NCBI GenBank assembly: GCA_016794035.1
Contig: JAEUHS010000068.1
Location: forward strand, 62,001-126,000
DNA length: 64,000 nucleotides
Reading direction: 5' to 3'
Source: Planctomycetota bacterium
Lineage (GTDB): Bacteria; Planctomycetota; UBA1135; UBA2386
A program made the position numbers and the translations under genes. Below the pieces are notes generated by a model. That model was not told where the DNA came from, searched no databases, and worked only from the letters and a program-made list of their open reading frames with translations. Shown here piece after piece: positions 1 through 64,000 of this stretch; positions within the stretch are counted from its first letter, which is position 1; every line of letters begins with the position of its first letter.

Positions 1-2
1 AC

Positions 3-1289
3 ACCTATCGCGACGTGATCGCGCGCGCCGGCGACGAGACCGACGCGCTGGTGATGGCGAGCAGCGACCTGGTGCAGGGGCGCCATCACGCGCTGGTCGA
101 CGAACTGATCGTGCCGCGGTTCCAGCCCGGCCGCCATCATCCGAACGTCGGCCTGGCGCTGCTGCACCACTTCCTCGCCACCGAGCGCCACGTTCCGGGC
201 GCCGAGCTGCTGCACCAGCTGCACCTGCACTACGGGCACATGCTCGGCGACCAGCTGCAGCCGTTCACGGCGGCGTTCGATCGCCTGCGGCTGTCGCGGC
301 TGCCGCCGCCGGCGCCGCCGGCGGCGAACGCCCGCATCGGCCTGGTTCGACTCGATCGGCCGATCTGGTGCGCCGGCCTGCACGACCCGCTGTGGCTGCT
401 GCCGCGCAAGGACGCGGCGGCGAAGCAGGTGCTGTGCCTGGCGCTGGCCAGCGACGGCCAGCCGAAGCTGCCGGCCGGCCGCGAAGAGGAGCTCGGTCGG
501 CTGAGCCGCGGCCTGCCGCTGCTGTTGGCCGAGCACGCCTGGCTGTCGACGCCGCATCGAGGTGCCGCGTGGTTGCCGATGGTCGAGCAGGGCGGCTGGG
601 CGTTGATGGGCCGGCCGTGGCAGGAGGAGCAGCTCGCGCAGCAGCTCGGCGACGCCGAGCGCGCGCAGACGATCCTGGTCACCGGTGTGCTGCGCGCCGA
701 CGGCGAGCAGCGCCGCATCGACCTGTGGGCCTACGATTGCGCGGCGCGCCAGCGTGTCGGCCACGCGGCGGCCGAAGGCGACGCCGCGGCGCTCGGCCGG
801 ATGCTGCTGCAGCTGATCGCCGAGCTGTGGCCGTCGCTCGGCGGTGCCGCCGGTCACCAGCCGTCGGTCGGTGACGGGGCGTTCTGGCACCGCTACACCG
901 ATGGCCTCGCGCAGCATGCGGCGCTGGTGGCGACGCAGGCCGGCGGCATGCCGAGGGACCGGCTCTACGGCGAACGCTACGTCGTGCAGTGGCTGCAGCA
1001 GGCGGCGCTGCAGGAATCGCGCTGGCAGCCGGGCTTCTGGCTCTACGCCTCGGGCCTGTGCGTGCTGCGCCAGCTCGGCTCCAAGGTGCCGCTCGAGCAC
1101 GCGCGCGCGGTCGCCGAGATCTTCCGGCAGACGCCGTCGCAGGCCGCGTTCGCGCGCCTCGCGGTGTGCCCGCTGCGAGCGGTCGGCCTCGACGCCGTCT
1201 GGCAGGCGCGCCGCCCGGCGATCGTCGCCGCCGCCGCCGGCGACACCAACTACCTCGGCTGGCTGCAGCGCGTCGAAGCCGCGCCCTGA
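3..1289 (+). CDS. Hypothetical protein, 5' end outside the window
   Basis: The reading frame is open from the first bases, so the true start probably lies before the window; the first possible internal start is GTG at 15. I do not recognise the family. The N-terminal ~90 residues are helical and rich in Leu and His, and could be the end of a TPR-like repeat region. A proline/alanine linker (around residues 98-105) leads to a ~320-residue alpha/beta region rich in Trp and Leu. I see no signal peptide, membrane segment or catalytic motif. It converges with the alcohol dehydrogenase on the other strand, 9 bp apart. Codon use matches its neighbours. Confidence is for the gene being real, not for any function. 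Confidence 0.8.
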   Translation, partial: TYRDVIARAGDETDALVMASSDLVQGRHHALVDELIVPRFQPGRHHPNVGLALLHHFLATERHVPGAELLHQLHLHYGHMLGDQLQPFTAAFDRLRLSRLPPPAPPAANARIGLVRLDRPIWCAGLHDPLWLLPRKDAAAKQVLCLALASDGQPKLPAGREEELGRLSRGLPLLLAEHAWLSTPHRGAAWLPMVEQGGWALMGRPWQEEQLAQQLGDAERAQTILVTGVLRADGEQRRIDLWAYDCAARQRVGHAAAEGDAAALGRMLLQLIAELWPSLGGAAGHQPSVGDGAFWHRYTDGLAQHAALVATQAGGMPRDRLYGERYVVQWLQQAALQESRWQPGFWLYASGLCVLRQLGSKVPLEHARAVAEIFRQTPSQAAFARLAVCPLRAVGLDAVWQARRPAIVAAAAGDTNYLGWLQRVEAAP

Positions 1290-1298
1290 CGGCGCGGT

Positions 1299-2312
1299 CT
1301 ATGGCTCCAGCACGGCGCGGAAGCGCACCTTGTTGGCCATCATCTTCGCGAACGCCTGCTCGGCCTGCGCGAACTGGAAGCGTTCGATGCGCGGTCGCAC
1401 CCCGGTGCGAGCGCTGAACGCCATCGTCTCCTCGGAGTCGATCGAGGTGCCGCTCGGCCAGCCGGCGACGGCCTTGCCGCTCAGCAGCGAGAACGCCGAC
1501 ACCGGGATCGGCTCGACCGCCGCCGCGACCAGCAGCAGCTTGCCGCGCGGGCGCAGGCCGTCGACGACGCCGGCGATCGCGTCGCCGTGCGGCGCGGTCG
1601 CCAGCACCAGGTGCGCGCCGCCGAGCTGCTGCAGGCCCTCGGCCGCGGTCGTCTTGGCGGTGTCGACATAGTCGTGCGCGCCGAGTTCGCGCGCCAGCGG
1701 TTCCTTGTCGGTGCCGCGCGAGATCGCGACGGTGCGGAAGCCCATCTGCCGCGCGTACTGCAACGCCAGGTGGCCGAGGCCGCCGATGCCCTGCACGCCG
1801 ACGGTGTCGCCGGGGCGCGCGCCGCTGTTGCGCAGCGCGTTGTAGGTGGTGATGCCGGCGCACAGCAGCGGGCCCGCCTCCGCCGCCGACAGCGCGTCGG
1901 GGATCCGGGCCACGGCCTGCACGGGCACGACGCAGTACTCCGCGTAGCCGCCATCGAACGTGATGCCGGTGATCTTGCCGTTCTCGCAGGCCATGAAGTC
2001 GCCGCGCCGGCACGGGTCGCAGGCCGTGCAGTGGCCGCCGTACCAGCCGACGCCGACGCGTTGGCCGCTCTGCCAGCGACGGTCGACGCCGGGGCCGACC
2101 GCGTCGATGCGCCCGGCGATCTCGTGGCCCGGCACGCGCGGCAGCGCCAGCCCGGGGAACTGCCCCGACTTCACGAACACGTCGCTGTGGCACATGCCGC
2201 AGGCCTCGACGCGGATGCGGATCTCGCCGGCACCGGGGGTGGGGATCGGGCGGTCGACGACTTCGAAGGCGCCGCCGGCCTTGGCGACTTGCACGGCTTT
2301 CATCTGGGACAT
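1299..2312 (-). CDS. Zinc-dependent alcohol dehydrogenase (MDR family)
   Basis: A 337-residue medium-chain dehydrogenase, predicted to oxidise primary alcohols or reduce aldehydes with NAD(P). Visible zinc residues are the catalytic set C41, H63-E64 (GHEIAG) and C151, and the structural set C95, C98, C101 and C109. The Rossmann motif GIGGLG lies at 175-180. Length is typical of the family. The start chosen is the ATG of MSQMKAV at 2312; the frame continues further upstream, but that extension is low-complexity Arg/Ala and does not resemble the family. The gene is monocistronic: its divergent neighbour starts 98 bp away and the gene beyond its 3' end converges with it. Substrate and exact cofactor cannot be read from the sequence. 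Confidence 0.93.
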   Translation of the reverse strand: MSQMKAVQVAKAGGAFEVVDRPIPTPGAGEIRIRVEACGMCHSDVFVKSGQFPGLALPRVPGHEIAGRIDAVGPGVDRRWQSGQRVGVGWYGGHCTACDPCRRGDFMACENGKITGITFDGGYAEYCVVPVQAVARIPDALSAAEAGPLLCAGITTYNALRNSGARPGDTVGVQGIGGLGHLALQYARQMGFRTVAISRGTDKEPLARELGAHDYVDTAKTTAAEGLQQLGGAHLVLATAPHGDAIAGVVDGLRPRGKLLLVAAAVEPIPVSAFSLLSGKAVAGWPSGTSIDSEETMAFSARTGVRPRIERFQFAQAEQAFAKMMANKVRFRAVLEP

Positions 2313-2393
2313 GGCAGTCTGCTCCTCTCGGGGGTGGAAGGACCGCCACGATGCGACGCGCGGCAGGATCCGACAAGGCGGGCGATGGCTGCG

Positions 2394-2399
2394 TATGCT
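2394..2399 (+). promoter_or_regulatory. TANNNT -10 element for the pseudokinase-caspase gene
   Basis: TATGCT lies 11 nt before the ATG at 2411 and there is no Shine-Dalgarno sequence. Initiation ~6-7 nt after the box would leave a leader of only a few nucleotides. No convincing -35 box. Confidence 0.45.
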
Positions 2400-2410
2400 G
2401 TCGCCTCCGC

Positions 2411-4183
2411 ATGCCGACACCGCTCCCGACCTCGTTCGGCGACCGCTTCGACATCGAAGCGGCGCTGCCGGAGACACCGTTCGAGCGCACGTTCCGCGCC
2501 CACGACAAGGTCCTGCAGCGCGACGTGCTGCTGAAGCTGCCGGCGCGCGAGGCGTTCGCCGGCTGGTCGGCGCCGATCCACGACCGCATCCTGCGCGAGG
2601 CGCGCGCGCTGGCGAAGCTGCACCACGAGCACGTCGCGCCGATCCACTGGGTCGAAGCCACGCCCGAGGGTCCGCTGCTGGTGCTCGATCTGCCGGCCGG
2701 CGAACTGCTGGCCGAGCGGCTGCAGCGCAGTCCGCTCGACGTGCCGGAGACGATCGCGCTCGGCGTGCAGATCGGCCAGGCGCTCGCGCACGTGCACCTG
2801 CAGGGCGTCGTGCACCGCGCGGTCGGCCCGGCGTCGATCCGCCTGCTCGCGAACGGCCGGGCACAGCTCGGCGCGTTCACGTTCGCGAAGGAGTTCGGCC
2901 AGCGCGGCCAGGGCTCGTCGCTGGCGCACGCGCAGCTCGGTGCCGCCGTGCGGCCCGAGCACCTGCCCGTCTACTCGGCGCCCGAGCAGCTCGCCGGCCA
3001 GACCGCGGACCCGCGCGCCGACGTGTTCGCGCTCGGCTGCACGCTGTTCCGCTGCCTCGCCGGCCAGGACGCGTTCCCGCCCGGCCGCGCGCACGGCGCG
3101 CCGCCCGACCTGCGCAAGCTGCGCCCCGACGTCGACCGCCGGCTCGCCGAGGTGATCCGCAAGTGCCTGCTGTTCGCGAAGACGGCCCGCTATGCGACCG
3201 CGCAGGAGGTGGTGGAGGCGCTGCAGGCGGTGGCGTCGGGCGGTGTGGCCGGCGGCGGGGGCCGGCACGGCTGGCTCGCCGCCGCGGCGGTCGCGCTGCT
3301 CGCGATCGGCGCGTGGGGGGCGAGCTGGCTGCTGGCCGGAGACGGCGCGATGGCTGCGCGTGGCGTCGACGACGACCGGTCGATCCGCGAGCGGCAGGTC
3401 AGGGTCTATCGTCCCGACTACGAAGGCGTGCACGGGCTGTTCATCGGCATCGGCAAGGCCTACGGCCGCACCGACTGGCCCGTGCTGACCAATCCTCCGC
3501 GCGAGGTCGAGGCCGTCGTCGCGCAGCTGCGGCGGAACGACGAGCAGTGGCGGGTGCCCGGCGCGATCGTGACGCTCCCGGAGCACGAGGCGACCTTCGA
3601 AGCGATCCTGGGCCAGCTCGAACGGCTCGAGCGGGTCGGCGAGGAGGATGCCGTGCTGATCTACTTCGCCGGCCACGGTGCGCGGGACGAGGACAGCTTC
3701 GGGCTGGTCGCCGCCGACGCACAGGGCACGATCGTGAAGGGCACCGGCTACGTGCGGCGCGAACTGCTGACGTCGTTCACGAAGCGGTGCCGAGCCAAGC
3801 ACGTGCTGATCGTGCTCGACTGCTGTCACTCGGGCGCGGTGTTCGACATCGGTCGCGGGACGGGGCGCGACCCCGAAGCGGACGCAGGCCCGTCGCCCGG
3901 TGCCCACCGCCGACAGCGTTTCAGCCGCGAGTTCCTCTGTTCCGCGGGTGCCGGGCAGCCGGCGTCGGATGGCGCCGAACTGTCGCCGTTCTGCCTCCAG
4001 TTGCTCGCCGAGTTGGGCCGGCCGGCGGATCCGGATCGCGCCTACGTGGCGGCTTGCCACCTGGCGGGCCGCATCGGCGAGGCGATGGAGGCCGGTGGTC
4101 GGCGCGGTGGCATGCAGCTGCCCGCGTTCCAGCAGAACGTCCGCGACCAGGGCAGCTTCGTGTTCCGGCTGCCGCCGAAGTGA
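2411..4183 (+). CDS. Pseudokinase - transmembrane - caspase-like (C14) fusion protein
   Basis: A 590-residue protein with three parts. Residues ~10-275 have a Ser/Thr kinase fold: the Lys of the VAIK position is K42, an alpha-C Glu is in LREARAL (E63), and the SAPEQL activation-end motif is at 189-194. The catalytic residues are lost: HRD is HRA (135-137), the catalytic-loop Lys and Asn are replaced, DFG is GAF (154-156), and there is no Gly-rich loop. Residues ~288-309 form one membrane helix. Residues ~340-590 are a caspase/metacaspase-type domain with the His in YFAGHG (H422) and the Cys in LDCCHSG (C472). The likely layout is an inactive kinase-like sensor inside the cell and a protease domain across or at the membrane. 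The ATG at 2411 was preferred to 2351 because it follows a -10-like box and begins directly before the kinase fold. Function is unknown. Confidence 0.88.
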   Translation: MPTPLPTSFGDRFDIEAALPETPFERTFRAHDKVLQRDVLLKLPAREAFAGWSAPIHDRILREARALAKLHHEHVAPIHWVEATPEGPLLVLDLPAGELLAERLQRSPLDVPETIALGVQIGQALAHVHLQGVVHRAVGPASIRLLANGRAQLGAFTFAKEFGQRGQGSSLAHAQLGAAVRPEHLPVYSAPEQLAGQTADPRADVFALGCTLFRCLAGQDAFPPGRAHGAPPDLRKLRPDVDRRLAEVIRKCLLFAKTARYATAQEVVEALQAVASGGVAGGGGRHGWLAAAAVALLAIGAWGASWLLAGDGAMAARGVDDDRSIRERQVRVYRPDYEGVHGLFIGIGKAYGRTDWPVLTNPPREVEAVVAQLRRNDEQWRVPGAIVTLPEHEATFEAILGQLERLERVGEEDAVLIYFAGHGARDEDSFGLVAADAQGTIVKGTGYVRRELLTSFTKRCRAKHVLIVLDCCHSGAVFDIGRGTGRDPEADAGPSPGAHRRQRFSREFLCSAGAGQPASDGAELSPFCLQLLAELGRPADPDRAYVAACHLAGRIGEAMEAGGRRGGMQLPAFQQNVRDQGSFVFRLPPK

Positions 4184-4204
4184 GCGCTGGACGGGCCCAT
4201 TCGC

Positions 4205-4210
4205 TACCCT
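4205..4210 (+). promoter_or_regulatory. TANNNT -10 element for the rRNA methyltransferase gene
   Basis: TACCCT lies 10 nt before the ATG at 4221, in the 37-nt gap after the caspase gene. No Shine-Dalgarno sequence and no clear -35. Confidence 0.35.
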
Positions 4211-4220
4211 GTTCGGCCCG

Positions 4221-5441
4221 ATGACGACCGAACCCGAATCCGCCGCCGCTGCCGCTCCTGCGCCTGCCACCGCCGACGTGCGCCTGTCGGCGAAGGCCAG
4301 CGGCTTCGCGCGCCGCGGCCAGGTCTGGTTCTACGGCAGCGACGTCGAGGCCGGCGACCTGCTGCCGCCGCGGCTCGCGCGCGTGCGCGACGAGGCCGGG
4401 CGCGACCTGGGCCTCGGCTTCACGTCGGCGGGCCGGCTGGCGCTGCGCCTGTGCGGGCCGTGGCCGGGCGACGCGGTGCCGGACCGCGAGGCGTTCTTCC
4501 ACCAGCGGCTGCTGGCGGCGATCGAGCGCCGCGCCGGCATGCTCGGTCCGCACGATGGCGCGCGGCTCGTGCACGGCGAGAGCGACGGATTGCCGGGACT
4601 GGTGCTCGATCGCTACGGGCCGGTGCTGGTGCTGCAGGTGACCAGCGCCGTCGTCGAGCACGCGCTCGACGCGGTCGTCCCGTTCGTCGCCGAACGCCTG
4701 CAGGCCGAGTCCGTGGTCGCGCGCGACGACGTGCCGGCGCGCAAGCACGAGGGCCTGCCGCAGGAGGTGCGGCTGCTGCACGGTCGCCGCCTCACCGAGG
4801 TGACGATCGTCGAGCACGGCGTGCGCCACCTGGTGCGGCCGTTCACCGGCCACAAGACCGGCTTCTACCTCGACCAGCGGCCGGCGCGCGCGCTGGTGCA
4901 GCAGCTGGCCAAGGGCCGGCGCGTGCTGGACCTGTTCTGCTACCAGGGCGCGTTCGCGCTGAACGCGTTGCAGGGTGGCGCGACGGTGGCGCTGGCCGTC
5001 GACGAGTCCGAGGCGGCGCTGCAACTCGCCACCGCCGGCGCCGCCGCGAACGCGCTGGCCGGGCTGTCGGCGCACCAGGGCAACGTGTTCGACTTCGTGC
5101 GCGGCCAGCGCGACGCCGGCCGCCAGCACGACCTGATCGTGCTCGATCCGCCGGCGTTCGCGAAGTCGCGGCGCGAGCTCGACGGCGCCGAGCGCGGCTA
5201 CCGCGACCTGAACCGGCACGCGCTGCGCCTGCTGGCGCCGCAGGGCTTCCTGGTCACCTGCACCTGCAGCCACCACATGGCGCTGCCGCGCTTCGAGGAG
5301 ATCGTGCGCCAGGCGGCGGCCGGGCTGCCGTTCCGCGTCGTGCTGCGCCAGCGGCTCGGCGCCGGCCCCGACCATCCGGTCACGATCACGCACCCCGAAT
5401 CCGAGTACCTGAAGGTGCTGCTGCTGCAGCGCCAGGATTGA
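4221..5441 (+). CDS. rlmI: Class I SAM-dependent 23S rRNA cytosine methyltransferase (RlmI-like)
   Basis: A 406-residue member of the RlmI/YccW group, which makes 5-methylcytosine in 23S rRNA. An N-terminal PUA-like RNA-binding region is followed by a Rossmann methyltransferase domain. Supporting motifs are [13 protein letters not shown] before the SAM domain, [12 protein letters not shown] for SAM binding, LDPPAFAKS as the catalytic loop and VTCTCSHHM with the conserved Cys. Length matches RlmI (~400). It is the first gene of a compact run: thiS begins 1 nt after its stop. Assignment to the exact RlmI orthologue rather than a sister family is by motif only. Confidence 0.88.
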
Positions 5442-5442
5442 G

Positions 5443-5661
5443 ATGGAGTCGACCCGCGAACTCGAAGTGCACGTCAACGGCGAACCGCGCGCGGTGCCGG
5501 CCGGCAGCACGATCGCCGACCTCGTGCGGCTGCTGGGCCTCACGCCGGCGCAGGTCGCCGTCGAACGCAACAAGCAGCTGGTGCGCCGCGCCGAGCACGC
5601 CGCCACGCCGCTGGCGGCAGGCGACCGACTCGAGGTGGTGACGTTCTTCGGCGGTGGGTGA
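5443..5661 (+). CDS. thiS: Sulfur carrier protein ThiS
   Basis: A 72-residue ubiquitin-fold sulfur carrier of thiamine biosynthesis. Its C-terminal Gly-Gly is adenylated and converted to a thiocarboxylate that donates sulfur to ThiG. It has the family's short length, the VNGEPRAV start, the [12 protein letters not shown] end and the required terminal glycines, here three. It starts 1 nt after the methyltransferase stop and is followed, after 194 nt, by thiG. No ThiF adenylyltransferase, ThiH/ThiO or TPP riboswitch is visible nearby. Confidence 0.93.
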
Positions 5662-5855
5662 CGCCTTGGCCGCCGCCGGCGCTCCGGTCGCGTCCGTCGA
5701 CCGGGCCCGCGGTGGCGGACGGGGAGCATCGTCGGGTCGTCACCGTCTCGCAGGTCGAGGCCGCGCGAGCCGCCCTGGACCGCTGACGGGGGGCGATCGC
5801 GCGACGACGCGTTGCACCCTTGTGCGCTGCTGCCCGCCGGCGCACGATCGGCGCC

Positions 5856-6644
5856 GTGATCCCGCCCGACGCACCGCTGGCCATCGGCCCGCACCAGTTC
5901 ACCTCGCGCCTGTTCCTCGGCACCGGCAAGTACCCGTCGATGGAGTCGATGGTGGCGGCGCTGGCGGTCTCCGGCACGCAATGCGTCACCGTCGCCGTGC
6001 GCCGGCTCGAACTCGGCGTGCCGAAGGGCAGGTCGCTGCTCGACTACCTGCCGCGCGAGAAATACGTGCTGCTGCCGAACACCGCCGGCTGCTTCGACGC
6101 CGAGCACGCGGTGCGCACGGCGCGGCTGGGGCGCGAACTCGGCATCGGCGACCTCGTCAAGCTCGAGGTGCTCGGCGATCCCGACACCCTGCTGCCCGAT
6201 CCGATCGGCACGCTCGAGGCGGCGAAGACCCTCGTGAAGGAGGGCTTCGTGGTGCTGTGCTACACCAGCGACGACCCGGTGCTGGCGCGTCGCCTCGAGG
6301 ACGCGGGCGTCACCGCGGTGATGCCGGCCGGGGCGCCGATCGGCAGCGGCCAGGGCATCCTGAACCCGAACAACATCCGCATCATCCTCGAACGCAGCAA
6401 GGTGCCGGTGATCGTCGATGCCGGCGTCGGCACCGCCAGCGACGTCGCGCTCGCGTTCGAGCTCGGCGCGCACGGCGTGCTGTTGAACACCGGCGTCGCG
6501 CTGGCGCAGCAGCCGGTGCGTATGGCGCGGGCGATGAAGGCCGCCGCCGAGGCGGGGCGCGACGCGTTCCTCGCCGGGCGCATCGGCAAGAAGCTCTACG
6601 CCACCGCGTCGTCGCCGACGTCGGGCATCATCGCCGGCGAATGA
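5856..6644 (+). CDS. thiG: Thiazole synthase ThiG
   Basis: A 262-residue TIM-barrel enzyme that condenses 1-deoxy-xylulose 5-phosphate, dehydroglycine and ThiS-thiocarboxylate into the thiazole of thiamine. Recognised by the FLGTGKY start, the KLEVLGD strand with the Schiff-base Lys, [23 protein letters not shown] and the phosphate-binding LLNTGVA. Length matches the family (~255-265). The start chosen is GTG at 5856, which gives the usual short N-terminus; upstream codons add an atypical Arg-rich stretch. Its stop overlaps the next start (ATGA), so the CPBP protease gene is probably translationally coupled. Confidence 0.95.
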
Positions 6645-7273
6645 CCGCACCGCGGCGAGCGCAGGCCGGGCCGTGGCTGCAGCTGCTGGCGGTGGTCGCG
6701 TGCACGTTCGCCCTGGCCGGCTACGACCTGCGGCTGGCGGCGGTGGCGCTGGTCGGCTTCGTCGCGGTCTGGCCGCCCGCGGTGGCGTGGCGGCCGGTCG
6801 CCGCGCTCGCGGTGCTGCGCGTCTACCTGCCGTTCGCGCTGCTCTGGTTCGTGGCCGTGACCGGCTACCTGCAGGCGCTGCGTGCGATCGGCCATGCGGT
6901 GGCGCCGCAGCCGATGCTGCAGGAACTCGCCGCGCACGGGTTCGCGGCGCCGGAGGTCTGGCCGACGATCCTCGGCATCGTCGTCGTCGGTCCCCTCGCC
7001 GAGGAGGTGCTGTTCCGCGGCTACCTGTTCACCGCGCTGGTGACGACGCTGCCCGCGTGGGTGGCGCACGGCGCGACCGCGGTGCTGTTCGGGCTCGCAC
7101 ACGGCCTCGACTACGCGCTGCCGATCGCCGTGCTGGCGCTGCTGTTCGGCTGGCTGCGCGCGCGGCATCGGGCGCTGTGGCCGCCGGTGCTGGCGCACAT
7201 GGTGCACAATGGGTTGACGGTGTCGGTGGTGTTGCTCTGGCCCGAGATCCTGGATGCTCTCTATCCGCGATGA
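6641..7273 (+). CDS. CPBP family intramembrane glutamic protease (Rce1/ABI-like)
   Basis: A 210-residue polytopic membrane protein with about six hydrophobic segments and the three CPBP motifs: EEVLFRG (the EExxxR motif), FGLAHG, and HMVHN near the C-terminus. In the family the two Glu and the following His residues form the active site; bacterial members process small peptides or interact with membrane complexes. It overlaps thiG by 4 nt upstream and the carbonic anhydrase gene by 4 nt downstream, so it sits inside one transcript. The thiamine context gives no clear clue to its substrate. Confidence 0.88.
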
Positions 7274-7815
7274 ACCCCGAGAAGCGTGAGTTCCTGGTCC
7301 ACCCGGACATGGTCGGTCGGCTGCGCCGCCGCGGCACCGCGATGGTGGCCGACAACGCGGTCGTCGTCGGCGACGTGCGCCTCGGCCGCGACGTCGGCAT
7401 CTGGTTCGGCGTCACCATCCGCGGCGACGACAGCTGGATCGAGATCGGCGACGACACCAACGTGCAGGACAACACCTGCATCCACGTCGACATCGACTGT
7501 CCGCTGCGCATCGGCCGCGGCGTCACGATCGGCCACGGCGTGATCCTGCACGGCGTCGAGGTCGGCGAGCATTCGTTGCTCGGCATGGGCTGCATCGTGC
7601 TCGGCGGCGCGCGCATCGGCGCGTTCTCCTTGATCGGCGCCGGCGCGCTGGTGAAGGAGAACGCGGTGATCCCGGAGCGCTCGGTGGTGCTCGGCACGCC
7701 GGGCCGGATCGTGCGCCGGGTCACCGACGAGGAGATGGCGGCGATGCGCTGGCGGGCGCGGCACTACGTGCAGCGGGCGCGCAGCTATCTGGCGCCGGCC
7801 GAACGCGACGCCTGA
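7270..7815 (+). CDS. Gamma-class carbonic anhydrase-like hexapeptide protein
   Basis: A 181-residue left-handed beta-helix protein of the gamma carbonic anhydrase (CaiE/YrdA/PaaY) family. It has repeated hexapeptide turns and the expected metal His residues in TCIHVD and TIGHGVILHG, plus the conserved Arg and Asp/Gln (RGDDSWIEIGDDTNVQDN). It ends in a long helix, as usual in the family. The start ATG overlaps the protease stop by 4 nt. True carbonic anhydrase activity is not shown by sequence alone, since many family members are uncharacterised. Confidence 0.9.
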   Translation: MNPEKREFLVHPDMVGRLRRRGTAMVADNAVVVGDVRLGRDVGIWFGVTIRGDDSWIEIGDDTNVQDNTCIHVDIDCPLRIGRGVTIGHGVILHGVEVGEHSLLGMGCIVLGGARIGAFSLIGAGALVKENAVIPERSVVLGTPGRIVRRVTDEEMAAMRWRARHYVQRARSYLAPAERDA

Positions 7816-7982
7816 GCGGCCGCGCTGCGAAGCGGCGCTGCCATGGGCGGCACCGTGCGCCCGCCGCGACCGCCCGCGCCGATCCCGGATCGAGATTGCG
7901 GCGCAGCGCTCGCGGGGGGTCTCTGTGCTACGCTTCCCCACGAGACGGGACCGACGCTCTCGCACTGCTGCTCCCCACGATC

Positions 7983-10256
7983 ATGAAGACCTCGCGCACC
8001 GCCATCCTCCTCACCGTCGCAGCTCTGGCCGGCTGCGCGCGCCATAGCGCCGACCTCGCCGGCGGCCTTCAGGCCGGCAAGTCACCGCGGTTCGAGACGC
8101 GATCCGAGGTCAAGACCAACTCGGCGCACCACGCGGACTTCTACGTCGCCGACCTCAACGGCGACAACGTGCTCGACATGGCGGTGATCAGCATCACCGG
8201 CGAGCTGCGCGTGCTGATCGGCAACGGCACGACGTTCACGGTCGGCCAGGAGACGCAGCTCGGCGGCGGCCCGATCTGGATCGCGGGCGGCGACTTCGAC
8301 GGCGACAACGACCGCGACCTGGTCATCGTGCGCAGCACCGCCAACACCAGCGACGTGTGGCTCAACGACGGCACCGGCACCTTCACGCCCGGGCCCGTGC
8401 TGCCGCTGCCCCAGGAGCCGCTGGCGGTCGTCGTCGGCGACCTCAACGGCGACACCTTCCTCGACATCGTCGTCACGGTGCCGCAGCAGCCGGAGATGCG
8501 TATTTTCTACGGCAACGGTGCCGGCGCCTTCCCGATCACGCAGGAACTCGGCATCCCCGGCGGCGGCGGCCAGCCGGGCTACCGCACGTTCAACGTGCAG
8601 ATCGGCGACGTCACGCGCGACGGCATCGTCGACCTGATGGCGCTCGATCCCGCCTCGGACCGCCTGATCATCTGGCCCGGCGTCGCCGGCGGCCAGCCCG
8701 GCGCCACCTACTGCGAACTGCAGATCCCCGGTGCGCCGGCGGCCATCGCGCTCGGCGACCTCAGCGGCGACGGCCTGGTCGACATGTGCGTGACGACGTT
8801 CGACAGCAACCGCTTCGTCGTCATCACCGACATCCTGCCGCCGGTCAAGGGCGGCGGCGACGACGGCACCGATGGCACCATCGGCCCGGTCGGTCAGGTC
8901 TGCGACTACCTGTCGTTCGAGATCCCGGCGCCCGACATGCCGTCGCTGGCGACCATCGCCGACGTCACCGGCGACGGGCTCGTCGACCTGGTCGCGTGCC
9001 TCGCGTTCCGCGACAGTCTGTTCGTCGTGCCGCAGCTGCCCGGCGGCGGCGTCGGCGCGCCGAGCCTCTACGACGCCACCGGCAACCCGCTGCGGCCGTT
9101 CATCGGCGACTTCGACGGCAACGGCCGGAACGACGTGTTCGCCCTCTCGGGCAACGACGACCGCATCAATCTGTGGCTCGCCGACGACGGCGGCCGGCTG
9201 CTCGGCGCGCGCAACTTCGACAGCGGCCTGACCGGCGCCTCGTGGATGGTCGGCGGCGACTTCGACGGCGACGGTGACCGCGAGGTGATCGTCGGCAGCG
9301 ACGCCGGCACCTCCCTGAGCGTCATGGGCCGCGGGCCGGACTTCAGCCTCGGCGTCGAAGCGACGTTCGACATCGGCTCGGTGGTGCGCCAGCTCGACGT
9401 CGCCGACCTCGACGGCGACGATCGCCCCGACCTGATCGTCGGCGTCGACGGCGGCCTGAAGCTGCTGCGCAACGTCAGCACCGGCACCGGCTACGCGTTC
9501 GCGACGCCGGCCGGCACGCCGGCCATCGTCGGCAGCGGCATCTACCCGTTCGGCGCCGCGGCGGCCGACCTCGACCGCGACGGCGACATGGACATCGTCT
9601 GGTGCGACTTCGTCGGCGGCTCGCTGCACCTGCTGCCGGGCACGCCGACGCCGTTCGTGTTCGGGCCGGAGCAGATCGTCGACCTCGGCCCGACCTCGGG
9701 TCCGATCGACGTCGTCGCCGCCGACTTCACCGGCGACGGTCGCCAGGACCTGGCGATCTCGCGCAGCAACCAGGCCGACATCCTGATCCTGCGCAACGAC
9801 GGCGGCAACGTGTTCACGCAGTTCCTGAACGTGCCGGTCGGCACGTCGCCGAACTACCTGATCACCGCCGACTTCAACGGCGACGGCCGCGCCGACCTCG
9901 TGGTCAGCAACGGCGCCTCGGGTACGGTCTCGGTGCTGTTCGGCTCGCCGTCGGGCTTCTTCGGCCAGAGCTTCCCGGCCGGGTCGATCCCGACCGCGCT
10001 GCTGGCGCAGGATCTCAGCGGCGACGGCCTGCCGGACATCCTGGTGGCGTCCGGCGACAGCAGCGACTTCCGCGTGCTGGTCGGCAACGGGTCGGGCGGC
10101 TTCCCGGAGCTGTCGACGTTCCCGGGCGCCGGCGGCGCGTCGAACGCGGTGCTGCAGGACATGAACAGCGATGGCCGGCTGGACCTGATGATCTCGAGCC
10201 TCGAGACGCAGCGGGTGTCGCTGGTGCGCAACGTCACCGAGAGCACGCTCCCCTGA
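7983..10256 (+). CDS. FG-GAP/VCBS repeat lipoprotein
   Basis: A 757-residue exported protein. The N-terminus is a lipoprotein signal with the lipobox LAGC and Cys at about residue 18. The rest is a chain of ~14 FG-GAP/VCBS-type repeats spaced ~45-55 residues, each with a calcium-binding D-x-D/N-G-D turn (for example ADLNGDNVLDM, GDFDGDNDRDL, ADFNGDGRADL, QDMNSDGRLDL). Such repeats fold as integrin-like beta-propellers, so two propellers fit the repeat count. It is probably anchored on the cell surface or in the periplasm; the ligand is unknown. A TACGCT box at 7929-7934 could be its -10. Monocistronic, or first before the nucleotidyltransferase gene 19 nt downstream. Confidence 0.92.
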   Translation: MKTSRTAILLTVAALAGCARHSADLAGGLQAGKSPRFETRSEVKTNSAHHADFYVADLNGDNVLDMAVISITGELRVLIGNGTTFTVGQETQLGGGPIWIAGGDFDGDNDRDLVIVRSTANTSDVWLNDGTGTFTPGPVLPLPQEPLAVVVGDLNGDTFLDIVVTVPQQPEMRIFYGNGAGAFPITQELGIPGGGGQPGYRTFNVQIGDVTRDGIVDLMALDPASDRLIIWPGVAGGQPGATYCELQIPGAPAAIALGDLSGDGLVDMCVTTFDSNRFVVITDILPPVKGGGDDGTDGTIGPVGQVCDYLSFEIPAPDMPSLATIADVTGDGLVDLVACLAFRDSLFVVPQLPGGGVGAPSLYDATGNPLRPFIGDFDGNGRNDVFALSGNDDRINLWLADDGGRLLGARNFDSGLTGASWMVGGDFDGDGDREVIVGSDAGTSLSVMGRGPDFSLGVEATFDIGSVVRQLDVADLDGDDRPDLIVGVDGGLKLLRNVSTGTGYAFATPAGTPAIVGSGIYPFGAAAADLDRDGDMDIVWCDFVGGSLHLLPGTPTPFVFGPEQIVDLGPTSGPIDVVAADFTGDGRQDLAISRSNQADILILRNDGGNVFTQFLNVPVGTSPNYLITADFNGDGRADLVVSNGASGTVSVLFGSPSGFFGQSFPAGSIPTALLAQDLSGDGLPDILVASGDSSDFRVLVGNGSGGFPELSTFPGAGGASNAVLQDMNSDGRLDLMISSLETQRVSLVRNVTESTLP

Positions 10257-10275
10257 TCGCCGCACGAGCCCGATC

Positions 10276-11229
10276 GTGACCGACGAACTGATGGGCGTGA
10301 TCCTCGCCGCCGGCAAGGGCACGCGCATGCGGCCCTTCTCGGAGCATTGGCCGAAGCCGATCCTGCCGGTGCTCGGCAAGCCGCTGACGGCCTACCAGCT
10401 CGAGATGATGGCCGCGCTCGGCATCCGCCGGGTCGTCGTCGTGATCGGCCACCTCGGCCACGAGGTCGTCAGCGCGCTCGGCGACGGCAGCCGCTGGGGC
10501 GTCTCGATCACCTACGTCGAACAGGAGGAGACGCTCGGCATCGCGCACGCGGTGTCGCGGCTCGAGCCGCACGTCGACCGGCCGTTCTTCCTGTTCCTCG
10601 GCGACATCTTCTTCGTCACCGAGAACCTCGGCGACATGGTCGGGCGCCTGCGCAGCGAGCGCGAGGTCGCCGGCGTGCTGGCGTGCCGGCGCGAGCAGAA
10701 CCTCGAGGCGATCAAGCGCAACTTCGTCGTGCTGGTCGGCGACGACGGCTTCGTGCACCGCGTGGTCGAGAAGCCGCGCCACCCGCGCACCGACCTCAAG
10801 GGCTGCGGCATCTACCTGTTCGACCTGTCGTTCTTCGATGCCGTGCGCCGCACGCCGCGCACCGCGATGCGCAACGAGTACGAGATCACCGACTCGATCC
10901 AGATCTTCCTCGACGACGGCTACCGCGTCGAGGCCGCCGAGGTGGTCAAGGCCGACATGAACGTCAGCTATCCGGCCGACCTGCTGGAACTCAATCTGTT
11001 GCTGCTGCAGCAGAGCGGCCGGCCCGAGTTCCGCGGCGCCGGTGTGACGCTCGGCCGCGGCGCCGACCTGACGCGCTGCGTGGTGATGGACGGCGCCCGC
11101 ATCGGCGACGGCAGCAGGCTGACCGAGTGCCTGCTGTTCCCCGGCGCCAACGTGCCGGCCGGCCGCGTGCGCCAGCGCACGATCTTCACCGCCGACGCGG
11201 AGATCCGCTGCGGCGGCGACGACGTGTGA
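10276..11229 (+). CDS. Sugar-1-phosphate nucleotidyltransferase
   Basis: A 317-residue NTP-sugar transferase of the RmlA/GlmU-N/GMP class, making an NDP-sugar from a sugar 1-phosphate. It shows the signature LAAGKGTRMRPFSE with downstream PKPILPV, the product-site LGD (LFLGDIFF) and an EKP (VEKPRHP) lysine. After residue ~245 a short hexapeptide-repeat tail follows (GVTLGRGADL, MDGARIGDGS), as in bifunctional or regulated members. Start is GTG at 10276, 19 nt after the FG-GAP gene. The sugar cannot be inferred; no glycan pathway genes adjoin it. Confidence 0.9.
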   Translation: MTDELMGVILAAGKGTRMRPFSEHWPKPILPVLGKPLTAYQLEMMAALGIRRVVVVIGHLGHEVVSALGDGSRWGVSITYVEQEETLGIAHAVSRLEPHVDRPFFLFLGDIFFVTENLGDMVGRLRSEREVAGVLACRREQNLEAIKRNFVVLVGDDGFVHRVVEKPRHPRTDLKGCGIYLFDLSFFDAVRRTPRTAMRNEYEITDSIQIFLDDGYRVEAAEVVKADMNVSYPADLLELNLLLLQQSGRPEFRGAGVTLGRGADLTRCVVMDGARIGDGSRLTECLLFPGANVPAGRVRQRTIFTADAEIRCGGDDV

Positions 11230-11231
11230 CG

Positions 11232-11237
11232 TAGCAT
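11232..11237 (+). promoter_or_regulatory. TANNNT -10 element for the amidohydrolase gene
   Basis: TAGCAT lies 8 nt before the ATG at 11246, in the 16-nt gap after the nucleotidyltransferase gene. Confidence 0.3.
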
Positions 11238-11245
11238 GCGCGGCG

Positions 11246-12871
11246 ATGTTCGCCGCGCTCGTCTTCTGCACGTTCGCCAGCCTGCCGAGCCCGCAGGAAC
11301 CGCCGCCCGCGCCGCCCGCCCGCGGCCTGCAGCTCGACAACGGCACCATCTTCACCGGCACCAACCAGCTCTGGCGCGGCCCGCTGTGCGCGCGCTACGA
11401 CCGCATCGACCACACGGCCGGCAACGCGCGCGCGCCGGTGATCGACCTCGACTCTGCGTTCGTCGTGCCGGGGCTGCAGGACGCGCACGGGCATCTGCTC
11501 GGCCTCGGCACGGCGCTGGCCGAGGTCGATCTGGTCGGCACCACGTCGTTCGCCGAGGTGGTGGCCCGGGCGGCGGCGAAGGCGGCGGCCCTGCCGCCGG
11601 GCGAATGGGTGCTCGGTCGCGGCTGGGACCAGAACGACTGGCCGGACACCGCGATGCCGCACCACCGCGCGCTGTCGGCCGCGATCCCCGACCACCCGGT
11701 CTGGCTCGTGCGCGTCGACGGCCACGCCGGCCTCGCCAACCGGGCGGCGTTGTCGGCCGCCGGCATCACGCGCGACACGCGCGCGGCGGCCGGTGGCGAG
11801 GTGCTGTTCGACGCCGACGGCGAGCCGACCGGCGTGCTGGTCGACCAGGCGATGGACGCGATCCAGCTGCCGTCGCTGACGCCGGCCCAGCTGCGCGAAC
11901 GGCTGCTCGCCGCGCACGACGCCTGCCTGCGGCACGGGCTGACGTGCGTGCACGACGCCGGCGTCTCCCGGGCGGTGCTCGACACGATGCTCGCGCTGCA
12001 CGCCGAGGGCCGCTGGCAGCTGCGCACCTACGTGCTGCTCGATGCGAACGAACGCGAACTGATCGAACGCGGCGTCTGGCAGACCGGGGACGCGCGCATC
12101 GTCGTACGTGCGGTCAAAGCCTACGCCGATGGCGCGCTCGGTTCGCGCGGCGCGGTGCTGCTCGAGCCGTACCGTGACCGGCCGGCGTGGAAGGGCCTGC
12201 TGCTGAACACCCGGGCCGGCATCCAGGAGCTGGCGCAGCGCTGCGCCGACCACGGCATGCAGCTCTGCGTGCACGCGATCGGCGACGCCGCCAACCGCGC
12301 CGTGCTCGATGCCTACGAGGCGGTGGAGTGCGACGGCCTGTTCGCCGAGCGGCGGTTCCGTATCGAGCACGCGCAGGTCGTGGCCGAGGCCGACTTCGCC
12401 CGCTTCGATGCGCTCGGTGTGCTGCCGTCGATGCAGCCGACGCACCTGACCTCGGACATGCCGTGGGCGCCGGCGCGGCTCGGCCCCGAGCGCACGGCGC
12501 GCGCCTACGCGTGGCGCCGGTTCCTGCGGCTCGGCGTCGTCGTGCCGTTCGGCAGCGACTTCCCGGTCGAGTCGGTCGATCCGCGGCGCGGCATCTACGC
12601 GGCGGTCACCACGCGCCGCCTCGACGGCGGCGAGGAGCTGCGGCCCGAGCAGAGGTTGTCGCGCGAGGAGGCGCTGCGCGGCTTCACGCTGCACGCGGCG
12701 ATCGCGATGTTCGCCGAGCAGAAGCTCGGCACCATCGAGGTCGGCAAGTTCGCCGACTTCACGGTGTTCGACCGCGACCTGCGGACCTGCCCCGAGGCGG
12801 ACATCCTGCAGGCGAAGGTGCTGCTGACCGTGATCGGCGGGCAGGTGGTCTACGACGGCCGCGGCCGGTAG
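11246..12871 (+). CDS. Secreted YtcJ-like amidohydrolase
   Basis: A 541-residue metal-dependent hydrolase of the Amidohydro_3/YtcJ family. The first ~18 residues form a probable signal peptide followed by a Pro-rich spacer. The barrel carries the metal HxH in DAHGHLL, the family motif KAYADGALGSRGA, a further metal-ligand stretch HAIGDAANRAVLDA, an RIEHAQ helix and the closing GSDFPVESVDP aspartate. Length fits the family (~520-560). Family members act on amides, formamides and N-acyl compounds; the substrate here is unknown. The next gene, larE, starts ~13 nt downstream. Confidence 0.88.
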   Translation: MFAALVFCTFASLPSPQEPPPAPPARGLQLDNGTIFTGTNQLWRGPLCARYDRIDHTAGNARAPVIDLDSAFVVPGLQDAHGHLLGLGTALAEVDLVGTTSFAEVVARAAAKAAALPPGEWVLGRGWDQNDWPDTAMPHHRALSAAIPDHPVWLVRVDGHAGLANRAALSAAGITRDTRAAAGGEVLFDADGEPTGVLVDQAMDAIQLPSLTPAQLRERLLAAHDACLRHGLTCVHDAGVSRAVLDTMLALHAEGRWQLRTYVLLDANERELIERGVWQTGDARIVVRAVKAYADGALGSRGAVLLEPYRDRPAWKGLLLNTRAGIQELAQRCADHGMQLCVHAIGDAANRAVLDAYEAVECDGLFAERRFRIEHAQVVAEADFARFDALGVLPSMQPTHLTSDMPWAPARLGPERTARAYAWRRFLRLGVVVPFGSDFPVESVDPRRGIYAAVTTRRLDGGEELRPEQRLSREEALRGFTLHAAIAMFAEQKLGTIEVGKFADFTVFDRDLRTCPEADILQAKVLLTVIGGQVVYDGRGR

Positions 12872-12884
12872 AACGGTGCGCTGC

Positions 12885-13721
12885 ATGCTGCCCGCCACCG
12901 CGTCGCTGTCGTACGAACAGAAGCTCGCGCACCTGCGCGGGGCGCTCGCCGCGCTGCCCGGCGCCGTGGTCGCGTTCTCGGGCGGCGTCGATTCGACCGC
13001 GCTGCTGCACGCGTGCGTCGCCGCGCTCGGCGAACGCAGCGTCGCCGTGACCGCCGACTCGCCGTCGCTGCCGCGCGCCGAACTGGCCGAGGCCGAGGCG
13101 CTGGCGCGCGAGATCGGTGCCCGCCACGTCGTGCTGCCGACGCACGAACTCGAACGTCCCGGCTACCGCGCCAATGCCGGCGACCGCTGCTTCCACTGCA
13201 AGAACGAGCTGTTCGTCACCGTCGCGCAGCAGCGCGCCTCGATCGCGCCGGCCGACTGGGCCGTGGTCTACGGCGCGATCACCGACGACCTCGGCGACCA
13301 TCGCCCGGGCCAGCAGGCCGCCGCCGACCACGGCGTGGGCGCGCCGCTGGTCGACGCCGGGATGGGCAAGGACGACGTGCGCCGCTACAGCCGCGAGCAC
13401 GGTCTGCGCACGGCCGACAAGCAGAGCTTCGCCTGCCTGTCGTCGCGCGTGCCCTACGGGACCCCGATCGATGCCGCCGTGCTGCAGCGCATCGAGCGCG
13501 CCGAAGCGGTGCTGCGCGAACTCGGCTTCCGCCAGTTCCGCGTGCGCCACCACGACCGGCTCGCGCGGGTCGAGGTCGGTCCGGACGAACTGCCGCGCGC
13601 GTTCGAACTGCGGGCCACGCTCGGCGAACGCATCGAAGCGGCCGGCTACCTCTACGTCGCGCTCGACGTGTTCGGCTACCGCTCCGGTTCGCTGAACGAC
13701 CTGTTGGCGAAGAAGTCATGA
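12885..13721 (+). CDS. larE: LarE-type ATP-dependent sulfur transferase
   Basis: A PP-loop pyrophosphatase-family protein of 278 residues that installs sulfur on the pyridinium cofactor used for the nickel-pincer nucleotide of lactate racemase-like enzymes. Visible features are the PP-loop SGGVDST (32-38), the GDRCFHCKNELF segment with C102 and C105, and FACLSSRVPYG with C184 at the position of the sulfur-donating Cys. Having all three Cys fits, as I recall, the [4Fe-4S]-dependent LarE subgroup rather than the sacrificial-Cys type. A GTG at 12876 is an alternative start. LarA, LarB and LarC are not in the window. The stop overlaps the peptidase start. Confidence 0.88.
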   Translation: MLPATASLSYEQKLAHLRGALAALPGAVVAFSGGVDSTALLHACVAALGERSVAVTADSPSLPRAELAEAEALAREIGARHVVLPTHELERPGYRANAGDRCFHCKNELFVTVAQQRASIAPADWAVVYGAITDDLGDHRPGQQAAADHGVGAPLVDAGMGKDDVRRYSREHGLRTADKQSFACLSSRVPYGTPIDAAVLQRIERAEAVLRELGFRQFRVRHHDRLARVEVGPDELPRAFELRATLGERIEAAGYLYVALDVFGYRSGSLNDLLAKKS

Positions 13722-15094
13722 TGCGACCCCGTTGCGTGCCGTTCGTGTTCGCCGCCACCTGCCTGTGCGTGGCGATGGTCCATGCGCAGACCGCGGCACC
13801 GGCCGAGGTCATCACCGAGGCGAGCGTGCGCGAGGTCGTCAGCTGGCTCGCCGCCGACGAGCGTGCCGGCCGCGACACGGGCAGCCCGGAGCTGGAGGTC
13901 GCCGCCGACTGGCTCGCCGAGCGCTTCGGCGCGGCGGGGCTGAAGCCCGGTGCCGGCGACAGCTTCTTCCACGCCTGGTCGATGCCGGGCGTGCGGCTGG
14001 ATTCGACCGCGGTGTCGGTCGTGCTGCAGCGCAAGGTCGGCGAGACGAGCGGCACGGTGCCGCTGGTGGCGGGGCAGGACGTGCGCTGGTGGCGGCCGTC
14101 CGACGTGCTGGCCGGCACGGAAGAGGCGTGCACGGTCGCGCTGGCCGACGATCCGGTGCTGCAGCAGATGCTGAACGCGAAGTCGTCGCGCCGTACGATC
14201 CTGATCGAGGTCGCCGAGCACGATCCGTACTGGCTGCGCGCGGCCGGCGAACACGGCGTGCTCGGCGGCCGGCGCGAGGCGTCGCGGCCGGTGTTCCTGG
14301 TCCGCAAGGGCGTGCTGCCGGCGCCGCCCGCGGACGGCGGTGAGGTGACGTGGTCCGCGACCTGGTCGGTGCCCGAGGCGCGCAAGGCCGACGTGCCGCT
14401 GCGCAACGTCGTGGCGCTGCTGCCCGGCGCGAGCAGGAAGGACGAGTTCGTGGTCGTCAGCGCCCACTACGACCACATCGGCATCGGCCGCCCGGTGGAC
14501 GGCGACGCGATCAACAACGGCGCCGACGACGACGCGTCGGGCACCACCGCGGTGCTGCTGCTCGCCCGGGCGATGGCGCAGCAGCCGCCGCCGGCACGCA
14601 GCGTGCTGTTCGTCTGTTTCGCCGGCGAGGAGAAGGGTCTGCGCGGGTCGGCTGCGTTCTGCGAGCGGCCGCCGGTGCCGCTCGAGCGCATCGTCGCCAA
14701 CCTCAACATCGAGATGATCGGACGTCCCGAACCGGGCAACGAGGGCAAGGCCTGGATCACCGGCAACGACCTCAGCGACTTCGCCAGGATCGTCGAAGCG
14801 CCGCTGCAGCGCGCCGGCGTGCTGCTGGTCGACTTCCGCATGGCGAGCCAGCTGTTCGCGCAGAGCGACAACTGGTCGTTCGTGCGGCACGGCATCGTCG
14901 CCCACTCGCTGAGCGCCGGCTCCCTGCACGCCGACTACCACCGGCCGAGCGACGAGGTCGACCGGCTCGATCTGCCGCACATGACGCGCATCGTCGGCGC
15001 GCTGCTGCCCGCGGTGCGCGAGCTCGCCGACCGCGACGCCGCGCCGGCCTGGAACGAGAAGGGACGCAAGCTGCTGGAGCGTGCGCGGCGGTAG
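13718..15094 (+). CDS. Secreted M28-family metallopeptidase
   Basis: A 458-residue zinc aminopeptidase-type protein with an N-terminal signal peptide ending near VHAQ. The M28 metal ligands are all visible: AHYDHIG (His), NNGADDDASG (bridging Asp), FAGEEKG (catalytic and metal Glu), NIEMIG and HADYHRPSDE (His). An inserted ~180-residue region (about 80-250) precedes the catalytic domain, in the position of a PA-like insert. It acts in the periplasm or outside. Two ATG codons sit in tandem at 13718 and 13721; the first overlaps the larE stop. Its 3' end overlaps the next gene by 14 nt. Confidence 0.92.
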   Translation: MMRPRCVPFVFAATCLCVAMVHAQTAAPAEVITEASVREVVSWLAADERAGRDTGSPELEVAADWLAERFGAAGLKPGAGDSFFHAWSMPGVRLDSTAVSVVLQRKVGETSGTVPLVAGQDVRWWRPSDVLAGTEEACTVALADDPVLQQMLNAKSSRRTILIEVAEHDPYWLRAAGEHGVLGGRREASRPVFLVRKGVLPAPPADGGEVTWSATWSVPEARKADVPLRNVVALLPGASRKDEFVVVSAHYDHIGIGRPVDGDAINNGADDDASGTTAVLLLARAMAQQPPPARSVLFVCFAGEEKGLRGSAAFCERPPVPLERIVANLNIEMIGRPEPGNEGKAWITGNDLSDFARIVEAPLQRAGVLLVDFRMASQLFAQSDNWSFVRHGIVAHSLSAGSLHADYHRPSDEVDRLDLPHMTRIVGALLPAVRELADRDAAPAWNEKGRKLLERARR

Positions 15095-15707
15095 CCGCTA
15101 CGAGCCGAGCGTCAGCAGCAGCCCGTTCGCCAGGCCGAACTGGCAGGGCGGCTGGAACCTCAACACGCGCGGCGGCTCGGTCGTCAAGGGCGCCGGCATC
15201 GCGGCCATCGCCGAGGACGAGCTGTGGCAGCTCGATCCGTCGGTGCCGCACGACACCCGGGGCCTGCGCGTCCAGTGGGGCGGGGCCGGCTCGAGGTACG
15301 TCGGCTGGAACCTGCCGATCGCGAACGTGCCGTTGGTCGGCGCCGCGCGCGACGTCACCAACTACGACGTGCTGAGCCTGCGCGTCGCCCAGGACTACCT
15401 CGACGCGTGGAACACCGCCGGCGAGGACCCGGACTTCCGCGCGCGGCTCTACACCGGCAACGGCTGGAGCGACTTCGTGCAGGTCGGCGAACACGGCCGC
15501 ATCCCGTCACCGGACGTCTTCTTCGCCGCGCCGATCCCGTATCCCGCGGGCGACTTCACCAAGAGCGCGATGACGACGATCCGGCTGCCGCTCGACGCCT
15601 TTGCCGGCGCCGATCTCACCGACGTGCAGTGGGTCTGCTGCTACTTCGACGTGCCCGGCCACACGGCGGGCTCGTTCGTGCTCGACAGCCTCGAGTTCAG
15701 CCGCTGA
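15081..15707 (+). CDS. Jelly-roll-like domain protein lacking an N-terminus (possible gene remnant)
   Basis: A 208-residue ORF starting at GTG inside the last 14 nt of the M28 gene. It has no signal peptide and begins abruptly, while the rest looks like one extracellular beta-sandwich domain of the carbohydrate-binding or CIA30 type (WQGGWNLNTRGGS start, alternating strands, terminal FVLDSLEFSR). Proteins with such domains are normally exported, so this may be the C-terminal remnant of a larger secreted protein, or a domain once fused to the peptidase and separated by a frameshift. Codon use is intact. A strong hairpin follows its stop. Confidence 0.65.
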   Translation: MRGGSRYEPSVSSSPFARPNWQGGWNLNTRGGSVVKGAGIAAIAEDELWQLDPSVPHDTRGLRVQWGGAGSRYVGWNLPIANVPLVGAARDVTNYDVLSLRVAQDYLDAWNTAGEDPDFRARLYTGNGWSDFVQVGEHGRIPSPDVFFAAPIPYPAGDFTKSAMTTIRLPLDAFAGADLTDVQWVCCYFDVPGHTAGSFVLDSLEFSR

Positions 15708-15722
15708 GGTGCGCGCCGCGGA

Positions 15723-15748
15723 ACCGTTCGCACTGCGGTGCGAGCGGT
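15723..15748. terminator. Bidirectional terminator-like hairpin
   Basis: An 11-bp stem (ACCGTTCGCAC / GTGCGAGCGGT, one G-U pair) with a TGCG loop lies exactly between the converging genes ending at 15707 and 15750. No T-tract, which is common in very GC-rich genomes. Confidence 0.65.
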
Positions 15749-15749
15749 C

Positions 15750-16319
15750 TCACCGCCGGTCCTTGATCTGCATCGGCGGGTACTCGCGCACCGTGCGCTC
15801 GGGCACCGGCGGATCGAGCGGCTCGTCCTCGTGCTGGAGCACCGAGTTGCAGCGGATGCGCCAGCTCCAGCCCGGCTGCAGGTGCGCGTCGTAGGTCGGC
15901 GTGCGCAGCTCGTCCGAGTAGTAGCTGCCGCGCGCGATCGGCATCGGCACCGGGATGATGCAGTTGCAGGCCTGGCTCGACACCAGCCGGCCCGAGGCGT
16001 CGAGCACGTCGAGCGAGATCCAGGTCTGCACCACCGGCTTGTCGGTGCGGTTCTGGTAGTGGAACCGGCAGCGCACGTAGGCGCTGCCCGGCCAGCCGTC
16101 GAGCGTGACCTCGCGCACGGTCACGCGGCCGTCCGTCGGGAAGTCGAACACGATCGGCGGGATGTTCTGTTCGCGAAACACCTGCTGCGCCACCTGGAAG
16201 TCGCGCAGTTCGGCTTCGAGCACGTGCTCGGGACGTCCGTCGGGGCCACTGGCGGCCGGAGTTGCGCACGCGGCGGCGAACAGCAGGGAGAGGGGGACCA
16301 GGCGGCGGCGGTCGTTCAT
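15750..16319 (-). CDS. Lipoprotein with YcfL/DUF1425-like domain
   Basis: A 189-residue exported lipoprotein. The start MNDRRRLV is followed by a hydrophobic segment and the lipobox FAAACA, with the Cys at about residue 20. The mature part is a beta-sandwich resembling the YcfL/DUF1425 group (outer-membrane-associated, partner of LpoB in enterobacteria): FHYQNRTDKPVV, then SWISL-type strands and a conserved PGWSWRI turn. The family match is from memory of the pattern and is moderate. The ATG at 16319 is chosen because it directly precedes the signal; longer upstream extension is low complexity. It is divergent from ffh with 119 bp between. Confidence 0.78.
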   Translation of the reverse strand: MNDRRRLVPLSLLFAAACATPAASGPDGRPEHVLEAELRDFQVAQQVFREQNIPPIVFDFPTDGRVTVREVTLDGWPGSAYVRCRFHYQNRTDKPVVQTWISLDVLDASGRLVSSQACNCIIPVPMPIARGSYYSDELRTPTYDAHLQPGWSWRIRCNSVLQHEDEPLDPPVPERTVREYPPMQIKDRR

Positions 16320-16438
16320 GGGCGGCGCGGTTGGCAAGGACTGTTCCAGTTGTACCGGCGATCGGACGCCGCGGCGGCGGGTTCCTTCCCGGGCCTTGCC
16401 CTTGACCGGCGGGTCGTGCTCCAACATCGTGCGCCACG

Positions 16439-17878
16439 ATGTTCGACTCGCTCGCCAACGCACTCGGCAAGGCCTACCGCGCGATCGCCGGCCAGAAGGT
16501 CCTGACCGAGGCCAACGTCGACGAGGGCATCCGGGCCGTGCGCCAGGCCCTGCTCGAGGCCGACGTCAACTTCCAGGTGGCCAAGGAGTTCGTCGCCGAC
16601 GTGCGGCAGCGCGTGCTCGGACAGAAGGTGCTCGAGTCGGTCGAGCCCGGACAGCAGTTCGTCAAGTGCTTCCACGACGCGCTGACCGATCTGCTCGGCG
16701 GCCAGGCGACCGGCCTGCCGGTCGCCAGCCAGCCGCCGCTGGTGCTGATGATGTGCGGCCTGCAGGGCAGCGGCAAGACGACCACGACCGCGAAGCTGGC
16801 GCTGTGGCTGCGCAAGCACAAGAAGAAGAACCCGCTGCTGGTCGCCGCCGACCTGCAGCGCCCGGCCGCCGTCGAGCAGCTGCAGAGCCTCGGCAAGCAG
16901 CTCGGCATCGCGGTGCACGCCGAAGGCACCGCGGCGCGGCCGCCCGAGGTCTGCAAGCGCGGCATCGAGTTCGCGAAGTCGCGCGGCCACGACGTCGTGA
17001 TCCTCGACACCGCCGGCCGCCTGCACATCGACGAGCCGCTGATGCGCGAACTGCAGGACGTGCACGCGTCGTGCAAGCCGCACGGCGTGCTGCTGGTCTG
17101 CGACGCGATGCTGGGCCAGGACGCGGTCAACTCGGCCAAGGAGTTCCACGCCCGGCTGCCGCTGCACGGCCTGATCCTGACCAAGGTCGACGGCGACGCG
17201 CGCGGCGGCGCGGCGCTGTCGATCGTCAAGGTCACCGGCCGGCCGATCCTGTTCGCCGGCGTGGGCGAGAAGCCCGACGATCTCGAGGAGTTCGATCCGT
17301 CGCGCATGGCCGGCCGCATCCTCGGCATGGGCGACGTCGTCGGCCTGGTCGAGAAGGCGCAGTCGGTGATCGACGAGAAGGAGGCCGAGCAGGCGGCCAA
17401 GAAGCTGCAGAAGGGTCAGTTCAACTTCGAGGACTTCCTCGCGCAGATGAACATGATCCGCAAGCTGGGCCCGCTGAAGAAGGTGCTCGGCATGCTGCCC
17501 GGCGTCGGCTCGATGATGAAGGACGTCGATTTCGACGACTCGCACATGAAGCGCATCGAGGCGATCGTGCTGTCGATGACGCCGCGCGAACGCAAGAACC
17601 CCGGCCTGATCGACGTGCAGCGCCGGCGCCGCATCGCCGTCGGCTCCGGCAACGACCTCGACGCCGTCAACGGCATGATCAAGCAGTTCAAGGCGATGCA
17701 GGACCTGATGAAGCGCATGGGCAAGGGCGGCGGCATGCCGCCCGGGCTCGACCAGATGCTGGGTGGGGGTGGGCTGCCCGGCGGCCCGCCGGGCGGCGGT
17801 CGAGGTGGCGGCCGCGGCGGTCCCGGCGGCTTCGGCGGCGGGTTCCCCGGGGGCTTCCCGGGGCGCCGGCGCCGCTGA
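16439..17878 (+). CDS. ffh: Signal recognition particle GTPase Ffh
   Basis: A 479-residue SRP54 homologue that binds signal peptides and 4.5S RNA and docks with FtsY for co-translational targeting. The order is an N domain (1-~90), a G domain with GLQGSGKTTTTAKLA, DTAGRL and TKVDGDARGG, and an M domain ending in the RNA-binding segment MTPRERKNPGL...RRRRIAVGSG. The C-terminus is a Met/Gly-rich tail that becomes almost pure Gly/Pro/Arg over the last ~40 residues, longer than usual. The start ATG at 16439 gives the standard MFDSLANAL N-terminus. It lies just upstream of rpsP. Confidence 0.97.
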   Translation: MFDSLANALGKAYRAIAGQKVLTEANVDEGIRAVRQALLEADVNFQVAKEFVADVRQRVLGQKVLESVEPGQQFVKCFHDALTDLLGGQATGLPVASQPPLVLMMCGLQGSGKTTTTAKLALWLRKHKKKNPLLVAADLQRPAAVEQLQSLGKQLGIAVHAEGTAARPPEVCKRGIEFAKSRGHDVVILDTAGRLHIDEPLMRELQDVHASCKPHGVLLVCDAMLGQDAVNSAKEFHARLPLHGLILTKVDGDARGGAALSIVKVTGRPILFAGVGEKPDDLEEFDPSRMAGRILGMGDVVGLVEKAQSVIDEKEAEQAAKKLQKGQFNFEDFLAQMNMIRKLGPLKKVLGMLPGVGSMMKDVDFDDSHMKRIEAIVLSMTPRERKNPGLIDVQRRRRIAVGSGNDLDAVNGMIKQFKAMQDLMKRMGKGGGMPPGLDQMLGGGGLPGGPPGGGRGGGRGGPGGFGGGFPGGFPGRRRR

Positions 17879-17886
17879 CCGGCGCC
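17862..17886 (+). terminator. Hairpin overlapping the ffh stop codon
   Basis: An 8-bp GGCGCCGG / CCGGCGCC stem with a 9-nt loop spans the ffh TGA and is followed by six A residues, not T. It could attenuate or separate ffh from rpsP, but it lacks the U-tract of a classic terminator. Confidence 0.35.
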
Positions 17887-17970
17887 AAAAAAGCGCTGGC
17901 AAGTGCAGGGGCCATCTGCTTTGCTTCTCGCCCCCTTTCGCGGGTCCACGACGCACGGAGACAGGTTCCC

Positions 17971-18357
17971 TTGGCAGTCACGCTTCGAATGAAACGATTT
18001 GGACGCCTCAACCACCCGACGTTCCGGGTGGTCGCCACCGATCCGCGCTTCCCGCGCGACGGTCGCATCATCGAGGCGCTCGGTTACTACCTGCCCCTGA
18101 TGCCCCGGGCTCAGGAGCAGCTCAAGCTCAACACCGAACGCATCCAGTACTGGCTGTCGGTCGGCGCGCGCCCATCCGCGACCGTCGCGACGATGATCGA
18201 GCGCTCGGGCCTGACCGTGCCGGTGCCGAAGAAGCCGGAGCGCAAGAAGAGCAAGGGCAAGCCAGCCGCCTTCCAGCCGCCGAAGAAGAAGGTGCGCAAG
18301 CCCAAGGCGCAGCGCCGCGCCGAGAAGGCCGAACGCGCCGCCGCCGGCAAGAAGTAG
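17971..18357 (+). CDS. rpsP: 30S ribosomal protein S16
   Basis: A 128-residue S16 protein of the small ribosomal subunit. Residues 1-85 carry the family pattern MAVTLRMKRFGR, DPRFPRDGRIIEALGYY and SVGARPS. A basic Lys/Arg/Ala-rich tail of ~45 residues follows, longer than in E. coli but common in other phyla. The start is TTG at 17971, chosen because it gives the exact conserved MAV N-terminus and has GGAG at 17957-17960; the ATG at 17989 would remove the first beta strand. The usual downstream rimM-trmD-rplS block is absent. Confidence 0.96.
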   Translation: MAVTLRMKRFGRLNHPTFRVVATDPRFPRDGRIIEALGYYLPLMPRAQEQLKLNTERIQYWLSVGARPSATVATMIERSGLTVPVPKKPERKKSKGKPAAFQPPKKKVRKPKAQRRAEKAERAAAGKK

Positions 18358-18372
18358 CCGCCGCCGGTCGAG

Positions 18373-18400
18373 CCCGTCGCTGGTGAGCCAGCTCGACGGG
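18373..18400 (+). terminator. Terminator-like hairpin after rpsP
   Basis: CCCGTCG-CTGG / CCAG-CT-CGACGGG forms an 11-bp stem with a 2-nt bulge and a TGAG tetraloop, 15 nt after the rpsP stop. No T-tract. Confidence 0.55.
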
Positions 18401-18473
18401 ACGTGTGACATCGTGCGCGGCGTCCCGCGCCGCCCGTGCCGAAACGCCCGCTGATCACGCCGCCTGCCGGGCC

Positions 18474-19241
18474 ATGCAAGAGATCGCCGTGCCGAAGAAG
18501 AAGCCCAAGACGGAAGCCAAGGCCGACGCCGCGCCGGATCCGCGCGCGCCGTTGTCGCCCACGCCGGCGAACCTGCAGCTCGTGCTCGCCGAACTCGAGA
18601 AGGTGCTGGCCGACGTGCCGCCGCCGGCGCCCAAGGAAGGCGAGCCGCTGCCCCAGCTCGACCTGGTCGAGGCGATGCTGCACATCTACTTCGCCGATGG
18701 CCTGCCGTGCGGCTACGGCCAGGAGGCCCGGCGCCGCATCCAGGAGAGCTTCGTCGACCGCAACGAGTTCCGCGTCACCGAGGCCTTCGAGGTCGAGGAC
18801 CTGCTGCGCGACCTGACGATCCCGGACCTGTTCGACCGCTGCCTGGCGGTGCGGGATTCGGTGGCGCAGATCTACAACGACCAGAACGGCGTCAACCTCG
18901 GCTTCCTGCGCGAGGCCGGCGTCAGCGATCGCAACACGTTCTTCCAGCGTGTACCGGCGCTGCAGCCGCACGCGGCCAACTTCCTCACCAACGTGCTGAC
19001 GATCGAGGACCTCTGCTTCTCGGACAAGTCGACCCTGCGCGCCCAGCAGCGCCTCGGCCTCGATCCGAAGGACGCCGCCGCCGAGAAGTTCCTCGACCGC
19101 CTGCGCGCGCTGCTGAAGCCCTACGGCCACCTGCCGCTCGACGTCGGGCCGCACCTGTCGACGCGCAAGCCGAACCTGACGCACACGCTGTCGCCGGCCT
19201 GCCTGCTGGTCCGGCTCGGGCCGCCCGGCAAGAAGCGGTAG
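18474..19241 (+). CDS. Helix-hairpin-helix protein resembling the endonuclease III fold
   Basis: A 255-residue soluble protein. After a Lys/Ala/Pro-rich N-terminus (~35 residues), the helical body resembles the EndoIII/HhH-GPD fold: a pattern of short helices, then a hairpin-like PHAANFLTNVLTIEDLCFSD. It lacks the catalytic Lys/Asp pair and the four-Cys iron-sulfur loop, so glycosylase activity is unlikely. The resemblance is tentative and by eye. The start chosen is ATG 18474; GTG 18489 (before the Lys-rich PKKKPK) is also possible. It lies between rpsP and maf, on the same strand but after a hairpin. Confidence 0.72.
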   Translation: MQEIAVPKKKPKTEAKADAAPDPRAPLSPTPANLQLVLAELEKVLADVPPPAPKEGEPLPQLDLVEAMLHIYFADGLPCGYGQEARRRIQESFVDRNEFRVTEAFEVEDLLRDLTIPDLFDRCLAVRDSVAQIYNDQNGVNLGFLREAGVSDRNTFFQRVPALQPHAANFLTNVLTIEDLCFSDKSTLRAQQRLGLDPKDAAAEKFLDRLRALLKPYGHLPLDVGPHLSTRKPNLTHTLSPACLLVRLGPPGKKR

Positions 19242-19298
19242 CGGCGGAACGTCGGTTCGGGGCTTGCGGGCCGCGCCGCCCCGGCGACCATCGCCGCT

Positions 19299-19886
19299 GT
19301 GAGCGCGCCGCAGCTCTACCTCGCGTCGACCTCGCCGCGCCGGCGCCTGCTGCTGCAGCAGGCCGGGTTGGCGTTCGAACTGTGCGAGCCGGGTGAGGAA
19401 TACGCCGGCGAGGATCCGCACGCCGGCGACCCGCCGGAGCAGCTGGCGATCGCGCGGGCGCGGCGCAAGGCGCTCGGCGCGGTGTGCATCGACCCGCGCG
19501 TGCCGGTGCTGGCAGTCGACACGGTGGTGGATGTCGACGGTGTCGAGCTGGGCAAGGCGGCCGATCGCGCCGAGGCCGAGGCGATGCTGCGCCGGCTGCT
19601 CGGCCGCACGCACCAGGTCTTCACCGCGCACTGCCTGATCGTGCCGGAGTCCGGCGCGCAACACGAAGAGGTCGCGCGCGCCGTCGTCGCCGGCTCGCGG
19701 CCGGCGGCCGCGGAGCTGCAGCACTACCTCGACTCGAACGACTGGCGCGGCAAGGCGGGGGCCTATGGCATCCAGGATGCCTCGCAGCGCTTCCTGCGCG
19801 TGATCGAAGGTCACGTCGACACGGTGACGGGGCTGCACGTCGCGGCGGTGCAGCGACTGCTCGCGCGTGGCCGGGGCGGCACATGA
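19299..19886 (+). CDS. maf: Maf-family nucleoside triphosphate pyrophosphatase
   Basis: A 195-residue house-cleaning NTP pyrophosphatase that hydrolyses dTTP/UTP or modified nucleotides to monophosphates. It has the Maf signature LASTSPRRRLLL at the N-terminus, the AVDTVVDVDG catalytic aspartate strand, and the GKAGAYGIQ motif near the C-terminus. Length is typical. Start is GTG at 19299. Its stop overlaps the next gene's start (ATGA at 19883-19886). Substrate preference (YhdE- or YceF-like) is not resolved here. Confidence 0.94.
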   Translation: MSAPQLYLASTSPRRRLLLQQAGLAFELCEPGEEYAGEDPHAGDPPEQLAIARARRKALGAVCIDPRVPVLAVDTVVDVDGVELGKAADRAEAEAMLRRLLGRTHQVFTAHCLIVPESGAQHEEVARAVVAGSRPAAAELQHYLDSNDWRGKAGAYGIQDASQRFLRVIEGHVDTVTGLHVAAVQRLLARGRGGT

Positions 19887-20392
19887 ACTGGTTGCCGCAG
19901 AGCCTCGCCGGACGGCTGCTGGTGGCGTTCGTCGTGGCGGCGGCCGGCATCGCGGTGCTGGCGGTCAGCGTTCGCGAACGCGACCAGGCGCGCGCCGCGC
20001 ACCGCCGCGCGGCCGCGGCGCCGGCGCCGCCACCGCCGCCGGCGCTCGGCATCGCGCTCGCACCGTGCGGCGGCAGAGTGCTGCTCGCCAGCCGCATCGA
20101 GGCGGTGCCACCGGGCGTGGCGCCGGTGGTGGAGGTGTTCGCCGATGGCAGCGCCGCGCTGCGCCGTCCGGGGCCGCTGGCGTTGGCGCCGGGCGGCGGG
20201 GACGATCGCGATGCCGCCGTGTTGCTGCCGCGCGGTTCGCTGGCCGAGCTGAGCCCCGCCGCGCGCGCCGCGGTGCTGGACCTGGTCGGGCAGCTGGTGG
20301 CCGGGCGCCCGGTGCCGCCGGCGCGCATCCGGCTGGTCGACGTCGGTTCGGCCGGGGCCGAACTGGGCCGGCTGCTGCAGTGGGTGCCCTGA
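19883..20392 (+). CDS. Hypothetical membrane-anchored protein
   Basis: A 169-residue protein with one N-terminal membrane helix (residues ~10-28), a basic/Ala/Pro linker (~29-55) and a ~110-residue domain of unknown type ending in GRLLQWVP. The domain starts ALGIALAPCGGRVLLASRIE and contains alternating hydrophobic strands, so it may be an ExbD-like or short periplasmic domain; I do not recognise it. The start ATG overlaps maf by 4 nt, suggesting translational coupling. Composition matches the neighbours. Confidence 0.75.
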   Translation: MNWLPQSLAGRLLVAFVVAAAGIAVLAVSVRERDQARAAHRRAAAAPAPPPPPALGIALAPCGGRVLLASRIEAVPPGVAPVVEVFADGSAALRRPGPLALAPGGGDDRDAAVLLPRGSLAELSPAARAAVLDLVGQLVAGRPVPPARIRLVDVGSAGAELGRLLQWVP

Positions 20393-20429
20393 CCGGGTCG
20401 CCCGCCGGGCGGCCTCGTTGCCGGAGGTG

Positions 20430-20457
20430 TTGACCGGCGGCCGGCGCGCTCTACACT
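20430..20457 (+). promoter_or_regulatory. Sigma-70-type promoter for the rpmE-prfA operon
   Basis: TTGACC at 20430-20435 and TACACT at 20452-20457, 16 bp apart, ~44 nt before the rpmE ATG. One of the clearest consensus promoters in the window. Confidence 0.7.
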
Positions 20458-20500
20458 CTCCGCCCCTCACTGCGCACCAGCCGCGCGAGGCCCGAGCGCC

Positions 20501-20716
20501 ATGAAAGCCGAAATCCACCCCAAGTACGTCGAGTGCCAGGTGTCCTGCGCCTGCGGCAACAAGTTCGTGACCCACTCCGTCAAGGCGGAGATCCGCACCG
20601 ACATCTGCTCGGCCTGCCACCCGTTCTACACGGGCGCCGCGAAGTTCGTCGACTCGGCGGGCCGCGTCGACAAGTTCCTGAAGCGCTACGGCAAGAAGGA
20701 AGCGGCGAAGAGCTAG
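20501..20716 (+). CDS. rpmE: 50S ribosomal protein L31 (zinc-binding type)
   Basis: A 71-residue L31 of the large ribosomal subunit. It is the C+ (zinc) form: C16, C18, C36 and C39 are present in [10 protein letters not shown] and [12 protein letters not shown]. The conserved KAEIHPKY start and HPFYTG motif are clear, and the length is normal. It is preceded by a good sigma-70-type promoter and a GAGG Shine-Dalgarno-like sequence. prfA follows 31 nt downstream, with a perfect hairpin between. The L31-RF1-PrmC gene order is widespread in bacteria. Confidence 0.97.
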
Positions 20717-20733
20717 TGCCCGGCCGCGGGCAC
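20716..20733 (+). other. Intercistronic hairpin between rpmE and prfA
   Basis: A perfect 7-bp stem (GTGCCCG / CGGGCAC) with loop GCCG begins at the last base of the rpmE stop and ends immediately before the prfA Shine-Dalgarno GGAGG (20734-20738). It may set the ratio of the two products by attenuation, RNA processing or limiting ribosome access. Confidence 0.5.
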
Positions 20734-20747
20734 GGAGGCATCGCGGC

Positions 20748-21827
20748 ATGAGCCGTCTGCGTCCTCGCATCCGGCAGAAGCTCGACGGGCTGGTCGCGCG
20801 CGTCGAGCAGCTGCTCGCGCAATCGGCCGACCCCGCGGTGCTCGCGCAGGGGGAGCGCCTCGCGAAGCTGCAGCGCGAGATCGGCAGCACGACGCCGCTC
20901 GTCGAGCGCTACCGCGGCTTCGTGCGCCTCGAGCACGACATCGAGGAGCACCGTGCGCTCGTCACCGGCGGCGACCGTGAACTGGCCGAGCTGGCGCGCA
21001 GCGAGCTGCCGGCGCTCGAGGCGCGCGCCGACCGCGAGGTCGACGAACTGGTCGATGCGCTGCTGGCCGACACCGGCGACGACCGTCGCGACTGCATCAT
21101 CGAGATCCGCGCCGGCACCGGCGGCGAGGAGGCGGCGCTGTTCGCGCGCGACCTCTGCACGATCTACCAGCGCTTCGCCTCGCGGCAGGGCTGGACGTTC
21201 GAGCCGATCCACAGCACGCCGACCGAGACCGGTGGCTTCAAGGACATCACGTTCGCGCTGCGCGGCACCAGCGTGTTCCACGCGATGCAGTTCGAGTCCG
21301 GCGGCCACCGCGTGCAGCGCGTGCCCGAGACCGAGGCCAAGGGCCGCGTGCACACCTCGGCGGCGACGGTCGCGGTGCTGCCCGAGGTCGAGGAGGTCGA
21401 GGTGCACATCGACCCGCAGGACCTGCGCGTCGACACCTTCCGCGCCAGCGGCGCCGGCGGCCAGCACGTCAACAAGACCGAGTCCGCGGTGCGCATCACC
21501 CACATCCCGACCGGCACCGTCGTCGCCTGCCAGGAGGAGCGCAGCCAGCTGAAGAACAAGCAGCGCGCGATGAGCCTGCTGCGCGCGCGCATCCACGAGG
21601 CGACCAAGCGCGCCGCCGACGCCGCGCGCGCGGCCGAACGGCGCGAGCAGGTCGGCTCCGGCGACCGCAGCGACCGCATCCGCACCTACAACTTCCCGCA
21701 GGACCGGCTGACCGACCACCGGCTGAACCGCAACTTCGCGCTGTCGCAGATCCTCGAGGGCAAGCTCGAGCCGGTGGTGGAGGGGCTGCTGGCCGACCAG
21801 CGGCAGCGCCGCATCGAAGAGCTGTGA
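20748..21827 (+). CDS. prfA: Peptide chain release factor 1
   Basis: A 359-residue RF1, which reads UAA and UAG and triggers peptide release. The codon-recognition tripeptide of the PxT type is PET (193-195, in [10 protein letters not shown]), and the catalytic GGQ is at 237-239 ([13 protein letters not shown]). Length matches RF1 (~360), and the C-terminus has the usual basic coil. A GGAGG Shine-Dalgarno sequence precedes the ATG. The GGQ glutamine is the substrate of PrmC, encoded two genes downstream. Confidence 0.97.
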
Positions 21828-21970
21828 CCGGTGCCGGATCGTGGTGAACTCGACCCCCCGATCGTCCGTGTTGACGGACTCGCGCTGATTCCTGCGTGAC
21901 TGGCGGTCGCCTTGGCGCCACGATCCGCACGGCAACCCCTCTCTCTCCCACACGACCTGGAGCACGACCG

Positions 21971-22684
21971 ATGACCGACTCGGGCAACCCGCCGGAACTG
22001 GCCACCCTCGAACCCCTCGAGCCCCTCGACGCGGGCGGTGCCAGCTCGGCGCCGGCCGCCGGCGACGCATCGCTGCAGGCGCTGCGCTCGAGCCTGCCGG
22101 CACCGGCGTTCAATCCGTTCTGCCGCGACAAGACCTTCTACCGGTTCCTGTTCGCCGGCGTGCTGATGCTGCTCGGCTGCCTGATGCCGTTCGGCGTCGA
22201 CTACCAGCAGGTCGGCTACAAGACCATGAGCGGCGCGATCTACATGGTGATCGCCGTGGCGATGGTCTGGACCTGGTGGGGCGCGATCCACAACAACCGC
22301 ACGACCGGAGCCAGCCTGAAGTGGCTGCTCGCCTGCGCGATCCCGCTGGTCGCCGGCATCATGGGCCTGGTCGGCTACGACCCGGAGAAGGCGCTGGCGA
22401 TGGCGCAGCAGCATGGGTTCCTGTCGGCCGATGCGCAGGTCAGCACCTGGAAGACGCTGTTCGGCGACCTGTTCGCCGCCGGCCGACCCAGCGACGAAGC
22501 GCCGCTCGCGGCGATGAAGGCGGAGAACTTCTGGCGCCTCTACGGCACCGGCAAGATCCTCGTGCTGCTCGGCGCCCTGGTGGCCGAACTCGGCTTCTTC
22601 GGCGGCGTGCTCGGCGGCGCGAAGAAGAACAAGCAGGACCGCCAGTCGCGGCAGATGTCGGCGACCGAGCGCAAGCGGCGGTGA
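21971..22684 (+). CDS. Hypothetical polytopic membrane protein
   Basis: A 237-residue protein encoded between prfA and prmC. The first ~50 residues are acidic, Pro/Ala-rich and probably disordered. Then come about four membrane helices (near residues 58-75, 85-105, 117-137 and 195-215) with a ~55-residue loop between the last two, and a basic tail (KKNKQDRQ...RKRR) that should stay in the cytoplasm. A GGAG Shine-Dalgarno sequence at 21959-21962 supports the ATG. The gene for PrmC overlaps its stop (GTGA). I do not recognise the family. Confidence 0.82.
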   Translation: MTDSGNPPELATLEPLEPLDAGGASSAPAAGDASLQALRSSLPAPAFNPFCRDKTFYRFLFAGVLMLLGCLMPFGVDYQQVGYKTMSGAIYMVIAVAMVWTWWGAIHNNRTTGASLKWLLACAIPLVAGIMGLVGYDPEKALAMAQQHGFLSADAQVSTWKTLFGDLFAAGRPSDEAPLAAMKAENFWRLYGTGKILVLLGALVAELGFFGGVLGGAKKNKQDRQSRQMSATERKRR

Positions 22685-23577
22685 CCGGCGGCGCCGCGGG
22701 CATGAGCGACCCCGCGCAGGGCGGCGGCCACACCGTGCTCAGCGTGCTGCGCGGCGCCGAGGCGTGGCTGCAGCGCCGCTCCGTCGAGGCGCCGCGGCGG
22801 TCGGCGGAGCTGCTGCTCGGCAAGGTGCTCGGGCTCGGCCGGCTCGACCTGTATCTGGCGCACGACCGGCCGCTCGACGACGCCGAGCGCGCCGCGATGC
22901 GCGCGCTGGTGGCGCGGCGCGGCAACGGCGAGCCGGTCGCGTACCTGCTCGGCAGCTGGGGTTTCCGCGGGCTCGAGCTCGAGGTCGCGCCGGCGGTGCT
23001 GATCCCGCGGCCGGAGACCGAACTGCTGGTCGACCACGCGCTGTGCCACGCGCCGCAGGGCGGCCGCGTGCTCGACCTCGGCACCGGCAGCGGCGCGATC
23101 GCGATCGCGATCGCCTGCGAACGCCCCGACCTGCGCATCGTCGCCACCGACCAGAGCAGGAACGCCCTGGCCGTGGCCGCCGGCAACGTCGCGCGCCACG
23201 GCGTCGGCGAACGCGTCGAACTGCGCGCCGGCGACTGGTGGCAGGCCGTGGCGACGAGCAGCACGTTCGACGTCGTCGTCAGCAACCCGCCCTACATCGA
23301 TCCGCAGGCGCCGCACGGCATCGCCGCCGACGTCGCCGCGCACGAACCGCCGCTGGCGCTCTACTCGGCGGCGGGGGACGTGGTGTCGTGCTACCGCGCG
23401 ATCGCCGCCGGCCTCGCCCAGCACCTGGTCGCCGGCGGCTGGTTCGTCGCCGAGACCGGCGTCGGCGCCAGCAGCCCCGCGTTGGCGTTGCTGCGACAGC
23501 AGCCGTTCCTCACCGACGCACAGTTGCTGCCCGATCCGGCCGGCATCGACCGCTTCCTGCTGGCGCGGCGCGTCTGA
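22681..23577 (+). CDS. prmC: Release factor glutamine N5-methyltransferase PrmC
   Basis: A 298-residue SAM-dependent enzyme that methylates the GGQ glutamine of RF1 and RF2. It has the N-terminal helical release-factor-binding domain, IPRPETELLVDHAL joining it to the Rossmann domain, the SAM motif DLGTGSGAI (132-140) and the catalytic NPPY (202-205). Length is slightly above average because of the N-terminus; the start could be GTG 22681, which overlaps the preceding stop, or ATG 22702. Context with prfA supports the assignment. A hairpin follows the stop. Confidence 0.94.
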   Translation: MTGGAAGMSDPAQGGGHTVLSVLRGAEAWLQRRSVEAPRRSAELLLGKVLGLGRLDLYLAHDRPLDDAERAAMRALVARRGNGEPVAYLLGSWGFRGLELEVAPAVLIPRPETELLVDHALCHAPQGGRVLDLGTGSGAIAIAIACERPDLRIVATDQSRNALAVAAGNVARHGVGERVELRAGDWWQAVATSSTFDVVVSNPPYIDPQAPHGIAADVAAHEPPLALYSAAGDVVSCYRAIAAGLAQHLVAGGWFVAETGVGASSPALALLRQQPFLTDAQLLPDPAGIDRFLLARRV

Positions 23578-23578
23578 G

Positions 23579-23595
23579 CCGCAGCGCGGCTGCGG
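23579..23595. terminator. Bidirectional terminator-like hairpin
   Basis: CCGCAGC / GCTGCGG forms a 7-bp stem with a 3-nt loop in the 29-nt gap between the converging prmC and PilZ genes. No T-tract. Confidence 0.5.
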
Positions 23596-23606
23596 AGCGG
23601 CTCGAG

Positions 23607-23987
23607 CTACCTGGCCTTCTTCGACTTGCCGACGTAGTTGCGGATCGCGGCGCGCGTCACCGGCTGGATCTCGGTGAAGTAGACCGCGAGGTCCCACTTC
23701 GGTCCGCTGCGCGACACGACCTGGCTCTGCAGCTTCTCGCAGCGCACGACCGCACCCTGCACGTGGTGCACTTCGGTGGCGCCGGGCAGCGAGAAGTTCA
23801 GCGACACCTGGGTCATCTCCGGCAGTTCCTCGAACGACGTGCAGGCGAGGCCGATCTCCGAGATGTCGCGCAGCACGGCGGGAGCATCGGTCGGTCGCGG
23901 CGAGAGCCGCACCGGAAACGTGCCGAGGGCGCGGATGGAACGGCGGCGTTCGGATTGGGGGGTGGGCGAGGTCACGCGCAGCACCAT
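23607..23987 (-). CDS. PilZ domain protein
   Basis: A 126-residue single-domain protein of the PilZ type, which usually binds cyclic di-GMP. Residues ~12-20 carry the arginine-rich element ERRRSIR, matching the RxxxR part of the motif. The second element, (D/N)xSxxG, appears as DISEIGLAC around residues 42-50. The rest is the expected beta-barrel ending in a helix (TRAAIRNYVGKS). Both c-di-GMP motifs are present, so binding is plausible. The ATG at 23987 lies within a TATGGT box that may instead be a -10, in which case the start would be GTG at 23975. Monocistronic. Confidence 0.85.
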   Translation of the reverse strand: MVLRVTSPTPQSERRRSIRALGTFPVRLSPRPTDAPAVLRDISEIGLACTSFEELPEMTQVSLNFSLPGATEVHHVQGAVVRCEKLQSQVVSRSGPKWDLAVYFTEIQPVTRAAIRNYVGKSKKAR

Positions 23988-24170
23988 ATCGACGCCGCGA
24001 AGGAGGCGCCAGCAGGCTCGGGGGGCCGGACGCGCGCGGATTCCGCCGCCCGGCGCCGCGTCGGGCGCGCTTGGTTCTCGACGCGCCTTCCCGCTAGGAT
24101 CGATGCCATCGGGCCGCGCCTGCTCGCTTCGACCGGCGGACCCAACGAAACGAACGAGAGAGACATCGCT

Positions 24171-24638
24171 GTGGCCAACTACAACAAAGTCATCCTGCTG
24201 GGCAACCTGACGCGCGACATCGAACTCCGGCACACGCAGAGCGGCATGGCGCTCGCCAAGTTCGGCATGGCGATCAACCGCAAGTGGTCGCAGAACGGTG
24301 AGCAGAAGGAGTCGACCTGCTTCGTCGATCTGACGGCATGGGGCCGTCAGGCGGAGGTCCTGAGCCAGTACGTGAAGAAGGGCAGCCAGTTGTTCGTCGA
24401 CGGGCGCCTCGAGTACTCGACGTGGGAGGCCGAAGGCGGCGGCAAGCGCAGCAAGCTCGAGGTCGTCGTCGAGAACTTCCAGTTCGTCGGCTCGGGTCGC
24501 GCCGGCGGCAGCAGTGGCGGCGGTGGCGGTGGCGACGAGGGCGGCGGCGAGCGGCGCGGCGGCGGTCGCAAATCGCAGGCTGCCGGCGGCGGCGAAGGGC
24601 AGGCCGAGAACGTCGACTACGGCGACATCCCCTTCTAG
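24171..24638 (+). CDS. ssb: Single-stranded DNA-binding protein
   Basis: A 155-residue SSB. The OB-fold (1-~110) has the usual NKVILLGNLTRDIELR start, a WxQxG-type region and the VEVVVENFQFVG end. A Gly-rich disordered tail (112-147) leads to the acidic interaction tip DYGDIPF that recruits replication and repair proteins. The start is GTG at 24171, giving the standard MANYNKV N-terminus, with GAGAG-type pairing upstream. Monocistronic. A 15-bp tandem repeat flanked by a short inverted repeat follows the stop. Confidence 0.96.
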   Translation: MANYNKVILLGNLTRDIELRHTQSGMALAKFGMAINRKWSQNGEQKESTCFVDLTAWGRQAEVLSQYVKKGSQLFVDGRLEYSTWEAEGGGKRSKLEVVVENFQFVGSGRAGGSSGGGGGGDEGGGERRGGGRKSQAAGGGEGQAENVDYGDIPF

Positions 24639-24983
24639 CCTGACGCCGCACCCAGTGGCGCCGGGCACCGGGGCGTCGGGCATCGGGGCGTCGGGCATCG
24701 GGGCGTCGGGCATCGGGGCGCCCGGCGGAAAAGTCCCTGAATCGACCTCCGGTCGGGCCCGATGCGGCGGTGGTTTCTTGGCCCCGTGCCGGTGCCGGTG
24801 GCGCCCACAGGTGCCCTTGCCAGGGGCGTTTCGCGGTCTTGGCTGCGGCCGAGCGGCCCCGGTGCAGGGCGATGGCTGCAGAAGTTCGGCCGACCACCGC
24901 CCATGGGCTACTTGCGTATGGCAGGGTGCCGCGTACCTTTCCCGGCCCTCGGTCGCGCGGCACTCGTTCACGCACCACTCTCC
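24639..24983. other. 345-bp intergenic region with tandem repeats
   Basis: No gene seen on either strand. It holds the 15-bp tandem repeat (24661-24728) with flanking arms, then GC-rich unique sequence. A TATGGC at 24917-24922 is a weak -10 candidate ~60 nt before the dehydrogenase gene. Confidence 0.6.
24661..24728. repeat. 15-bp tandem repeat with flanking inverted repeat
   Basis: Three exact copies of a 15-bp unit (CGGGGCGTCGGGCAT) at 24669-24713 are flanked by partial copies on both sides. The arms GCCGGGC (24660-24666) and GCCCGGC (24720-24726) are exact inverted repeats enclosing the array. It lies 31 nt after the ssb stop. Confidence 0.85.
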
Positions 24984-26459
24984 ATGTTGCCGACCCACGC
25001 TCTGTACCGCTGGCTGCCGCGAACGTCTGCCGCAGCGCTGTTGACGCCCCTGGCGCTGTTGCTGCCCCTGACACTCGCGGGCCTGCGGGCCCAGGGGCCG
25101 CCGCCAGGCTTCACCTATCAGACCGTGGTCCAGGGAGGACTGGCCAACGCGACGGCGATGGCGTTCGCCCCGGACGGTCGCCTGTTCCTGACCGAGCGCA
25201 TCACCGGGAACATCCGCGTGATCCAGGACGGGGCGCTGCAGGCGGCACCGTGGGCGACGATCGCCGTCAACAGCGGCGGCTCCTCGGCAGAGCAGGGCCT
25301 GCTCGGCATCGCCATCGACCCGGACTTCCTCAACAACCGGTACGTCTACGTCTACTTCACGGCGGCGTCGGGCAACGAGAATCGCATCGCGCGGCTGCAG
25401 GAGCAGAACGGCGCCGGCACCAACCTGACCGTGCTGTCGCCCGCCGGCGCGATCCCGTCGCTGCTCTACCACAACGGCGGTCCGCTGCTGTTCGGTCGCG
25501 ACGGCACCCTGTTCGTCGCCACCGGCGACGGCCTCGGCGGCGGCAATGCCCAGGACATCGCCCAGTGGCGCGGCAAGATCCTGCGGTTCGACGTGCCGAA
25601 CCTGACCGTGCCGGCGAACAACCCGTTCCCGGGCAGCGCGGTCTACTCGTACGGCCATCGCAACCAGTTCGGGCTCGCGCTGCATCCGGTCACCGGTGAG
25701 CTGTTCCAGACCGAGAACGGCGGCGCGCTGATGGACGAGATCAACCGGATCGTGCCCGGCGGCAACTACGGCTGGCCCAGTGTCGAGGGGCTCGAGGCCG
25801 TACCCAATCCTGCCTTCGTCGATCCACTGTCGGTCTACCAGCCGACCCCGGCGTTGACGGGCTGCACGTTCTATTCGGGCGAGAACTACCCCGCCAACTA
25901 CCGCAACGTCTTCTTCTTCACCGACTGGAACCAGGGCCGCGTGCGTGCCGCGACGCTCGATGCCGCGGCACAGAACGTCGTCAGCCAGACGCTGTTCGAC
26001 GACCACGTCGGCTCGGGATACGCGGTCACCATGGGGCCCGACGGCAACCTCTGGTACCTGACCAACGACAACGGTGGCTACGGCGCCGACGAGGTCGGCC
26101 GCTACGTGCACGCCAACGAGCCGATCCCGTCGCTGAACGTCTCCGCGGTGTCCAATCGCAGCGTCGGTGGGTCGATGACCGTCTGCGTGCACGCCAGCCA
26201 GGGCAGCATCGTCGGCACGTTCCTGTCGCTGAGTCGGTCGACGCTGCCGTTCGCGACGCCTTGGGGCAACGCCTGGATCCTGCCCGATGTCGGTCTGCCG
26301 GTGTTCGGCCTGTGGAACTCCGATCGCGGTTACCTGACCTGGTCGGTCGGCTTCGACCCGATCCTGCTCGACCTGCCGGTGCACATGCAGGCGATCGAAC
26401 TGGCGCCGAGCGGCGTGATGACGCTGACGAATCCGACGACGTTCGTGCTCCGCGGCTGA
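24984..26459 (+). CDS. Secreted sorbosone/glucose dehydrogenase-like beta-propeller protein
   Basis: A 491-residue exported protein with a signal peptide (hydrophobic core ~18-36, cleavage near GLRAQ). Residues ~40-390 form the six-bladed propeller of the PQQ-dependent aldose sugar dehydrogenase (GSDH/YliI) family: AMAFAPDGRLFLTER, GLLGIAIDPDF, YSYGHRNQFGLALHP, TENGG and GGNYGWP. A C-terminal ~100-residue beta domain follows, of a type I associate with planctomycete secreted proteins. The expected HNGG (YHNGGPL) is present. Whether PQQ is bound is not shown. Start ATG 24984 places the signal peptide at the N-terminus; earlier starts add an Arg/Pro-rich stretch. It converges with glnS. Confidence 0.9.
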   Translation: MLPTHALYRWLPRTSAAALLTPLALLLPLTLAGLRAQGPPPGFTYQTVVQGGLANATAMAFAPDGRLFLTERITGNIRVIQDGALQAAPWATIAVNSGGSSAEQGLLGIAIDPDFLNNRYVYVYFTAASGNENRIARLQEQNGAGTNLTVLSPAGAIPSLLYHNGGPLLFGRDGTLFVATGDGLGGGNAQDIAQWRGKILRFDVPNLTVPANNPFPGSAVYSYGHRNQFGLALHPVTGELFQTENGGALMDEINRIVPGGNYGWPSVEGLEAVPNPAFVDPLSVYQPTPALTGCTFYSGENYPANYRNVFFFTDWNQGRVRAATLDAAAQNVVSQTLFDDHVGSGYAVTMGPDGNLWYLTNDNGGYGADEVGRYVHANEPIPSLNVSAVSNRSVGGSMTVCVHASQGSIVGTFLSLSRSTLPFATPWGNAWILPDVGLPVFGLWNSDRGYLTWSVGFDPILLDLPVHMQAIELAPSGVMTLTNPTTFVLRG

Positions 26460-26462
26460 GAG

Positions 26463-26568
26463 CTGATGTCTTGGGTGTGCGCGCTCGGCGCGTGCCGTGA
26501 CGCCAGGTGCCTCGCGTGCCGATCCGCGCCCCGGTGGCACTCGTGCCGCGGAATGCACACTCAGGCCA

Positions 26569-26572
<4 letters not shown>
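26463..26572. repeat. 110-bp intergenic element with 18-bp imperfect inverted ends
   Basis: The arms at 26463-26480 and 26555-26572 match at 15 of 18 positions, with two of the three differences being G-U pairs in RNA. It fills the gap between converging genes and includes the glnS stop. Inside it are a smaller GGCAC-TC-GTGCC hairpin and two direct CGCGTGCC copies. Probably a bidirectional terminator structure. Confidence 0.55.
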
Positions 26573-28269
<1,697 letters not shown>

Positions 28270-28332
28270 CGCCGGCCAAGATCGCGGCACGGCGCCCCGA
28301 TTGCAATGCGGCACGGTCGGTCGCGTGCCTGC

Positions 28333-28338
28333 TATGCT
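28333..28338 (+). promoter_or_regulatory. Extended -10 (TGC-TATGCT) for the ferredoxin gene
   Basis: TATGCT with an upstream TG (28330-28331) lies 10 nt before the ATG at 28349. There is no Shine-Dalgarno sequence. Confidence 0.5.
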
Positions 28339-28348
28339 GCCTGCCCCG

Positions 28349-29956
28349 ATGACGGCGATGCAACCCGGTGCGCAGACCCCGCGCGATGTGCTGGCGTCCC
28401 TGCCGCGCCAGGACCGCCACAAGCCGAAGTGCGGGCCGGTCAGGAAGTCGACGGCGTCGCGCAAGCGCGCCTACGTGCTGATCGGCGTGCACGTGCTGAT
28501 CGGCCTGCACTTCCTGCACTGGGGCCTGACCGGCGAGTCGGTCACGCCGGTCGAGCCGTCCGAGGCGATGCAGACGTTCGAGGAGGGGCGCGTCAACGCC
28601 GGCTTCCTGCTGTTCGCGAGCCTGATCGCCACGACGCTGATCTTCGGGCGGTGGTTCTGCGGCTGGGCCTGCCACGTGGTCGCCCTGCAGGACCTGTGCG
28701 CCTGGCTGCTGGGCCGGATCGGTCTGCGGCCGCGGCCCGTGCGTTCGCGCCTGCTGGTGCTGGCGCCGTGGGTGGTGGCGTTCCAGATGTTCCTGTGGCC
28801 GCACGTCCAGCACTGGATCGACGCGCTGCGCAAGCCGATGCCGGCGGTCTCCGACTGGCAGCTCGCGCTGTTCACCGACGACCTGTGGCGCACGTTCCCG
28901 AAGTGGATCATGGCGCCGATGACGATCCTGGTCGTCGGCTTCCTGATCGTCTGGTGGCTCGGCGCCAAGGGCTTCTGCACCTACGGTTGTCCCTACGGCG
29001 CGTTCTTCACCATCGCCGATCGGGTGGCGCCGGTGCGCGTCAAGGTCACCGACGCCTGCGATGGTTGCGGCCACTGCACGAGCGTCTGCTCGAGCAACGT
29101 CCGCGTGCACGAGGAGGTCGCGAAGCACAAGCAGATCGTCGACCCGGGTTGCATGAAGTGCATGGACTGCGTGTCGGTGTGTCCGAAGGACGCGCTCTAC
29201 GTCGGTGTCGCGATGCCGAAGCCGTTCGCGACCAGCCAGCAGCGCATCCAGGCGCGTTCCGACTTCACCTGGCCCGAGGAGATCGCGCTGGCGGTGATCG
29301 CGTTCGTCGCCGCGCAGTGGACGTTCCGCGGCGCGTGGTTCGGCGAATACGTGCCGCTGCTGCTGTCGGTAGGGCTCGGCGTGATCACCGCGGTGTTCGC
29401 GCTGCTGGCCTGGCGGCTGTGGCGGCGCGACTCGGTCACGTTCCAGCACACGGTGCTGCGCGAAGGCGGGCGCTACACCCGCGCCGGGCGCTGGGCGCTG
29501 GTGCTGCTCGGCGCGTGGCTGCTGTTCACGGCGCACACGTTCGGTGCCCGCCGCCTGCGGGCCGCCGCGATGGAGGCGGCGCGCGAGCCGATCCAGGTCA
29601 GCATCTACGGCGGGCGCCCGTTCGACGCCGAGCGGGCGCGGTCGGCGCTCGCAGGCATCGAGACCGCGACTGCCTGGGTGGCGCTCGCCGACCCGGAACT
29701 GCTCGAGCTGCATGCCCTGCTGCGCGGCTCGATCGGTCAGCACACCGACGCCGAGACCGAACTGCTGGCGCTGCGCGCGCGCTTCGGCCACTTCGTCTAC
29801 CAGGAGTCCAGCATGGCGCTCGCCGCCTACTGCATGCGGGATCCGGCGCGCCGCGACGAGGGCGAGCGCCTGCTGCGCGAGGTGCTCGCCCACAACCCGA
29901 ACAACTTCGCCGCCCGCGAACTGCTCGCTCGTCTCGAGGCGCTGCGCGGGCGGTAG
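28349..29956 (+). CDS. Membrane polyferredoxin (CcoG/NapH-like) with C-terminal TPR
   Basis: A 535-residue membrane protein. Several helices (near 42-60, 85-100, 133-150, 190-206 and 300-370) surround four Cys groups: CGWAC (C104, C108), CTYGC (C210, C214) and two ferredoxin-like 4Fe-4S clusters, C237/C240/C243/C247 and C268/C271/C274/C278. This is the NapH/MauN/CcoG (RdxA) architecture, which moves electrons or reduces copper at cytochrome oxidase assembly. The tail from ~420 is soluble with TPR-like repeats ending ...AARELLARLEALRG. No cytochrome oxidase or nitrate reductase genes adjoin it, so the pathway is unclear. An extended -10 box lies 10 nt before the ATG. Confidence 0.88.
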   Translation: MTAMQPGAQTPRDVLASLPRQDRHKPKCGPVRKSTASRKRAYVLIGVHVLIGLHFLHWGLTGESVTPVEPSEAMQTFEEGRVNAGFLLFASLIATTLIFGRWFCGWACHVVALQDLCAWLLGRIGLRPRPVRSRLLVLAPWVVAFQMFLWPHVQHWIDALRKPMPAVSDWQLALFTDDLWRTFPKWIMAPMTILVVGFLIVWWLGAKGFCTYGCPYGAFFTIADRVAPVRVKVTDACDGCGHCTSVCSSNVRVHEEVAKHKQIVDPGCMKCMDCVSVCPKDALYVGVAMPKPFATSQQRIQARSDFTWPEEIALAVIAFVAAQWTFRGAWFGEYVPLLLSVGLGVITAVFALLAWRLWRRDSVTFQHTVLREGGRYTRAGRWALVLLGAWLLFTAHTFGARRLRAAAMEAAREPIQVSIYGGRPFDAERARSALAGIETATAWVALADPELLELHALLRGSIGQHTDAETELLALRARFGHFVYQESSMALAAYCMRDPARRDEGERLLREVLAHNPNNFAARELLARLEALRGR

Positions 29957-29967
29957 CGGCCCGGGCC

Positions 29968-31725
29968 TCAGCGCGTACGGCGCCGTTCGACCAGCGCGAC
30001 CAGGCCGCCGACCGCGAGCACGCCGACGCAGCCGACCACGTTGTACCACAGGAACTCGACGCGCAGCGTCCAGTGCACGGCGAGCACGGCGGTCATGCCG
30101 CCGCACAGTCCGAGCGCGCCCGCGACGGCCCCGGCGCGCGGTACGAACAGCGCGAGCGCGAAGATGCCGAGCAGGCTGCCGTAGAAGAACGAACCGAACT
30201 TGTTGATCTGTTCGACGACCGAACCGCCGCCGGCGAAGAACAGCGCCATGCCGGTCGCGACGACGCCCCAGACCAGGGTCAGCAGCTTGCCGACCCGCAC
30301 CGCGTGGGCCTCGCTGCACTGCGGTCGCAGCCAGCGGCGGTAGATGTCGACCACGGTGGCGCCGCTGAGCGCGTTCAGCACCGAGTCGATGCTCGACATC
30401 GCGGCGGCGAAGATCGCGGCGATGATCAGGCCGAGCACCACCGGCGGCATCTGGTCGAGCACGAAGCGGCAGAAGATGTCGTTGGTGTCCTCGTCGTCCT
30501 TCGGCCGACCGTCACCGTCGACCTGGCCGCCGACCAGCGTGCGCGCCTCCCTGCGGATCGCGATCACGGCGCGCACCGAAGCCTGGTAGTCGCGCAGCGC
30601 CGCCGGATCGGACTCGGGTCCGTCGGCGATGGTCGCGAGTCGTTGCATCTGCGCGGTGCGCTCGCGCAGCGCCGCGGCGAAACGCTGTTCGAGCACGGCG
30701 ACCTGCGGCTGCATCTCGGCCGTCGCGGCCCGTTCGACGTGGGTCGTCTTGTAGAGCAGCGGCTGGCCGTGCACGGTGTAGAACAGCCACATCAGCACGC
30801 CGATCAGCAGCACCAGCACCTGCATCGGCACCTTCGCGAACGCCGACATCAGCAGGCTGAGCCGGCTCTGCTGCGCGTCCTTGCTGGTCAGCAGGCGCTG
30901 CGCCTGGCTGTGGTCGCAGCCGAAGTAGCTGAGGTGCAGGAACAGGCCGCCGAACAGGCCGGACCAGACGTTGTACTTCTCCTCCCAGAAGCTCGGCGTG
31001 CCGCCGTCGGCCGCCGCGTCGGCGAGTCGCGGCCACAGGCCCGTGTGTGCCGGTTCGACCTCGAGTGCGTTCAGCTTGCCGGCGGCGCCGGCGAGGTCGA
31101 GCAGCTGCCCGAACGAGAACACCGGCAGCAGGTCGCGCAGCAGCACGCAGAGGATCAGCAGCAGGCCCAGCACGATCACCGTCATCTGCTTGACGTCGGT
31201 CCAGATCACCGCCGAGACCCCGCCGACCACCGTGTAGAGGGTCGTCAGCGTGCCGATCACGACCACGGACTCCCAGGTCTGCAGGCCGATCATCGCGCTC
31301 AGGGCCACCGAGGGTGCGTAGATCACGACGCCGAGCGCGAGGCAGCGCGAACCCAGGAACAGCAGGCTCGCCAGCGTGCGTGTCACCGGACCGAAGCGTC
31401 CCTCGAGGTACTCGTAGGGGGTCAGGATCGCGCGGCTGCGGTACAGCGGCACCAGGAAGATGCACAACAGCACCATCGCGAACGGCAGGCCGAAGTAGGT
31501 CTGGACGAAGTCCATGCCGTATTCGTGCCCCTGACCGGTGGTGCCGATGATGGTGATCGCGCTGGCCTGCGTCGCCATGATCGACAGGCCGGCGGCCCAC
31601 CACGGGATCCGGCGCCCGCCGGCGAAGTAGCCTTCGAGGCTGTCGGCCGCGTCCCGGCGCCGCACGCCGTCCCAGACCACGTAGGCGAGGAACAGCGCGA
31701 ACACGATCCAGTCGATCGTCCTCAC
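29968..31725 (-). CDS. Sodium:solute symporter (SSS family) with a large loop insertion
   Basis: A 585-residue secondary transporter with ~13 membrane helices and SSS motifs such as YFAGGRRIPWW, GLSIMATQAS in helix 1 (sodium site) and AAMSSIDSVLNALS. Residues ~328-415 form a long charged helical insertion between membrane segments (about 90 residues with several Arg/Glu heptads), which most family members lack. The start is GTG at 31725, supported by GGAGG in the preceding gene and an overlap with its stop (GTGA). The substrate is unknown. The 50-residue protein encoded upstream is probably a partner. Confidence 0.9.
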   Translation of the reverse strand: MRTIDWIVFALFLAYVVWDGVRRRDAADSLEGYFAGGRRIPWWAAGLSIMATQASAITIIGTTGQGHEYGMDFVQTYFGLPFAMVLLCIFLVPLYRSRAILTPYEYLEGRFGPVTRTLASLLFLGSRCLALGVVIYAPSVALSAMIGLQTWESVVVIGTLTTLYTVVGGVSAVIWTDVKQMTVIVLGLLLILCVLLRDLLPVFSFGQLLDLAGAAGKLNALEVEPAHTGLWPRLADAAADGGTPSFWEEKYNVWSGLFGGLFLHLSYFGCDHSQAQRLLTSKDAQQSRLSLLMSAFAKVPMQVLVLLIGVLMWLFYTVHGQPLLYKTTHVERAATAEMQPQVAVLEQRFAAALRERTAQMQRLATIADGPESDPAALRDYQASVRAVIAIRREARTLVGGQVDGDGRPKDDEDTNDIFCRFVLDQMPPVVLGLIIAAIFAAAMSSIDSVLNALSGATVVDIYRRWLRPQCSEAHAVRVGKLLTLVWGVVATGMALFFAGGGSVVEQINKFGSFFYGSLLGIFALALFVPRAGAVAGALGLCGGMTAVLAVHWTLRVEFLWYNVVGCVGVLAVGGLVALVERRRTR

Positions 31726-31874
31726 GCCGCCTCCATGCGCAGGTTGAAGTGGGCGGTGAACCACCACAAGAGCAGCATGACGACGACGGCCAGCACGCAG
31801 ACGAGCGCGTACACCCGCGGCCAGCCGCCGAGCGGTGGCCCGTCGGTGCCGGGCGACGGAACGGGATCGGGCAT
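31722..31874 (-). CDS. Small single-helix membrane protein coupled to the SSS symporter
   Basis: A 50-residue ORF that would be missed by length cutoffs. It has a Pro-rich N-terminus (MPDPVPSPGTDG), one strong hydrophobic helix (~21-41, VYALVCVLAVVVMLLLWWF) and a short C-terminal tail. Its stop overlaps the symporter start (GTGA), and the symporter Shine-Dalgarno lies within its last codons, so the two must be co-translated. Small membrane proteins encoded beside SSS transporters are known (for example YhdT with PanF). This one has one helix instead of two and no recognisable family. Confidence 0.65.
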   Translation of the reverse strand: MPDPVPSPGTDGPPLGGWPRVYALVCVLAVVVMLLLWWFTAHFNLRMEAA

Positions 31875-31967
31875 GGCGCTAGCGAACCGGTTGCGAGCAC
31901 CGCGGTCCAGCGGCGAACGGCGCGCGGCGCAAGATCCCGCGCCGGTGGACTGACGCGACGCATCGCC

Positions 31968-31973
31968 TATGCT
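31968..31973 (+). promoter_or_regulatory. TANNNT -10 element for the helicase gene
   Basis: TATGCT lies 10 nt before the ATG at 31984. The ATG inside this box would give a short unconserved N-terminal extension. Confidence 0.5.
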
Positions 31974-31983
31974 GCGCCGCGCG

Positions 31984-34169
31984 ATGGCGGATCCGATCTT
32001 CGACGACCTCAACGACGAGCAGACCGCCGCGGTCGCCCATGGCGAGGGGCCGTTGATGGTGCTGGCGGGCGCCGGCTCGGGCAAGACGCGCGTGGTGACG
32101 CGCCGGATCGCGCGGCTGCTGCGCGACGGCGTGCGCAGCGGCCAGATCCTGGCGATGACGTTCACCAACAAGGCCGCCGGCGAGATGGCGCACCGCGTGC
32201 AGCAACTCGGCGGCGAGTTCGTGCGCGTGGCGACGTTCCACTCCGCCTGCGCCCGCTTCCTGCGCCACGAGGGGCACCTGCTCGGCTACCCGGCCGACTA
32301 CTCGATCTACGACACGCAGGACCGCGACGCGGTGATCAAGGAGCTGCTGACCGACCATGGCCTGACCTCGACGCAGGTGAAGCCGGCCGCCGTGGGGCAG
32401 TGGATCAGCAAGCTGAAGAACGCCGCGTTGAAGCCCGCCGACGCGATGCTCGGCGACCACGACATCGGCCGCGTCGTCGAGCGGCTGTGGACGCCCTACC
32501 ACGAGCGCATGCACAAGCAGGGCGCGATGGACTTCGACGACCTGCTCGGCAACTTCCTGCAGATCCTGCGCGAGTTCCCGGCGGTCGCCGAGCGCTACCA
32601 GGCGCGCTTCCCGTGGCTGCTGGTCGACGAGTTCCAGGACACCAACCGCATCCAGTACGACCTGCTCAAGCTGCTGTGCCCGCCGCCCGGCAACGTCTGC
32701 GTGGTCGGCGACCCCGACCAGTCGATCTACGGCTTCCGCGGCGCCGAGATCCGCAACATCCTCGACTTCGAGGACGACTACGCCGGCACGACGGTGGTGC
32801 GCCTCGAGCAGAACTACCGCAGCACCGCGAACATCCTGCACGCGGCCGAGGCGGTGATCGCCAACAACAAGATGCGCAAGCAGAAGCGCCTGCGCACCGA
32901 CAACCCGCCCGGCACGCCGCTCTTGCGGTTGAAGGCCACGGGCGCCACCGAGGAGGCGGCGACCATCGTCGATCGCATCGGCCAGCTGCGCGACGAGGGT
33001 GCGCCGCTCGACCAGGTGGCGATCTTCTACCGCGCGCACTGGCTGTCGCGCGGGCTCGAGCAGGCGTTGAAGGACAAGGGCGTGCCGTACGAGATCGTCG
33101 GCGGGCTGACGTTCTTCGAACGGCGCGAGATCAAGGACCTGCTCGCCTACCTGCGCGTGCTGGTCAATCCGCTCGACGACGTCAGCATGGCGCGCATCGT
33201 CAACGTGCCGCCGCGCGGCCTCGGCAAGGCCGGGCTCGAGAAGCTGCGGCAGGCGGCGTTCGCCGAGGGCATGTCGCTGCGCGAGGTGATCGACGCGCCG
33301 CAGCTGCACGCGCAGCTCGGACCGAAGGCACGCAAGGGCCTGCAGGAGCTGGCGCGCACGCTGGCGGTGGCGAAGGCGGCGGCGGCGCACGGCGCCCACG
33401 GCGCGCTGCGCGTGATCCTCGAGGGCACCGGCTACCTGCAGCACGCGACCGGTTTCGGCGACGCGGAGGACAGCACGCGCGAGGAGAACATCGCCGAACT
33501 GGTCAGCGACACGGTCGAGTTCGATCGGGCCGATCGCGACCCTGCCGATGGCGAGGACGCGGCCGGTTCGGGGCTCGCCGGCTACCTGCAGCACGTGGCG
33601 CTGCTGACGTCCGCGGACACGCAGGGCGAAGGCCCGGCGGTGCAGATGATGACCGTGCACGCCGCCAAGGGGCTCGAGTTCGACCACGTGTCGATCGCCG
33701 GTCTCGACGAGGGCGTGTTCCCGAGCATGCGCACCGCCGACGACCCCGAGGGCATCGAGGAGGAGCGGCGGCTGTTCTACGTGGCGCTGACGCGCGCGCG
33801 CAAGACGCTGCTGCTGGCGTCGGCGCGCGAACGCATGGTCGGCGGCAGCATCGAGTCGATGCGGCCGTCGCGCTTCCTGCGCGAGCTGCCGGCCGAGCTG
33901 CTCGAGAACCACACGCCGTCGTGGCGCCGCTACGAGGCCGACGACGACGGCGCCAACAGCACCGGCTGGAGCGTGACGCCGGACCCCGAGGCGCTGGCCG
34001 CGCTGCGCTCCGGCGTGCGCGTGCGCCACGACCTCTACGGACCGGGCGTCGTGCGCCGGCTGGCCGGCCGCGGCATGACCGCGCGCGCCGTCGTGCGCTT
34101 CGACGACGGCGTCGAACGCGAGTTCGTGCTCGAGTACGCCGGCCTGAAGCTGCTCGAGGACATCCAGTT

Positions 34170-34173
<4 letters not shown>
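31984..34173 (+). CDS. uvrD: UvrD/PcrA-type DNA helicase
   Basis: A 729-residue superfamily 1A 3'-5' helicase for repair and replication restart. Motifs in order: Q-motif LNDEQTAAV, Walker A AGAGSGKT, TFTNKAAGEM (Ia), LLVDEFQDTN (II), VVGDPDQSIYGFRGA (III), QNYRST (IV), TVHAAKGLEFDHV (V) and YVALTRARKTL (VI). A C-terminal ~80-residue extension with a Tudor/SH3-like repeat (HDLYGPGVV...VVRFDDG) matches the PcrA-type C-terminus that binds RNA polymerase. Start ATG 31984 gives MADPIFDDLNDEQ. The stop overlaps the next start by TTGA. Confidence 0.95.
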
Positions 34174-35087
<914 letters not shown>

Positions 35088-35094
35088 TGCCGCC

Positions 35095-36624
35095 ATGCCT
35101 GCGATCGTGCTCGCCACCCTGAACGCGAAGTGGATCCACGCGTCGTTCGGGCTGCGCTACCTGCGGGCGAACCTCGCCGAGCTGCGCGGCGACAGCGAAC
35201 TGCTCGAGTTCGAGATCGCGCAGCGGCCGGCGGACGTCGCCGAGCAGATCCTGCGCGCGGCGCCGCGCATCCTCGGGCTCGGCGTCTACGTCTGGAACGC
35301 GGCCCAGTCGCTGGAGCTGGTGCGCATCCTGAAGCAGGTCCGACCGGAGCTCTGCATCGTGCTCGGCGGCCCGGAGGTGTCGCACGAGACCGACATGCAG
35401 CCGATCTGCGCGTTGGCCGACCACGTCGTGCGCGGTGAGGCCGACCTCGCGTTCCGCGACCTGTGCCGGCGGCTGCTCGCCGGCGACCGCGACCTGCCGC
35501 ACGTGATCGACGCCGAACTGCCCCACTTCGACGCGCTCGCCTCGCCGTACGACGAGTACACCGAGCGCGACGTCGCCCACCGCATCGTCTACGTCGAGAG
35601 CTCGCGCGGCTGCCCGTTCACCTGTGAGTTCTGCCTGTCGGCGCTCGACGTGCCGGTGCGCAAGGTCGCGGCCGAACCGTTCCTCGCCGAGATGCAGCGG
35701 CTGCTGCAGCGCGGCGTGCGCCACTTCAAGTTCGTCGACCGCACGTTCAATCTCGGCATCGACAGCGCGGTGGCGATCCTGCGCTTCTTCCGCGCGCGGT
35801 GGCAGCCGGACCTGTTCCTGCACTTCGAGTTGATCCCGGACCGTCTGCCCGAGCCGCTGCGGGCCGAGATCGCCGCGTTCCCGCCGGGGGCGCTGCAGTT
35901 CGAGGTCGGCGTGCAGACGCTGGACGACGCGACCGGCGCGCGCATCTCGCGGCGGCAGGACACGGCGAAGCTGGAGCAGAACCTGCGCTGGCTGCGTTCG
36001 CACACCGGCGCCCATGTGCACGCCGACCTGATCGTCGGGCTGCCGGGGGAGGACCGGGCGACGTTCGCGCGCGGCTTCGACCGGCTCTGGGCGATGGGGC
36101 CGCAGGAGATCCAGGTCGGCCTGCTGAAGCGGTTGCGCGGCACGCCGATCACGCGGCACGACGCGCCGCACGGCATGGTCTACGCGGCGACCGCGCCGTA
36201 CGAGGTGCTGCAGACCGCCGCGATGCCGTTCGCGACGATGCAGGAGCTGAAGCGCTTCGCGCGCTACTGGGACCTGGTCGGCAACAGCGGCAACTGGTCG
36301 GCGGTGCTGCCGCTGCTGCTCGGAGAGGCGTCGGCGTTCGCGGCGTTCGCACGCTTCTCCGGGTGGCTGCACGCCGGCACCGGGGCCACGGCGGGCATCG
36401 CGCTGCACCGCCTCGCGGGGCTGCTGTGGCAGTGGCTGGTCGACCACCGCGGTCTGCAGCCGGCGGTCGTCGGTGCGGCGATGGCCGCCGACTACGCGCG
36501 TTGCGCGCGGCACGACTGGCCGGAGTTCCTGCGGCCCTACGTGCACGCCGGCGAACGCGCCGGGCCGTCGCGCGCCGGCGGGGCGGCGCGGCAGGCGCGT
36601 CACCGCGGCGAAGCGCGCGCCTGA
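35095..36624 (+). CDS. B12-binding domain radical SAM protein (DUF4080-like)
   Basis: A 509-residue enzyme. Residues 1-~140 form a cobalamin-binding-type Rossmann domain (LGLGVYVWNAAQSLEL, IVLGGPEVS). The radical SAM core has C173/C177/C180 (RGCPFTCEFC), followed by a C-terminal extension (~350-509) like DUF4080 proteins. Such proteins often lack the B12-binding His of the DxHxxG motif, and I do not see one here, so cobalamin binding is uncertain. The reaction is unknown. An AGGAT sequence ~10 nt upstream supports the start. It begins 7 nt after the AAA+ gene and is part of the uvrD transcript. Confidence 0.88.
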   Translation: MPAIVLATLNAKWIHASFGLRYLRANLAELRGDSELLEFEIAQRPADVAEQILRAAPRILGLGVYVWNAAQSLELVRILKQVRPELCIVLGGPEVSHETDMQPICALADHVVRGEADLAFRDLCRRLLAGDRDLPHVIDAELPHFDALASPYDEYTERDVAHRIVYVESSRGCPFTCEFCLSALDVPVRKVAAEPFLAEMQRLLQRGVRHFKFVDRTFNLGIDSAVAILRFFRARWQPDLFLHFELIPDRLPEPLRAEIAAFPPGALQFEVGVQTLDDATGARISRRQDTAKLEQNLRWLRSHTGAHVHADLIVGLPGEDRATFARGFDRLWAMGPQEIQVGLLKRLRGTPITRHDAPHGMVYAATAPYEVLQTAAMPFATMQELKRFARYWDLVGNSGNWSAVLPLLLGEASAFAAFARFSGWLHAGTGATAGIALHRLAGLLWQWLVDHRGLQPAVVGAAMAADYARCARHDWPEFLRPYVHAGERAGPSRAGGAARQARHRGEARA

Positions 36625-36631
36625 GGCCGCG

Positions 36632-37102
36632 CTAGGCGTCGTCGTCGCCGAGCGCGCGCTGCAGGACCGCGATCGCCTGGCGGATGCCGGCGCGCAGCCG
36701 TTCGGTCTCGGCGCCGGCGGCCGACTGCATGCGGCGCACGGCTGCGACCACCTGGTCTTCGATCGAACCCGTGGCGTCGTCGGCGGCGCGGCCCCGGCGA
36801 GGGCGCGCCGGGGCGATCGTGGCGGCGGCGTCGGGCGCCGGCTGGGCGGCGGCGGCCGCCTCGGCGGGCGCCTTGGTGATGCCGAGCAGCAGCCGCGCCG
36901 AATGCAGGGAACGGCCGGCGACCGGGATGCCGTGCAGGCGCGCTTCGTCCCGGAAGTCGCGCAGGGTCAGGTCCGGGTCCTGCTGCAGCTTGTGGATGCA
37001 GAACAGCACGCTGTCGCGCTGCCCCGGATAGCGGCGGCGCCAGCCGTCGAGGATGGCGTCCCAGGTGTCGTTGGCGGGTGGGTTCGGTTCGAGGTCGGTC
37101 AC
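36632..37102 (-). CDS. Hypothetical protein with an N-terminal helical domain
   Basis: A 156-residue soluble protein. Residues ~12-65 are helical (DTWDAILDGWRRRYPG, DLTLRDFRDEARL) and could be a small nucleic-acid or protein-binding domain. An Ala/Pro/Arg-rich linker leads to a short C-terminal helix (~115-156). I do not recognise the family. The start chosen is GTG at 37102 because the frame upstream is proline-rich low-complexity. It converges with the radical SAM gene, 7 nt apart, and is divergent from the UGA-interrupted gene. Confidence 0.7.
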   Translation of the reverse strand: MTDLEPNPPANDTWDAILDGWRRRYPGQRDSVLFCIHKLQQDPDLTLRDFRDEARLHGIPVAGRSLHSARLLLGITKAPAEAAAAAQPAPDAAATIAPARPRRGRAADDATGSIEDQVVAAVRRMQSAAGAETERLRAGIRQAIAVLQRALGDDDA

Positions 37103-37210
37103 GGCTGTGGGGGGGGCTCGGGCCTTGGTCGGGGTGCGGGAAGCGGGGGAAGGAGCGTGCGGCCGGCCGGGCTCGCCGTCAACGCCACCCTGGAATCGCG
37201 CCCCCCTCCG

Positions 37211-37238
37211 TTGCGGGCGCCGTGGCGGCCGATAGACT
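37211..37238 (+). promoter_or_regulatory. Promoter for the UGA-interrupted secreted protein gene
   Basis: TTGCGG at 37211-37216 and TAGACT at 37233-37238, 16 bp apart. The downstream GGAG (37293-37296) lies 5 nt before the ATG at 37302, so transcription and translation signals both point to that start. Confidence 0.6.
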
Positions 37239-37301
37239 CTGGATCCCCAGGGTGCGCTCTCCGCGCCGGCCCCATTCCCCCGAACCGAGACCGGAGTTTC
37301 C

Positions 37302-38306
37302 ATGCTCGACAAGCTGCTCGTCCCTGCTCTCTGTGCCCTGCTGGGCACGGTGCTGGCCCGCCCGGCCGCACCGCAATGATGAGGCGGATCCTCGGCTCCC
37401 AGTTGGGCGCCATCTGACACGGGTTCTCCCAGTTCTCCCGGCGGTGCCGGTGCCGGCAACGGCGGCGCCCCCGGTCCTTCGACGGGTGGCGGTGGCGCAC
37501 CGAGCATGCCGGGCGCATCCGGCGGTCGCGGGGGTGGCATCGCGTTGGACTTCCGGCGCGGCAAGACCGCCAAGAAGCTGCTCGAGATCGAGTGGGCCTA
37601 TCCGGTCTACAAGCCCGAGGCGCGGGCGGTCCGCGGTGACGAGACCACGGTCGCGACCGAGATCGAACGGGCGCTGCCGCTCGAGCAGGCCTACGCGCTG
37701 GTGGCCGACGGCGACCGCCGTCCGCTGCTGGTGCTGCGCGAGTGCGAGCTCTGCAAGGGCACCGACCACGCGCTGCTGAGCCGTTCGCTCGACAACGAGC
37801 AGACGGTCCTGCTGACGCACTGGTTCCGCTGCGTGAAGCTGCCGACGAACGTGCTGAACGACGTGCACCCGTTCCACAACCTGTTCCTGCGGGAGAAGGA
37901 AGGGGCGCGCATCCCGCATCTGTTCTTCGCCGATCCCGACGGGCAGAACCGCAAGGAGCTGCCGGGCGATCAGCCGCAGAGCGTGCTGTGGGACACGATG
38001 TTCGACTACCTCGATCGCTGCTACGCGGACGACGCCAAGGCCGCCGTCAAGGAGCTGCGCCAGGTGCTCGGCCAGTACGACAAGCTCGACGCCCAGGAGC
38101 AGGAGGTCAAGGCCCGCATCGATCGCGAGATCGAGAAGAACGGCCCGAAGTCGGCGAAGCTGAAGAAGCTGGACCGCGACCTCGAGAAGCTCGCCAAGGA
38201 CCGCGAGAAGCTGGGCAAGCGCGAGCGTGAGCTGCGCGACCTGGCCCTGCAGGCGATGACGGCTCCGGCCGAAGTGCCCGCGGACGGCGCGGGCGCGACC
38301 AGGTGA
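37302..38306 (+). CDS. Secreted CxxC (thioredoxin-like?) protein interrupted by two in-frame UGA codons
   Basis: The frame starts at ATG 37302 with a promoter, a GGAG site and a signal peptide of ~24 residues (MLDKLLVPALCAL...RPAAPQ). Two consecutive UGA codons follow at 37377-37382. The same frame then runs on without another stop for ~300 codons: a Gly/Ser/Pro linker, a domain with LLVLRECELCKG (CxxC), which may be thioredoxin-like, and a C-terminal coiled coil (~200-255). A conventional gene call would start at the ATG at 37506, which has no Shine-Dalgarno and no signal peptide. Explanations are a nonsense-damaged gene, recoding, or an assembly error. The next gene overlaps its end by 4 nt. 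Confidence 0.75.
37377..37382 (+). other. Tandem in-frame TGA TGA
   Basis: Two adjacent stop codons separate the signal peptide from the mature domain in one otherwise open frame. TGA is an ordinary stop elsewhere in the window (for example at the ATGA junctions), so it is not globally reassigned. Confidence 0.9.
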
Positions 38307-39655
38307 GCGGCGTCGGCCCCGTGCCGCGCGGTCCCTCGGGTCGCGCGGCCGCCGGCCGCCGTTCGCTGGTGGCGCGATGGCGCCCGGCCCCGGGCGGCGC
38401 TGGATTCGGCGTTCGCCCTCGCGCCGCCTTGCACCGCCTCGTCCTGTGGGGCGCGGGTGCCCTGCTGTTGCTGGCGGCGCCGCGCGCACTGGCGCCGCAG
38501 GATCCGCCCGGCAAGGACGACGAGGAGATCCAGCAGGCCGGTCCGGTCGATCCGTACACCGGCGGTGACGCCGACCTGATGGCCGCGGCCGGCATCACGG
38601 CCTACGGCGCCATGCCCTGGGCCGACTTCCTGACCACGGCCGACGTCGAGAAGGTGCTCGGCGAGCGCCGCATCCTGTGGATCGAGACCGCGCACTTCCG
38701 GATCGGGTCGACCTTCAAGTCGGTGTCGTGGCCGCAGACGCCGACCAAGAAGAAGGCGCTGCAGCAGGACATCAAGCAGCTGCGCAAGAAGCTGCGCAAG
38801 GTCCCCGAGCGGCCGAAGAAGATCGACCCCTGGCTGCGCCTGCACCTCTACGCGCAGCGCGCGGAAGACTGCTACGCCGACATCCAGAAGCTGCTGGGCG
38901 TCACCGATGCCGACTTCCCGGCGCGTGGCACGGGTCCGCGCGAGGGCGCGTTCCTCGGCCAGCCGGACAAGTTCCTGCTGCTGCTGTTCCAGAAGAAGTC
39001 GGACATGGCGCGCTACATGGATCGCTTCTGCGGCATCCAGGCCGACAGTTCGATGCGCTACTGCCACCAGAAGACCCACCAGATGGTCGCGTGCATCTCG
39101 GCCGAGGGGCTCGAGGGCTTCGACGACACGGCGCTGCACGGCCACGTCACCTACGCGCTGATCCACAACCTGATGGCCGGCTACAACGGCTTCCACTACC
39201 AGCTGCCGCTGTGGTTCGCCGAGGGCCTCGCGCACTGGTATTCGCGCCAGATCCCGAGCGACAACGTCAACGTGCAGATCCGCGACGACGAGGCGGTCGC
39301 CGAGGACAAGCAGAACGACTGGCCCGTCAAGGTGCGGCGGCGTGCGCAGCACGTCGGCGCCTTCTTCCCGTTCGAGACGATGGCCGCCTGGTCCGACCGC
39401 GATCAGATGGGCTACCACGCGCACTCGCAGGCGTGGTCGCGCGTCGACTTCCTGATGCACCGGGACGCCGAGAAGGTCGGTCTGATGCTGCGCCAGCTGA
39501 AGGCCCTGCCGGCCGTCGGTGACGGTGGTGTGGCGCAGTCGGCGCAGGCGCGCACGCTGGCCGTGAAGCTGGTCGCCGAGCTGTTCGAACTCGACCCGGC
39601 GGCGTTCGACGAGGCCTGGCGCGAGTGGGTGCTGAAGACCTACCCGAAGTCGTAG
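38303..39655 (+). CDS. Secreted protein with a peptidase-MA-like (gluzincin-type) domain, HExxH degenerate
   Basis: A 450-residue protein with a long Arg-rich N-terminus and a hydrophobic signal-type segment (~45-62) followed by APQD. The core has a gluzincin-like layout: a helix containing HVTYALIHNLMAG where HExxH would be expected, then LPLWFAEGLAHWYS, the typical later WxxEGLA motif of DUF1570/peptidase-MA-like proteins. The first motif lacks the Glu and second His spacing, so it is probably not a working protease. Start GTG 38303 overlaps the preceding stop; a GTG at 38369 is also possible. Likely works with the UGA-interrupted protein. Confidence 0.82.
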   Translation: MSGVGPVPRGPSGRAAAGRRSLVARWRPAPGGAGFGVRPRAALHRLVLWGAGALLLLAAPRALAPQDPPGKDDEEIQQAGPVDPYTGGDADLMAAAGITAYGAMPWADFLTTADVEKVLGERRILWIETAHFRIGSTFKSVSWPQTPTKKKALQQDIKQLRKKLRKVPERPKKIDPWLRLHLYAQRAEDCYADIQKLLGVTDADFPARGTGPREGAFLGQPDKFLLLLFQKKSDMARYMDRFCGIQADSSMRYCHQKTHQMVACISAEGLEGFDDTALHGHVTYALIHNLMAGYNGFHYQLPLWFAEGLAHWYSRQIPSDNVNVQIRDDEAVAEDKQNDWPVKVRRRAQHVGAFFPFETMAAWSDRDQMGYHAHSQAWSRVDFLMHRDAEKVGLMLRQLKALPAVGDGGVAQSAQARTLAVKLVAELFELDPAAFDEAWREWVLKTYPKS

Positions 39656-39768
39656 GCTCGCCGCGCCACGGTTTCGCAGCGACGTAGGGGTGGCCGAGCC
39701 GCGGCCGTCGTGCGCGGATCACGAACCCGAGGCGCCGGCCGTTGCGCCCGAGCCGATCGCACTGCACC

Positions 39769-41079
39769 ATGTCGCCCCGCATGGACCGTCCACCCGAGCC
39801 CGAGGCCGCAGACTCGCCCGGGAGCGGTGTCGGAGAGCAGGTCCTGGCGCCGCGCTGCCGGCCGGCGGTGCCTGCCGCGCGCGGCGGTGCGGCCGCGGCC
39901 GCGCCGGCGCCGGTCTACGGCATCGAGATCGTGGACAGCACGGCGGCGATCGACCGCTTCGAGGACTTCCACCGCGAACACCACGCGCACCCCGAGTCGC
40001 ACTTCGACCTGGTGCGGGCGGCGATGCAGAACGGTCGCACGGCGCTGCCGTTCTTCGTCATGGTGTCCCGCGACGGCGCGCCGTGTCTGCTGCTGGTCGC
40101 GCAGGTGGCGCGCGGCCGACTGCCGTGGCGGCTGGGTTACCGCACGATCCACTCCTCGCGCGCCTGCACGATCGAGGTGCTGCAGGGCGGCTGGCTCGGC
40201 GACTGCTCGCCGCCGTGCCTCGAGTTCCTCTGCGACCAGCTGTACGAGGTCCTGCGGCGCGGCGGCGCCGACGCGATCCATCTGCGGCACGTGCCCGCCG
40301 GGTCGGACGTGCACCGCATCTTCGCGCGCCGGCCGCCGTGGCCCTGGCGCGACCGCGTGCCGGCGAAGAGCCGCAACTGGAAGCTGAGCCTGCCCGCGTC
40401 CTACGCCGCGTGGTTGCAGGCCCAGCCCAAGCGCGAACGCGAGGACAACAAGCGCTACGACAAGCGCATCCGAAAGGAGTTCGGGGCCCGGGTCCGGGTC
40501 GAACTGATCGACGCCGGCAGCGACGTCGACCGCGCCGCGGCGCTGCTCGAGGGCATCGCCCGCAAGACCTACCAGCGCGGCATCGGCGCCGGCTTCCGCG
40601 ACTCGGCCGATGCGCGTTCGCGCTGGCGCGCCGCGGCGCTGCAGGATGCGCTCGACGTGCGCGTGCTGTGGTTGGACGACCAGCCGGTGGCGTTCACGGT
40701 CGGCTTCCTGTTCGACGGCACGCTCTGGCTCGAGCACCTGGGCTACGACCCGGCCCTGCGTCGCTTCCGGCCCGGCATGTTCCTGCTGCACCGCACGATC
40801 GAGGAGCTCGCCTCGCGCGGCAACGTGCACACGATCGACTTCGGCATCGGCGACGCCGACTACAAGCGCCGCGTCTGCGACCGCAGCCGCGAGGACGTGT
40901 CGATCTACCTGTTCGCGCCGACGCTGCGCGGTCTGTGGCTGAGCAGCATGCGCAGCGCCGCGAACCTGATCGGCCGCGCCGGTGTCGCATGCCTGCATCG
41001 CCTCGGCCTGCTGCCGTGGTTCAAGAGCCGCTGGCGCCGCGCGCTGCAGCCGCGGGAATTGGGCCCCGACGGCGTATGA
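39769..41079 (+). CDS. GNAT acetyltransferase-like protein (BcsL/FemAB type)
   Basis: A 436-residue protein with two GNAT-like halves, the architecture of the Acetyltransf_6 (CelD/BcsL/FemAB-like) group. The second half (~270-380) is clearest: AGFRDSADARSRWRAAAL, LWLDDQPVAFTVGFLFDGTLWLEHLGYD, then LHRTIEELASRG and DFGIGDADYKRRVC. Such proteins act on cell-surface glycans or peptides. No signal peptide is visible. The start is uncertain between ATG 39769 and ATG 39781; the first residues are Pro/Glu-rich and poorly conserved. The product ends 68 bp before the binding-protein gene. Confidence 0.82.
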   Translation: MSPRMDRPPEPEAADSPGSGVGEQVLAPRCRPAVPAARGGAAAAAPAPVYGIEIVDSTAAIDRFEDFHREHHAHPESHFDLVRAAMQNGRTALPFFVMVSRDGAPCLLLVAQVARGRLPWRLGYRTIHSSRACTIEVLQGGWLGDCSPPCLEFLCDQLYEVLRRGGADAIHLRHVPAGSDVHRIFARRPPWPWRDRVPAKSRNWKLSLPASYAAWLQAQPKREREDNKRYDKRIRKEFGARVRVELIDAGSDVDRAAALLEGIARKTYQRGIGAGFRDSADARSRWRAAALQDALDVRVLWLDDQPVAFTVGFLFDGTLWLEHLGYDPALRRFRPGMFLLHRTIEELASRGNVHTIDFGIGDADYKRRVCDRSREDVSIYLFAPTLRGLWLSSMRSAANLIGRAGVACLHRLGLLPWFKSRWRRALQPRELGPDGV

Positions 41080-41146
41080 TCGGTCGCGAGATCGACTAGG
41101 ATGCGCCATCGGCGCCTCGCGGGTGGCAGCGGCGGCGTCCCATGCC

Positions 41147-42892
41147 ATGCGCTCTTCCCTGCTCATCGTGCTGCTGCTGGCGGCGGTCGGTGTCGGCCTC
41201 GGGCTGCGATCCTGGCTGCAGGCCGCGGATGGCGATCCGGCCGCGGCGCGGCTGCCTGGCCACGGCGACCGCGGCGCCGCCGCGGTCGAGCGGCAGCCTG
41301 CCGTCGCGGCATCGCGCGTGCCGCAGGGCCACGTCTACACCGGCGTGGCGGAACAGCCCGAGGACGTCAATCCGTTCACGGCCCACAGTCTGATCGCGCA
41401 GCGCGTGCTGTCACAGACGCACGATGCGCTGCTCGACAGCGATCCGATCACCGGCGAACTGCGGCCGGCCCTGGCCGAGTCCTGGCAACCGGCGGCCGAC
41501 GGCGCGTCGTGCACGTTCCTGCTGCGGCAGGGCGTGCAGTTCGCCGACGGCGCGCCGCTGACGATGGACGACGTGCTGTTCAGCTGGCAGGTGGCACGGG
41601 CGGCGGCGATGCCGCTGGGCTTCGTCGGCGCCGCGTTCGATCGCATCGCCGGCGTCGACGTGCTCGACGAGCGGCGACTGCGCGTGCACTTCGCCGACGT
41701 CGACTACGCGGCGGTGCAGGCGGTCGGTGAGAACTGGATCGTCGTCGAGCGCCGGTGGTTCCTCGACCGGGTCGCCGAACTCGCGCGGCTGGCGGGCGCC
41801 GCCGTGCCCGAGGTGGGCACCGCGGAGTTCGCACTGCTGCTCGGTCAGATCGACAAGGAGTGCGGCCCGGGCACCGGGCCCTACGTGCTGCAGAACCGAC
41901 CGAACGGACCCAGCACCTGGTCGCCGGGCCAGGAGCTGACCCTCGAACGCAACGAACACTGCTGGCGTCGCGTCGCCATGCCCGGCTGCTGGAACTTCGC
42001 CGGCATCCGCTACCTGTTCCGCAGCTCGCCCGCGGCGCTCGATGCGCTGCTGCGCGGCGACCTCGACTGGTACAGCTCGCCGGGCATCGACGACGTCCTG
42101 ACCACGCGCCCGGAGCTGGCGACCGCCTATCGCCGCGTCGAGTACGACTACCGTCAGCTCGGCGTGTTCGAGATCGCGTGGAACTGCACGCGGCCGCCGC
42201 TGGACGACGCCCGGGTGCGCCGCGCGCTGGGCCTGCTGCTGGACCCGCAGCGCGTGCTCGAGGTCTTCGGGGGCCACGGTGTGCCGGCGCGTGCGTTCGC
42301 CAAGCCCGGGAGCCCCGAGTACCCGCGCGACGTCGAGGCGCTGCCGCACGATCTGGCGCGGGCGCGCAGCGAACTGCGCGCGGCCGGGTTCGGCACCGAA
42401 CACGGCCGACCGCTGCGCATCGTGCTGCTGGCGCCCGAGGGGCCCGATCCGATCCGGCGCACGCTGGACCTGTTCGCCGACGCCGCGCGCCAGGCCGGCA
42501 TCGACCTCGACGTGCGCGTGCGCGAGTGGAGTGCGTTCGTCGCCGAGAAGAAGCAGGACCAGTGGGACGGCCTGTTCGTGATGCAGGGGTTCCGGCCGTG
42601 GGGCGATCCGTACGACTTCGTGCACGGCGACGGCGCCGACAACGCCGGCCACTGGCGGCATCCCGACGCGGATCGGCTGGCGGCGGCCGCGCGCCGCGAA
42701 CTCGACCCCGGGCGCCGCACCGCGCTGCTGCGCGAACTGCACGCCCTCGTCTACCGCGAGCAGCCGGTGCTGTTCCTGCTGCACCCGCGCGTCACGCTGC
42801 TGCTGAACCGGCACGTCGAGGGCGCCGAACCGGGTCCGCTCGGCCTGTCGCTCGAGCGTGCGTTCGTCGCCCCCGCGCGGCAGCGCCGCTGA
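41147..42892 (+). CDS. ABC transporter substrate-binding protein (family 5, peptide/nickel type)
   Basis: A 581-residue exported protein with an N-terminal hydrophobic segment (~4-20). The SBP_bac_5 pattern is clear: QPEDVNPFTAHSL, LAESWQPAADGASCTFLLRQGVQFADG, AFDRIAGVDV and the C-terminal RREQPVLFLLHPR-type stretch. Family members bind oligopeptides or nickel. No permease or ATPase gene adjoins it, so the uptake system is either elsewhere or this protein acts as an orphan receptor. The ATG at 41147 starts the MRSSLLIVL signal; a weak TATGAT box is at 41075-41080. Confidence 0.9.
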   Translation: MRSSLLIVLLLAAVGVGLGLRSWLQAADGDPAAARLPGHGDRGAAAVERQPAVAASRVPQGHVYTGVAEQPEDVNPFTAHSLIAQRVLSQTHDALLDSDPITGELRPALAESWQPAADGASCTFLLRQGVQFADGAPLTMDDVLFSWQVARAAAMPLGFVGAAFDRIAGVDVLDERRLRVHFADVDYAAVQAVGENWIVVERRWFLDRVAELARLAGAAVPEVGTAEFALLLGQIDKECGPGTGPYVLQNRPNGPSTWSPGQELTLERNEHCWRRVAMPGCWNFAGIRYLFRSSPAALDALLRGDLDWYSSPGIDDVLTTRPELATAYRRVEYDYRQLGVFEIAWNCTRPPLDDARVRRALGLLLDPQRVLEVFGGHGVPARAFAKPGSPEYPRDVEALPHDLARARSELRAAGFGTEHGRPLRIVLLAPEGPDPIRRTLDLFADAARQAGIDLDVRVREWSAFVAEKKQDQWDGLFVMQGFRPWGDPYDFVHGDGADNAGHWRHPDADRLAAAARRELDPGRRTALLRELHALVYREQPVLFLLHPRVTLLLNRHVEGAEPGPLGLSLERAFVAPARQRR

Positions 42893-42974
42893 TCCTCGCG
42901 CGGATTCCAGCCGCCGGTGGCAGCGCGGGGCCGACGCGTGACGGGGAGGCGCTGTGTCCGCGTCGGTCCGCGGC

Positions 42975-42980
42975 TACCAT
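42975..42980 (+). promoter_or_regulatory. TANNNT -10 element for the radical SAM/SPASM gene
   Basis: TACCAT lies 12 nt before the ATG at 42993. No Shine-Dalgarno sequence. Confidence 0.4.
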
Positions 42981-42992
42981 GGCCCGCTGCCC

Positions 42993-44186
42993 ATGCCCCT
43001 CGCACCCGCCGATCCACGCGTCCTCGAGGCCTGGCCGGCCGAGTTCGCGTCGCTGCCGTTCGGCAGCCCGGAGTTCAAGGCCGCCAACGCCCGCCTCGCC
43101 CAGGAGGACCAGGATCGTTGCGCGCCGCTCGCGCGCGGCATGCCGACCTGGATCAACCTGACCAGCACCACGGTCTGCAACCTGAAGTGCTTCATGTGCA
43201 ATCAGTTCCTCGACCCGAACTCGCCGCGCGAGATGATGGACGAGCACGTCTACCAGCGGGTCGTGCGCGAGCTGTACCCGTATGCCCGCACGATGCAGCT
43301 GTCGGCGTTCGGCGAACCGCTGATGACGCCGAAGATGGACCAGAAGCTGGCCGATCTCGAGCAGTACGGCGTCAAGCTCGAGATGGTGTCGAACGGCACG
43401 CTGATGATGAAGGAGTCGAAGTTCCGCGAGCAGATGCTGCGGTGCCTCGAGCTGGTGACCTTCTCGATGGATGGTGCCACGCGCGCCACCTACAACTCGG
43501 TGCGCACCGGCGCGGAGTTCGACGAGGTCGTGCACAACATCTCGCGCTTCGCGGAACGGCGGCTCGAGATGCCGCCGGAGCAGCGGCCGAAGATGAACTT
43601 CAACTTCATCCTGATGCGGCGCACGGTCGCGGAGGCGCCGAAGTTCGTCGAGATGGTGCACCGATGGGGCGGCGACCACATCGTGTTCAACCACCTGGTG
43701 ACGTTCCATCCGAGCCTCGTCGGCGAGTCGCTGAACTACTGCCGCGCCTACGCCAACGAGTGGCAGGATCGCACGCGCGAGGTCGCCGCGGCGCTCGGCG
43801 TGTCGATCGCGATCCCGCCGAACTTCCGCGACGTCTCGGTGCCGGCGGCGGCCGCGGCGCCGGTCGCGGCGGTGGCTGGCGAGGCGCCGGTGCCGGCGCC
43901 GACGAAACCGCCGCCGCGCCCCTGTGGGCCGCCGCCGATCAAGTGCTGGTTCCTGTGGCAGCGCGTCTACGTGGCGCCGTTCGGCGAGATCGTGCCCTGC
44001 TGCCTCGCCGGCATGCCGAACTTCGGCAGCCTGCAGCAGACGTCGTTCTTCGACATCTGGAACGGCAAGACCTACCGCGACTACCGCCAGCACGTGTTCA
44101 CCGACAAGCCGCTCGGCAAGTGCAAGACCTGCTACCTGATCTACCCGAACGCCGAGTTGGCGGGGGCGGAAGGGTTCGAGTACTGA
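42993..44186 (+). CDS. Radical SAM/SPASM domain protein
   Basis: A 397-residue radical SAM enzyme. The core cluster is C62/C66/C69 (TTVCNLKCFMCN). The C-terminal SPASM region binds extra iron-sulfur clusters: PIKCWFLWQRV, IVPCCLAG and KCKTCYLI. An Ala/Pro-rich insertion at ~285-310 separates the core from SPASM. SPASM proteins modify peptides or tailor cofactors; no precursor-peptide gene is apparent next to it. Start ATG 42993 (preceded by a TANNNT box) is preferred to GTG 42954, which adds 13 unconserved residues. Confidence 0.9.
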   Translation: MPLAPADPRVLEAWPAEFASLPFGSPEFKAANARLAQEDQDRCAPLARGMPTWINLTSTTVCNLKCFMCNQFLDPNSPREMMDEHVYQRVVRELYPYARTMQLSAFGEPLMTPKMDQKLADLEQYGVKLEMVSNGTLMMKESKFREQMLRCLELVTFSMDGATRATYNSVRTGAEFDEVVHNISRFAERRLEMPPEQRPKMNFNFILMRRTVAEAPKFVEMVHRWGGDHIVFNHLVTFHPSLVGESLNYCRAYANEWQDRTREVAAALGVSIAIPPNFRDVSVPAAAAAPVAAVAGEAPVPAPTKPPPRPCGPPPIKCWFLWQRVYVAPFGEIVPCCLAGMPNFGSLQQTSFFDIWNGKTYRDYRQHVFTDKPLGKCKTCYLIYPNAELAGAEGFEY

Positions 44187-44270
44187 GGCTCGCGATGCGC
44201 GCCGGCGGCGCGGCGGCGCGGTGCGCGCCGCGGCGGCGGCGGCAAGCTGGCGGGACGCGATGTGGAGAGA

Positions 44271-44346
44271 TGGTGGAGAGTAGGGGAGTCGAACCCCTGA
44301 CCTCGACAATGCCATTGTCGCGCTCTACCAACTGAGCTAACTCCCC
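44271..44346 (-). tRNA. tRNA-Ala (anticodon GGC)
   Basis: A 76-nt cloverleaf with encoded CCA. The acceptor arms GGGGAGT and ACTCTCC pair with a G3-U70 wobble, the alanine identity element. D-stem GCTC/GAGC, anticodon stem CGACA/TGTCG with anticodon GGC, and T-arm AGGGG TTCGACT CCCCT are all intact. It would read GCC and GCU alanine codons. It is the only RNA gene recognised in the window. Confidence 0.97.
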
Positions 44347-44474
44347 CCGCACCAACAGTTCCAACCGTCACATCCGCGGTCACGCAGCTTGCCAAGCCTC
44401 CGCGGCCACTGCGGCTCAGCAGCGCGCGAGGCGCGCCGCACCGCCAGCCGGCGAACGAAGGGACGGAGAAGCTA

Positions 44475-44514
44475 GCGGGCGGCCTGCCAAGTGCAAGCAC
44501 TTTGGGTCGCCCGC
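44475..44514. other. Strong two-tier intergenic hairpin
   Basis: An outer stem GCGGGCG / CGCCCGC encloses an inner CCAAGTGC / GCAC-T-TTGG stem with a 2-nt AA loop and one bulge. It lies between tRNA-Ala and the next gene's promoter. It could be a terminator, an sRNA or a processing site. Confidence 0.5.
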
Positions 44515-44539
44515 GGCGCGCGCGCCCCGAACTGCTCTC

Positions 44540-44567
44540 TTGCTCCACCGGGCGCAGTCGTTAGGCT
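44540..44567 (+). promoter_or_regulatory. Promoter candidate for the coiled-coil protein operon
   Basis: TTGCTC at 44540-44545 and TAGGCT at 44562-44567, 16 bp apart. Predicted initiation near 44574 gives a ~120-nt leader before the ATG at 44695, long by the standards of this window. Confidence 0.45.
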
Positions 44568-44590
44568 CGAACCGAACACGTCGAACGGTC

Positions 44591-44686
44591 ATGACCAGTT
44601 CCTCCCAGCCGGTGCGGTTCCGGCGCGACTGGTCGCAGTCGGCGGCGAATCAGGAGGCGCGCTCGCATTCGCGTGCGGGGCGCTGA
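44591..44686 (+). other. 31-codon leader ORF upstream of the coiled-coil protein gene
   Basis: ATG at 44591 to TGA at 44684-44686, Ser/Arg-rich, ending 8 nt before the ATG at 44695 and lying between the promoter and the main gene. No family and no Shine-Dalgarno; it may be translated for regulation or be a chance ORF. Confidence 0.25.
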
Positions 44687-44694
44687 GAGGCACC

Positions 44695-45576
44695 ATGGTC
44701 AACAAGGGATCGTTCTTCCAACGGCTCAAGGAACGCTGGGGATCCGGTTCGGGCGTGCGCGTCGACGCGCGCAGCGGTGAGGTCCGGAACGGCAACGGGA
44801 GTGGTGCGCGGGCCCGCGCGGACAAGCCGTCGCACCGCGTCGAACCGGAGCCGATCGAGCCGCACGAGGCGCGTGGGCTCGCGAGCCGGTCGACGCCGGG
44901 CGACGTGCGGTCGCAGCGCAAGCTGTCCGAGCGCGAGGAGGCGCTGCTGGCGCTGGGCACGCACTTCCAGGAGCTGACCACGATGCTGCGCGGTTCGCAC
45001 GCGCGCGTCGACGATCAGCTGAGCAAGATCGTCACGGCGACGACGAGCCTGCCGGCGCTGTCGCAGCAGCAACTCGAGCTGATGCAGAAGCTGTCGCTGC
45101 AGATGGAACGGCAGAACACGCTCGGCGAGCAGGTCGCGACGACGATGACGCAGCTGCCGTCGCTGCTGCAGAACGTCGAGAGCGCGCTGGCCCGGGCCGC
45201 GGCGACCGACGAGCGCACGGCGACGACGGTGCGCGAGTTCCAGGCGACGATGGACCGCATCCACGGCTCGATGGGCGAGATGGTGCAGCACAGCGAGCAG
45301 AACATGAAGGCGACGCAGCAGCTCGCCGCCCACCGCGACGAGTCGTTGCGCGAGGTCGCGAGCGGCATCGAGGCGGCGCAGCAGCGCACCGCCGCCGAGC
45401 TGCAGCGCACGACCGACGAGGGTCTGAAGTCGCTGCGCCGCTCGCACGAGGACCAGAGCAACCGCCTGCAGCACGTCGTGCAGGAGCACGCCAACTGGAA
45501 CCGCGCCGTGCTGGTCGGCATCGGGCTCGTGGTGCTGGGCATCGGCGCCCTGATCGTGCTGCAGCTCGTGCGGTGA
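44695..45576 (+). CDS. Coiled-coil protein with a C-terminal membrane anchor
   Basis: A 293-residue protein. The first ~75 residues are charged and disordered. Residues ~80-260 are a long helical region (heptad-like Gln/Leu/Glu pattern, for example QQLELMQKLSLQMERQNTL and MVQHSEQNMKATQQL), consistent with a coiled coil. The last ~20 residues form a single membrane helix (AVLVGIGLVVLGIGALIVLQL). It resembles tail-anchored or methyl-accepting-like proteins but has no HAMP or signalling hairpin. A GAGAGG sequence precedes the ATG. The next gene overlaps by 4 nt (GTGA). Confidence 0.82.
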   Translation: MVNKGSFFQRLKERWGSGSGVRVDARSGEVRNGNGSGARARADKPSHRVEPEPIEPHEARGLASRSTPGDVRSQRKLSEREEALLALGTHFQELTTMLRGSHARVDDQLSKIVTATTSLPALSQQQLELMQKLSLQMERQNTLGEQVATTMTQLPSLLQNVESALARAAATDERTATTVREFQATMDRIHGSMGEMVQHSEQNMKATQQLAAHRDESLREVASGIEAAQQRTAAELQRTTDEGLKSLRRSHEDQSNRLQHVVQEHANWNRAVLVGIGLVVLGIGALIVLQLVR

Positions 45577-46244
45577 GCTGCGAACGCCGCCTCTGGCTCG
45601 TTCGCCACGGCGAGACCGAGGGCCAGTCCTCGGTCCGCTACCACGGCAGCGGCGACGTGCCGCTGGCCGAACTGGGCCGTGCGCAGATCCGCGCGCTGGA
45701 GCCGTGGCTGCGCGCGGTGCCGTTCGCGCGCATCGTGCACTCGCCGCTGTCGCGCGCGGCCGAGTCGGCGGCGATCCTCGCCGCGCAGTGTGGCCTGCCG
45801 CCCGAGCTGCTGCAGGTCGACGAACGGCTGCGCGAGATCTCGTTCGGCGACTGCGAGGGCATGACCGCCGCCGAGATCGCGGCGGCGTTCCCCGAGTTCT
45901 GGCGCCGGCAGCAGGCGGGCCTGGCCGACGGGTTCCCGGGCGGCGAGCCGCGCTCGTTGTTCGCGGCGCGCGTCGCGACCGCGATCCGGGCCTGGGCGGC
46001 CGCGCCGTGGCAGGACGACCTGCTGGTGGTGTCGCATCGCGGCACCGTGCGCCATGCCCTGCAGGCGCTGCTCGGCCCGCCGCCCGCGCCGCACGCCTAC
46101 GGTGTCGCGCTCGGCAGCCTCACGGTACTGCGCCAGCAAGCGACCGCGCAGGGCCTGCGCTGGGAGCTCGAACTGCTCGGCGCGTTGCCCGACGCCGAGC
46201 TTGGCAGCGACGCCGCGATGCGCGATCCTGCGCGGCCGGCATGA
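45573..46244 (+). CDS. Histidine phosphatase superfamily protein (phosphoglycerate mutase-like)
   Basis: A 223-residue branch-1 histidine phosphatase. The phosphorylated His is in WLVRHGETEG, with the partner Arg in HSPLSRAAESA, the Glu in LREISFGDCEG and the second His in VVSHRGTVRHAL. Members include phosphoglycerate mutases, alpha-ribazole phosphatase (CobC) and generic phosphatases; no cobalamin genes adjoin it, so the substrate is open. Start GTG 45573 overlaps the preceding stop, and its stop overlaps gltX (ATGA). Confidence 0.88.
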   Translation: MSCERRLWLVRHGETEGQSSVRYHGSGDVPLAELGRAQIRALEPWLRAVPFARIVHSPLSRAAESAAILAAQCGLPPELLQVDERLREISFGDCEGMTAAEIAAAFPEFWRRQQAGLADGFPGGEPRSLFAARVATAIRAWAAAPWQDDLLVVSHRGTVRHALQALLGPPPAPHAYGVALGSLTVLRQQATAQGLRWELELLGALPDAELGSDAAMRDPARPA

Positions 46245-47794
46245 TCCACCCGACCCCGCGCCTGCGCTTCGCCCCGTCCCCGACCGGTCCGCTGCACCTC
46301 GGTGGTGCGCGCACCGCGATGTACAACTGGGCCGCGGCCCGCGCGATGGGTGGCACGTTCCTGCTGCGCATCGAAGACACCGACCAGGCGCGCAGCACCG
46401 ATGCGTCGCTGCAGGTGATCCTGACCGGCCTGCGCTGGCTCGGCATCGACTGGGACGAAGGCCCGGCGTTCGAGGGCTGCGGCGGCGGCGACTACGGGCC
46501 GTACTTCCAGATGCAGCGGCTGCCGCGCTACCGGGCGGCTGCCGATCGGCTGCTGGCCGGCGGTCACGCCTATCCGTGCTACTGCACGCCCGAGGAGATC
46601 GACGTCGGTCGCAAGGAGCTCGAGGCGCAGAAGGCCGGCTTCTACGGCTACAACGGCCGCTGCCGCAACCTGACCGCCGAGCAGCGCGCCGCGTTCGAGC
46701 GAGCGGGCCGGCGGCCGAACCTGCGCTTCCGCATGCCGGTCGCGCGCGTGCTGCAGGTGCACGACCTGGTGCGCGGCGAGGTCGAGGTCAACACCAAGGA
46801 GCTCGACGACTGGGTGATGCTGCGGCCCGACGGCGTGCCGCTCTACAACTTCGCCTGCGTCGTCGACGACATCGGCATGCAGATCACGCACGTCGTGCGC
46901 GGCGAGGAGCACTTCCTGAACGGCGTCAAGCAGCACCTGCTGTTCGAGGCGTTCGGCGCCGAGCGCCCGGCGTTCGCGCACATCCCGCTGATCCTCAACA
47001 AGGACGGCAAGAAGCTCAGCAAGCGCGACGCCGACACCAACATGCTCGACTACCGCGACAAGGGCTACCCGCCCGAGGCGGTGTTCAACTACATCGCGCT
47101 GCTGGGCTGGAGCTTCTCGGGCGACCGCGACCTGTTCACGCGGCAGGAGATGGTCGAGGTGTTCCGCATCGAGGGCATCGGCAAGTCCGGCGCGAAGTTC
47201 GACGAGGAGAAGCTCAGGTGGATGTGCGGCGAGTACGTGCGGCGCTGGACGCCGGCCGAGTGCCTCGAGCGCGCGCGGCCGTGGCTGGCGACGGTGCCGG
47301 CCGAGGCCTTCACGCAGCACCGCGCGTGGCTGCAGAACGTGATCGCCTGCTACCAGGAGCGCATCGCGCTGCTCGGCGAGTTCCAGGACAGGATCGGCTG
47401 GCTGCTGGCCGATCCGGTGGCCGACGAGGCGGCGCAGAAGAACCTCGCCAAGGACCCCGCCAGCAGGCAGTGGCTCGCGGCCTACGCCGATCTGCTCGCC
47501 GCGGGCAACCTGCCGCCGAGCTACCCGGCCGATCGGGCCGGGGCCGACGAGGCGGTGCCGCTGCCGTCGAAGAAGGACGCGCCGGAGCCCGTGTGCGCGT
47601 TCGACACGCCATCGCGCATCGAGGCCGCGACCCGCGCGTTCACCGAGCAGCTCGGCGTCAAGTTCGGCAGCTTCGTGCATCCGGTGCGCGCCGCGCTGAC
47701 CGGCACCGACAAGGGCCCGGGCCTGTTCGACGTCGTGTTCCTGCTCGGCAAGGACGCGTGCGTGCGGCGGCTGCGCGCCGCCGCGGCAGGCTGA
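46241..47794 (+). CDS. gltX: Glutamate--tRNA ligase
   Basis: A 517-residue class I synthetase that charges tRNA-Glu. The ATP-binding motifs are FAPSPTGPLHLGGARTAMYNW (HIGH type) and KLSKRDAD. The catalytic and stem-contact domains are complete, and the C-terminal helical anticodon-binding domain includes the LGVKFGSFVHPVRAALTG pattern. Since glnS is also present, this is probably the discriminating enzyme. Start ATG 46241 overlaps the phosphatase gene by 4 nt. It converges with the rhomboid gene with 4 nt between. Confidence 0.96.
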   Translation: MIHPTPRLRFAPSPTGPLHLGGARTAMYNWAAARAMGGTFLLRIEDTDQARSTDASLQVILTGLRWLGIDWDEGPAFEGCGGGDYGPYFQMQRLPRYRAAADRLLAGGHAYPCYCTPEEIDVGRKELEAQKAGFYGYNGRCRNLTAEQRAAFERAGRRPNLRFRMPVARVLQVHDLVRGEVEVNTKELDDWVMLRPDGVPLYNFACVVDDIGMQITHVVRGEEHFLNGVKQHLLFEAFGAERPAFAHIPLILNKDGKKLSKRDADTNMLDYRDKGYPPEAVFNYIALLGWSFSGDRDLFTRQEMVEVFRIEGIGKSGAKFDEEKLRWMCGEYVRRWTPAECLERARPWLATVPAEAFTQHRAWLQNVIACYQERIALLGEFQDRIGWLLADPVADEAAQKNLAKDPASRQWLAAYADLLAAGNLPPSYPADRAGADEAVPLPSKKDAPEPVCAFDTPSRIEAATRAFTEQLGVKFGSFVHPVRAALTGTDKGPGLFDVVFLLGKDACVRRLRAAAAG

Positions 47795-47798
47795 CCGG

Positions 47799-48668
47799 TC
47801 AGCCGCGGCGCCGCTGGCGCAGCACGTCGAGCACCTCGCCCATCACCTGGAAGTACTGCTGCGCCACCGCCTGGTCGACGTCGGGACCCAACGGCGCCGT
47901 GGCGGCCGAACGGGCCAGCGCGCGCTCGAGCGCCTGCCGTCGTTCGCCGGTGGCCACGGTCGCCTCCCGGTAGAGCCAGTCCCAGCGCCAGACCGGCTGC
48001 ACGCACGCGAACGACAGACCGGCGAACAGCGCCGCGAACGCGACCTGCCACGGCCGGCGACTGCGGATGCCGCGCCGCGCCGGCGTCAGGAACAGGAACG
48101 TCACCACGAAGCCGGCCAGCAGCCCGCCGACGTGGCCGGTGTTGCTGACGATCGGGATCACGAAGCCCAGCAGCAGGTTGACGGCGATCATCGACAGCAG
48201 CCGGCGCGGTCCCTCGAACTCGAGGAACGCGAACAGGTGCCGGCCCGAGTGCATGTTCCAGGCGACCAGGGCGCCCATCATGCCGAACAGGGCGCCGGAG
48301 CCGCCGACGACGGCGCCGTCGAGCGGGTAGACCAGGCACACCGCGATGCCGCCGCCGAGCGCGGCGACCAGGTAGAGCGCCACGAACTTCAGGCTGCCCA
48401 TCGAGCGTTCGAGCGCCGGCCCGATGCTGAGCAGGAACGACAGGTTGAACGCGAGGTGCACGAGGTTGCCGTGCACGAACGCGTGCGTCAGCAGTCGCCA
48501 CGGCTGGTCGAGCACGTCCATCGGCGCCAGCGAGCCCAAGGCGAACAGCTGGTCGCTGGGCGCGAACTCCAGGCCGATCGACCGGGTCAGGATCGCCACC
48601 GTCGCATAGGCGATCGCGAGCACCAGCGTGACCGGGATCTCGTCGGCGTGGGCGAGCAGGTCCTTCAT
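47799..48668 (-). CDS. Rhomboid-family intramembrane serine protease
   Basis: A 289-residue polytopic protease with ~6 helices. The catalytic Ser lies in GGSGALFGMMG (GxSG) and the His in NTGHVGGLLAG; the HLAFN segment matches the family loop. The C-terminal ~75 residues are soluble. Substrates are membrane proteins with unstable helices. Its ATG overlaps the TPR gene's stop (ATGA), so it is translated after that gene in one operon with the asparaginase-domain gene. Confidence 0.92.
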   Translation of the reverse strand: MKDLLAHADEIPVTLVLAIAYATVAILTRSIGLEFAPSDQLFALGSLAPMDVLDQPWRLLTHAFVHGNLVHLAFNLSFLLSIGPALERSMGSLKFVALYLVAALGGGIAVCLVYPLDGAVVGGSGALFGMMGALVAWNMHSGRHLFAFLEFEGPRRLLSMIAVNLLLGFVIPIVSNTGHVGGLLAGFVVTFLFLTPARRGIRSRRPWQVAFAALFAGLSFACVQPVWRWDWLYREATVATGERRQALERALARSAATAPLGPDVDQAVAQQYFQVMGEVLDVLRQRRRG

Positions 48669-49495
48669 CGCCCCGCTCCGCGCCAGAGTCGCACGCGCGC
48701 CAGCGCGCGGAACCAGTTCTCCTCGGCGGTCAGTGCCTGCGTCGGCGGCGCGGCCGCGACCGCCAGCGCCGCGGCGGCGCCGGCGCGGTCGCCGGTCGCC
48801 TGCAGCGCCAGGGCGAGCCAGTAGTGGCTGCGGCGGTTGCCGCCGTGCCGCTGCGCATGCCGGCGCAGCACGTCGACCGCCCGCTGGTGGTGCTCGGCGA
48901 GGTCGAGGCAGCGACCCAGGTACAGCAGGGCATCGCCGAACGCGTGGCCCGGATCCAGTTCTTCGGCCCGCGCGAACGCCGCGGCGGCGGCGCCGAGCTG
49001 GCCGTGCCGGAACAACAGCAGCCCGAGCTGGTGGTGCGCGGCCGCCATCTGCGGCTCGAGCTGCAGCGCCGCCTGCAGGTGCGGCATCGCGACGGCGAAC
49101 TCGCGCCGCAGCAGCGCCAGGCGGCCGACCTCGTAGTGGCGCTGTGCCGAGGCGAAGTGCTGCAGCTCACCGAGTGCGCGCAGCAACGGGCCGCGGTCGC
49201 TGGTCAGCGACAGGCGCAGTTCGTGCCAGCGCAGGCGCAGCCACGCCGGCACCGGCGGGAACAGCAGCGCGGCGACCAGCAACAGGCCGCCGGCGCCGAT
49301 CGCGAGGCGCACGAGCCAGCGGGTGCCGGCGGCGACCAGCGCGACCGCCAGTTCGGGATCGCCGCGCTGCGTCAGCCACAGCAGCACCGGCACCGCGGCG
49401 GCCAGCCAGACCAGCAGCAGCGCGACGCGTTGGCCCGGCGGCAGGCCGGTGGGCACGCGCGCCCCGGCAGCGACGGCCTCGCTGGCGTCAGCCAT
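48665..49495 (-). CDS. TPR membrane protein
   Basis: A 276-residue protein. Two N-terminal membrane helices (~24-42 and ~63-80) are followed by at least three TPR motifs (~110-235; for example ALQLEPQMAAAHHQLGLLL, YLGRCLDLAEHHQRAVDVL). Such proteins scaffold complexes. It starts 8 nt inside the asparaginase-domain gene and overlaps the rhomboid gene by 4 nt, so the three are co-transcribed. The function in relation to the protease is unknown. Confidence 0.82.
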   Translation of the reverse strand: MADASEAVAAGARVPTGLPPGQRVALLLVWLAAAVPVLLWLTQRGDPELAVALVAAGTRWLVRLAIGAGGLLLVAALLFPPVPAWLRLRWHELRLSLTSDRGPLLRALGELQHFASAQRHYEVGRLALLRREFAVAMPHLQAALQLEPQMAAAHHQLGLLLFRHGQLGAAAAAFARAEELDPGHAFGDALLYLGRCLDLAEHHQRAVDVLRRHAQRHGGNRRSHYWLALALQATGDRAGAAAALAVAAAPPTQALTAEENWFRALARVRLWRGAGR

Positions 49496-50021
49496 GGCCG
49501 CCCGCGTCGTCGCGGCGCACGAACGTGCCGCGCTCCTTGTCCTTGCTGACGCCGGGGAAGCGCAGCACCTGGTTGTGCATCGCGACGTAGACGCCCGGCG
49601 GCATCACCTGCACGGCCAGCAGCGCCTCGGTCAGGTTCTGCAGCGCGTCGGTGTTGCGCATCACGTAGGGGCGCATCGCGCCGGTCAGCACGATCGGCAC
49701 GCGCGGCGTGCCCAGCAGGGCGTGGATGCGGTCGCCGGTGGTGGCGAGCCGGTCGGTGCCGTGCACGATGACGACGCCGTCGTGGCCTTCGGCCATCGAG
49801 CCGGCGGTGCGCGCGATCAGCTCGTGGTCCTGCGCGGTCATCTCGAGGCTGTCCTTGTTCAGCAGCGGCACCCGCACGATGTCGACGCCGCGCAGCTGCA
49901 GGCTCGCGAGCACCACGTCGAGCACGCTGGCCTGGTTGGCGAGCACGCCCTGCAGTTCGTCGTAGGTCTTCTCGATCGTGCCGCCGGTGGAGATCAGGGC
50001 GATGCGCTTCTTGTCGGCCAC
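49488..50021 (-). CDS. Short L-asparaginase N-domain protein
   Basis: A 177-residue protein with the catalytic N-domain of type II asparaginase: STGGTIEK (first Thr) and VIVHGTDRLATTG (second Thr, Asp). The usual C-terminal domain (~130 residues) is missing, so it is half the normal length. Such single-domain asparaginases occur in databases, with unproven activity. The start is GTG 50021; a TTG at 50039 is in frame upstream. It is the first gene of the operon with the TPR and rhomboid genes. Confidence 0.8.
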   Translation of the reverse strand: MADKKRIALISTGGTIEKTYDELQGVLANQASVLDVVLASLQLRGVDIVRVPLLNKDSLEMTAQDHELIARTAGSMAEGHDGVVIVHGTDRLATTGDRIHALLGTPRVPIVLTGAMRPYVMRNTDALQNLTEALLAVQVMPPGVYVAMHNQVLRFPGVSKDKERGTFVRRDDAGGHG

Positions 50022-50077
50022 GCGCGCAGCATCGCGCAAAGCGGGCCGCGCCGCCAGCGTCCGCCGCGAGCGCGCGG

Positions 50078-50106
50078 TTGGTGTGTCGCGGGGTTCCTGC
50101 TACAAA
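50078..50106 (+). promoter_or_regulatory. Promoter for the aldo/keto reductase operon
   Basis: TTGGTG at 50078-50083 and TACAAA at 50101-50106, 17 bp apart. The -10 box is 7 nt before the GTG at 50114. Confidence 0.5.
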
Positions 50107-50113
50107 CTGCGTC

Positions 50114-51070
50114 GTGCTGTACCGCCATCTCGGCGCCTCCGGTCTCAGGGTCAGCGTCGTCGGCCTCGGTTCCTGGCTGACGATCGGCAACGCCATCGAC
50201 CAGCAGGCGACCGGCAAGCTGATCGCCGCCGCGTTCGACCACGGCGTCAACCTGTTCGACACCGCCGACGTCTACAACCACGGCGAAGGCGAACGCGCGC
50301 TCGGTCTCGCCGTGCGTGACCTGCCGCGGCACCGGCTGGTGCTGGCGACCAAGTGCTTCTTCCCGATGAGCGACGATCCGAACGATCGTGGTCTCTCGCG
50401 CAAGCACGTGCACGAGTCGCTGCACGCGTCGCTGAAGCGGCTGGGAACCGACTACGTCGACCTCTACCAGTGCCATCGCTTCGACCCCGAGACGCCGGTG
50501 CTGGAGACCGCGCGGGCGATGCACGACCTGATCCGGGCCGGCCACGTGCTCTACTGGGGCACCAGCCAGTGGCCCGCCGATCGCATCGCCGAGGTGGTCG
50601 AGCTGTGCAGGCGCGAACACCTGCACGCGCCGATCAGCAACCAGCCGCTCTACAACCTGTTCGAGCGCGGCATCGAGACCGCGGTGCTGCCGACGTCGGC
50701 GCGCTGCGGCCTCGGCCAGATCGTCTACTCGCCGTTGGCGCAGGGCGTGCTGACCGGCAAGTACCTGCCCGGCGCCGAGCTGCCCGCCGATTCGCGCGCC
50801 GCCGATCCGAAGCAGAACCAGTTCGTCGGCCGCTACCTGGCCCGGCCGCAGCTCGAGCAGGCGCAGCAGCTGGTCGAGCTGGCGCGCGCGCGCGGCACCA
50901 CGGCGACCCAGCTCGCGCTCGCGTTCTGCCTGCGCGACCTCCGCGTGACCTCGGTGATCGTCGGCGCGCGCAACGCCGTGCAGCTGCAGCACAGCCTCGA
51001 CGCGGTCGGCCGCGCCATCGACGCCGCGCTGCAGCAGCAGCTCGACCACATCTTCCCCGCTCCCGCGTGA
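50114..51070 (+). CDS. Aldo/keto reductase
   Basis: A 318-residue (beta/alpha)8 NADPH-dependent reductase of the potassium-channel-beta/YghZ-like subfamily. The catalytic tetrad is visible: Asp and Tyr in FDTADVYNHG, Lys in LVLATKC and His in LYQCHRFD. Further motifs are YWGTSQWPADRI and the NADPH-binding VIVGARNAVQLQHSL. Start GTG 50114 is used because it directly follows the promoter; upstream residues are not conserved. It overlaps the methyltransferase gene by 4 nt (GTGA). Confidence 0.93.
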   Translation: MLYRHLGASGLRVSVVGLGSWLTIGNAIDQQATGKLIAAAFDHGVNLFDTADVYNHGEGERALGLAVRDLPRHRLVLATKCFFPMSDDPNDRGLSRKHVHESLHASLKRLGTDYVDLYQCHRFDPETPVLETARAMHDLIRAGHVLYWGTSQWPADRIAEVVELCRREHLHAPISNQPLYNLFERGIETAVLPTSARCGLGQIVYSPLAQGVLTGKYLPGAELPADSRAADPKQNQFVGRYLARPQLEQAQQLVELARARGTTATQLALAFCLRDLRVTSVIVGARNAVQLQHSLDAVGRAIDAALQQQLDHIFPAPA

Positions 51071-51858
51071 ACGCGCCGCTGCTCGTCCGCCTGCCCGACG
51101 CTGCGGCGCTGCGGCAGATGTTCCACCTGCGCTACGGCCGCGAGGCGCAGCTCGGCTGGGGGCCGCGCCTGCGCCGCGACTTCGGCTACGACACGCCCGA
51201 CGACGTCTACGAGGCGCTGGTCGCGGGCCTGGTTGCGCCGGGCTGCCACTGGCTCGACGTCGGCTGCGGCCGCGAGCTGTTTCCCAGCAACCGCGGGCTG
51301 GCGCAGACGCTGTCACAGCGCTGCGCGCGGCTGGTCGGCGTCGACCCGGATCCGACGCTGCAGGAGAACCCGTGGCTGCACGAGAAGGTCGCCCGCGGCA
51401 TCGACGTCTACGACGGCGCCTCTGCATTCGACCTGGTGACCATGCGCATGGTCGCCGAGCACGTCGACGACCCCGAAGCGTGCGTGGCGAGCCTGCAGCG
51501 GGCGCTGCGGCCCGGCGGCGTCGCCGTCGTCTACACGGTGTTCGCCGGCTCGCCGATGCCGCTGCTGACGCGGCTCGCGCCGATGGGCCTGCGCCACGTC
51601 GTCAAGTCGTGGCTGTGGGGCACGCAGCCGAAGGACACCTTCCCGACGCGCTTCCGCATGAACACGCGCGGGGCGCTGCAGCGCCTGTTCACCGGGGTCG
51701 GCATGCGCGAGGAGGCGTTCCTGCGGCTCGACGACTGCCGCACGTTCGCGCGCTTCCGCAGCCTCTGCGAACTCGAGCTGAGGCTGCGTACGGCTTGCCG
51801 CGCCGTAGGCTTGCCATATCCCGAGCACTGTCTGCTCGGCCTCTACCGAAAACCGTGA
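51067..51858 (+). CDS. Class I SAM-dependent methyltransferase
   Basis: A 263-residue protein with the SAM motif LDVGCGRELFP, an acidic LVGVDPD motif, the post-II stretch LVTMRMVAEHVDDPE and RPGGVAVVYTVF. It is of the Methyltransf_11/25 type; the substrate cannot be inferred. Start GTG 51067 overlaps the reductase stop, and its stop overlaps dnaJ (GTGA). The operon gives no metabolic clue. Confidence 0.88.
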   Translation: MNAPLLVRLPDAAALRQMFHLRYGREAQLGWGPRLRRDFGYDTPDDVYEALVAGLVAPGCHWLDVGCGRELFPSNRGLAQTLSQRCARLVGVDPDPTLQENPWLHEKVARGIDVYDGASAFDLVTMRMVAEHVDDPEACVASLQRALRPGGVAVVYTVFAGSPMPLLTRLAPMGLRHVVKSWLWGTQPKDTFPTRFRMNTRGALQRLFTGVGMREEAFLRLDDCRTFARFRSLCELELRLRTACRAVGLPYPEHCLLGLYRKP

Positions 51859-52907
51859 AGTTCCAGGACTACTACACGACCCTCGGCGTCGCGCGCACCG
51901 CCAGCGCCGACGACATCAAGCGGGCCTACCGCAAGCTGGCCAAGGAATGGCATCCCGATCGCCACCCGCCGCACAAGCGGCAGGAGGTCGAGGTCAAGTT
52001 CAAGGCGATCTCCGAGGCCAACGAGGTGCTCAGCGATCCCGAGAAGCGCAAGCGCTACGACGCGCTCGGCGAGCACTGGCGCCACGGCCAGGACTTCCAG
52101 CCGCCGCCCGGTGGTGGCGGCACCGGTGGCTACCGCACGGTGGATCCCGAGGAGTTCGCGCGCATGTTCGGCGGCGCGCGCGGCGGCGGCGGCTTCTCGG
52201 ACTTCTTCGCGCAGATGTTCGGCGACATGTTCGCGGGCGCGGGCCAGGCCGGCGGTCGCGACGGCCAGCCGCGCGGGCGGCGCGCCGCGGCGCGTGGCCA
52301 GGACGCCGAGGCCGAGATCGAGCTGAAGGTCGGCGAGGCGCTGCTCGGCGGCAAGCGTTCGTTCGGGCTGCACATGGGCCTGCCGTGCGAGGCCTGCGAC
52401 GGCGAAGGCCACCTCGGGCCCAACACCTGTCCGGCCTGCGGCGGCCTCGGCCGCACGCAGCGGCAGAAGACCATCGAGCTGTCGATCCCGAAGGACGCGC
52501 GCGACGGCCAGGTCGTGCGGCTGCGCGGGCTCGGCGGCAGCGGTCCCGGCGGCGCCGGCGACCTGCTGCTGACGCTGCGCCTCGTGCCCGACGACGTCTA
52601 CCGGCTGCGCGACGACGACGTCGAGGCCGATGTCGTCGTCGCGCCGTGGGACCTGCTCGACGGCACCAGGGTCTCGGTGCAGGTGCCGGGCGGCACCGCC
52701 GAAGCGCGCATTCCCGCCGGCACGCGCCCGGGCCAGCGGCTGCGCCTGCGCGGCCAGGGGCTGGCCAGGGCCGAGGGCGGCCGCGGCGATCTGCTGCTGG
52801 TCGTGCGGGTCGGTCTGCCGGAGACCCTGAGCGAGCGCCAGCAGCAGCTGCTGCGCGAACTCGGCAAGGACAGCACGCCGGTGCGCGGCGGCGCGGCGAA
52901 GGCGTAG
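51855..52907 (+). CDS. dnaJ: DnaJ-type co-chaperone with a half zinc finger
   Basis: A 350-residue type-A-like J protein. The J domain (1-72) has the DnaK-stimulating HPD (33-35). Residues ~85-145 are a Gly/Phe-rich linker. The zinc region keeps only C178/C181 (PCEACDGEG) and C192/C195 (CPACGGLG), that is two of the four CxxCxGxG repeats, so it could bind only one zinc. Two C-terminal substrate domains follow. It resembles CbpA/DnaJ intermediates rather than the main DnaJ, which may be encoded elsewhere. Start GTG 51855 overlaps the previous gene. Confidence 0.9.
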   Translation: MKFQDYYTTLGVARTASADDIKRAYRKLAKEWHPDRHPPHKRQEVEVKFKAISEANEVLSDPEKRKRYDALGEHWRHGQDFQPPPGGGGTGGYRTVDPEEFARMFGGARGGGGFSDFFAQMFGDMFAGAGQAGGRDGQPRGRRAAARGQDAEAEIELKVGEALLGGKRSFGLHMGLPCEACDGEGHLGPNTCPACGGLGRTQRQKTIELSIPKDARDGQVVRLRGLGGSGPGGAGDLLLTLRLVPDDVYRLRDDDVEADVVVAPWDLLDGTRVSVQVPGGTAEARIPAGTRPGQRLRLRGQGLARAEGGRGDLLLVVRVGLPETLSERQQQLLRELGKDSTPVRGGAAKA

Positions 52908-52914
52908 GCCGCCG

Positions 52915-52966
52915 GCCAGCACCGGGCGATCGCTCCGGCCGCGTGGCACCACCGCGCCCGGCTGGC
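52915..52966 (+). terminator. Operon-end hairpin after dnaJ
   Basis: GCCAGC-AC-CGGGCG and CGCCCG-GCTGGC form a 12-bp stem with a 2-nt bulge and a 26-nt loop, just after the dnaJ stop. No T-tract. Confidence 0.5.
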
Positions 52967-53038
52967 GCACGCACCGATGGCCCCGGCGACCCGACTGCGC
53001 GGATTGCCCCGAAGCGCACCTTCCGCCACGATCCGTCG

Positions 53039-54979
<1,941 letters not shown>

Positions 54980-54982
54980 ACG

Positions 54983-55984
54983 TCAGCGCCGCGTGGCGGC
55001 GAACCGCAGCGCCAGGTCGACCATGCGGTTCACGTAGCCCCATTCGTTGTCGTACCATGCCATCACCCTGACCAGGCTGCCGTCGACGACGCGGGTGCAG
55101 AGCGCGTCGACGATGGCGCTGCGCGGATCGCGCGCGAAGTCGCTGCTGACCAGCGGGCGCGTCTCGTAGCCGAGGATGCCCTGCAGCGGCGCCGTGTCGG
55201 CGGCGTGCCGGAGCGCGGCGTTGACCTCGTCGACGGTCGTTGCGCGCTGCATCTGCAACGAACAGTCGGTCAGCGACGCGTTCAGCACCGGCGCGCGCAC
55301 GGCGATGCTGTCGAGCCTGCCGCGCAGTTCGGGCACGATCAGGGTCACCGCGGTCGCCGAGTTCGTCGTCGTCGGGATCAGGTTCAGCAGCGCGGAGCGC
55401 GCCCGCCGCGGGTCGTTGTCGGCGCGGTCGACGACGCCTTGGGTGTTGGTCGGATCGTGGATGGTCGTCACCAGGCCACGCGCGATGCCGATCGCGTCGT
55501 GCAGCACCCGGACCAGTGGCGCCAGGCAGTTGGTCGTGCACGATGCCGCGGTGACGATCGGCGAACCGGCGAAGTCGCAGGTGTCGTCGTTGACGCCGAC
55601 CACCAGGTTCGGCACGCCGGGCACCGGGTTGGACACCAGGATGCGCGGCGCACCTGCGTCCAGGTGCGGTTGCAGGCGGTCCCTGGTCTTGGCCTTGCCG
55701 CTGCAATCGACGACCAGGTCGATGCCGAGACGGCGCCAAGGCAGCGCCGTCGGGTCCGGCGACTGCTGCAGTTCCATCACCTGGTCGCCGATGCGCAAGC
55801 CCGATGGCGCGGCGGCGACGGCGTGTGGGTAGCGGCCGTGCACGGAGTCGAACTCGACACCGAGCGCCAGCGACTCGGGTGTGCCCTTCGGTTCGCTGAC
55901 GGCGACGATCCGCAGGCCGCGTGCATGGGCGGCGCGCAGGAACAACCGGCCCATGCGGCCGAGACCGTGGATGGCGATGCGCAT
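54983..55984 (-). CDS. ArsJ-associated glyceraldehyde-3-phosphate dehydrogenase
   Basis: A 333-residue GAPDH. NAD-binding GLGRMGRL is at the N-terminus, the catalytic Cys is C149 (SCTTNCL) and the catalytic His is H176. The segment TIHDPTNTQ, in place of the housekeeping THAYTNDQ, together with PRRARSALLNLIPTTTNSA and the end YDNEWGYVNRM, match the subgroup linked to ArsJ: it forms 1-arseno-3-phosphoglycerate from arsenate for export. It is the third gene of a minus-strand operon after arsM and an ECF sigma factor, 10 nt after the sigma gene. ArsJ itself is not in the window. Confidence 0.9.
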   Translation of the reverse strand: MRIAIHGLGRMGRLFLRAAHARGLRIVAVSEPKGTPESLALGVEFDSVHGRYPHAVAAAPSGLRIGDQVMELQQSPDPTALPWRRLGIDLVVDCSGKAKTRDRLQPHLDAGAPRILVSNPVPGVPNLVVGVNDDTCDFAGSPIVTAASCTTNCLAPLVRVLHDAIGIARGLVTTIHDPTNTQGVVDRADNDPRRARSALLNLIPTTTNSATAVTLIVPELRGRLDSIAVRAPVLNASLTDCSLQMQRATTVDEVNAALRHAADTAPLQGILGYETRPLVSSDFARDPRSAIVDALCTRVVDGSLVRVMAWYDNEWGYVNRMVDLALRFAATRR

Positions 55985-55994
55985 GGAGATGGGA

Positions 55995-56570
55995 TCAGCA
56001 GTCGCTGCAGCCGCCGGTGCCGCCCGGCCGTCGGTGCCAGTCGACGATCCGGCCGCGGCGGTCGAACTCGAACGTGCAGCACTCGAGCAGCGCCTGTGCG
56101 AGGCGCCTGCGGCCGCGCTGCACGCGCGACTTCACGGTCGACGCGGCGACGCCGAGGTCCGCCGCGAGTTCGCTCTGGCTCAGGCCGTCGTACTCGGTGC
56201 GCACCAACGCCTCGCGCTGCTCGGCCGGCAGCGCGTGCAGGAAGTTGCGGCACGACGCGAACAGCGGCGCCGCCTCGGCCAGGGCGTCCGGCTTCGGTTC
56301 GTGCCCGGCGAGGCCGTCGGGCACCTCGGCGACGGGATCGTGGCGGCGGTAGTGGTCGACGATCGTCGTGCGGGCGACCCGGAACAGCCACGCGTGCAGC
56401 GGGCCGGTCGGCGTACCGTCGCGCAGGTGGCGCGCCAGCTTGACGAACACGTCCTGCGCCAGGTCCTCGGCGGTGTCCGGGTCGGCGACGCGGCGCCGCA
56501 CGTAGCGGCGCAGTTCGTCGGCCAGCGTGCGCCAGCGGGCCTCGGCAGGCGCGTCGGGCGCGTCGCTCAT
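55995..56570 (-). CDS. ECF sigma factor with a Cys-rich C-terminal tail (SigZ-like)
   Basis: A 191-residue ECF sigma factor. Region 2 (~15-80) has the DLAQDVFVKLARHL and LHAWLFRVARTTIVDHYRR elements, and region 4 (~110-160) has the helix-turn-helix LSQSELAADLGVAASTVKSRVQRGR. After region 4 comes CCTFEFDRRGRIVDWH and a C-terminal CSDC, giving C164, C165, C188 and C191. That spacing suits As(III) or zinc binding. No anti-sigma gene adjoins it. Its ATG overlaps the arsM stop by 4 nt and the GAPDH gene follows 10 nt later, so it probably controls this operon or related arsenic genes. Confidence 0.9.
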   Translation of the reverse strand: MSDAPDAPAEARWRTLADELRRYVRRRVADPDTAEDLAQDVFVKLARHLRDGTPTGPLHAWLFRVARTTIVDHYRRHDPVAEVPDGLAGHEPKPDALAEAAPLFASCRNFLHALPAEQREALVRTEYDGLSQSELAADLGVAASTVKSRVQRGRRRLAQALLECCTFEFDRRGRIVDWHRRPGGTGGCSDC

Positions 56571-57382
56571 GCCGGCTTCGCCGCGGTGATGTCCGCCGAG
56601 GCGACGTGGCCGGCGATGCCGCGGTCCGGGAACCAGCCGTCGACGACCGGCTGCAGTTCGGTCTTCGGCTCGATCTGCACGTCGGCGAAACCGGCCGCCG
56701 TCAGCATCGTGCGCAGGTCGTCGACCAGCGCGGCGCCGGCGATGCAGCCGGCGTAGAGGTCGAGGTCCTGGCGCACCGCTGCGGACAACGGCCGCAGCGC
56801 GACGATGTCGCTGACCGCGAGCCGGCCACCCGGCTTCAGCACGCGGAACGCCTCGGCGAACACGCGCGGCTTGTCGGGCGACAGGTTGATCACGCAGTTG
56901 GACAGCACGACGTCGACCGATGCATCGGCGAGCGGCAGGTGTTCGATCTCGCCGAGCCGGAACTCGACGTTGCGGTGGCCGCCGCGGGCGAGGTTCGCCC
57001 GCGCCGCCTGCAGCATCTCGGGCGTCATGTCGACGCCGATCACGCGACCGGTCGGGCCGACCGCGCGCGCGGCCAGGAACGCGTCGAAGCCGGCGCCGCT
57101 GCCGAGGTCGAGCACGGTCTGGCCGGGCTGCAGGCCGGCGATGCCGGTCGGGTTGCCGCAGCCGAGGCCGAGGTTGCTGCCGTCGGGCACTGCCGCGGTG
57201 TCGGCGTCGCTGTAACCCAGCGCCCGCGCGGTGGCGTCCGGCGGCGCGGTGCTGCCGCAGCAGCCGGAGGCCGGCAGGCAGCAGCCGGCGCCCTGCGCCG
57301 GCACCCGGGCGTAGCGCACGCGGACCTCGGCGCGTACGGCGTCGTGGGGGGCGGGGGGAGACTGCTGGTCGTGCTGGTTCAT
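56567..57382 (-). CDS. arsM: Arsenite methyltransferase ArsM
   Basis: A 271-residue SAM-dependent methyltransferase that converts As(III) to methylated forms. The SAM site is [10 protein letters not shown] (91-100). The conserved arsenic-binding Cys are visible at C75 (GLGCGNP), C163 ([11 protein letters not shown]) and C213 (YAGCIAGA). Two extra Cys pairs (C34/C35 and C41/C42) lie in the N-terminal region. Length matches ArsM. ATG 57382 is used; an in-frame GTG sits at 57388. It is the first gene of the arsenic operon; no promoter with a clear consensus is visible. Confidence 0.95.
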
Positions 57383-57455
57383 GCTCACCCGACAAGACGC
57401 CGCAGTCGCCGGATGGACGCAGGCTGCGCCCCGAGTTTCCGGCGGGCTGGCCCGG

Positions 57456-58472
57456 CTACGGCAGCTTCGGGGCGGTCCAGGGCTGGTTGCCGGTCAGCGT
57501 CTCGAGGAACGCCACCAGCTGGTCGATCTCCGCGTCCGTCAGGCCGCGGTCCAGCAGCAGCGGATCGCGGTGCGGGTTCTCGGTGCCGCCACTCGCCATG
57601 TACTTCACCGCCTCACGCAGCGTCGTGGCGTGCCCGTCGTGGAAGTAGGGCGCCGTCTTGGCGATGTCGCGCAGCGTCGGCGTCTTGAAGGCGCCGGTCT
57701 TGCTGGCGTCGTCGAGCGCATTCTTCGCGGCGGCGCCGATGTCCGGGTTCTCGGCCAGCATGCCGACGCCGGCGTTGTGGAACAGGCGGTCCGTGAACAG
57801 CGGCGGCGTGTGGCAGACGATGCAGCCGGCCTTGCCCGAGAACAGCTCGTGGCCCTTGACCGCGGCCTCGCTGAGGCCCTCCTTGCGGCCGCTTGCCTCC
57901 CAGCGGTCGTAGGCGGAGTCGCCGCTGCGCAGGCTGCGCAGGAACGACGCCAGCGCGTGCACGACCGTGGTCTCGTCGGGGCCCTTGCCGAAGGCGGCCT
58001 GGAACGACTTCTGGTAGGCATCGACGCCGGCCAGCCGCGCCGCGACCTCCTCGGGCTTGCCGCCGATCTGCGCCTTCCACGCCGCGAGCACGTTGGCCTC
58101 GAGGCCCTTGGCGCGGCCGTCCCAGTAGAGGCGCTCGTAGTAGCCGACGTTGTGCATGGTCGGCGAGTTGCGCGTGTTCTGCTTGCCGTCGTCGCGGGTC
58201 GACAGCGCCTTGCCGTCGGTGAACGCCTTCTCGGGCAGGTGGCAGGCCGCGCACGCCATCTGGCCGGTGCCGGACAGGCGCGCGTCGAAGAACAGCTGCT
58301 TGCCGAGTTCGGCCTTGGCGGCGGTCAGCGGGTTGTCGGCCGCCGTGACCAGTTCGACGTTCTCGAGGCCGCGCGGGCGCTTCAGGATGTCGTTGCCGAC
58401 CGTGCCGGCGGCGGAATCCGACGAGCAGGCGGCGAACAGGGACAGGATGGTGCAGGGCAGTAGGCGACGCAT
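57456..58472 (-). CDS. Di-haem cytochrome c peroxidase (CcpA/MauG family)
   Basis: A 338-residue exported enzyme with two haem c sites, CAACH (C74/C77/H78) and CIVCH (C217/C220/H221). The YFHDG motif near residue 283 and the ELGKQLFFDARLSG start match the family; it reduces H2O2 with electrons from cytochrome c or copper proteins. An N-terminal signal with the lipobox-like FAAC (Cys ~16) suggests a lipoprotein. ATG 58472 is chosen because it precedes that signal. A TAGCAT box ~70 nt upstream may be its -10. The gene ends 74 bp from arsM but need not be in its operon. Confidence 0.93.
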   Translation of the reverse strand: MRRLLPCTILSLFAACSSDSAAGTVGNDILKRPRGLENVELVTAADNPLTAAKAELGKQLFFDARLSGTGQMACAACHLPEKAFTDGKALSTRDDGKQNTRNSPTMHNVGYYERLYWDGRAKGLEANVLAAWKAQIGGKPEEVAARLAGVDAYQKSFQAAFGKGPDETTVVHALASFLRSLRSGDSAYDRWEASGRKEGLSEAAVKGHELFSGKAGCIVCHTPPLFTDRLFHNAGVGMLAENPDIGAAAKNALDDASKTGAFKTPTLRDIAKTAPYFHDGHATTLREAVKYMASGGTENPHRDPLLLDRGLTDAEIDQLVAFLETLTGNQPWTAPKLP

Positions 58473-58578
58473 GACGGGTGCTGGGTGGGGGCGACGGAGG
58501 GGATCCGGGCCGGCGTGAACCGACCCTGGACGCCGCATGCTATCGCACCTGCCCGCGCCGCGCTGCCCTCGGCCCGGA

Positions 58579-59142
58579 TCAGCGCATGCGGCGCACCTGC
58601 CGCAGCAGCTTCAGGTAGCGGCGGTCCTGCGTCAGCGACCAGGCCAGTTGCAGGTCGCGCAGCAGCTGCGGCTGGTTGATGGCGCCCGACTCGCGCGCCA
58701 CGCCGAGCACCGGATCGAACGATGGCTCGGGCTCGGCGACCACGACCGCCTCGGTCGTCGTCGACGTCGCCGCCTTCGTCGTGCTCGCCTCGACCGCGGC
58801 GACCTGCCGCGCGCGGCGCGCGGCGGCCTGCGCCATCTGCCGTTCGCGATCGGCGGCGGCCAGGGCGTCGGCCTGGTCCTGCTCCAGCTTCACGATCGCG
58901 TCGATCGACAGGTCGTCCTTCTCGATCTTGAACACCGAGCTCTTCGGCAGGATCACCTCGCCGCCGACGATGCGGACGTGGTAGCCCTCGTCGCTCTCGG
59001 CGATCAGCACGCCGCGCACGACATCGGGTCGCGAACCTTCGGCGGCGTTCTTCTGCGCGGCCGGGTCGGACAGCCAGAAGGTGTCGGCGTAGGCGGGGAC
59101 CTGGAACAGCAGGCTGCCCAGGACGAGGGGGAGGATGCGCAT
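58579..59142 (-). CDS. Hypothetical secreted protein
   Basis: A 187-residue protein with a signal peptide (hydrophobic residues 3-15, cleavage near AYADT). The middle (~40-75) may be a small SH3-like or beta domain (GVLIAESDEGYHVRIVGGEVILPKSS). A long helix (~85-120, Ala/Gln/Arg-rich) and a Thr/Val linker follow, then a short helical C-terminus. The family is unknown. A TATCCT box ends 5 nt before the ATG, so it may be leaderless. It is divergent from the ECF sigma gene. Confidence 0.78.
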   Translation of the reverse strand: MRILPLVLGSLLFQVPAYADTFWLSDPAAQKNAAEGSRPDVVRGVLIAESDEGYHVRIVGGEVILPKSSVFKIEKDDLSIDAIVKLEQDQADALAAADRERQMAQAAARRARQVAAVEASTTKAATSTTTEAVVVAEPEPSFDPVLGVARESGAINQPQLLRDLQLAWSLTQDRRYLKLLRQVRRMR

Positions 59143-59147
59143 GCCGA

Positions 59148-59153
59148 AGGATA
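59148..59153 (-). promoter_or_regulatory. TANNNT -10 element for the secreted hypothetical gene
   Basis: TATCCT on the minus strand ends 5 nt before the ATG at 59142, implying initiation at or next to the start codon. Confidence 0.4.
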
Positions 59154-59325
59154 GCACATGGCACGCGCGGTGCTTTCGTGCCGGATGTCCCCACGGCAGC
59201 GGCCGTGCGCCGGACCGACACCGCGGGCGGGGCGCAACCGGGGACGCGAGGTCTCGATCCGAGGCGCCCGCGCCGGTGGCATCGTCGCCAGGCGCGGCGA
59301 GGCGCCCGCGAACGGGGTGGCGCGC

Positions 59326-59331
59326 TACGCT
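59326..59331 (+). promoter_or_regulatory. TANNNT -10 element for the ECF sigma factor gene
   Basis: TACGCT lies 14 nt before the ATG at 59346. No Shine-Dalgarno sequence and no clear -35. Confidence 0.45.
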
Positions 59332-59345
59332 GTGCGGACCAGCGC

Positions 59346-59954
59346 ATGCCCGACGATCTGCACGATGCTCCGACCGCAGAACTCGTGGCCGCCGCCGCGC
59401 AGCAGGACCGCGCCGCGGTCGAGCAGTTGCTGGTGCGCCATCTGCCGGGGCTGGAGGCGTTCGTGCGGCTGCGCATGGGGCCGGCGTTGCGCGGGCTGGC
59501 CACGGCGCCCGATCTGGTGCAGTCCGTCTGCCGCGACGTGCTCGGCGACCTCGACGGGTTCGAGTTCCGCGGCGAGGCGCCGTTCCGCGCCTGGCTCTAC
59601 GTGTGCGCCGAGAACAAGCTGCGCGAGAAGCACCGCTTCCACCACCGCGACAAGCGCGACGTGGCGGCGGCGGTGCCGCTGCCCGATGCCAGCACGTTCC
59701 TGCCGGCCTACCGCACGCTGTGCACGCCGAGTCGGGACGTCGAGATGCGCGAGACGATCCGGCGCATCGAGGCGGCCTTCGACCAGCTGCCCGACGACTA
59801 CCGCGAAGCCGTGACGCTGCACAAGCTGTGCGGCCTCAGCCATCGGGAGATCGCCGAACGCATGCAGCGCAGCGAGGGCGCGGTGCGCAACCTGGTCTAT
59901 CGCGGCATCTCGCGCCTGGCGCTGCTGGTCGACGGCGGCGACACCGGCAGCTGA
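59346..59954 (+). CDS. ECF-family RNA polymerase sigma factor
   Basis: A 202-residue sigma factor of the planctomycete ECF type. Region 2 (~30-95) carries the ATAPDLVQSVCRDVLGDL and FRAWLYVCAENKLREKHR elements; region 4 (~140-190) has LPDDYREAVTLHKLCGLSHREIAERMQRSEGAVRNLVYRG, a clear helix-turn-helix. It has no anti-sigma partner and no added domain. It converges with the Ser/Thr kinase gene, ending 3 nt before that gene's stop; adjacent ECF/kinase pairs recur in planctomycete genomes and suggest regulation by phosphorylation. Confidence 0.93.
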   Translation: MPDDLHDAPTAELVAAAAQQDRAAVEQLLVRHLPGLEAFVRLRMGPALRGLATAPDLVQSVCRDVLGDLDGFEFRGEAPFRAWLYVCAENKLREKHRFHHRDKRDVAAAVPLPDASTFLPAYRTLCTPSRDVEMRETIRRIEAAFDQLPDDYREAVTLHKLCGLSHREIAERMQRSEGAVRNLVYRGISRLALLVDGGDTGS

Positions 59955-59957
59955 CGG

Positions 59958-62636
59958 CTACTGCTTCTGCGGCGGAGTGGCCGCCGCGAGCCGTTGCCGC
60001 AGCGCCACGAACGCCGGCAGGGTCTCGAGCGGCGCGTAGACCGGCTCGTCGAGCCGGCTCTTGCTGCGCCAGCCCTCGCGCTCGGCCGCGAGCAGCGCGT
60101 CGAGCGCGAGTGTGGCGTAGTCGCGCGGCGGTCCGGCGGCGGCGGGGCCTTCCTGGTCGCGCATGCCGGCCGCGCGCAGCCACATCCGGGCGACGGCGCG
60201 CATGTGGTCGGGGTTGTGCACGTCGCCGGCCAGCTCGGCGGCGACCTGCTCCAGTTCCTCGCGTCGTTGCAGCCGCGTCAGGGTGTTGCCGCACAGGCGG
60301 AGGTGCAGCATCAGGAACTGCTGCGCGCGTTCGTACTGCGGCGAGCGGGCGAGCACCTGCCGCTGCAGCGGGATCGCGCGCCGCAGGTAGACCAAGGCCT
60401 GCTCGAGGTCGGCCTCGTTCGCGTCGTTGCCGCAGAACGTGCGCGCCAGGTTGTGCAGCGCGCCGCCGAGCCGCGTCAGCAGATCGATGTCGTCGGGGTG
60501 CTGCCGCGCCATCGGCTCACGCAGGTCGACGCATGCCAGCAGCGTGTCGCGCGTGCGGTCGTCGCCGCGGCGCTGGTAGAGGTTGCCGAGCGTCTCGAGC
60601 ACGTCGCTCTCGAGTACGTCCCGCGGCGGCCAGATCCGGGCCTCGCGCGGGATCTCGCGCACGTGGCGCAGGGCTTCGTCGAGCAGTGGCTCGGCCCGTG
60701 CGTCGGCGCGCTGGCTGCTCAGCTGCGTCGCCAGATTGTCGAGGTTGCGCACCAGGGCAGATGCGAACTCGGCGAGGTCGGGCTGCAGCTCCGTGGCCCG
60801 ACGCGCGAGGGCGACCGCCCGTTCGAGCGTCGCCATCAGGGCCGGCGGATCCTGCAGCACTTCGGGCAGGTCCGCACGCAGCGCCGCGACCTGGGCGAGG
60901 CCGTTGCAGGCGGAGCTGCGGCGACGAGGGTGCTGGTCGAGCGCCGTGAAGTCGCGCTCCGCCGCGGTCAGTTCGCCGCGCAGCCGGCCGGCGATCTCGG
61001 TGTCGCGGGCCGCGTCGCCGAACTCCTTGTGCAGCGCGGCGAGGTTCAGGTGCGCGCAGGCCCGGACCTCGAGCAGTTCGGCGTCGGTCTCCACGCCCGG
61101 CGTGCCGAGCAGCCGCGCGACCTGCTGGTAGCAGGCGATGGCCTGCTCGCGCTGGCCGGTGCGCACCAGCGTCGCCGCCAGCCGGTTGCGCGCGACGCCG
61201 GCGTCGTGGCGCAGCCGTGCATGCCCCGGGTCCTTGGCCAGCAGCGCGTCGTACATCGTGCAGGCGTGCTGCAGCGCCTCGAGCGTCACCGACTCCGCCG
61301 CCGGCACGAAGCGCAGGCGGTCGTTGGCCAACGTGACCAGCATGCGGTCGATGGCGTCCATCGACGTGGTGAAGTTCTCGTCGGCACGCGCGATCGCCGC
61401 CTGCAGCTCGCGGTTGACCGCCCGTTCGCGCCACGCCGACACCGCCGGCAGCAGCAGCGCGAAGGCCAGCAGCGACGCGAGCGCCGTCGCGGCGACGCGG
61501 TGGCGCTGGCACCAGCGCCAGGTGCGCAGCGGCAGGCCGAGCCGCCGCGCGCGGATCGCGCGGCGTTGCAGCACCGCCAGCAGATCGTCGGCGAACGCGC
61601 CGATGTCGTGGTAGCGACGCTCGCGGTCGCCGTCCATCGCCGTGCGCACGACGAGTTCGAGCTCGGGCGGCACCTCACGGTTGCGGCTGCGAACCGGCGG
61701 CGCGTCGCCGTCGCGCAGGCGCTGCACCGCGTCCCGGCCTGCGAACGGCGGCTCCAGCGTCAGCATCTGCCACAGCGTCGCCGCCAGCGAGTAGACGTCG
61801 GTGCGTTCGTCGACGGCGTCGCCGCGCAGTTGCTCCGGGGACATGAAGGCCGGCGAGCCCGGCGTGTTGCCGGTGCGCGTGAAGTCCCGGTCGCCGGCGA
61901 CGCGGGCGATGCCGAAGTCGAGCAGGATCGTGCGCCCGTCGCGCGTCAGCATCACGTTCGACGGCTTGATGTCGCGGTGCACGATGCCACGCACGTGGGC
62001 GTGGCGCACACCGAGCGCGACCGCGTGCACGATGCGCGTGCAGCACTGCCACCAGTCGCCGGCGAACGGATCGGTCGCGGTGCCGGGGCTGCCGCCGAGC
62101 GCGGTGCGCAGGTCGTCGCCGCGCAGTGCGCCCGGATCGCGGCCGCGCAGAGCGGCGCACAGCTCGTGCACGGTGGTGCCGTCGAGCAGCTCCATCGCAT
62201 ACCACGGCAGGCCGTCCTGTTCGCCGGACGCGAGCACCGGCACGATCGCCGGGTGCGACAGCCGCGCGATCGCCTCGATCTCGCGGCGGAAGCGTTCGCG
62301 GGCGCCTTCGAAGTAGAGCAGCTCCGGCCGCACGACCTTGATCGCGACGCGGCGGCCGAGCGACTCCTGCTCGGCCTCGTAGACGACGCCCATGCCGCCG
62401 CTGCCGAGCCGCCGCAGCAGCCGGAACTCGCCGAGCCGGTCCGGGAAGTCGCGCGCCACCGGCCCGTGGCCGAGCAGACCCATCTGCCGACAGCGCGCGA
62501 GGCCGCGCTCGAGCGCCGTGCGCTGCGCGCCGTGCCGTGACAGGAACTGCTCCAGCCCGGCGTCGCCGCGTTCGTCGAACGCGGCGAGTGCACCGGCGAG
62601 CAGTTCTTCGAGCGGGTCGTCGGACGACGCAGTCAT
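59958..62636 (-). CDS. Transmembrane Ser/Thr protein kinase with TPR tail
   Basis: An 892-residue Hanks-type kinase. All catalytic residues are present: Gly-loop GSGGMG (79-83), K100 (VAIK), HRDIKPSN (220-227) and DFG (240-242), then SPEQL (266-270). A ~45-residue insertion at ~155-198 lies in the hinge region, with GGSPGTATD. A membrane helix (~385-405) separates the kinase from a long periplasmic or extracellular region of ~480 residues with repeated helical TPR-like units. A TANNNT box (TAGAGT) lies 11 nt before the ATG at 62636. It faces the ECF sigma gene. Confidence 0.93.
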   Translation of the reverse strand: MTASSDDPLEELLAGALAAFDERGDAGLEQFLSRHGAQRTALERGLARCRQMGLLGHGPVARDFPDRLGEFRLLRRLGSGGMGVVYEAEQESLGRRVAIKVVRPELLYFEGARERFRREIEAIARLSHPAIVPVLASGEQDGLPWYAMELLDGTTVHELCAALRGRDPGALRGDDLRTALGGSPGTATDPFAGDWWQCCTRIVHAVALGVRHAHVRGIVHRDIKPSNVMLTRDGRTILLDFGIARVAGDRDFTRTGNTPGSPAFMSPEQLRGDAVDERTDVYSLAATLWQMLTLEPPFAGRDAVQRLRDGDAPPVRSRNREVPPELELVVRTAMDGDRERRYHDIGAFADDLLAVLQRRAIRARRLGLPLRTWRWCQRHRVAATALASLLAFALLLPAVSAWRERAVNRELQAAIARADENFTTSMDAIDRMLVTLANDRLRFVPAAESVTLEALQHACTMYDALLAKDPGHARLRHDAGVARNRLAATLVRTGQREQAIACYQQVARLLGTPGVETDAELLEVRACAHLNLAALHKEFGDAARDTEIAGRLRGELTAAERDFTALDQHPRRRSSACNGLAQVAALRADLPEVLQDPPALMATLERAVALARRATELQPDLAEFASALVRNLDNLATQLSSQRADARAEPLLDEALRHVREIPREARIWPPRDVLESDVLETLGNLYQRRGDDRTRDTLLACVDLREPMARQHPDDIDLLTRLGGALHNLARTFCGNDANEADLEQALVYLRRAIPLQRQVLARSPQYERAQQFLMLHLRLCGNTLTRLQRREELEQVAAELAGDVHNPDHMRAVARMWLRAAGMRDQEGPAAAGPPRDYATLALDALLAAEREGWRSKSRLDEPVYAPLETLPAFVALRQRLAAATPPQKQ

Positions 62637-62647
62637 GCAGCGGCGGC

Positions 62648-62653
62648 ACTCTA
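62648..62653 (-). promoter_or_regulatory. TANNNT -10 element for the Ser/Thr kinase gene
   Basis: TAGAGT on the minus strand lies 11 nt before the ATG at 62636. Confidence 0.45.
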
Positions 62654-62701
62654 CCGCACGGGTCCGGGGACGGCCTCGGGTCGGCGCGAGGGCCGGTGGG
62701 T

Positions 62702-63898
62702 TCAGCGGATCCAGATGTCGATCGCAGAGCTGGCGCACAATCCCGACGGCGAGCCGGCGTCCAGGTAGCCGGCCTGCAGGTAGAAGTGCGTGTCGCCGAG
62801 GCTCGGGTCGACCAGGTCCCACGGCACCTGCAGGCGCCCGGTCGCGTCGAGCGAGTGGTTCAGCAGCGCGTCGAGCGTCGTCAGCAGCAGCAGACCGCCG
62901 AAGTCGTACTGGATCCGGGAGCGGCCGATCGCGAGCACCCCGAACGCGTTCGGGGCACCGTCGATGCGCAGCGTCAGCTGCTGGCCGAGCCGCGCGCAGC
63001 CGGTGGCGGTCAGCACCGGCGTGAACGCCGTGCCGGGCGTCGCCGCGCCGTAGCCGACGATCGGGCCGCAGGCGGCACTGCTCTCGATGCGCGCCAGCCG
63101 GCCGCCGTTGCCCGCGAACAGGAAGTCGCCGGTGATCGGATCGATCGCGCCGCCGCTGTTGCCGGACAGGCCGATCAGGAACGGCTGGCGCGTCGCCGGC
63201 AGCGGGTCGCCGTTGGCGTCGACCTGGTAGGCCGCGATGCCGGCGTTCCACTCGGCGATCAGCACGGCGTTGCCGAGCAGCGGCGCCTGGGCCGGCGGAT
63301 AGAGGATGCCTTCGGGGCCGCCCTGGAGCGTGGCCTTGTTCTGGATCGACTGGATCGCGAACGTGCCGCTGCCGTCGGCGGCCAGCGTCACGTCGTACCA
63401 TTGGCTGCCGCCGTAGCTGGCGAGCTTGAAGCGCCCGGCGCCGCTGCGGCCCGCGGGCACGAATGCGCAACTGCCGACCGAACCGGGCACGCCGAGCGGT
63501 GCCAGGCTGTCGACGCGGCTGGCCGCGGTGCCGCCGGGCAGGATCTGACCGAGCCGGTTCTGACCGTACCAGGTGAAGAACAGCACGCCGCCGGGGCCGA
63601 AGGCGAGGCCGCCGTCGTTGCCGCCGACGGTCGCGTACTGGGTCGAGCCGGCGAAGCCGGTCACGCGGCCCTGGCCGTCGCGCACCAGATTCACGGCACG
63701 GATCTGGCCGCTCTGGTAGGCCGAGGCCAGCAGCACGTTCGGACTGCCGGGCAGGAACGTGATACCGCTGTAGTTGAAGACGCCGGGCATCTGCCCGAGG
63801 TCCGTCACCTGGTAGTGGTCGTTGAACGGGGGCAGGACGGACTGCGCCGGGGCGGCGTTGGCGAGCAGCAGGCCCGCGAGCAGAAGGTAGGTGCGCAT
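62702..63898 (-). CDS. Secreted beta-propeller-like protein with a planctomycete-type C-terminal domain
   Basis: A 398-residue protein with a signal peptide (cleavage near APAQ). Residues ~25-270 show NHL/SMP-30-like propeller repeats (GLAFGPGGVLFFTW, GGPEGILYPP, GGAIDPITGDFLFAGNGG). The last ~115 residues (from about VGYGAATPGTAFTPVLTATG) form a beta domain common in planctomycete extracellular proteins, similar in style to that of the sorbosone-dehydrogenase-like protein. The sequence upstream to the window edge (63899-64000) holds no gene. Confidence 0.85.
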   Translation of the reverse strand: MRTYLLLAGLLLANAAPAQSVLPPFNDHYQVTDLGQMPGVFNYSGITFLPGSPNVLLASAYQSGQIRAVNLVRDGQGRVTGFAGSTQYATVGGNDGGLAFGPGGVLFFTWYGQNRLGQILPGGTAASRVDSLAPLGVPGSVGSCAFVPAGRSGAGRFKLASYGGSQWYDVTLAADGSGTFAIQSIQNKATLQGGPEGILYPPAQAPLLGNAVLIAEWNAGIAAYQVDANGDPLPATRQPFLIGLSGNSGGAIDPITGDFLFAGNGGRLARIESSAACGPIVGYGAATPGTAFTPVLTATGCARLGQQLTLRIDGAPNAFGVLAIGRSRIQYDFGGLLLLTTLDALLNHSLDATGRLQVPWDLVDPSLGDTHFYLQAGYLDAGSPSGLCASSAIDIWIR

Positions 63899-64000
63899 CG
63901 GAGTTGGGGGAGAAGGGGTCTGTGCGGCGCGCGGCGCGCGCCGGCAGCCAGACCCAGTGCCGCGGCGAGCGACCTGTCACAGCGCGGTCCGCGATTCCTT

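Follow-up and report, generated by a model that had tools for sequence, protein, structure and literature searches.

In the current study, we characterized a gene in the window (the whole 64,000-nt stretch of planctomycete DNA analysed here) that encodes a Hanks-type pseudokinase, one membrane helix and an intact caspase-like protease in a single chain. Caspases and pseudokinases both abound in bacteria, and for most of them no function is known. In the present case they are united in one chain, which occurs in several planctomycete families and shows a genomic link to a specific live kinase, here termed KinB, and to a second caspase, C14b. From N to C terminus, the encoded order is pseudokinase, single transmembrane (TM) helix and metacaspase-like C14 domain (Table 1). 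An in-frame ATG also occurs upstream at position 2351, but homologues begin near position 2411, which favors the latter as the start. Pfam searches with the 590-aa protein returned Pkinase (66.7 bits, residues 58-261) and Peptidase_C14 (25.0 bits, residues 396-540), both above cut-off. When AlphaFold2 was given the family alignment as input, both domains formed in the model of the whole protein (mean pLDDT 78). The same domain order and substitutions are seen in 19 further proteins, which puts the architecture beyond chance.

Table 1. Features of the pseudokinase-TM-C14 gene and its downstream neighbor, in window coordinates.
Feature	Position	Strand	Basis
Pseudokinase-TM-C14 gene	2411..4183	+	590 aa; open frame, TGA stop at 4181-4183
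Pseudokinase domain, residues 12-275	2444..3235	+	Pfam PF00069, 66.7 bits; Foldseek PknB/PknI
HRA replacing HRD, residues 135-137	2813..2821	+	Family alignment; Asp lost in 18/20
AFT replacing DFG, residues 155-157	2873..2881	+	Family alignment; Asp lost in 20/20, Phe kept in 20/20
Conserved [ST]S[ILM] in activation segment, S169-S170-L171	2915..2923	+	Family alignment; S170 near-invariant
Single TM helix, residues 287-307	3269..3331	+	Hydropathy peak at same place in 20/20; helix 287-306 in model
Arg317-Gly318 in linker, candidate self-cleavage site	3359..3364	+	RG linker statistics
C14 metacaspase-like protease domain, residues 336-590	3416..4180	+	Pfam PF00656; structure model
Catalytic His422 (GHG)	3674..3676	+	Kept in 20/20
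Asp470-Cys471-Cys472 (DCC), catalytic Cys472	3818..3826	+	Asp and Cys472 kept in 20/20
RlmI-like SAM methyltransferase, 37 bp downstream	4221..5441	+	Pfam PF10672

Foldseek searches with the modelled kinase domain matched PknB, PknA and PknI, so that structure prediction recovers the kinase fold that a preliminary description of this DNA had read from its letters. That description had also noted HRA in place of HRD and the lack of a Gly-rich loop, and both observations are borne out: residues 17-30 read AALPETPFERTFRA, and the loop is lost throughout the family alignment. It had further reported GAF in place of DFG. The loss is real, but the register was wrong, GAF being residues 154-156 and the true triad AFT. 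The β3 Lys is present in the window protein (K42) and in 14 of the 20 family members, its place being taken by Arg (two members), Glu (two), Gln (one) or a gap (one), and two members (L051 and L075) retain HRD. From these motifs, we infer that the kinase domain does not carry out phosphotransfer. The S169/S170 pair of the activation segment is perhaps a site at which the domain itself could be phosphorylated.

A protein search across 34 genomes belonging to the same taxonomic family recovered nine proteins, the window's own among them and one (L013) cut by a contig end. A profile search with the C14 half added six in the class, another on a second G079 contig, and four elsewhere in the phylum. 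The resulting 20 proteins come from six planctomycete families, and all run from kinase through helix to C14. In a tree of kinase domains, a 100/100 branch separates the pseudokinases, together with one copy fused to a live kinase, from 24 live kinases; the pseudokinases share a single origin. Likewise, the fused C14 domains form one branch (100/99) with L082, a C14 fragment without a kinase that is probably broken or misassembled and was excluded from the family set. Six pairs of close relatives were compared, and in each of them non-synonymous changes were scarcer in the kinase half than in the protease half; simple dN/dS estimates are not reliable at a GC content like this and served solely to contrast the two halves. 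Because the same losses occur in 20 proteins of one origin, with the kinase half the more constrained, the family is a maintained pseudokinase and not a decayed gene. Searches of viral and plasmid sequences returned kinase-like matches alone, none spanning the whole protein, and a viral structure search listed mostly kinases. On the outcome of these searches, mobile or viral spread was rejected.

The preliminary description had itself pointed out that, had an active kinase simply decayed in this lineage, homologues with intact kinase motifs or variable caspase residues should be found. The HRD still read in L051 and L075 is the one trace in that direction. Across all 20 proteins, however, the Asp of DFG is lost and the His-Cys dyad is kept, as expected of a real family, and the alignment, the kinase tree and the half-by-half comparison of non-synonymous changes together refute decay, which we regard as scarcely credible. 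A different possibility is that the domain performs another reaction with ATP, as SelO does in AMPylation and SidJ in glutamylation. Such shifts are known among bacterial pseudokinases (PMC12599244), and the frequent retention of the β3 Lys and the invariant Phe of DFG would be in keeping with nucleotide chemistry of some kind. Nevertheless, the metal-binding and catalytic Asp residues are lost in most members and the Gly-rich loop in all, and six members lack the β3 Lys, which makes this explanation very unlikely. A new shared reaction should retain a polar residue set of its own; the residues inspected here were those of the canonical motifs.

The protease half has the opposite character. 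The C14 domain modelled alone reached a pLDDT of 88 and a pTM of 0.89, and the PDB matches of this model in Foldseek were topped by MALT1, GSU0716 and metacaspases; sequence profiles of this half concur on the paracaspase/metacaspase kinship. PF00656 was matched by all 14 members tested, and the catalytic dyad is intact as first described. When aligned to metacaspases, Asp470 falls on the position of their basic-P1 Asp, the residue that in metacaspases sets the preference for a basic residue. The predicted protease would thus probably cut after Arg or Lys.

The single membrane helix of the earlier reading was found at the same place in every member, although it is only moderately hydrophobic in some and weak in L006. 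In 19 of 20 members, net charge is more positive on the kinase side of the helix, L012 being the one to break this rule. Because of this pattern and the positive-inside rule, the protease is most likely periplasmic, outside the cytoplasm, with the kinase domain most likely cytoplasmic. In the linker between helix and protease, an RG dipeptide occurs in 16 of 20 members vs. 8.2 expected from shuffles (p 5e-4, a value that ignores kinship), and Arg317-Gly318 is a candidate at which the protease might cleave itself.

Upstream of the gene lies a divergent alcohol dehydrogenase. The methyltransferase of Table 1 is followed, in order, by genes read as thiG and as encoding proteins of the CPBP, gamma carbonic anhydrase-like and FG-GAP types. 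The neighbors are housekeeping genes, and nothing among them points to defence. The downstream gene order, methyltransferase included, is common to both other members of the genus only, and neither a defence nor a toxin neighborhood was seen. A neighboring kinase conserved across the family was also considered and rejected, since a kinase lies nearby at six of 18 loci, which by a rough estimate is about chance for kinase-rich genomes.

These observations bear on two further explanations. In one, the topology is reversed or the helix does not span the membrane, and the protease would work in the cytoplasm. The moderate hydrophobicity of the helix in some members and the exceptional charges of L012 leave some room for this, but the protein has no N-terminal signal, a kinase fold is expected inside, the charge bias holds in nearly all members and the C14b relatives are secreted, and we consider such a topology distinctly improbable. 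In the other, the protein is a cell-death or anti-phage device, whose pseudokinase would sense damage or infection and free the caspase to kill the cell. Caspase-like proteases are indeed central components of conflict systems in bacteria (PMC7159879, PMC8195603), and among curated models the C14 domain best matches that of EACC1-associated caspases in NCBIfam. This match reaches 65 bits against a cut-off of 140, so that membership of an EACC1 system was rejected, and no match to an EACC1 gene was found in the window's own genome by a search that gave none in any control either. The PADLOC matches comprised kinase families in general and a non-specific caspase model. A simple cytoplasmic death device is disfavored because the charge pattern puts the protease outside the cytoplasm, and the housekeeping neighbors, their order conserved within the genus alone, offer it no partner. 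The preliminary description had proposed that the pseudokinase may be a sensor or scaffold that releases the protease, possibly in programmed cell death or signalling. A regulatory or scaffolding role for the pseudokinase is most likely, whereas the part concerning death or defence is not supported and is, in our judgment, unlikely.

Besides the gene studied here, the window's genome (G000) contains three C14 genes, whose products begin as lipoproteins or with signal peptides. One of these genes is C14b, and upstream of it is encoded KinB, an active-type membrane kinase. KinB adjoins C14b in G000, G012, G013 and G003. In G024, G095 and G021 the two are also close, but on opposite strands. In the window's genome, the KinB locus and the pseudokinase-TM-C14 gene lie on separate contigs; in G019, KinB and the pseudokinase-C14 gene share a strand and are ~0.8 kb apart, and an ECF sigma factor comes after KinB. 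When 154 genomes of the class, all genomes compared being incomplete MAGs, were scored for the pseudokinase and full-length C14b, 13 had both, three the pseudokinase alone, nine C14b alone and 129 neither (Fisher test, 9e-11, shared ancestry ignored). Two of the three genomes with the pseudokinase alone are 67-73% complete, and eight of the nine with C14b alone belong to a single family (f8). Within the taxonomic family of the window, the corresponding counts were 9, 1, 0 and 24, and in one genus of four genomes (g3), one had both and three had neither. Scores above 200 bits for KinB were obtained in ten of the family's genomes. Nine of them also have the pseudokinase and C14b; the tenth, G014, has neither. 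The pseudokinase family is thus genomically linked to KinB and C14b, and the association of a live kinase with a secreted caspase points to envelope signalling, though a lethal outcome is still conceivable. Because these genomes hold dozens to more than 200 candidate kinase stretches each, KinB is perhaps not the partner. At a first look, G019 has ~180 and G021 ~250 such stretches, both very large complements.

Keeping this in mind, we propose that the gene encodes a single-pass membrane protein with a dead Hanks-type kinase domain predicted on the cytoplasmic side and a metacaspase-type cysteine protease predicted on the periplasmic side. The pseudokinase would serve as a docking and allosteric domain, bound by an active KinB-family membrane kinase, which perhaps phosphorylates the conserved Ser/Thr pair of the activation segment. 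Such an event could alter the membrane helix in its pairing or posture and so allow the outside protease to act, cutting probably after Arg or Lys and perhaps first in its own RG linker; later substrates might be envelope proteins, or the secreted caspase C14b encoded with KinB. Taken as a whole, the reading in which the pseudokinase, as docking and allosteric partner of KinB, gates a protease in the periplasm has, we estimate, about an even chance of being correct. A complete trans-membrane relay, in which live KinB would act via a dead-kinase receptor to activate the caspase in the periplasm, a second, secreted caspase lying downstream, is more tentative, and we lean somewhat against it. If true, it would constitute a bacterial kinase/pseudokinase/caspase signalling unit and would connect phosphorylation in the cytoplasm with proteolysis outside the cell. 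The analysis provides a testable partner in KinB, together with one candidate site each for cleavage and phosphorylation.

Several known systems share parts of this design. Metacaspases and paracaspases (Peptidase_C14, MALT1, GSU0716) are alike in fold, His-Cys dyad and the Asp at the basic-P1 position, but the window protein ties its C14 domain to a pseudokinase via a membrane helix. The PASTA kinases (PknB/Stk1), which provide the nearest kinase folds, have the same layout of kinase, TM helix and outside domain; in the window protein the kinase is dead and a protease replaces PASTA, and the PASTA-kinase equivalog NF033483 scored 100.8 bits, below its cut-off of 450. EACC1-associated caspases, system 4 of PMC7159879, are likewise coupled to a membrane helix, but in the window protein the helix shares a chain with the caspase and the protease is probably outside. 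In EACC2/TRADD-N neighborhoods, caspase genes occur near an ECF sigma factor (PMC8195603), as do KinB and C14b, with the difference that the kinase at the KinB/C14b locus is a separate active-type protein. ECF sigma factors regulated by neighboring kinases are known (STPK-regulated ECF43, ECF59 and ECF60), and the KinB locus, with its ECF beside a membrane kinase, resembles these; the likeness applies to KinB and not to the window gene. Compared by description, the bacterial pseudokinases EssB/YukC, CP1, DLHK, ActPs1-3, DYD and GLW also have a dead Hanks-type domain, and EssB, like the window protein, is a membrane protein. Neither caspases nor planctomycetes are mentioned in a 2025 review of bacterial pseudokinases (PMC12599244), neither caspases nor pseudokinases in a 2024 paper on planctomycete kinases, and searching the text of a 2012 survey of 671 prokaryotic metacaspases (PMC3501461) by keyword revealed no kinase-C14 architecture. 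No earlier description of the fusion was found among open-licence papers, and one may exist elsewhere.

A number of individual loci deserve mention. The L082 fragment (G335:C327) adjoins a second caspase-like frame. In a simple motif scan, five C14b copies (L142, L145, L148, L149 and L150) deviated from the usual GHG or D-x-C pattern, and these may be inactive. In G011, KinB and C14b form one 1251-aa frame with intact kinase motifs (L132:2063-5815, + strand, contig C162), that is, a live kinase-TM-C14 fusion. The copy fused to a live kinase is a 712-aa protein of G021 (L070:4062-6197, - strand, contig C23), in which a live KinB-type kinase is followed by a pseudokinase of the family, with no C14 domain; its live kinase was assigned to the KinB type by mutual best matches with KinB in each searched genome and by grouping with it (99/93). 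In the window's own genome, an ECF sigma-like frame, KinB and C14b are clustered in that order (L126, G000:C14, about 1631-6205, - strand). This ECF frame was judged by eye, and its G019 counterpart by Pfam. The latter (L106:4602-5222, - strand, G019:C109) lies directly after KinB at the locus that holds the pseudokinase-C14 gene, where there is also a small frame whose product may be exported.
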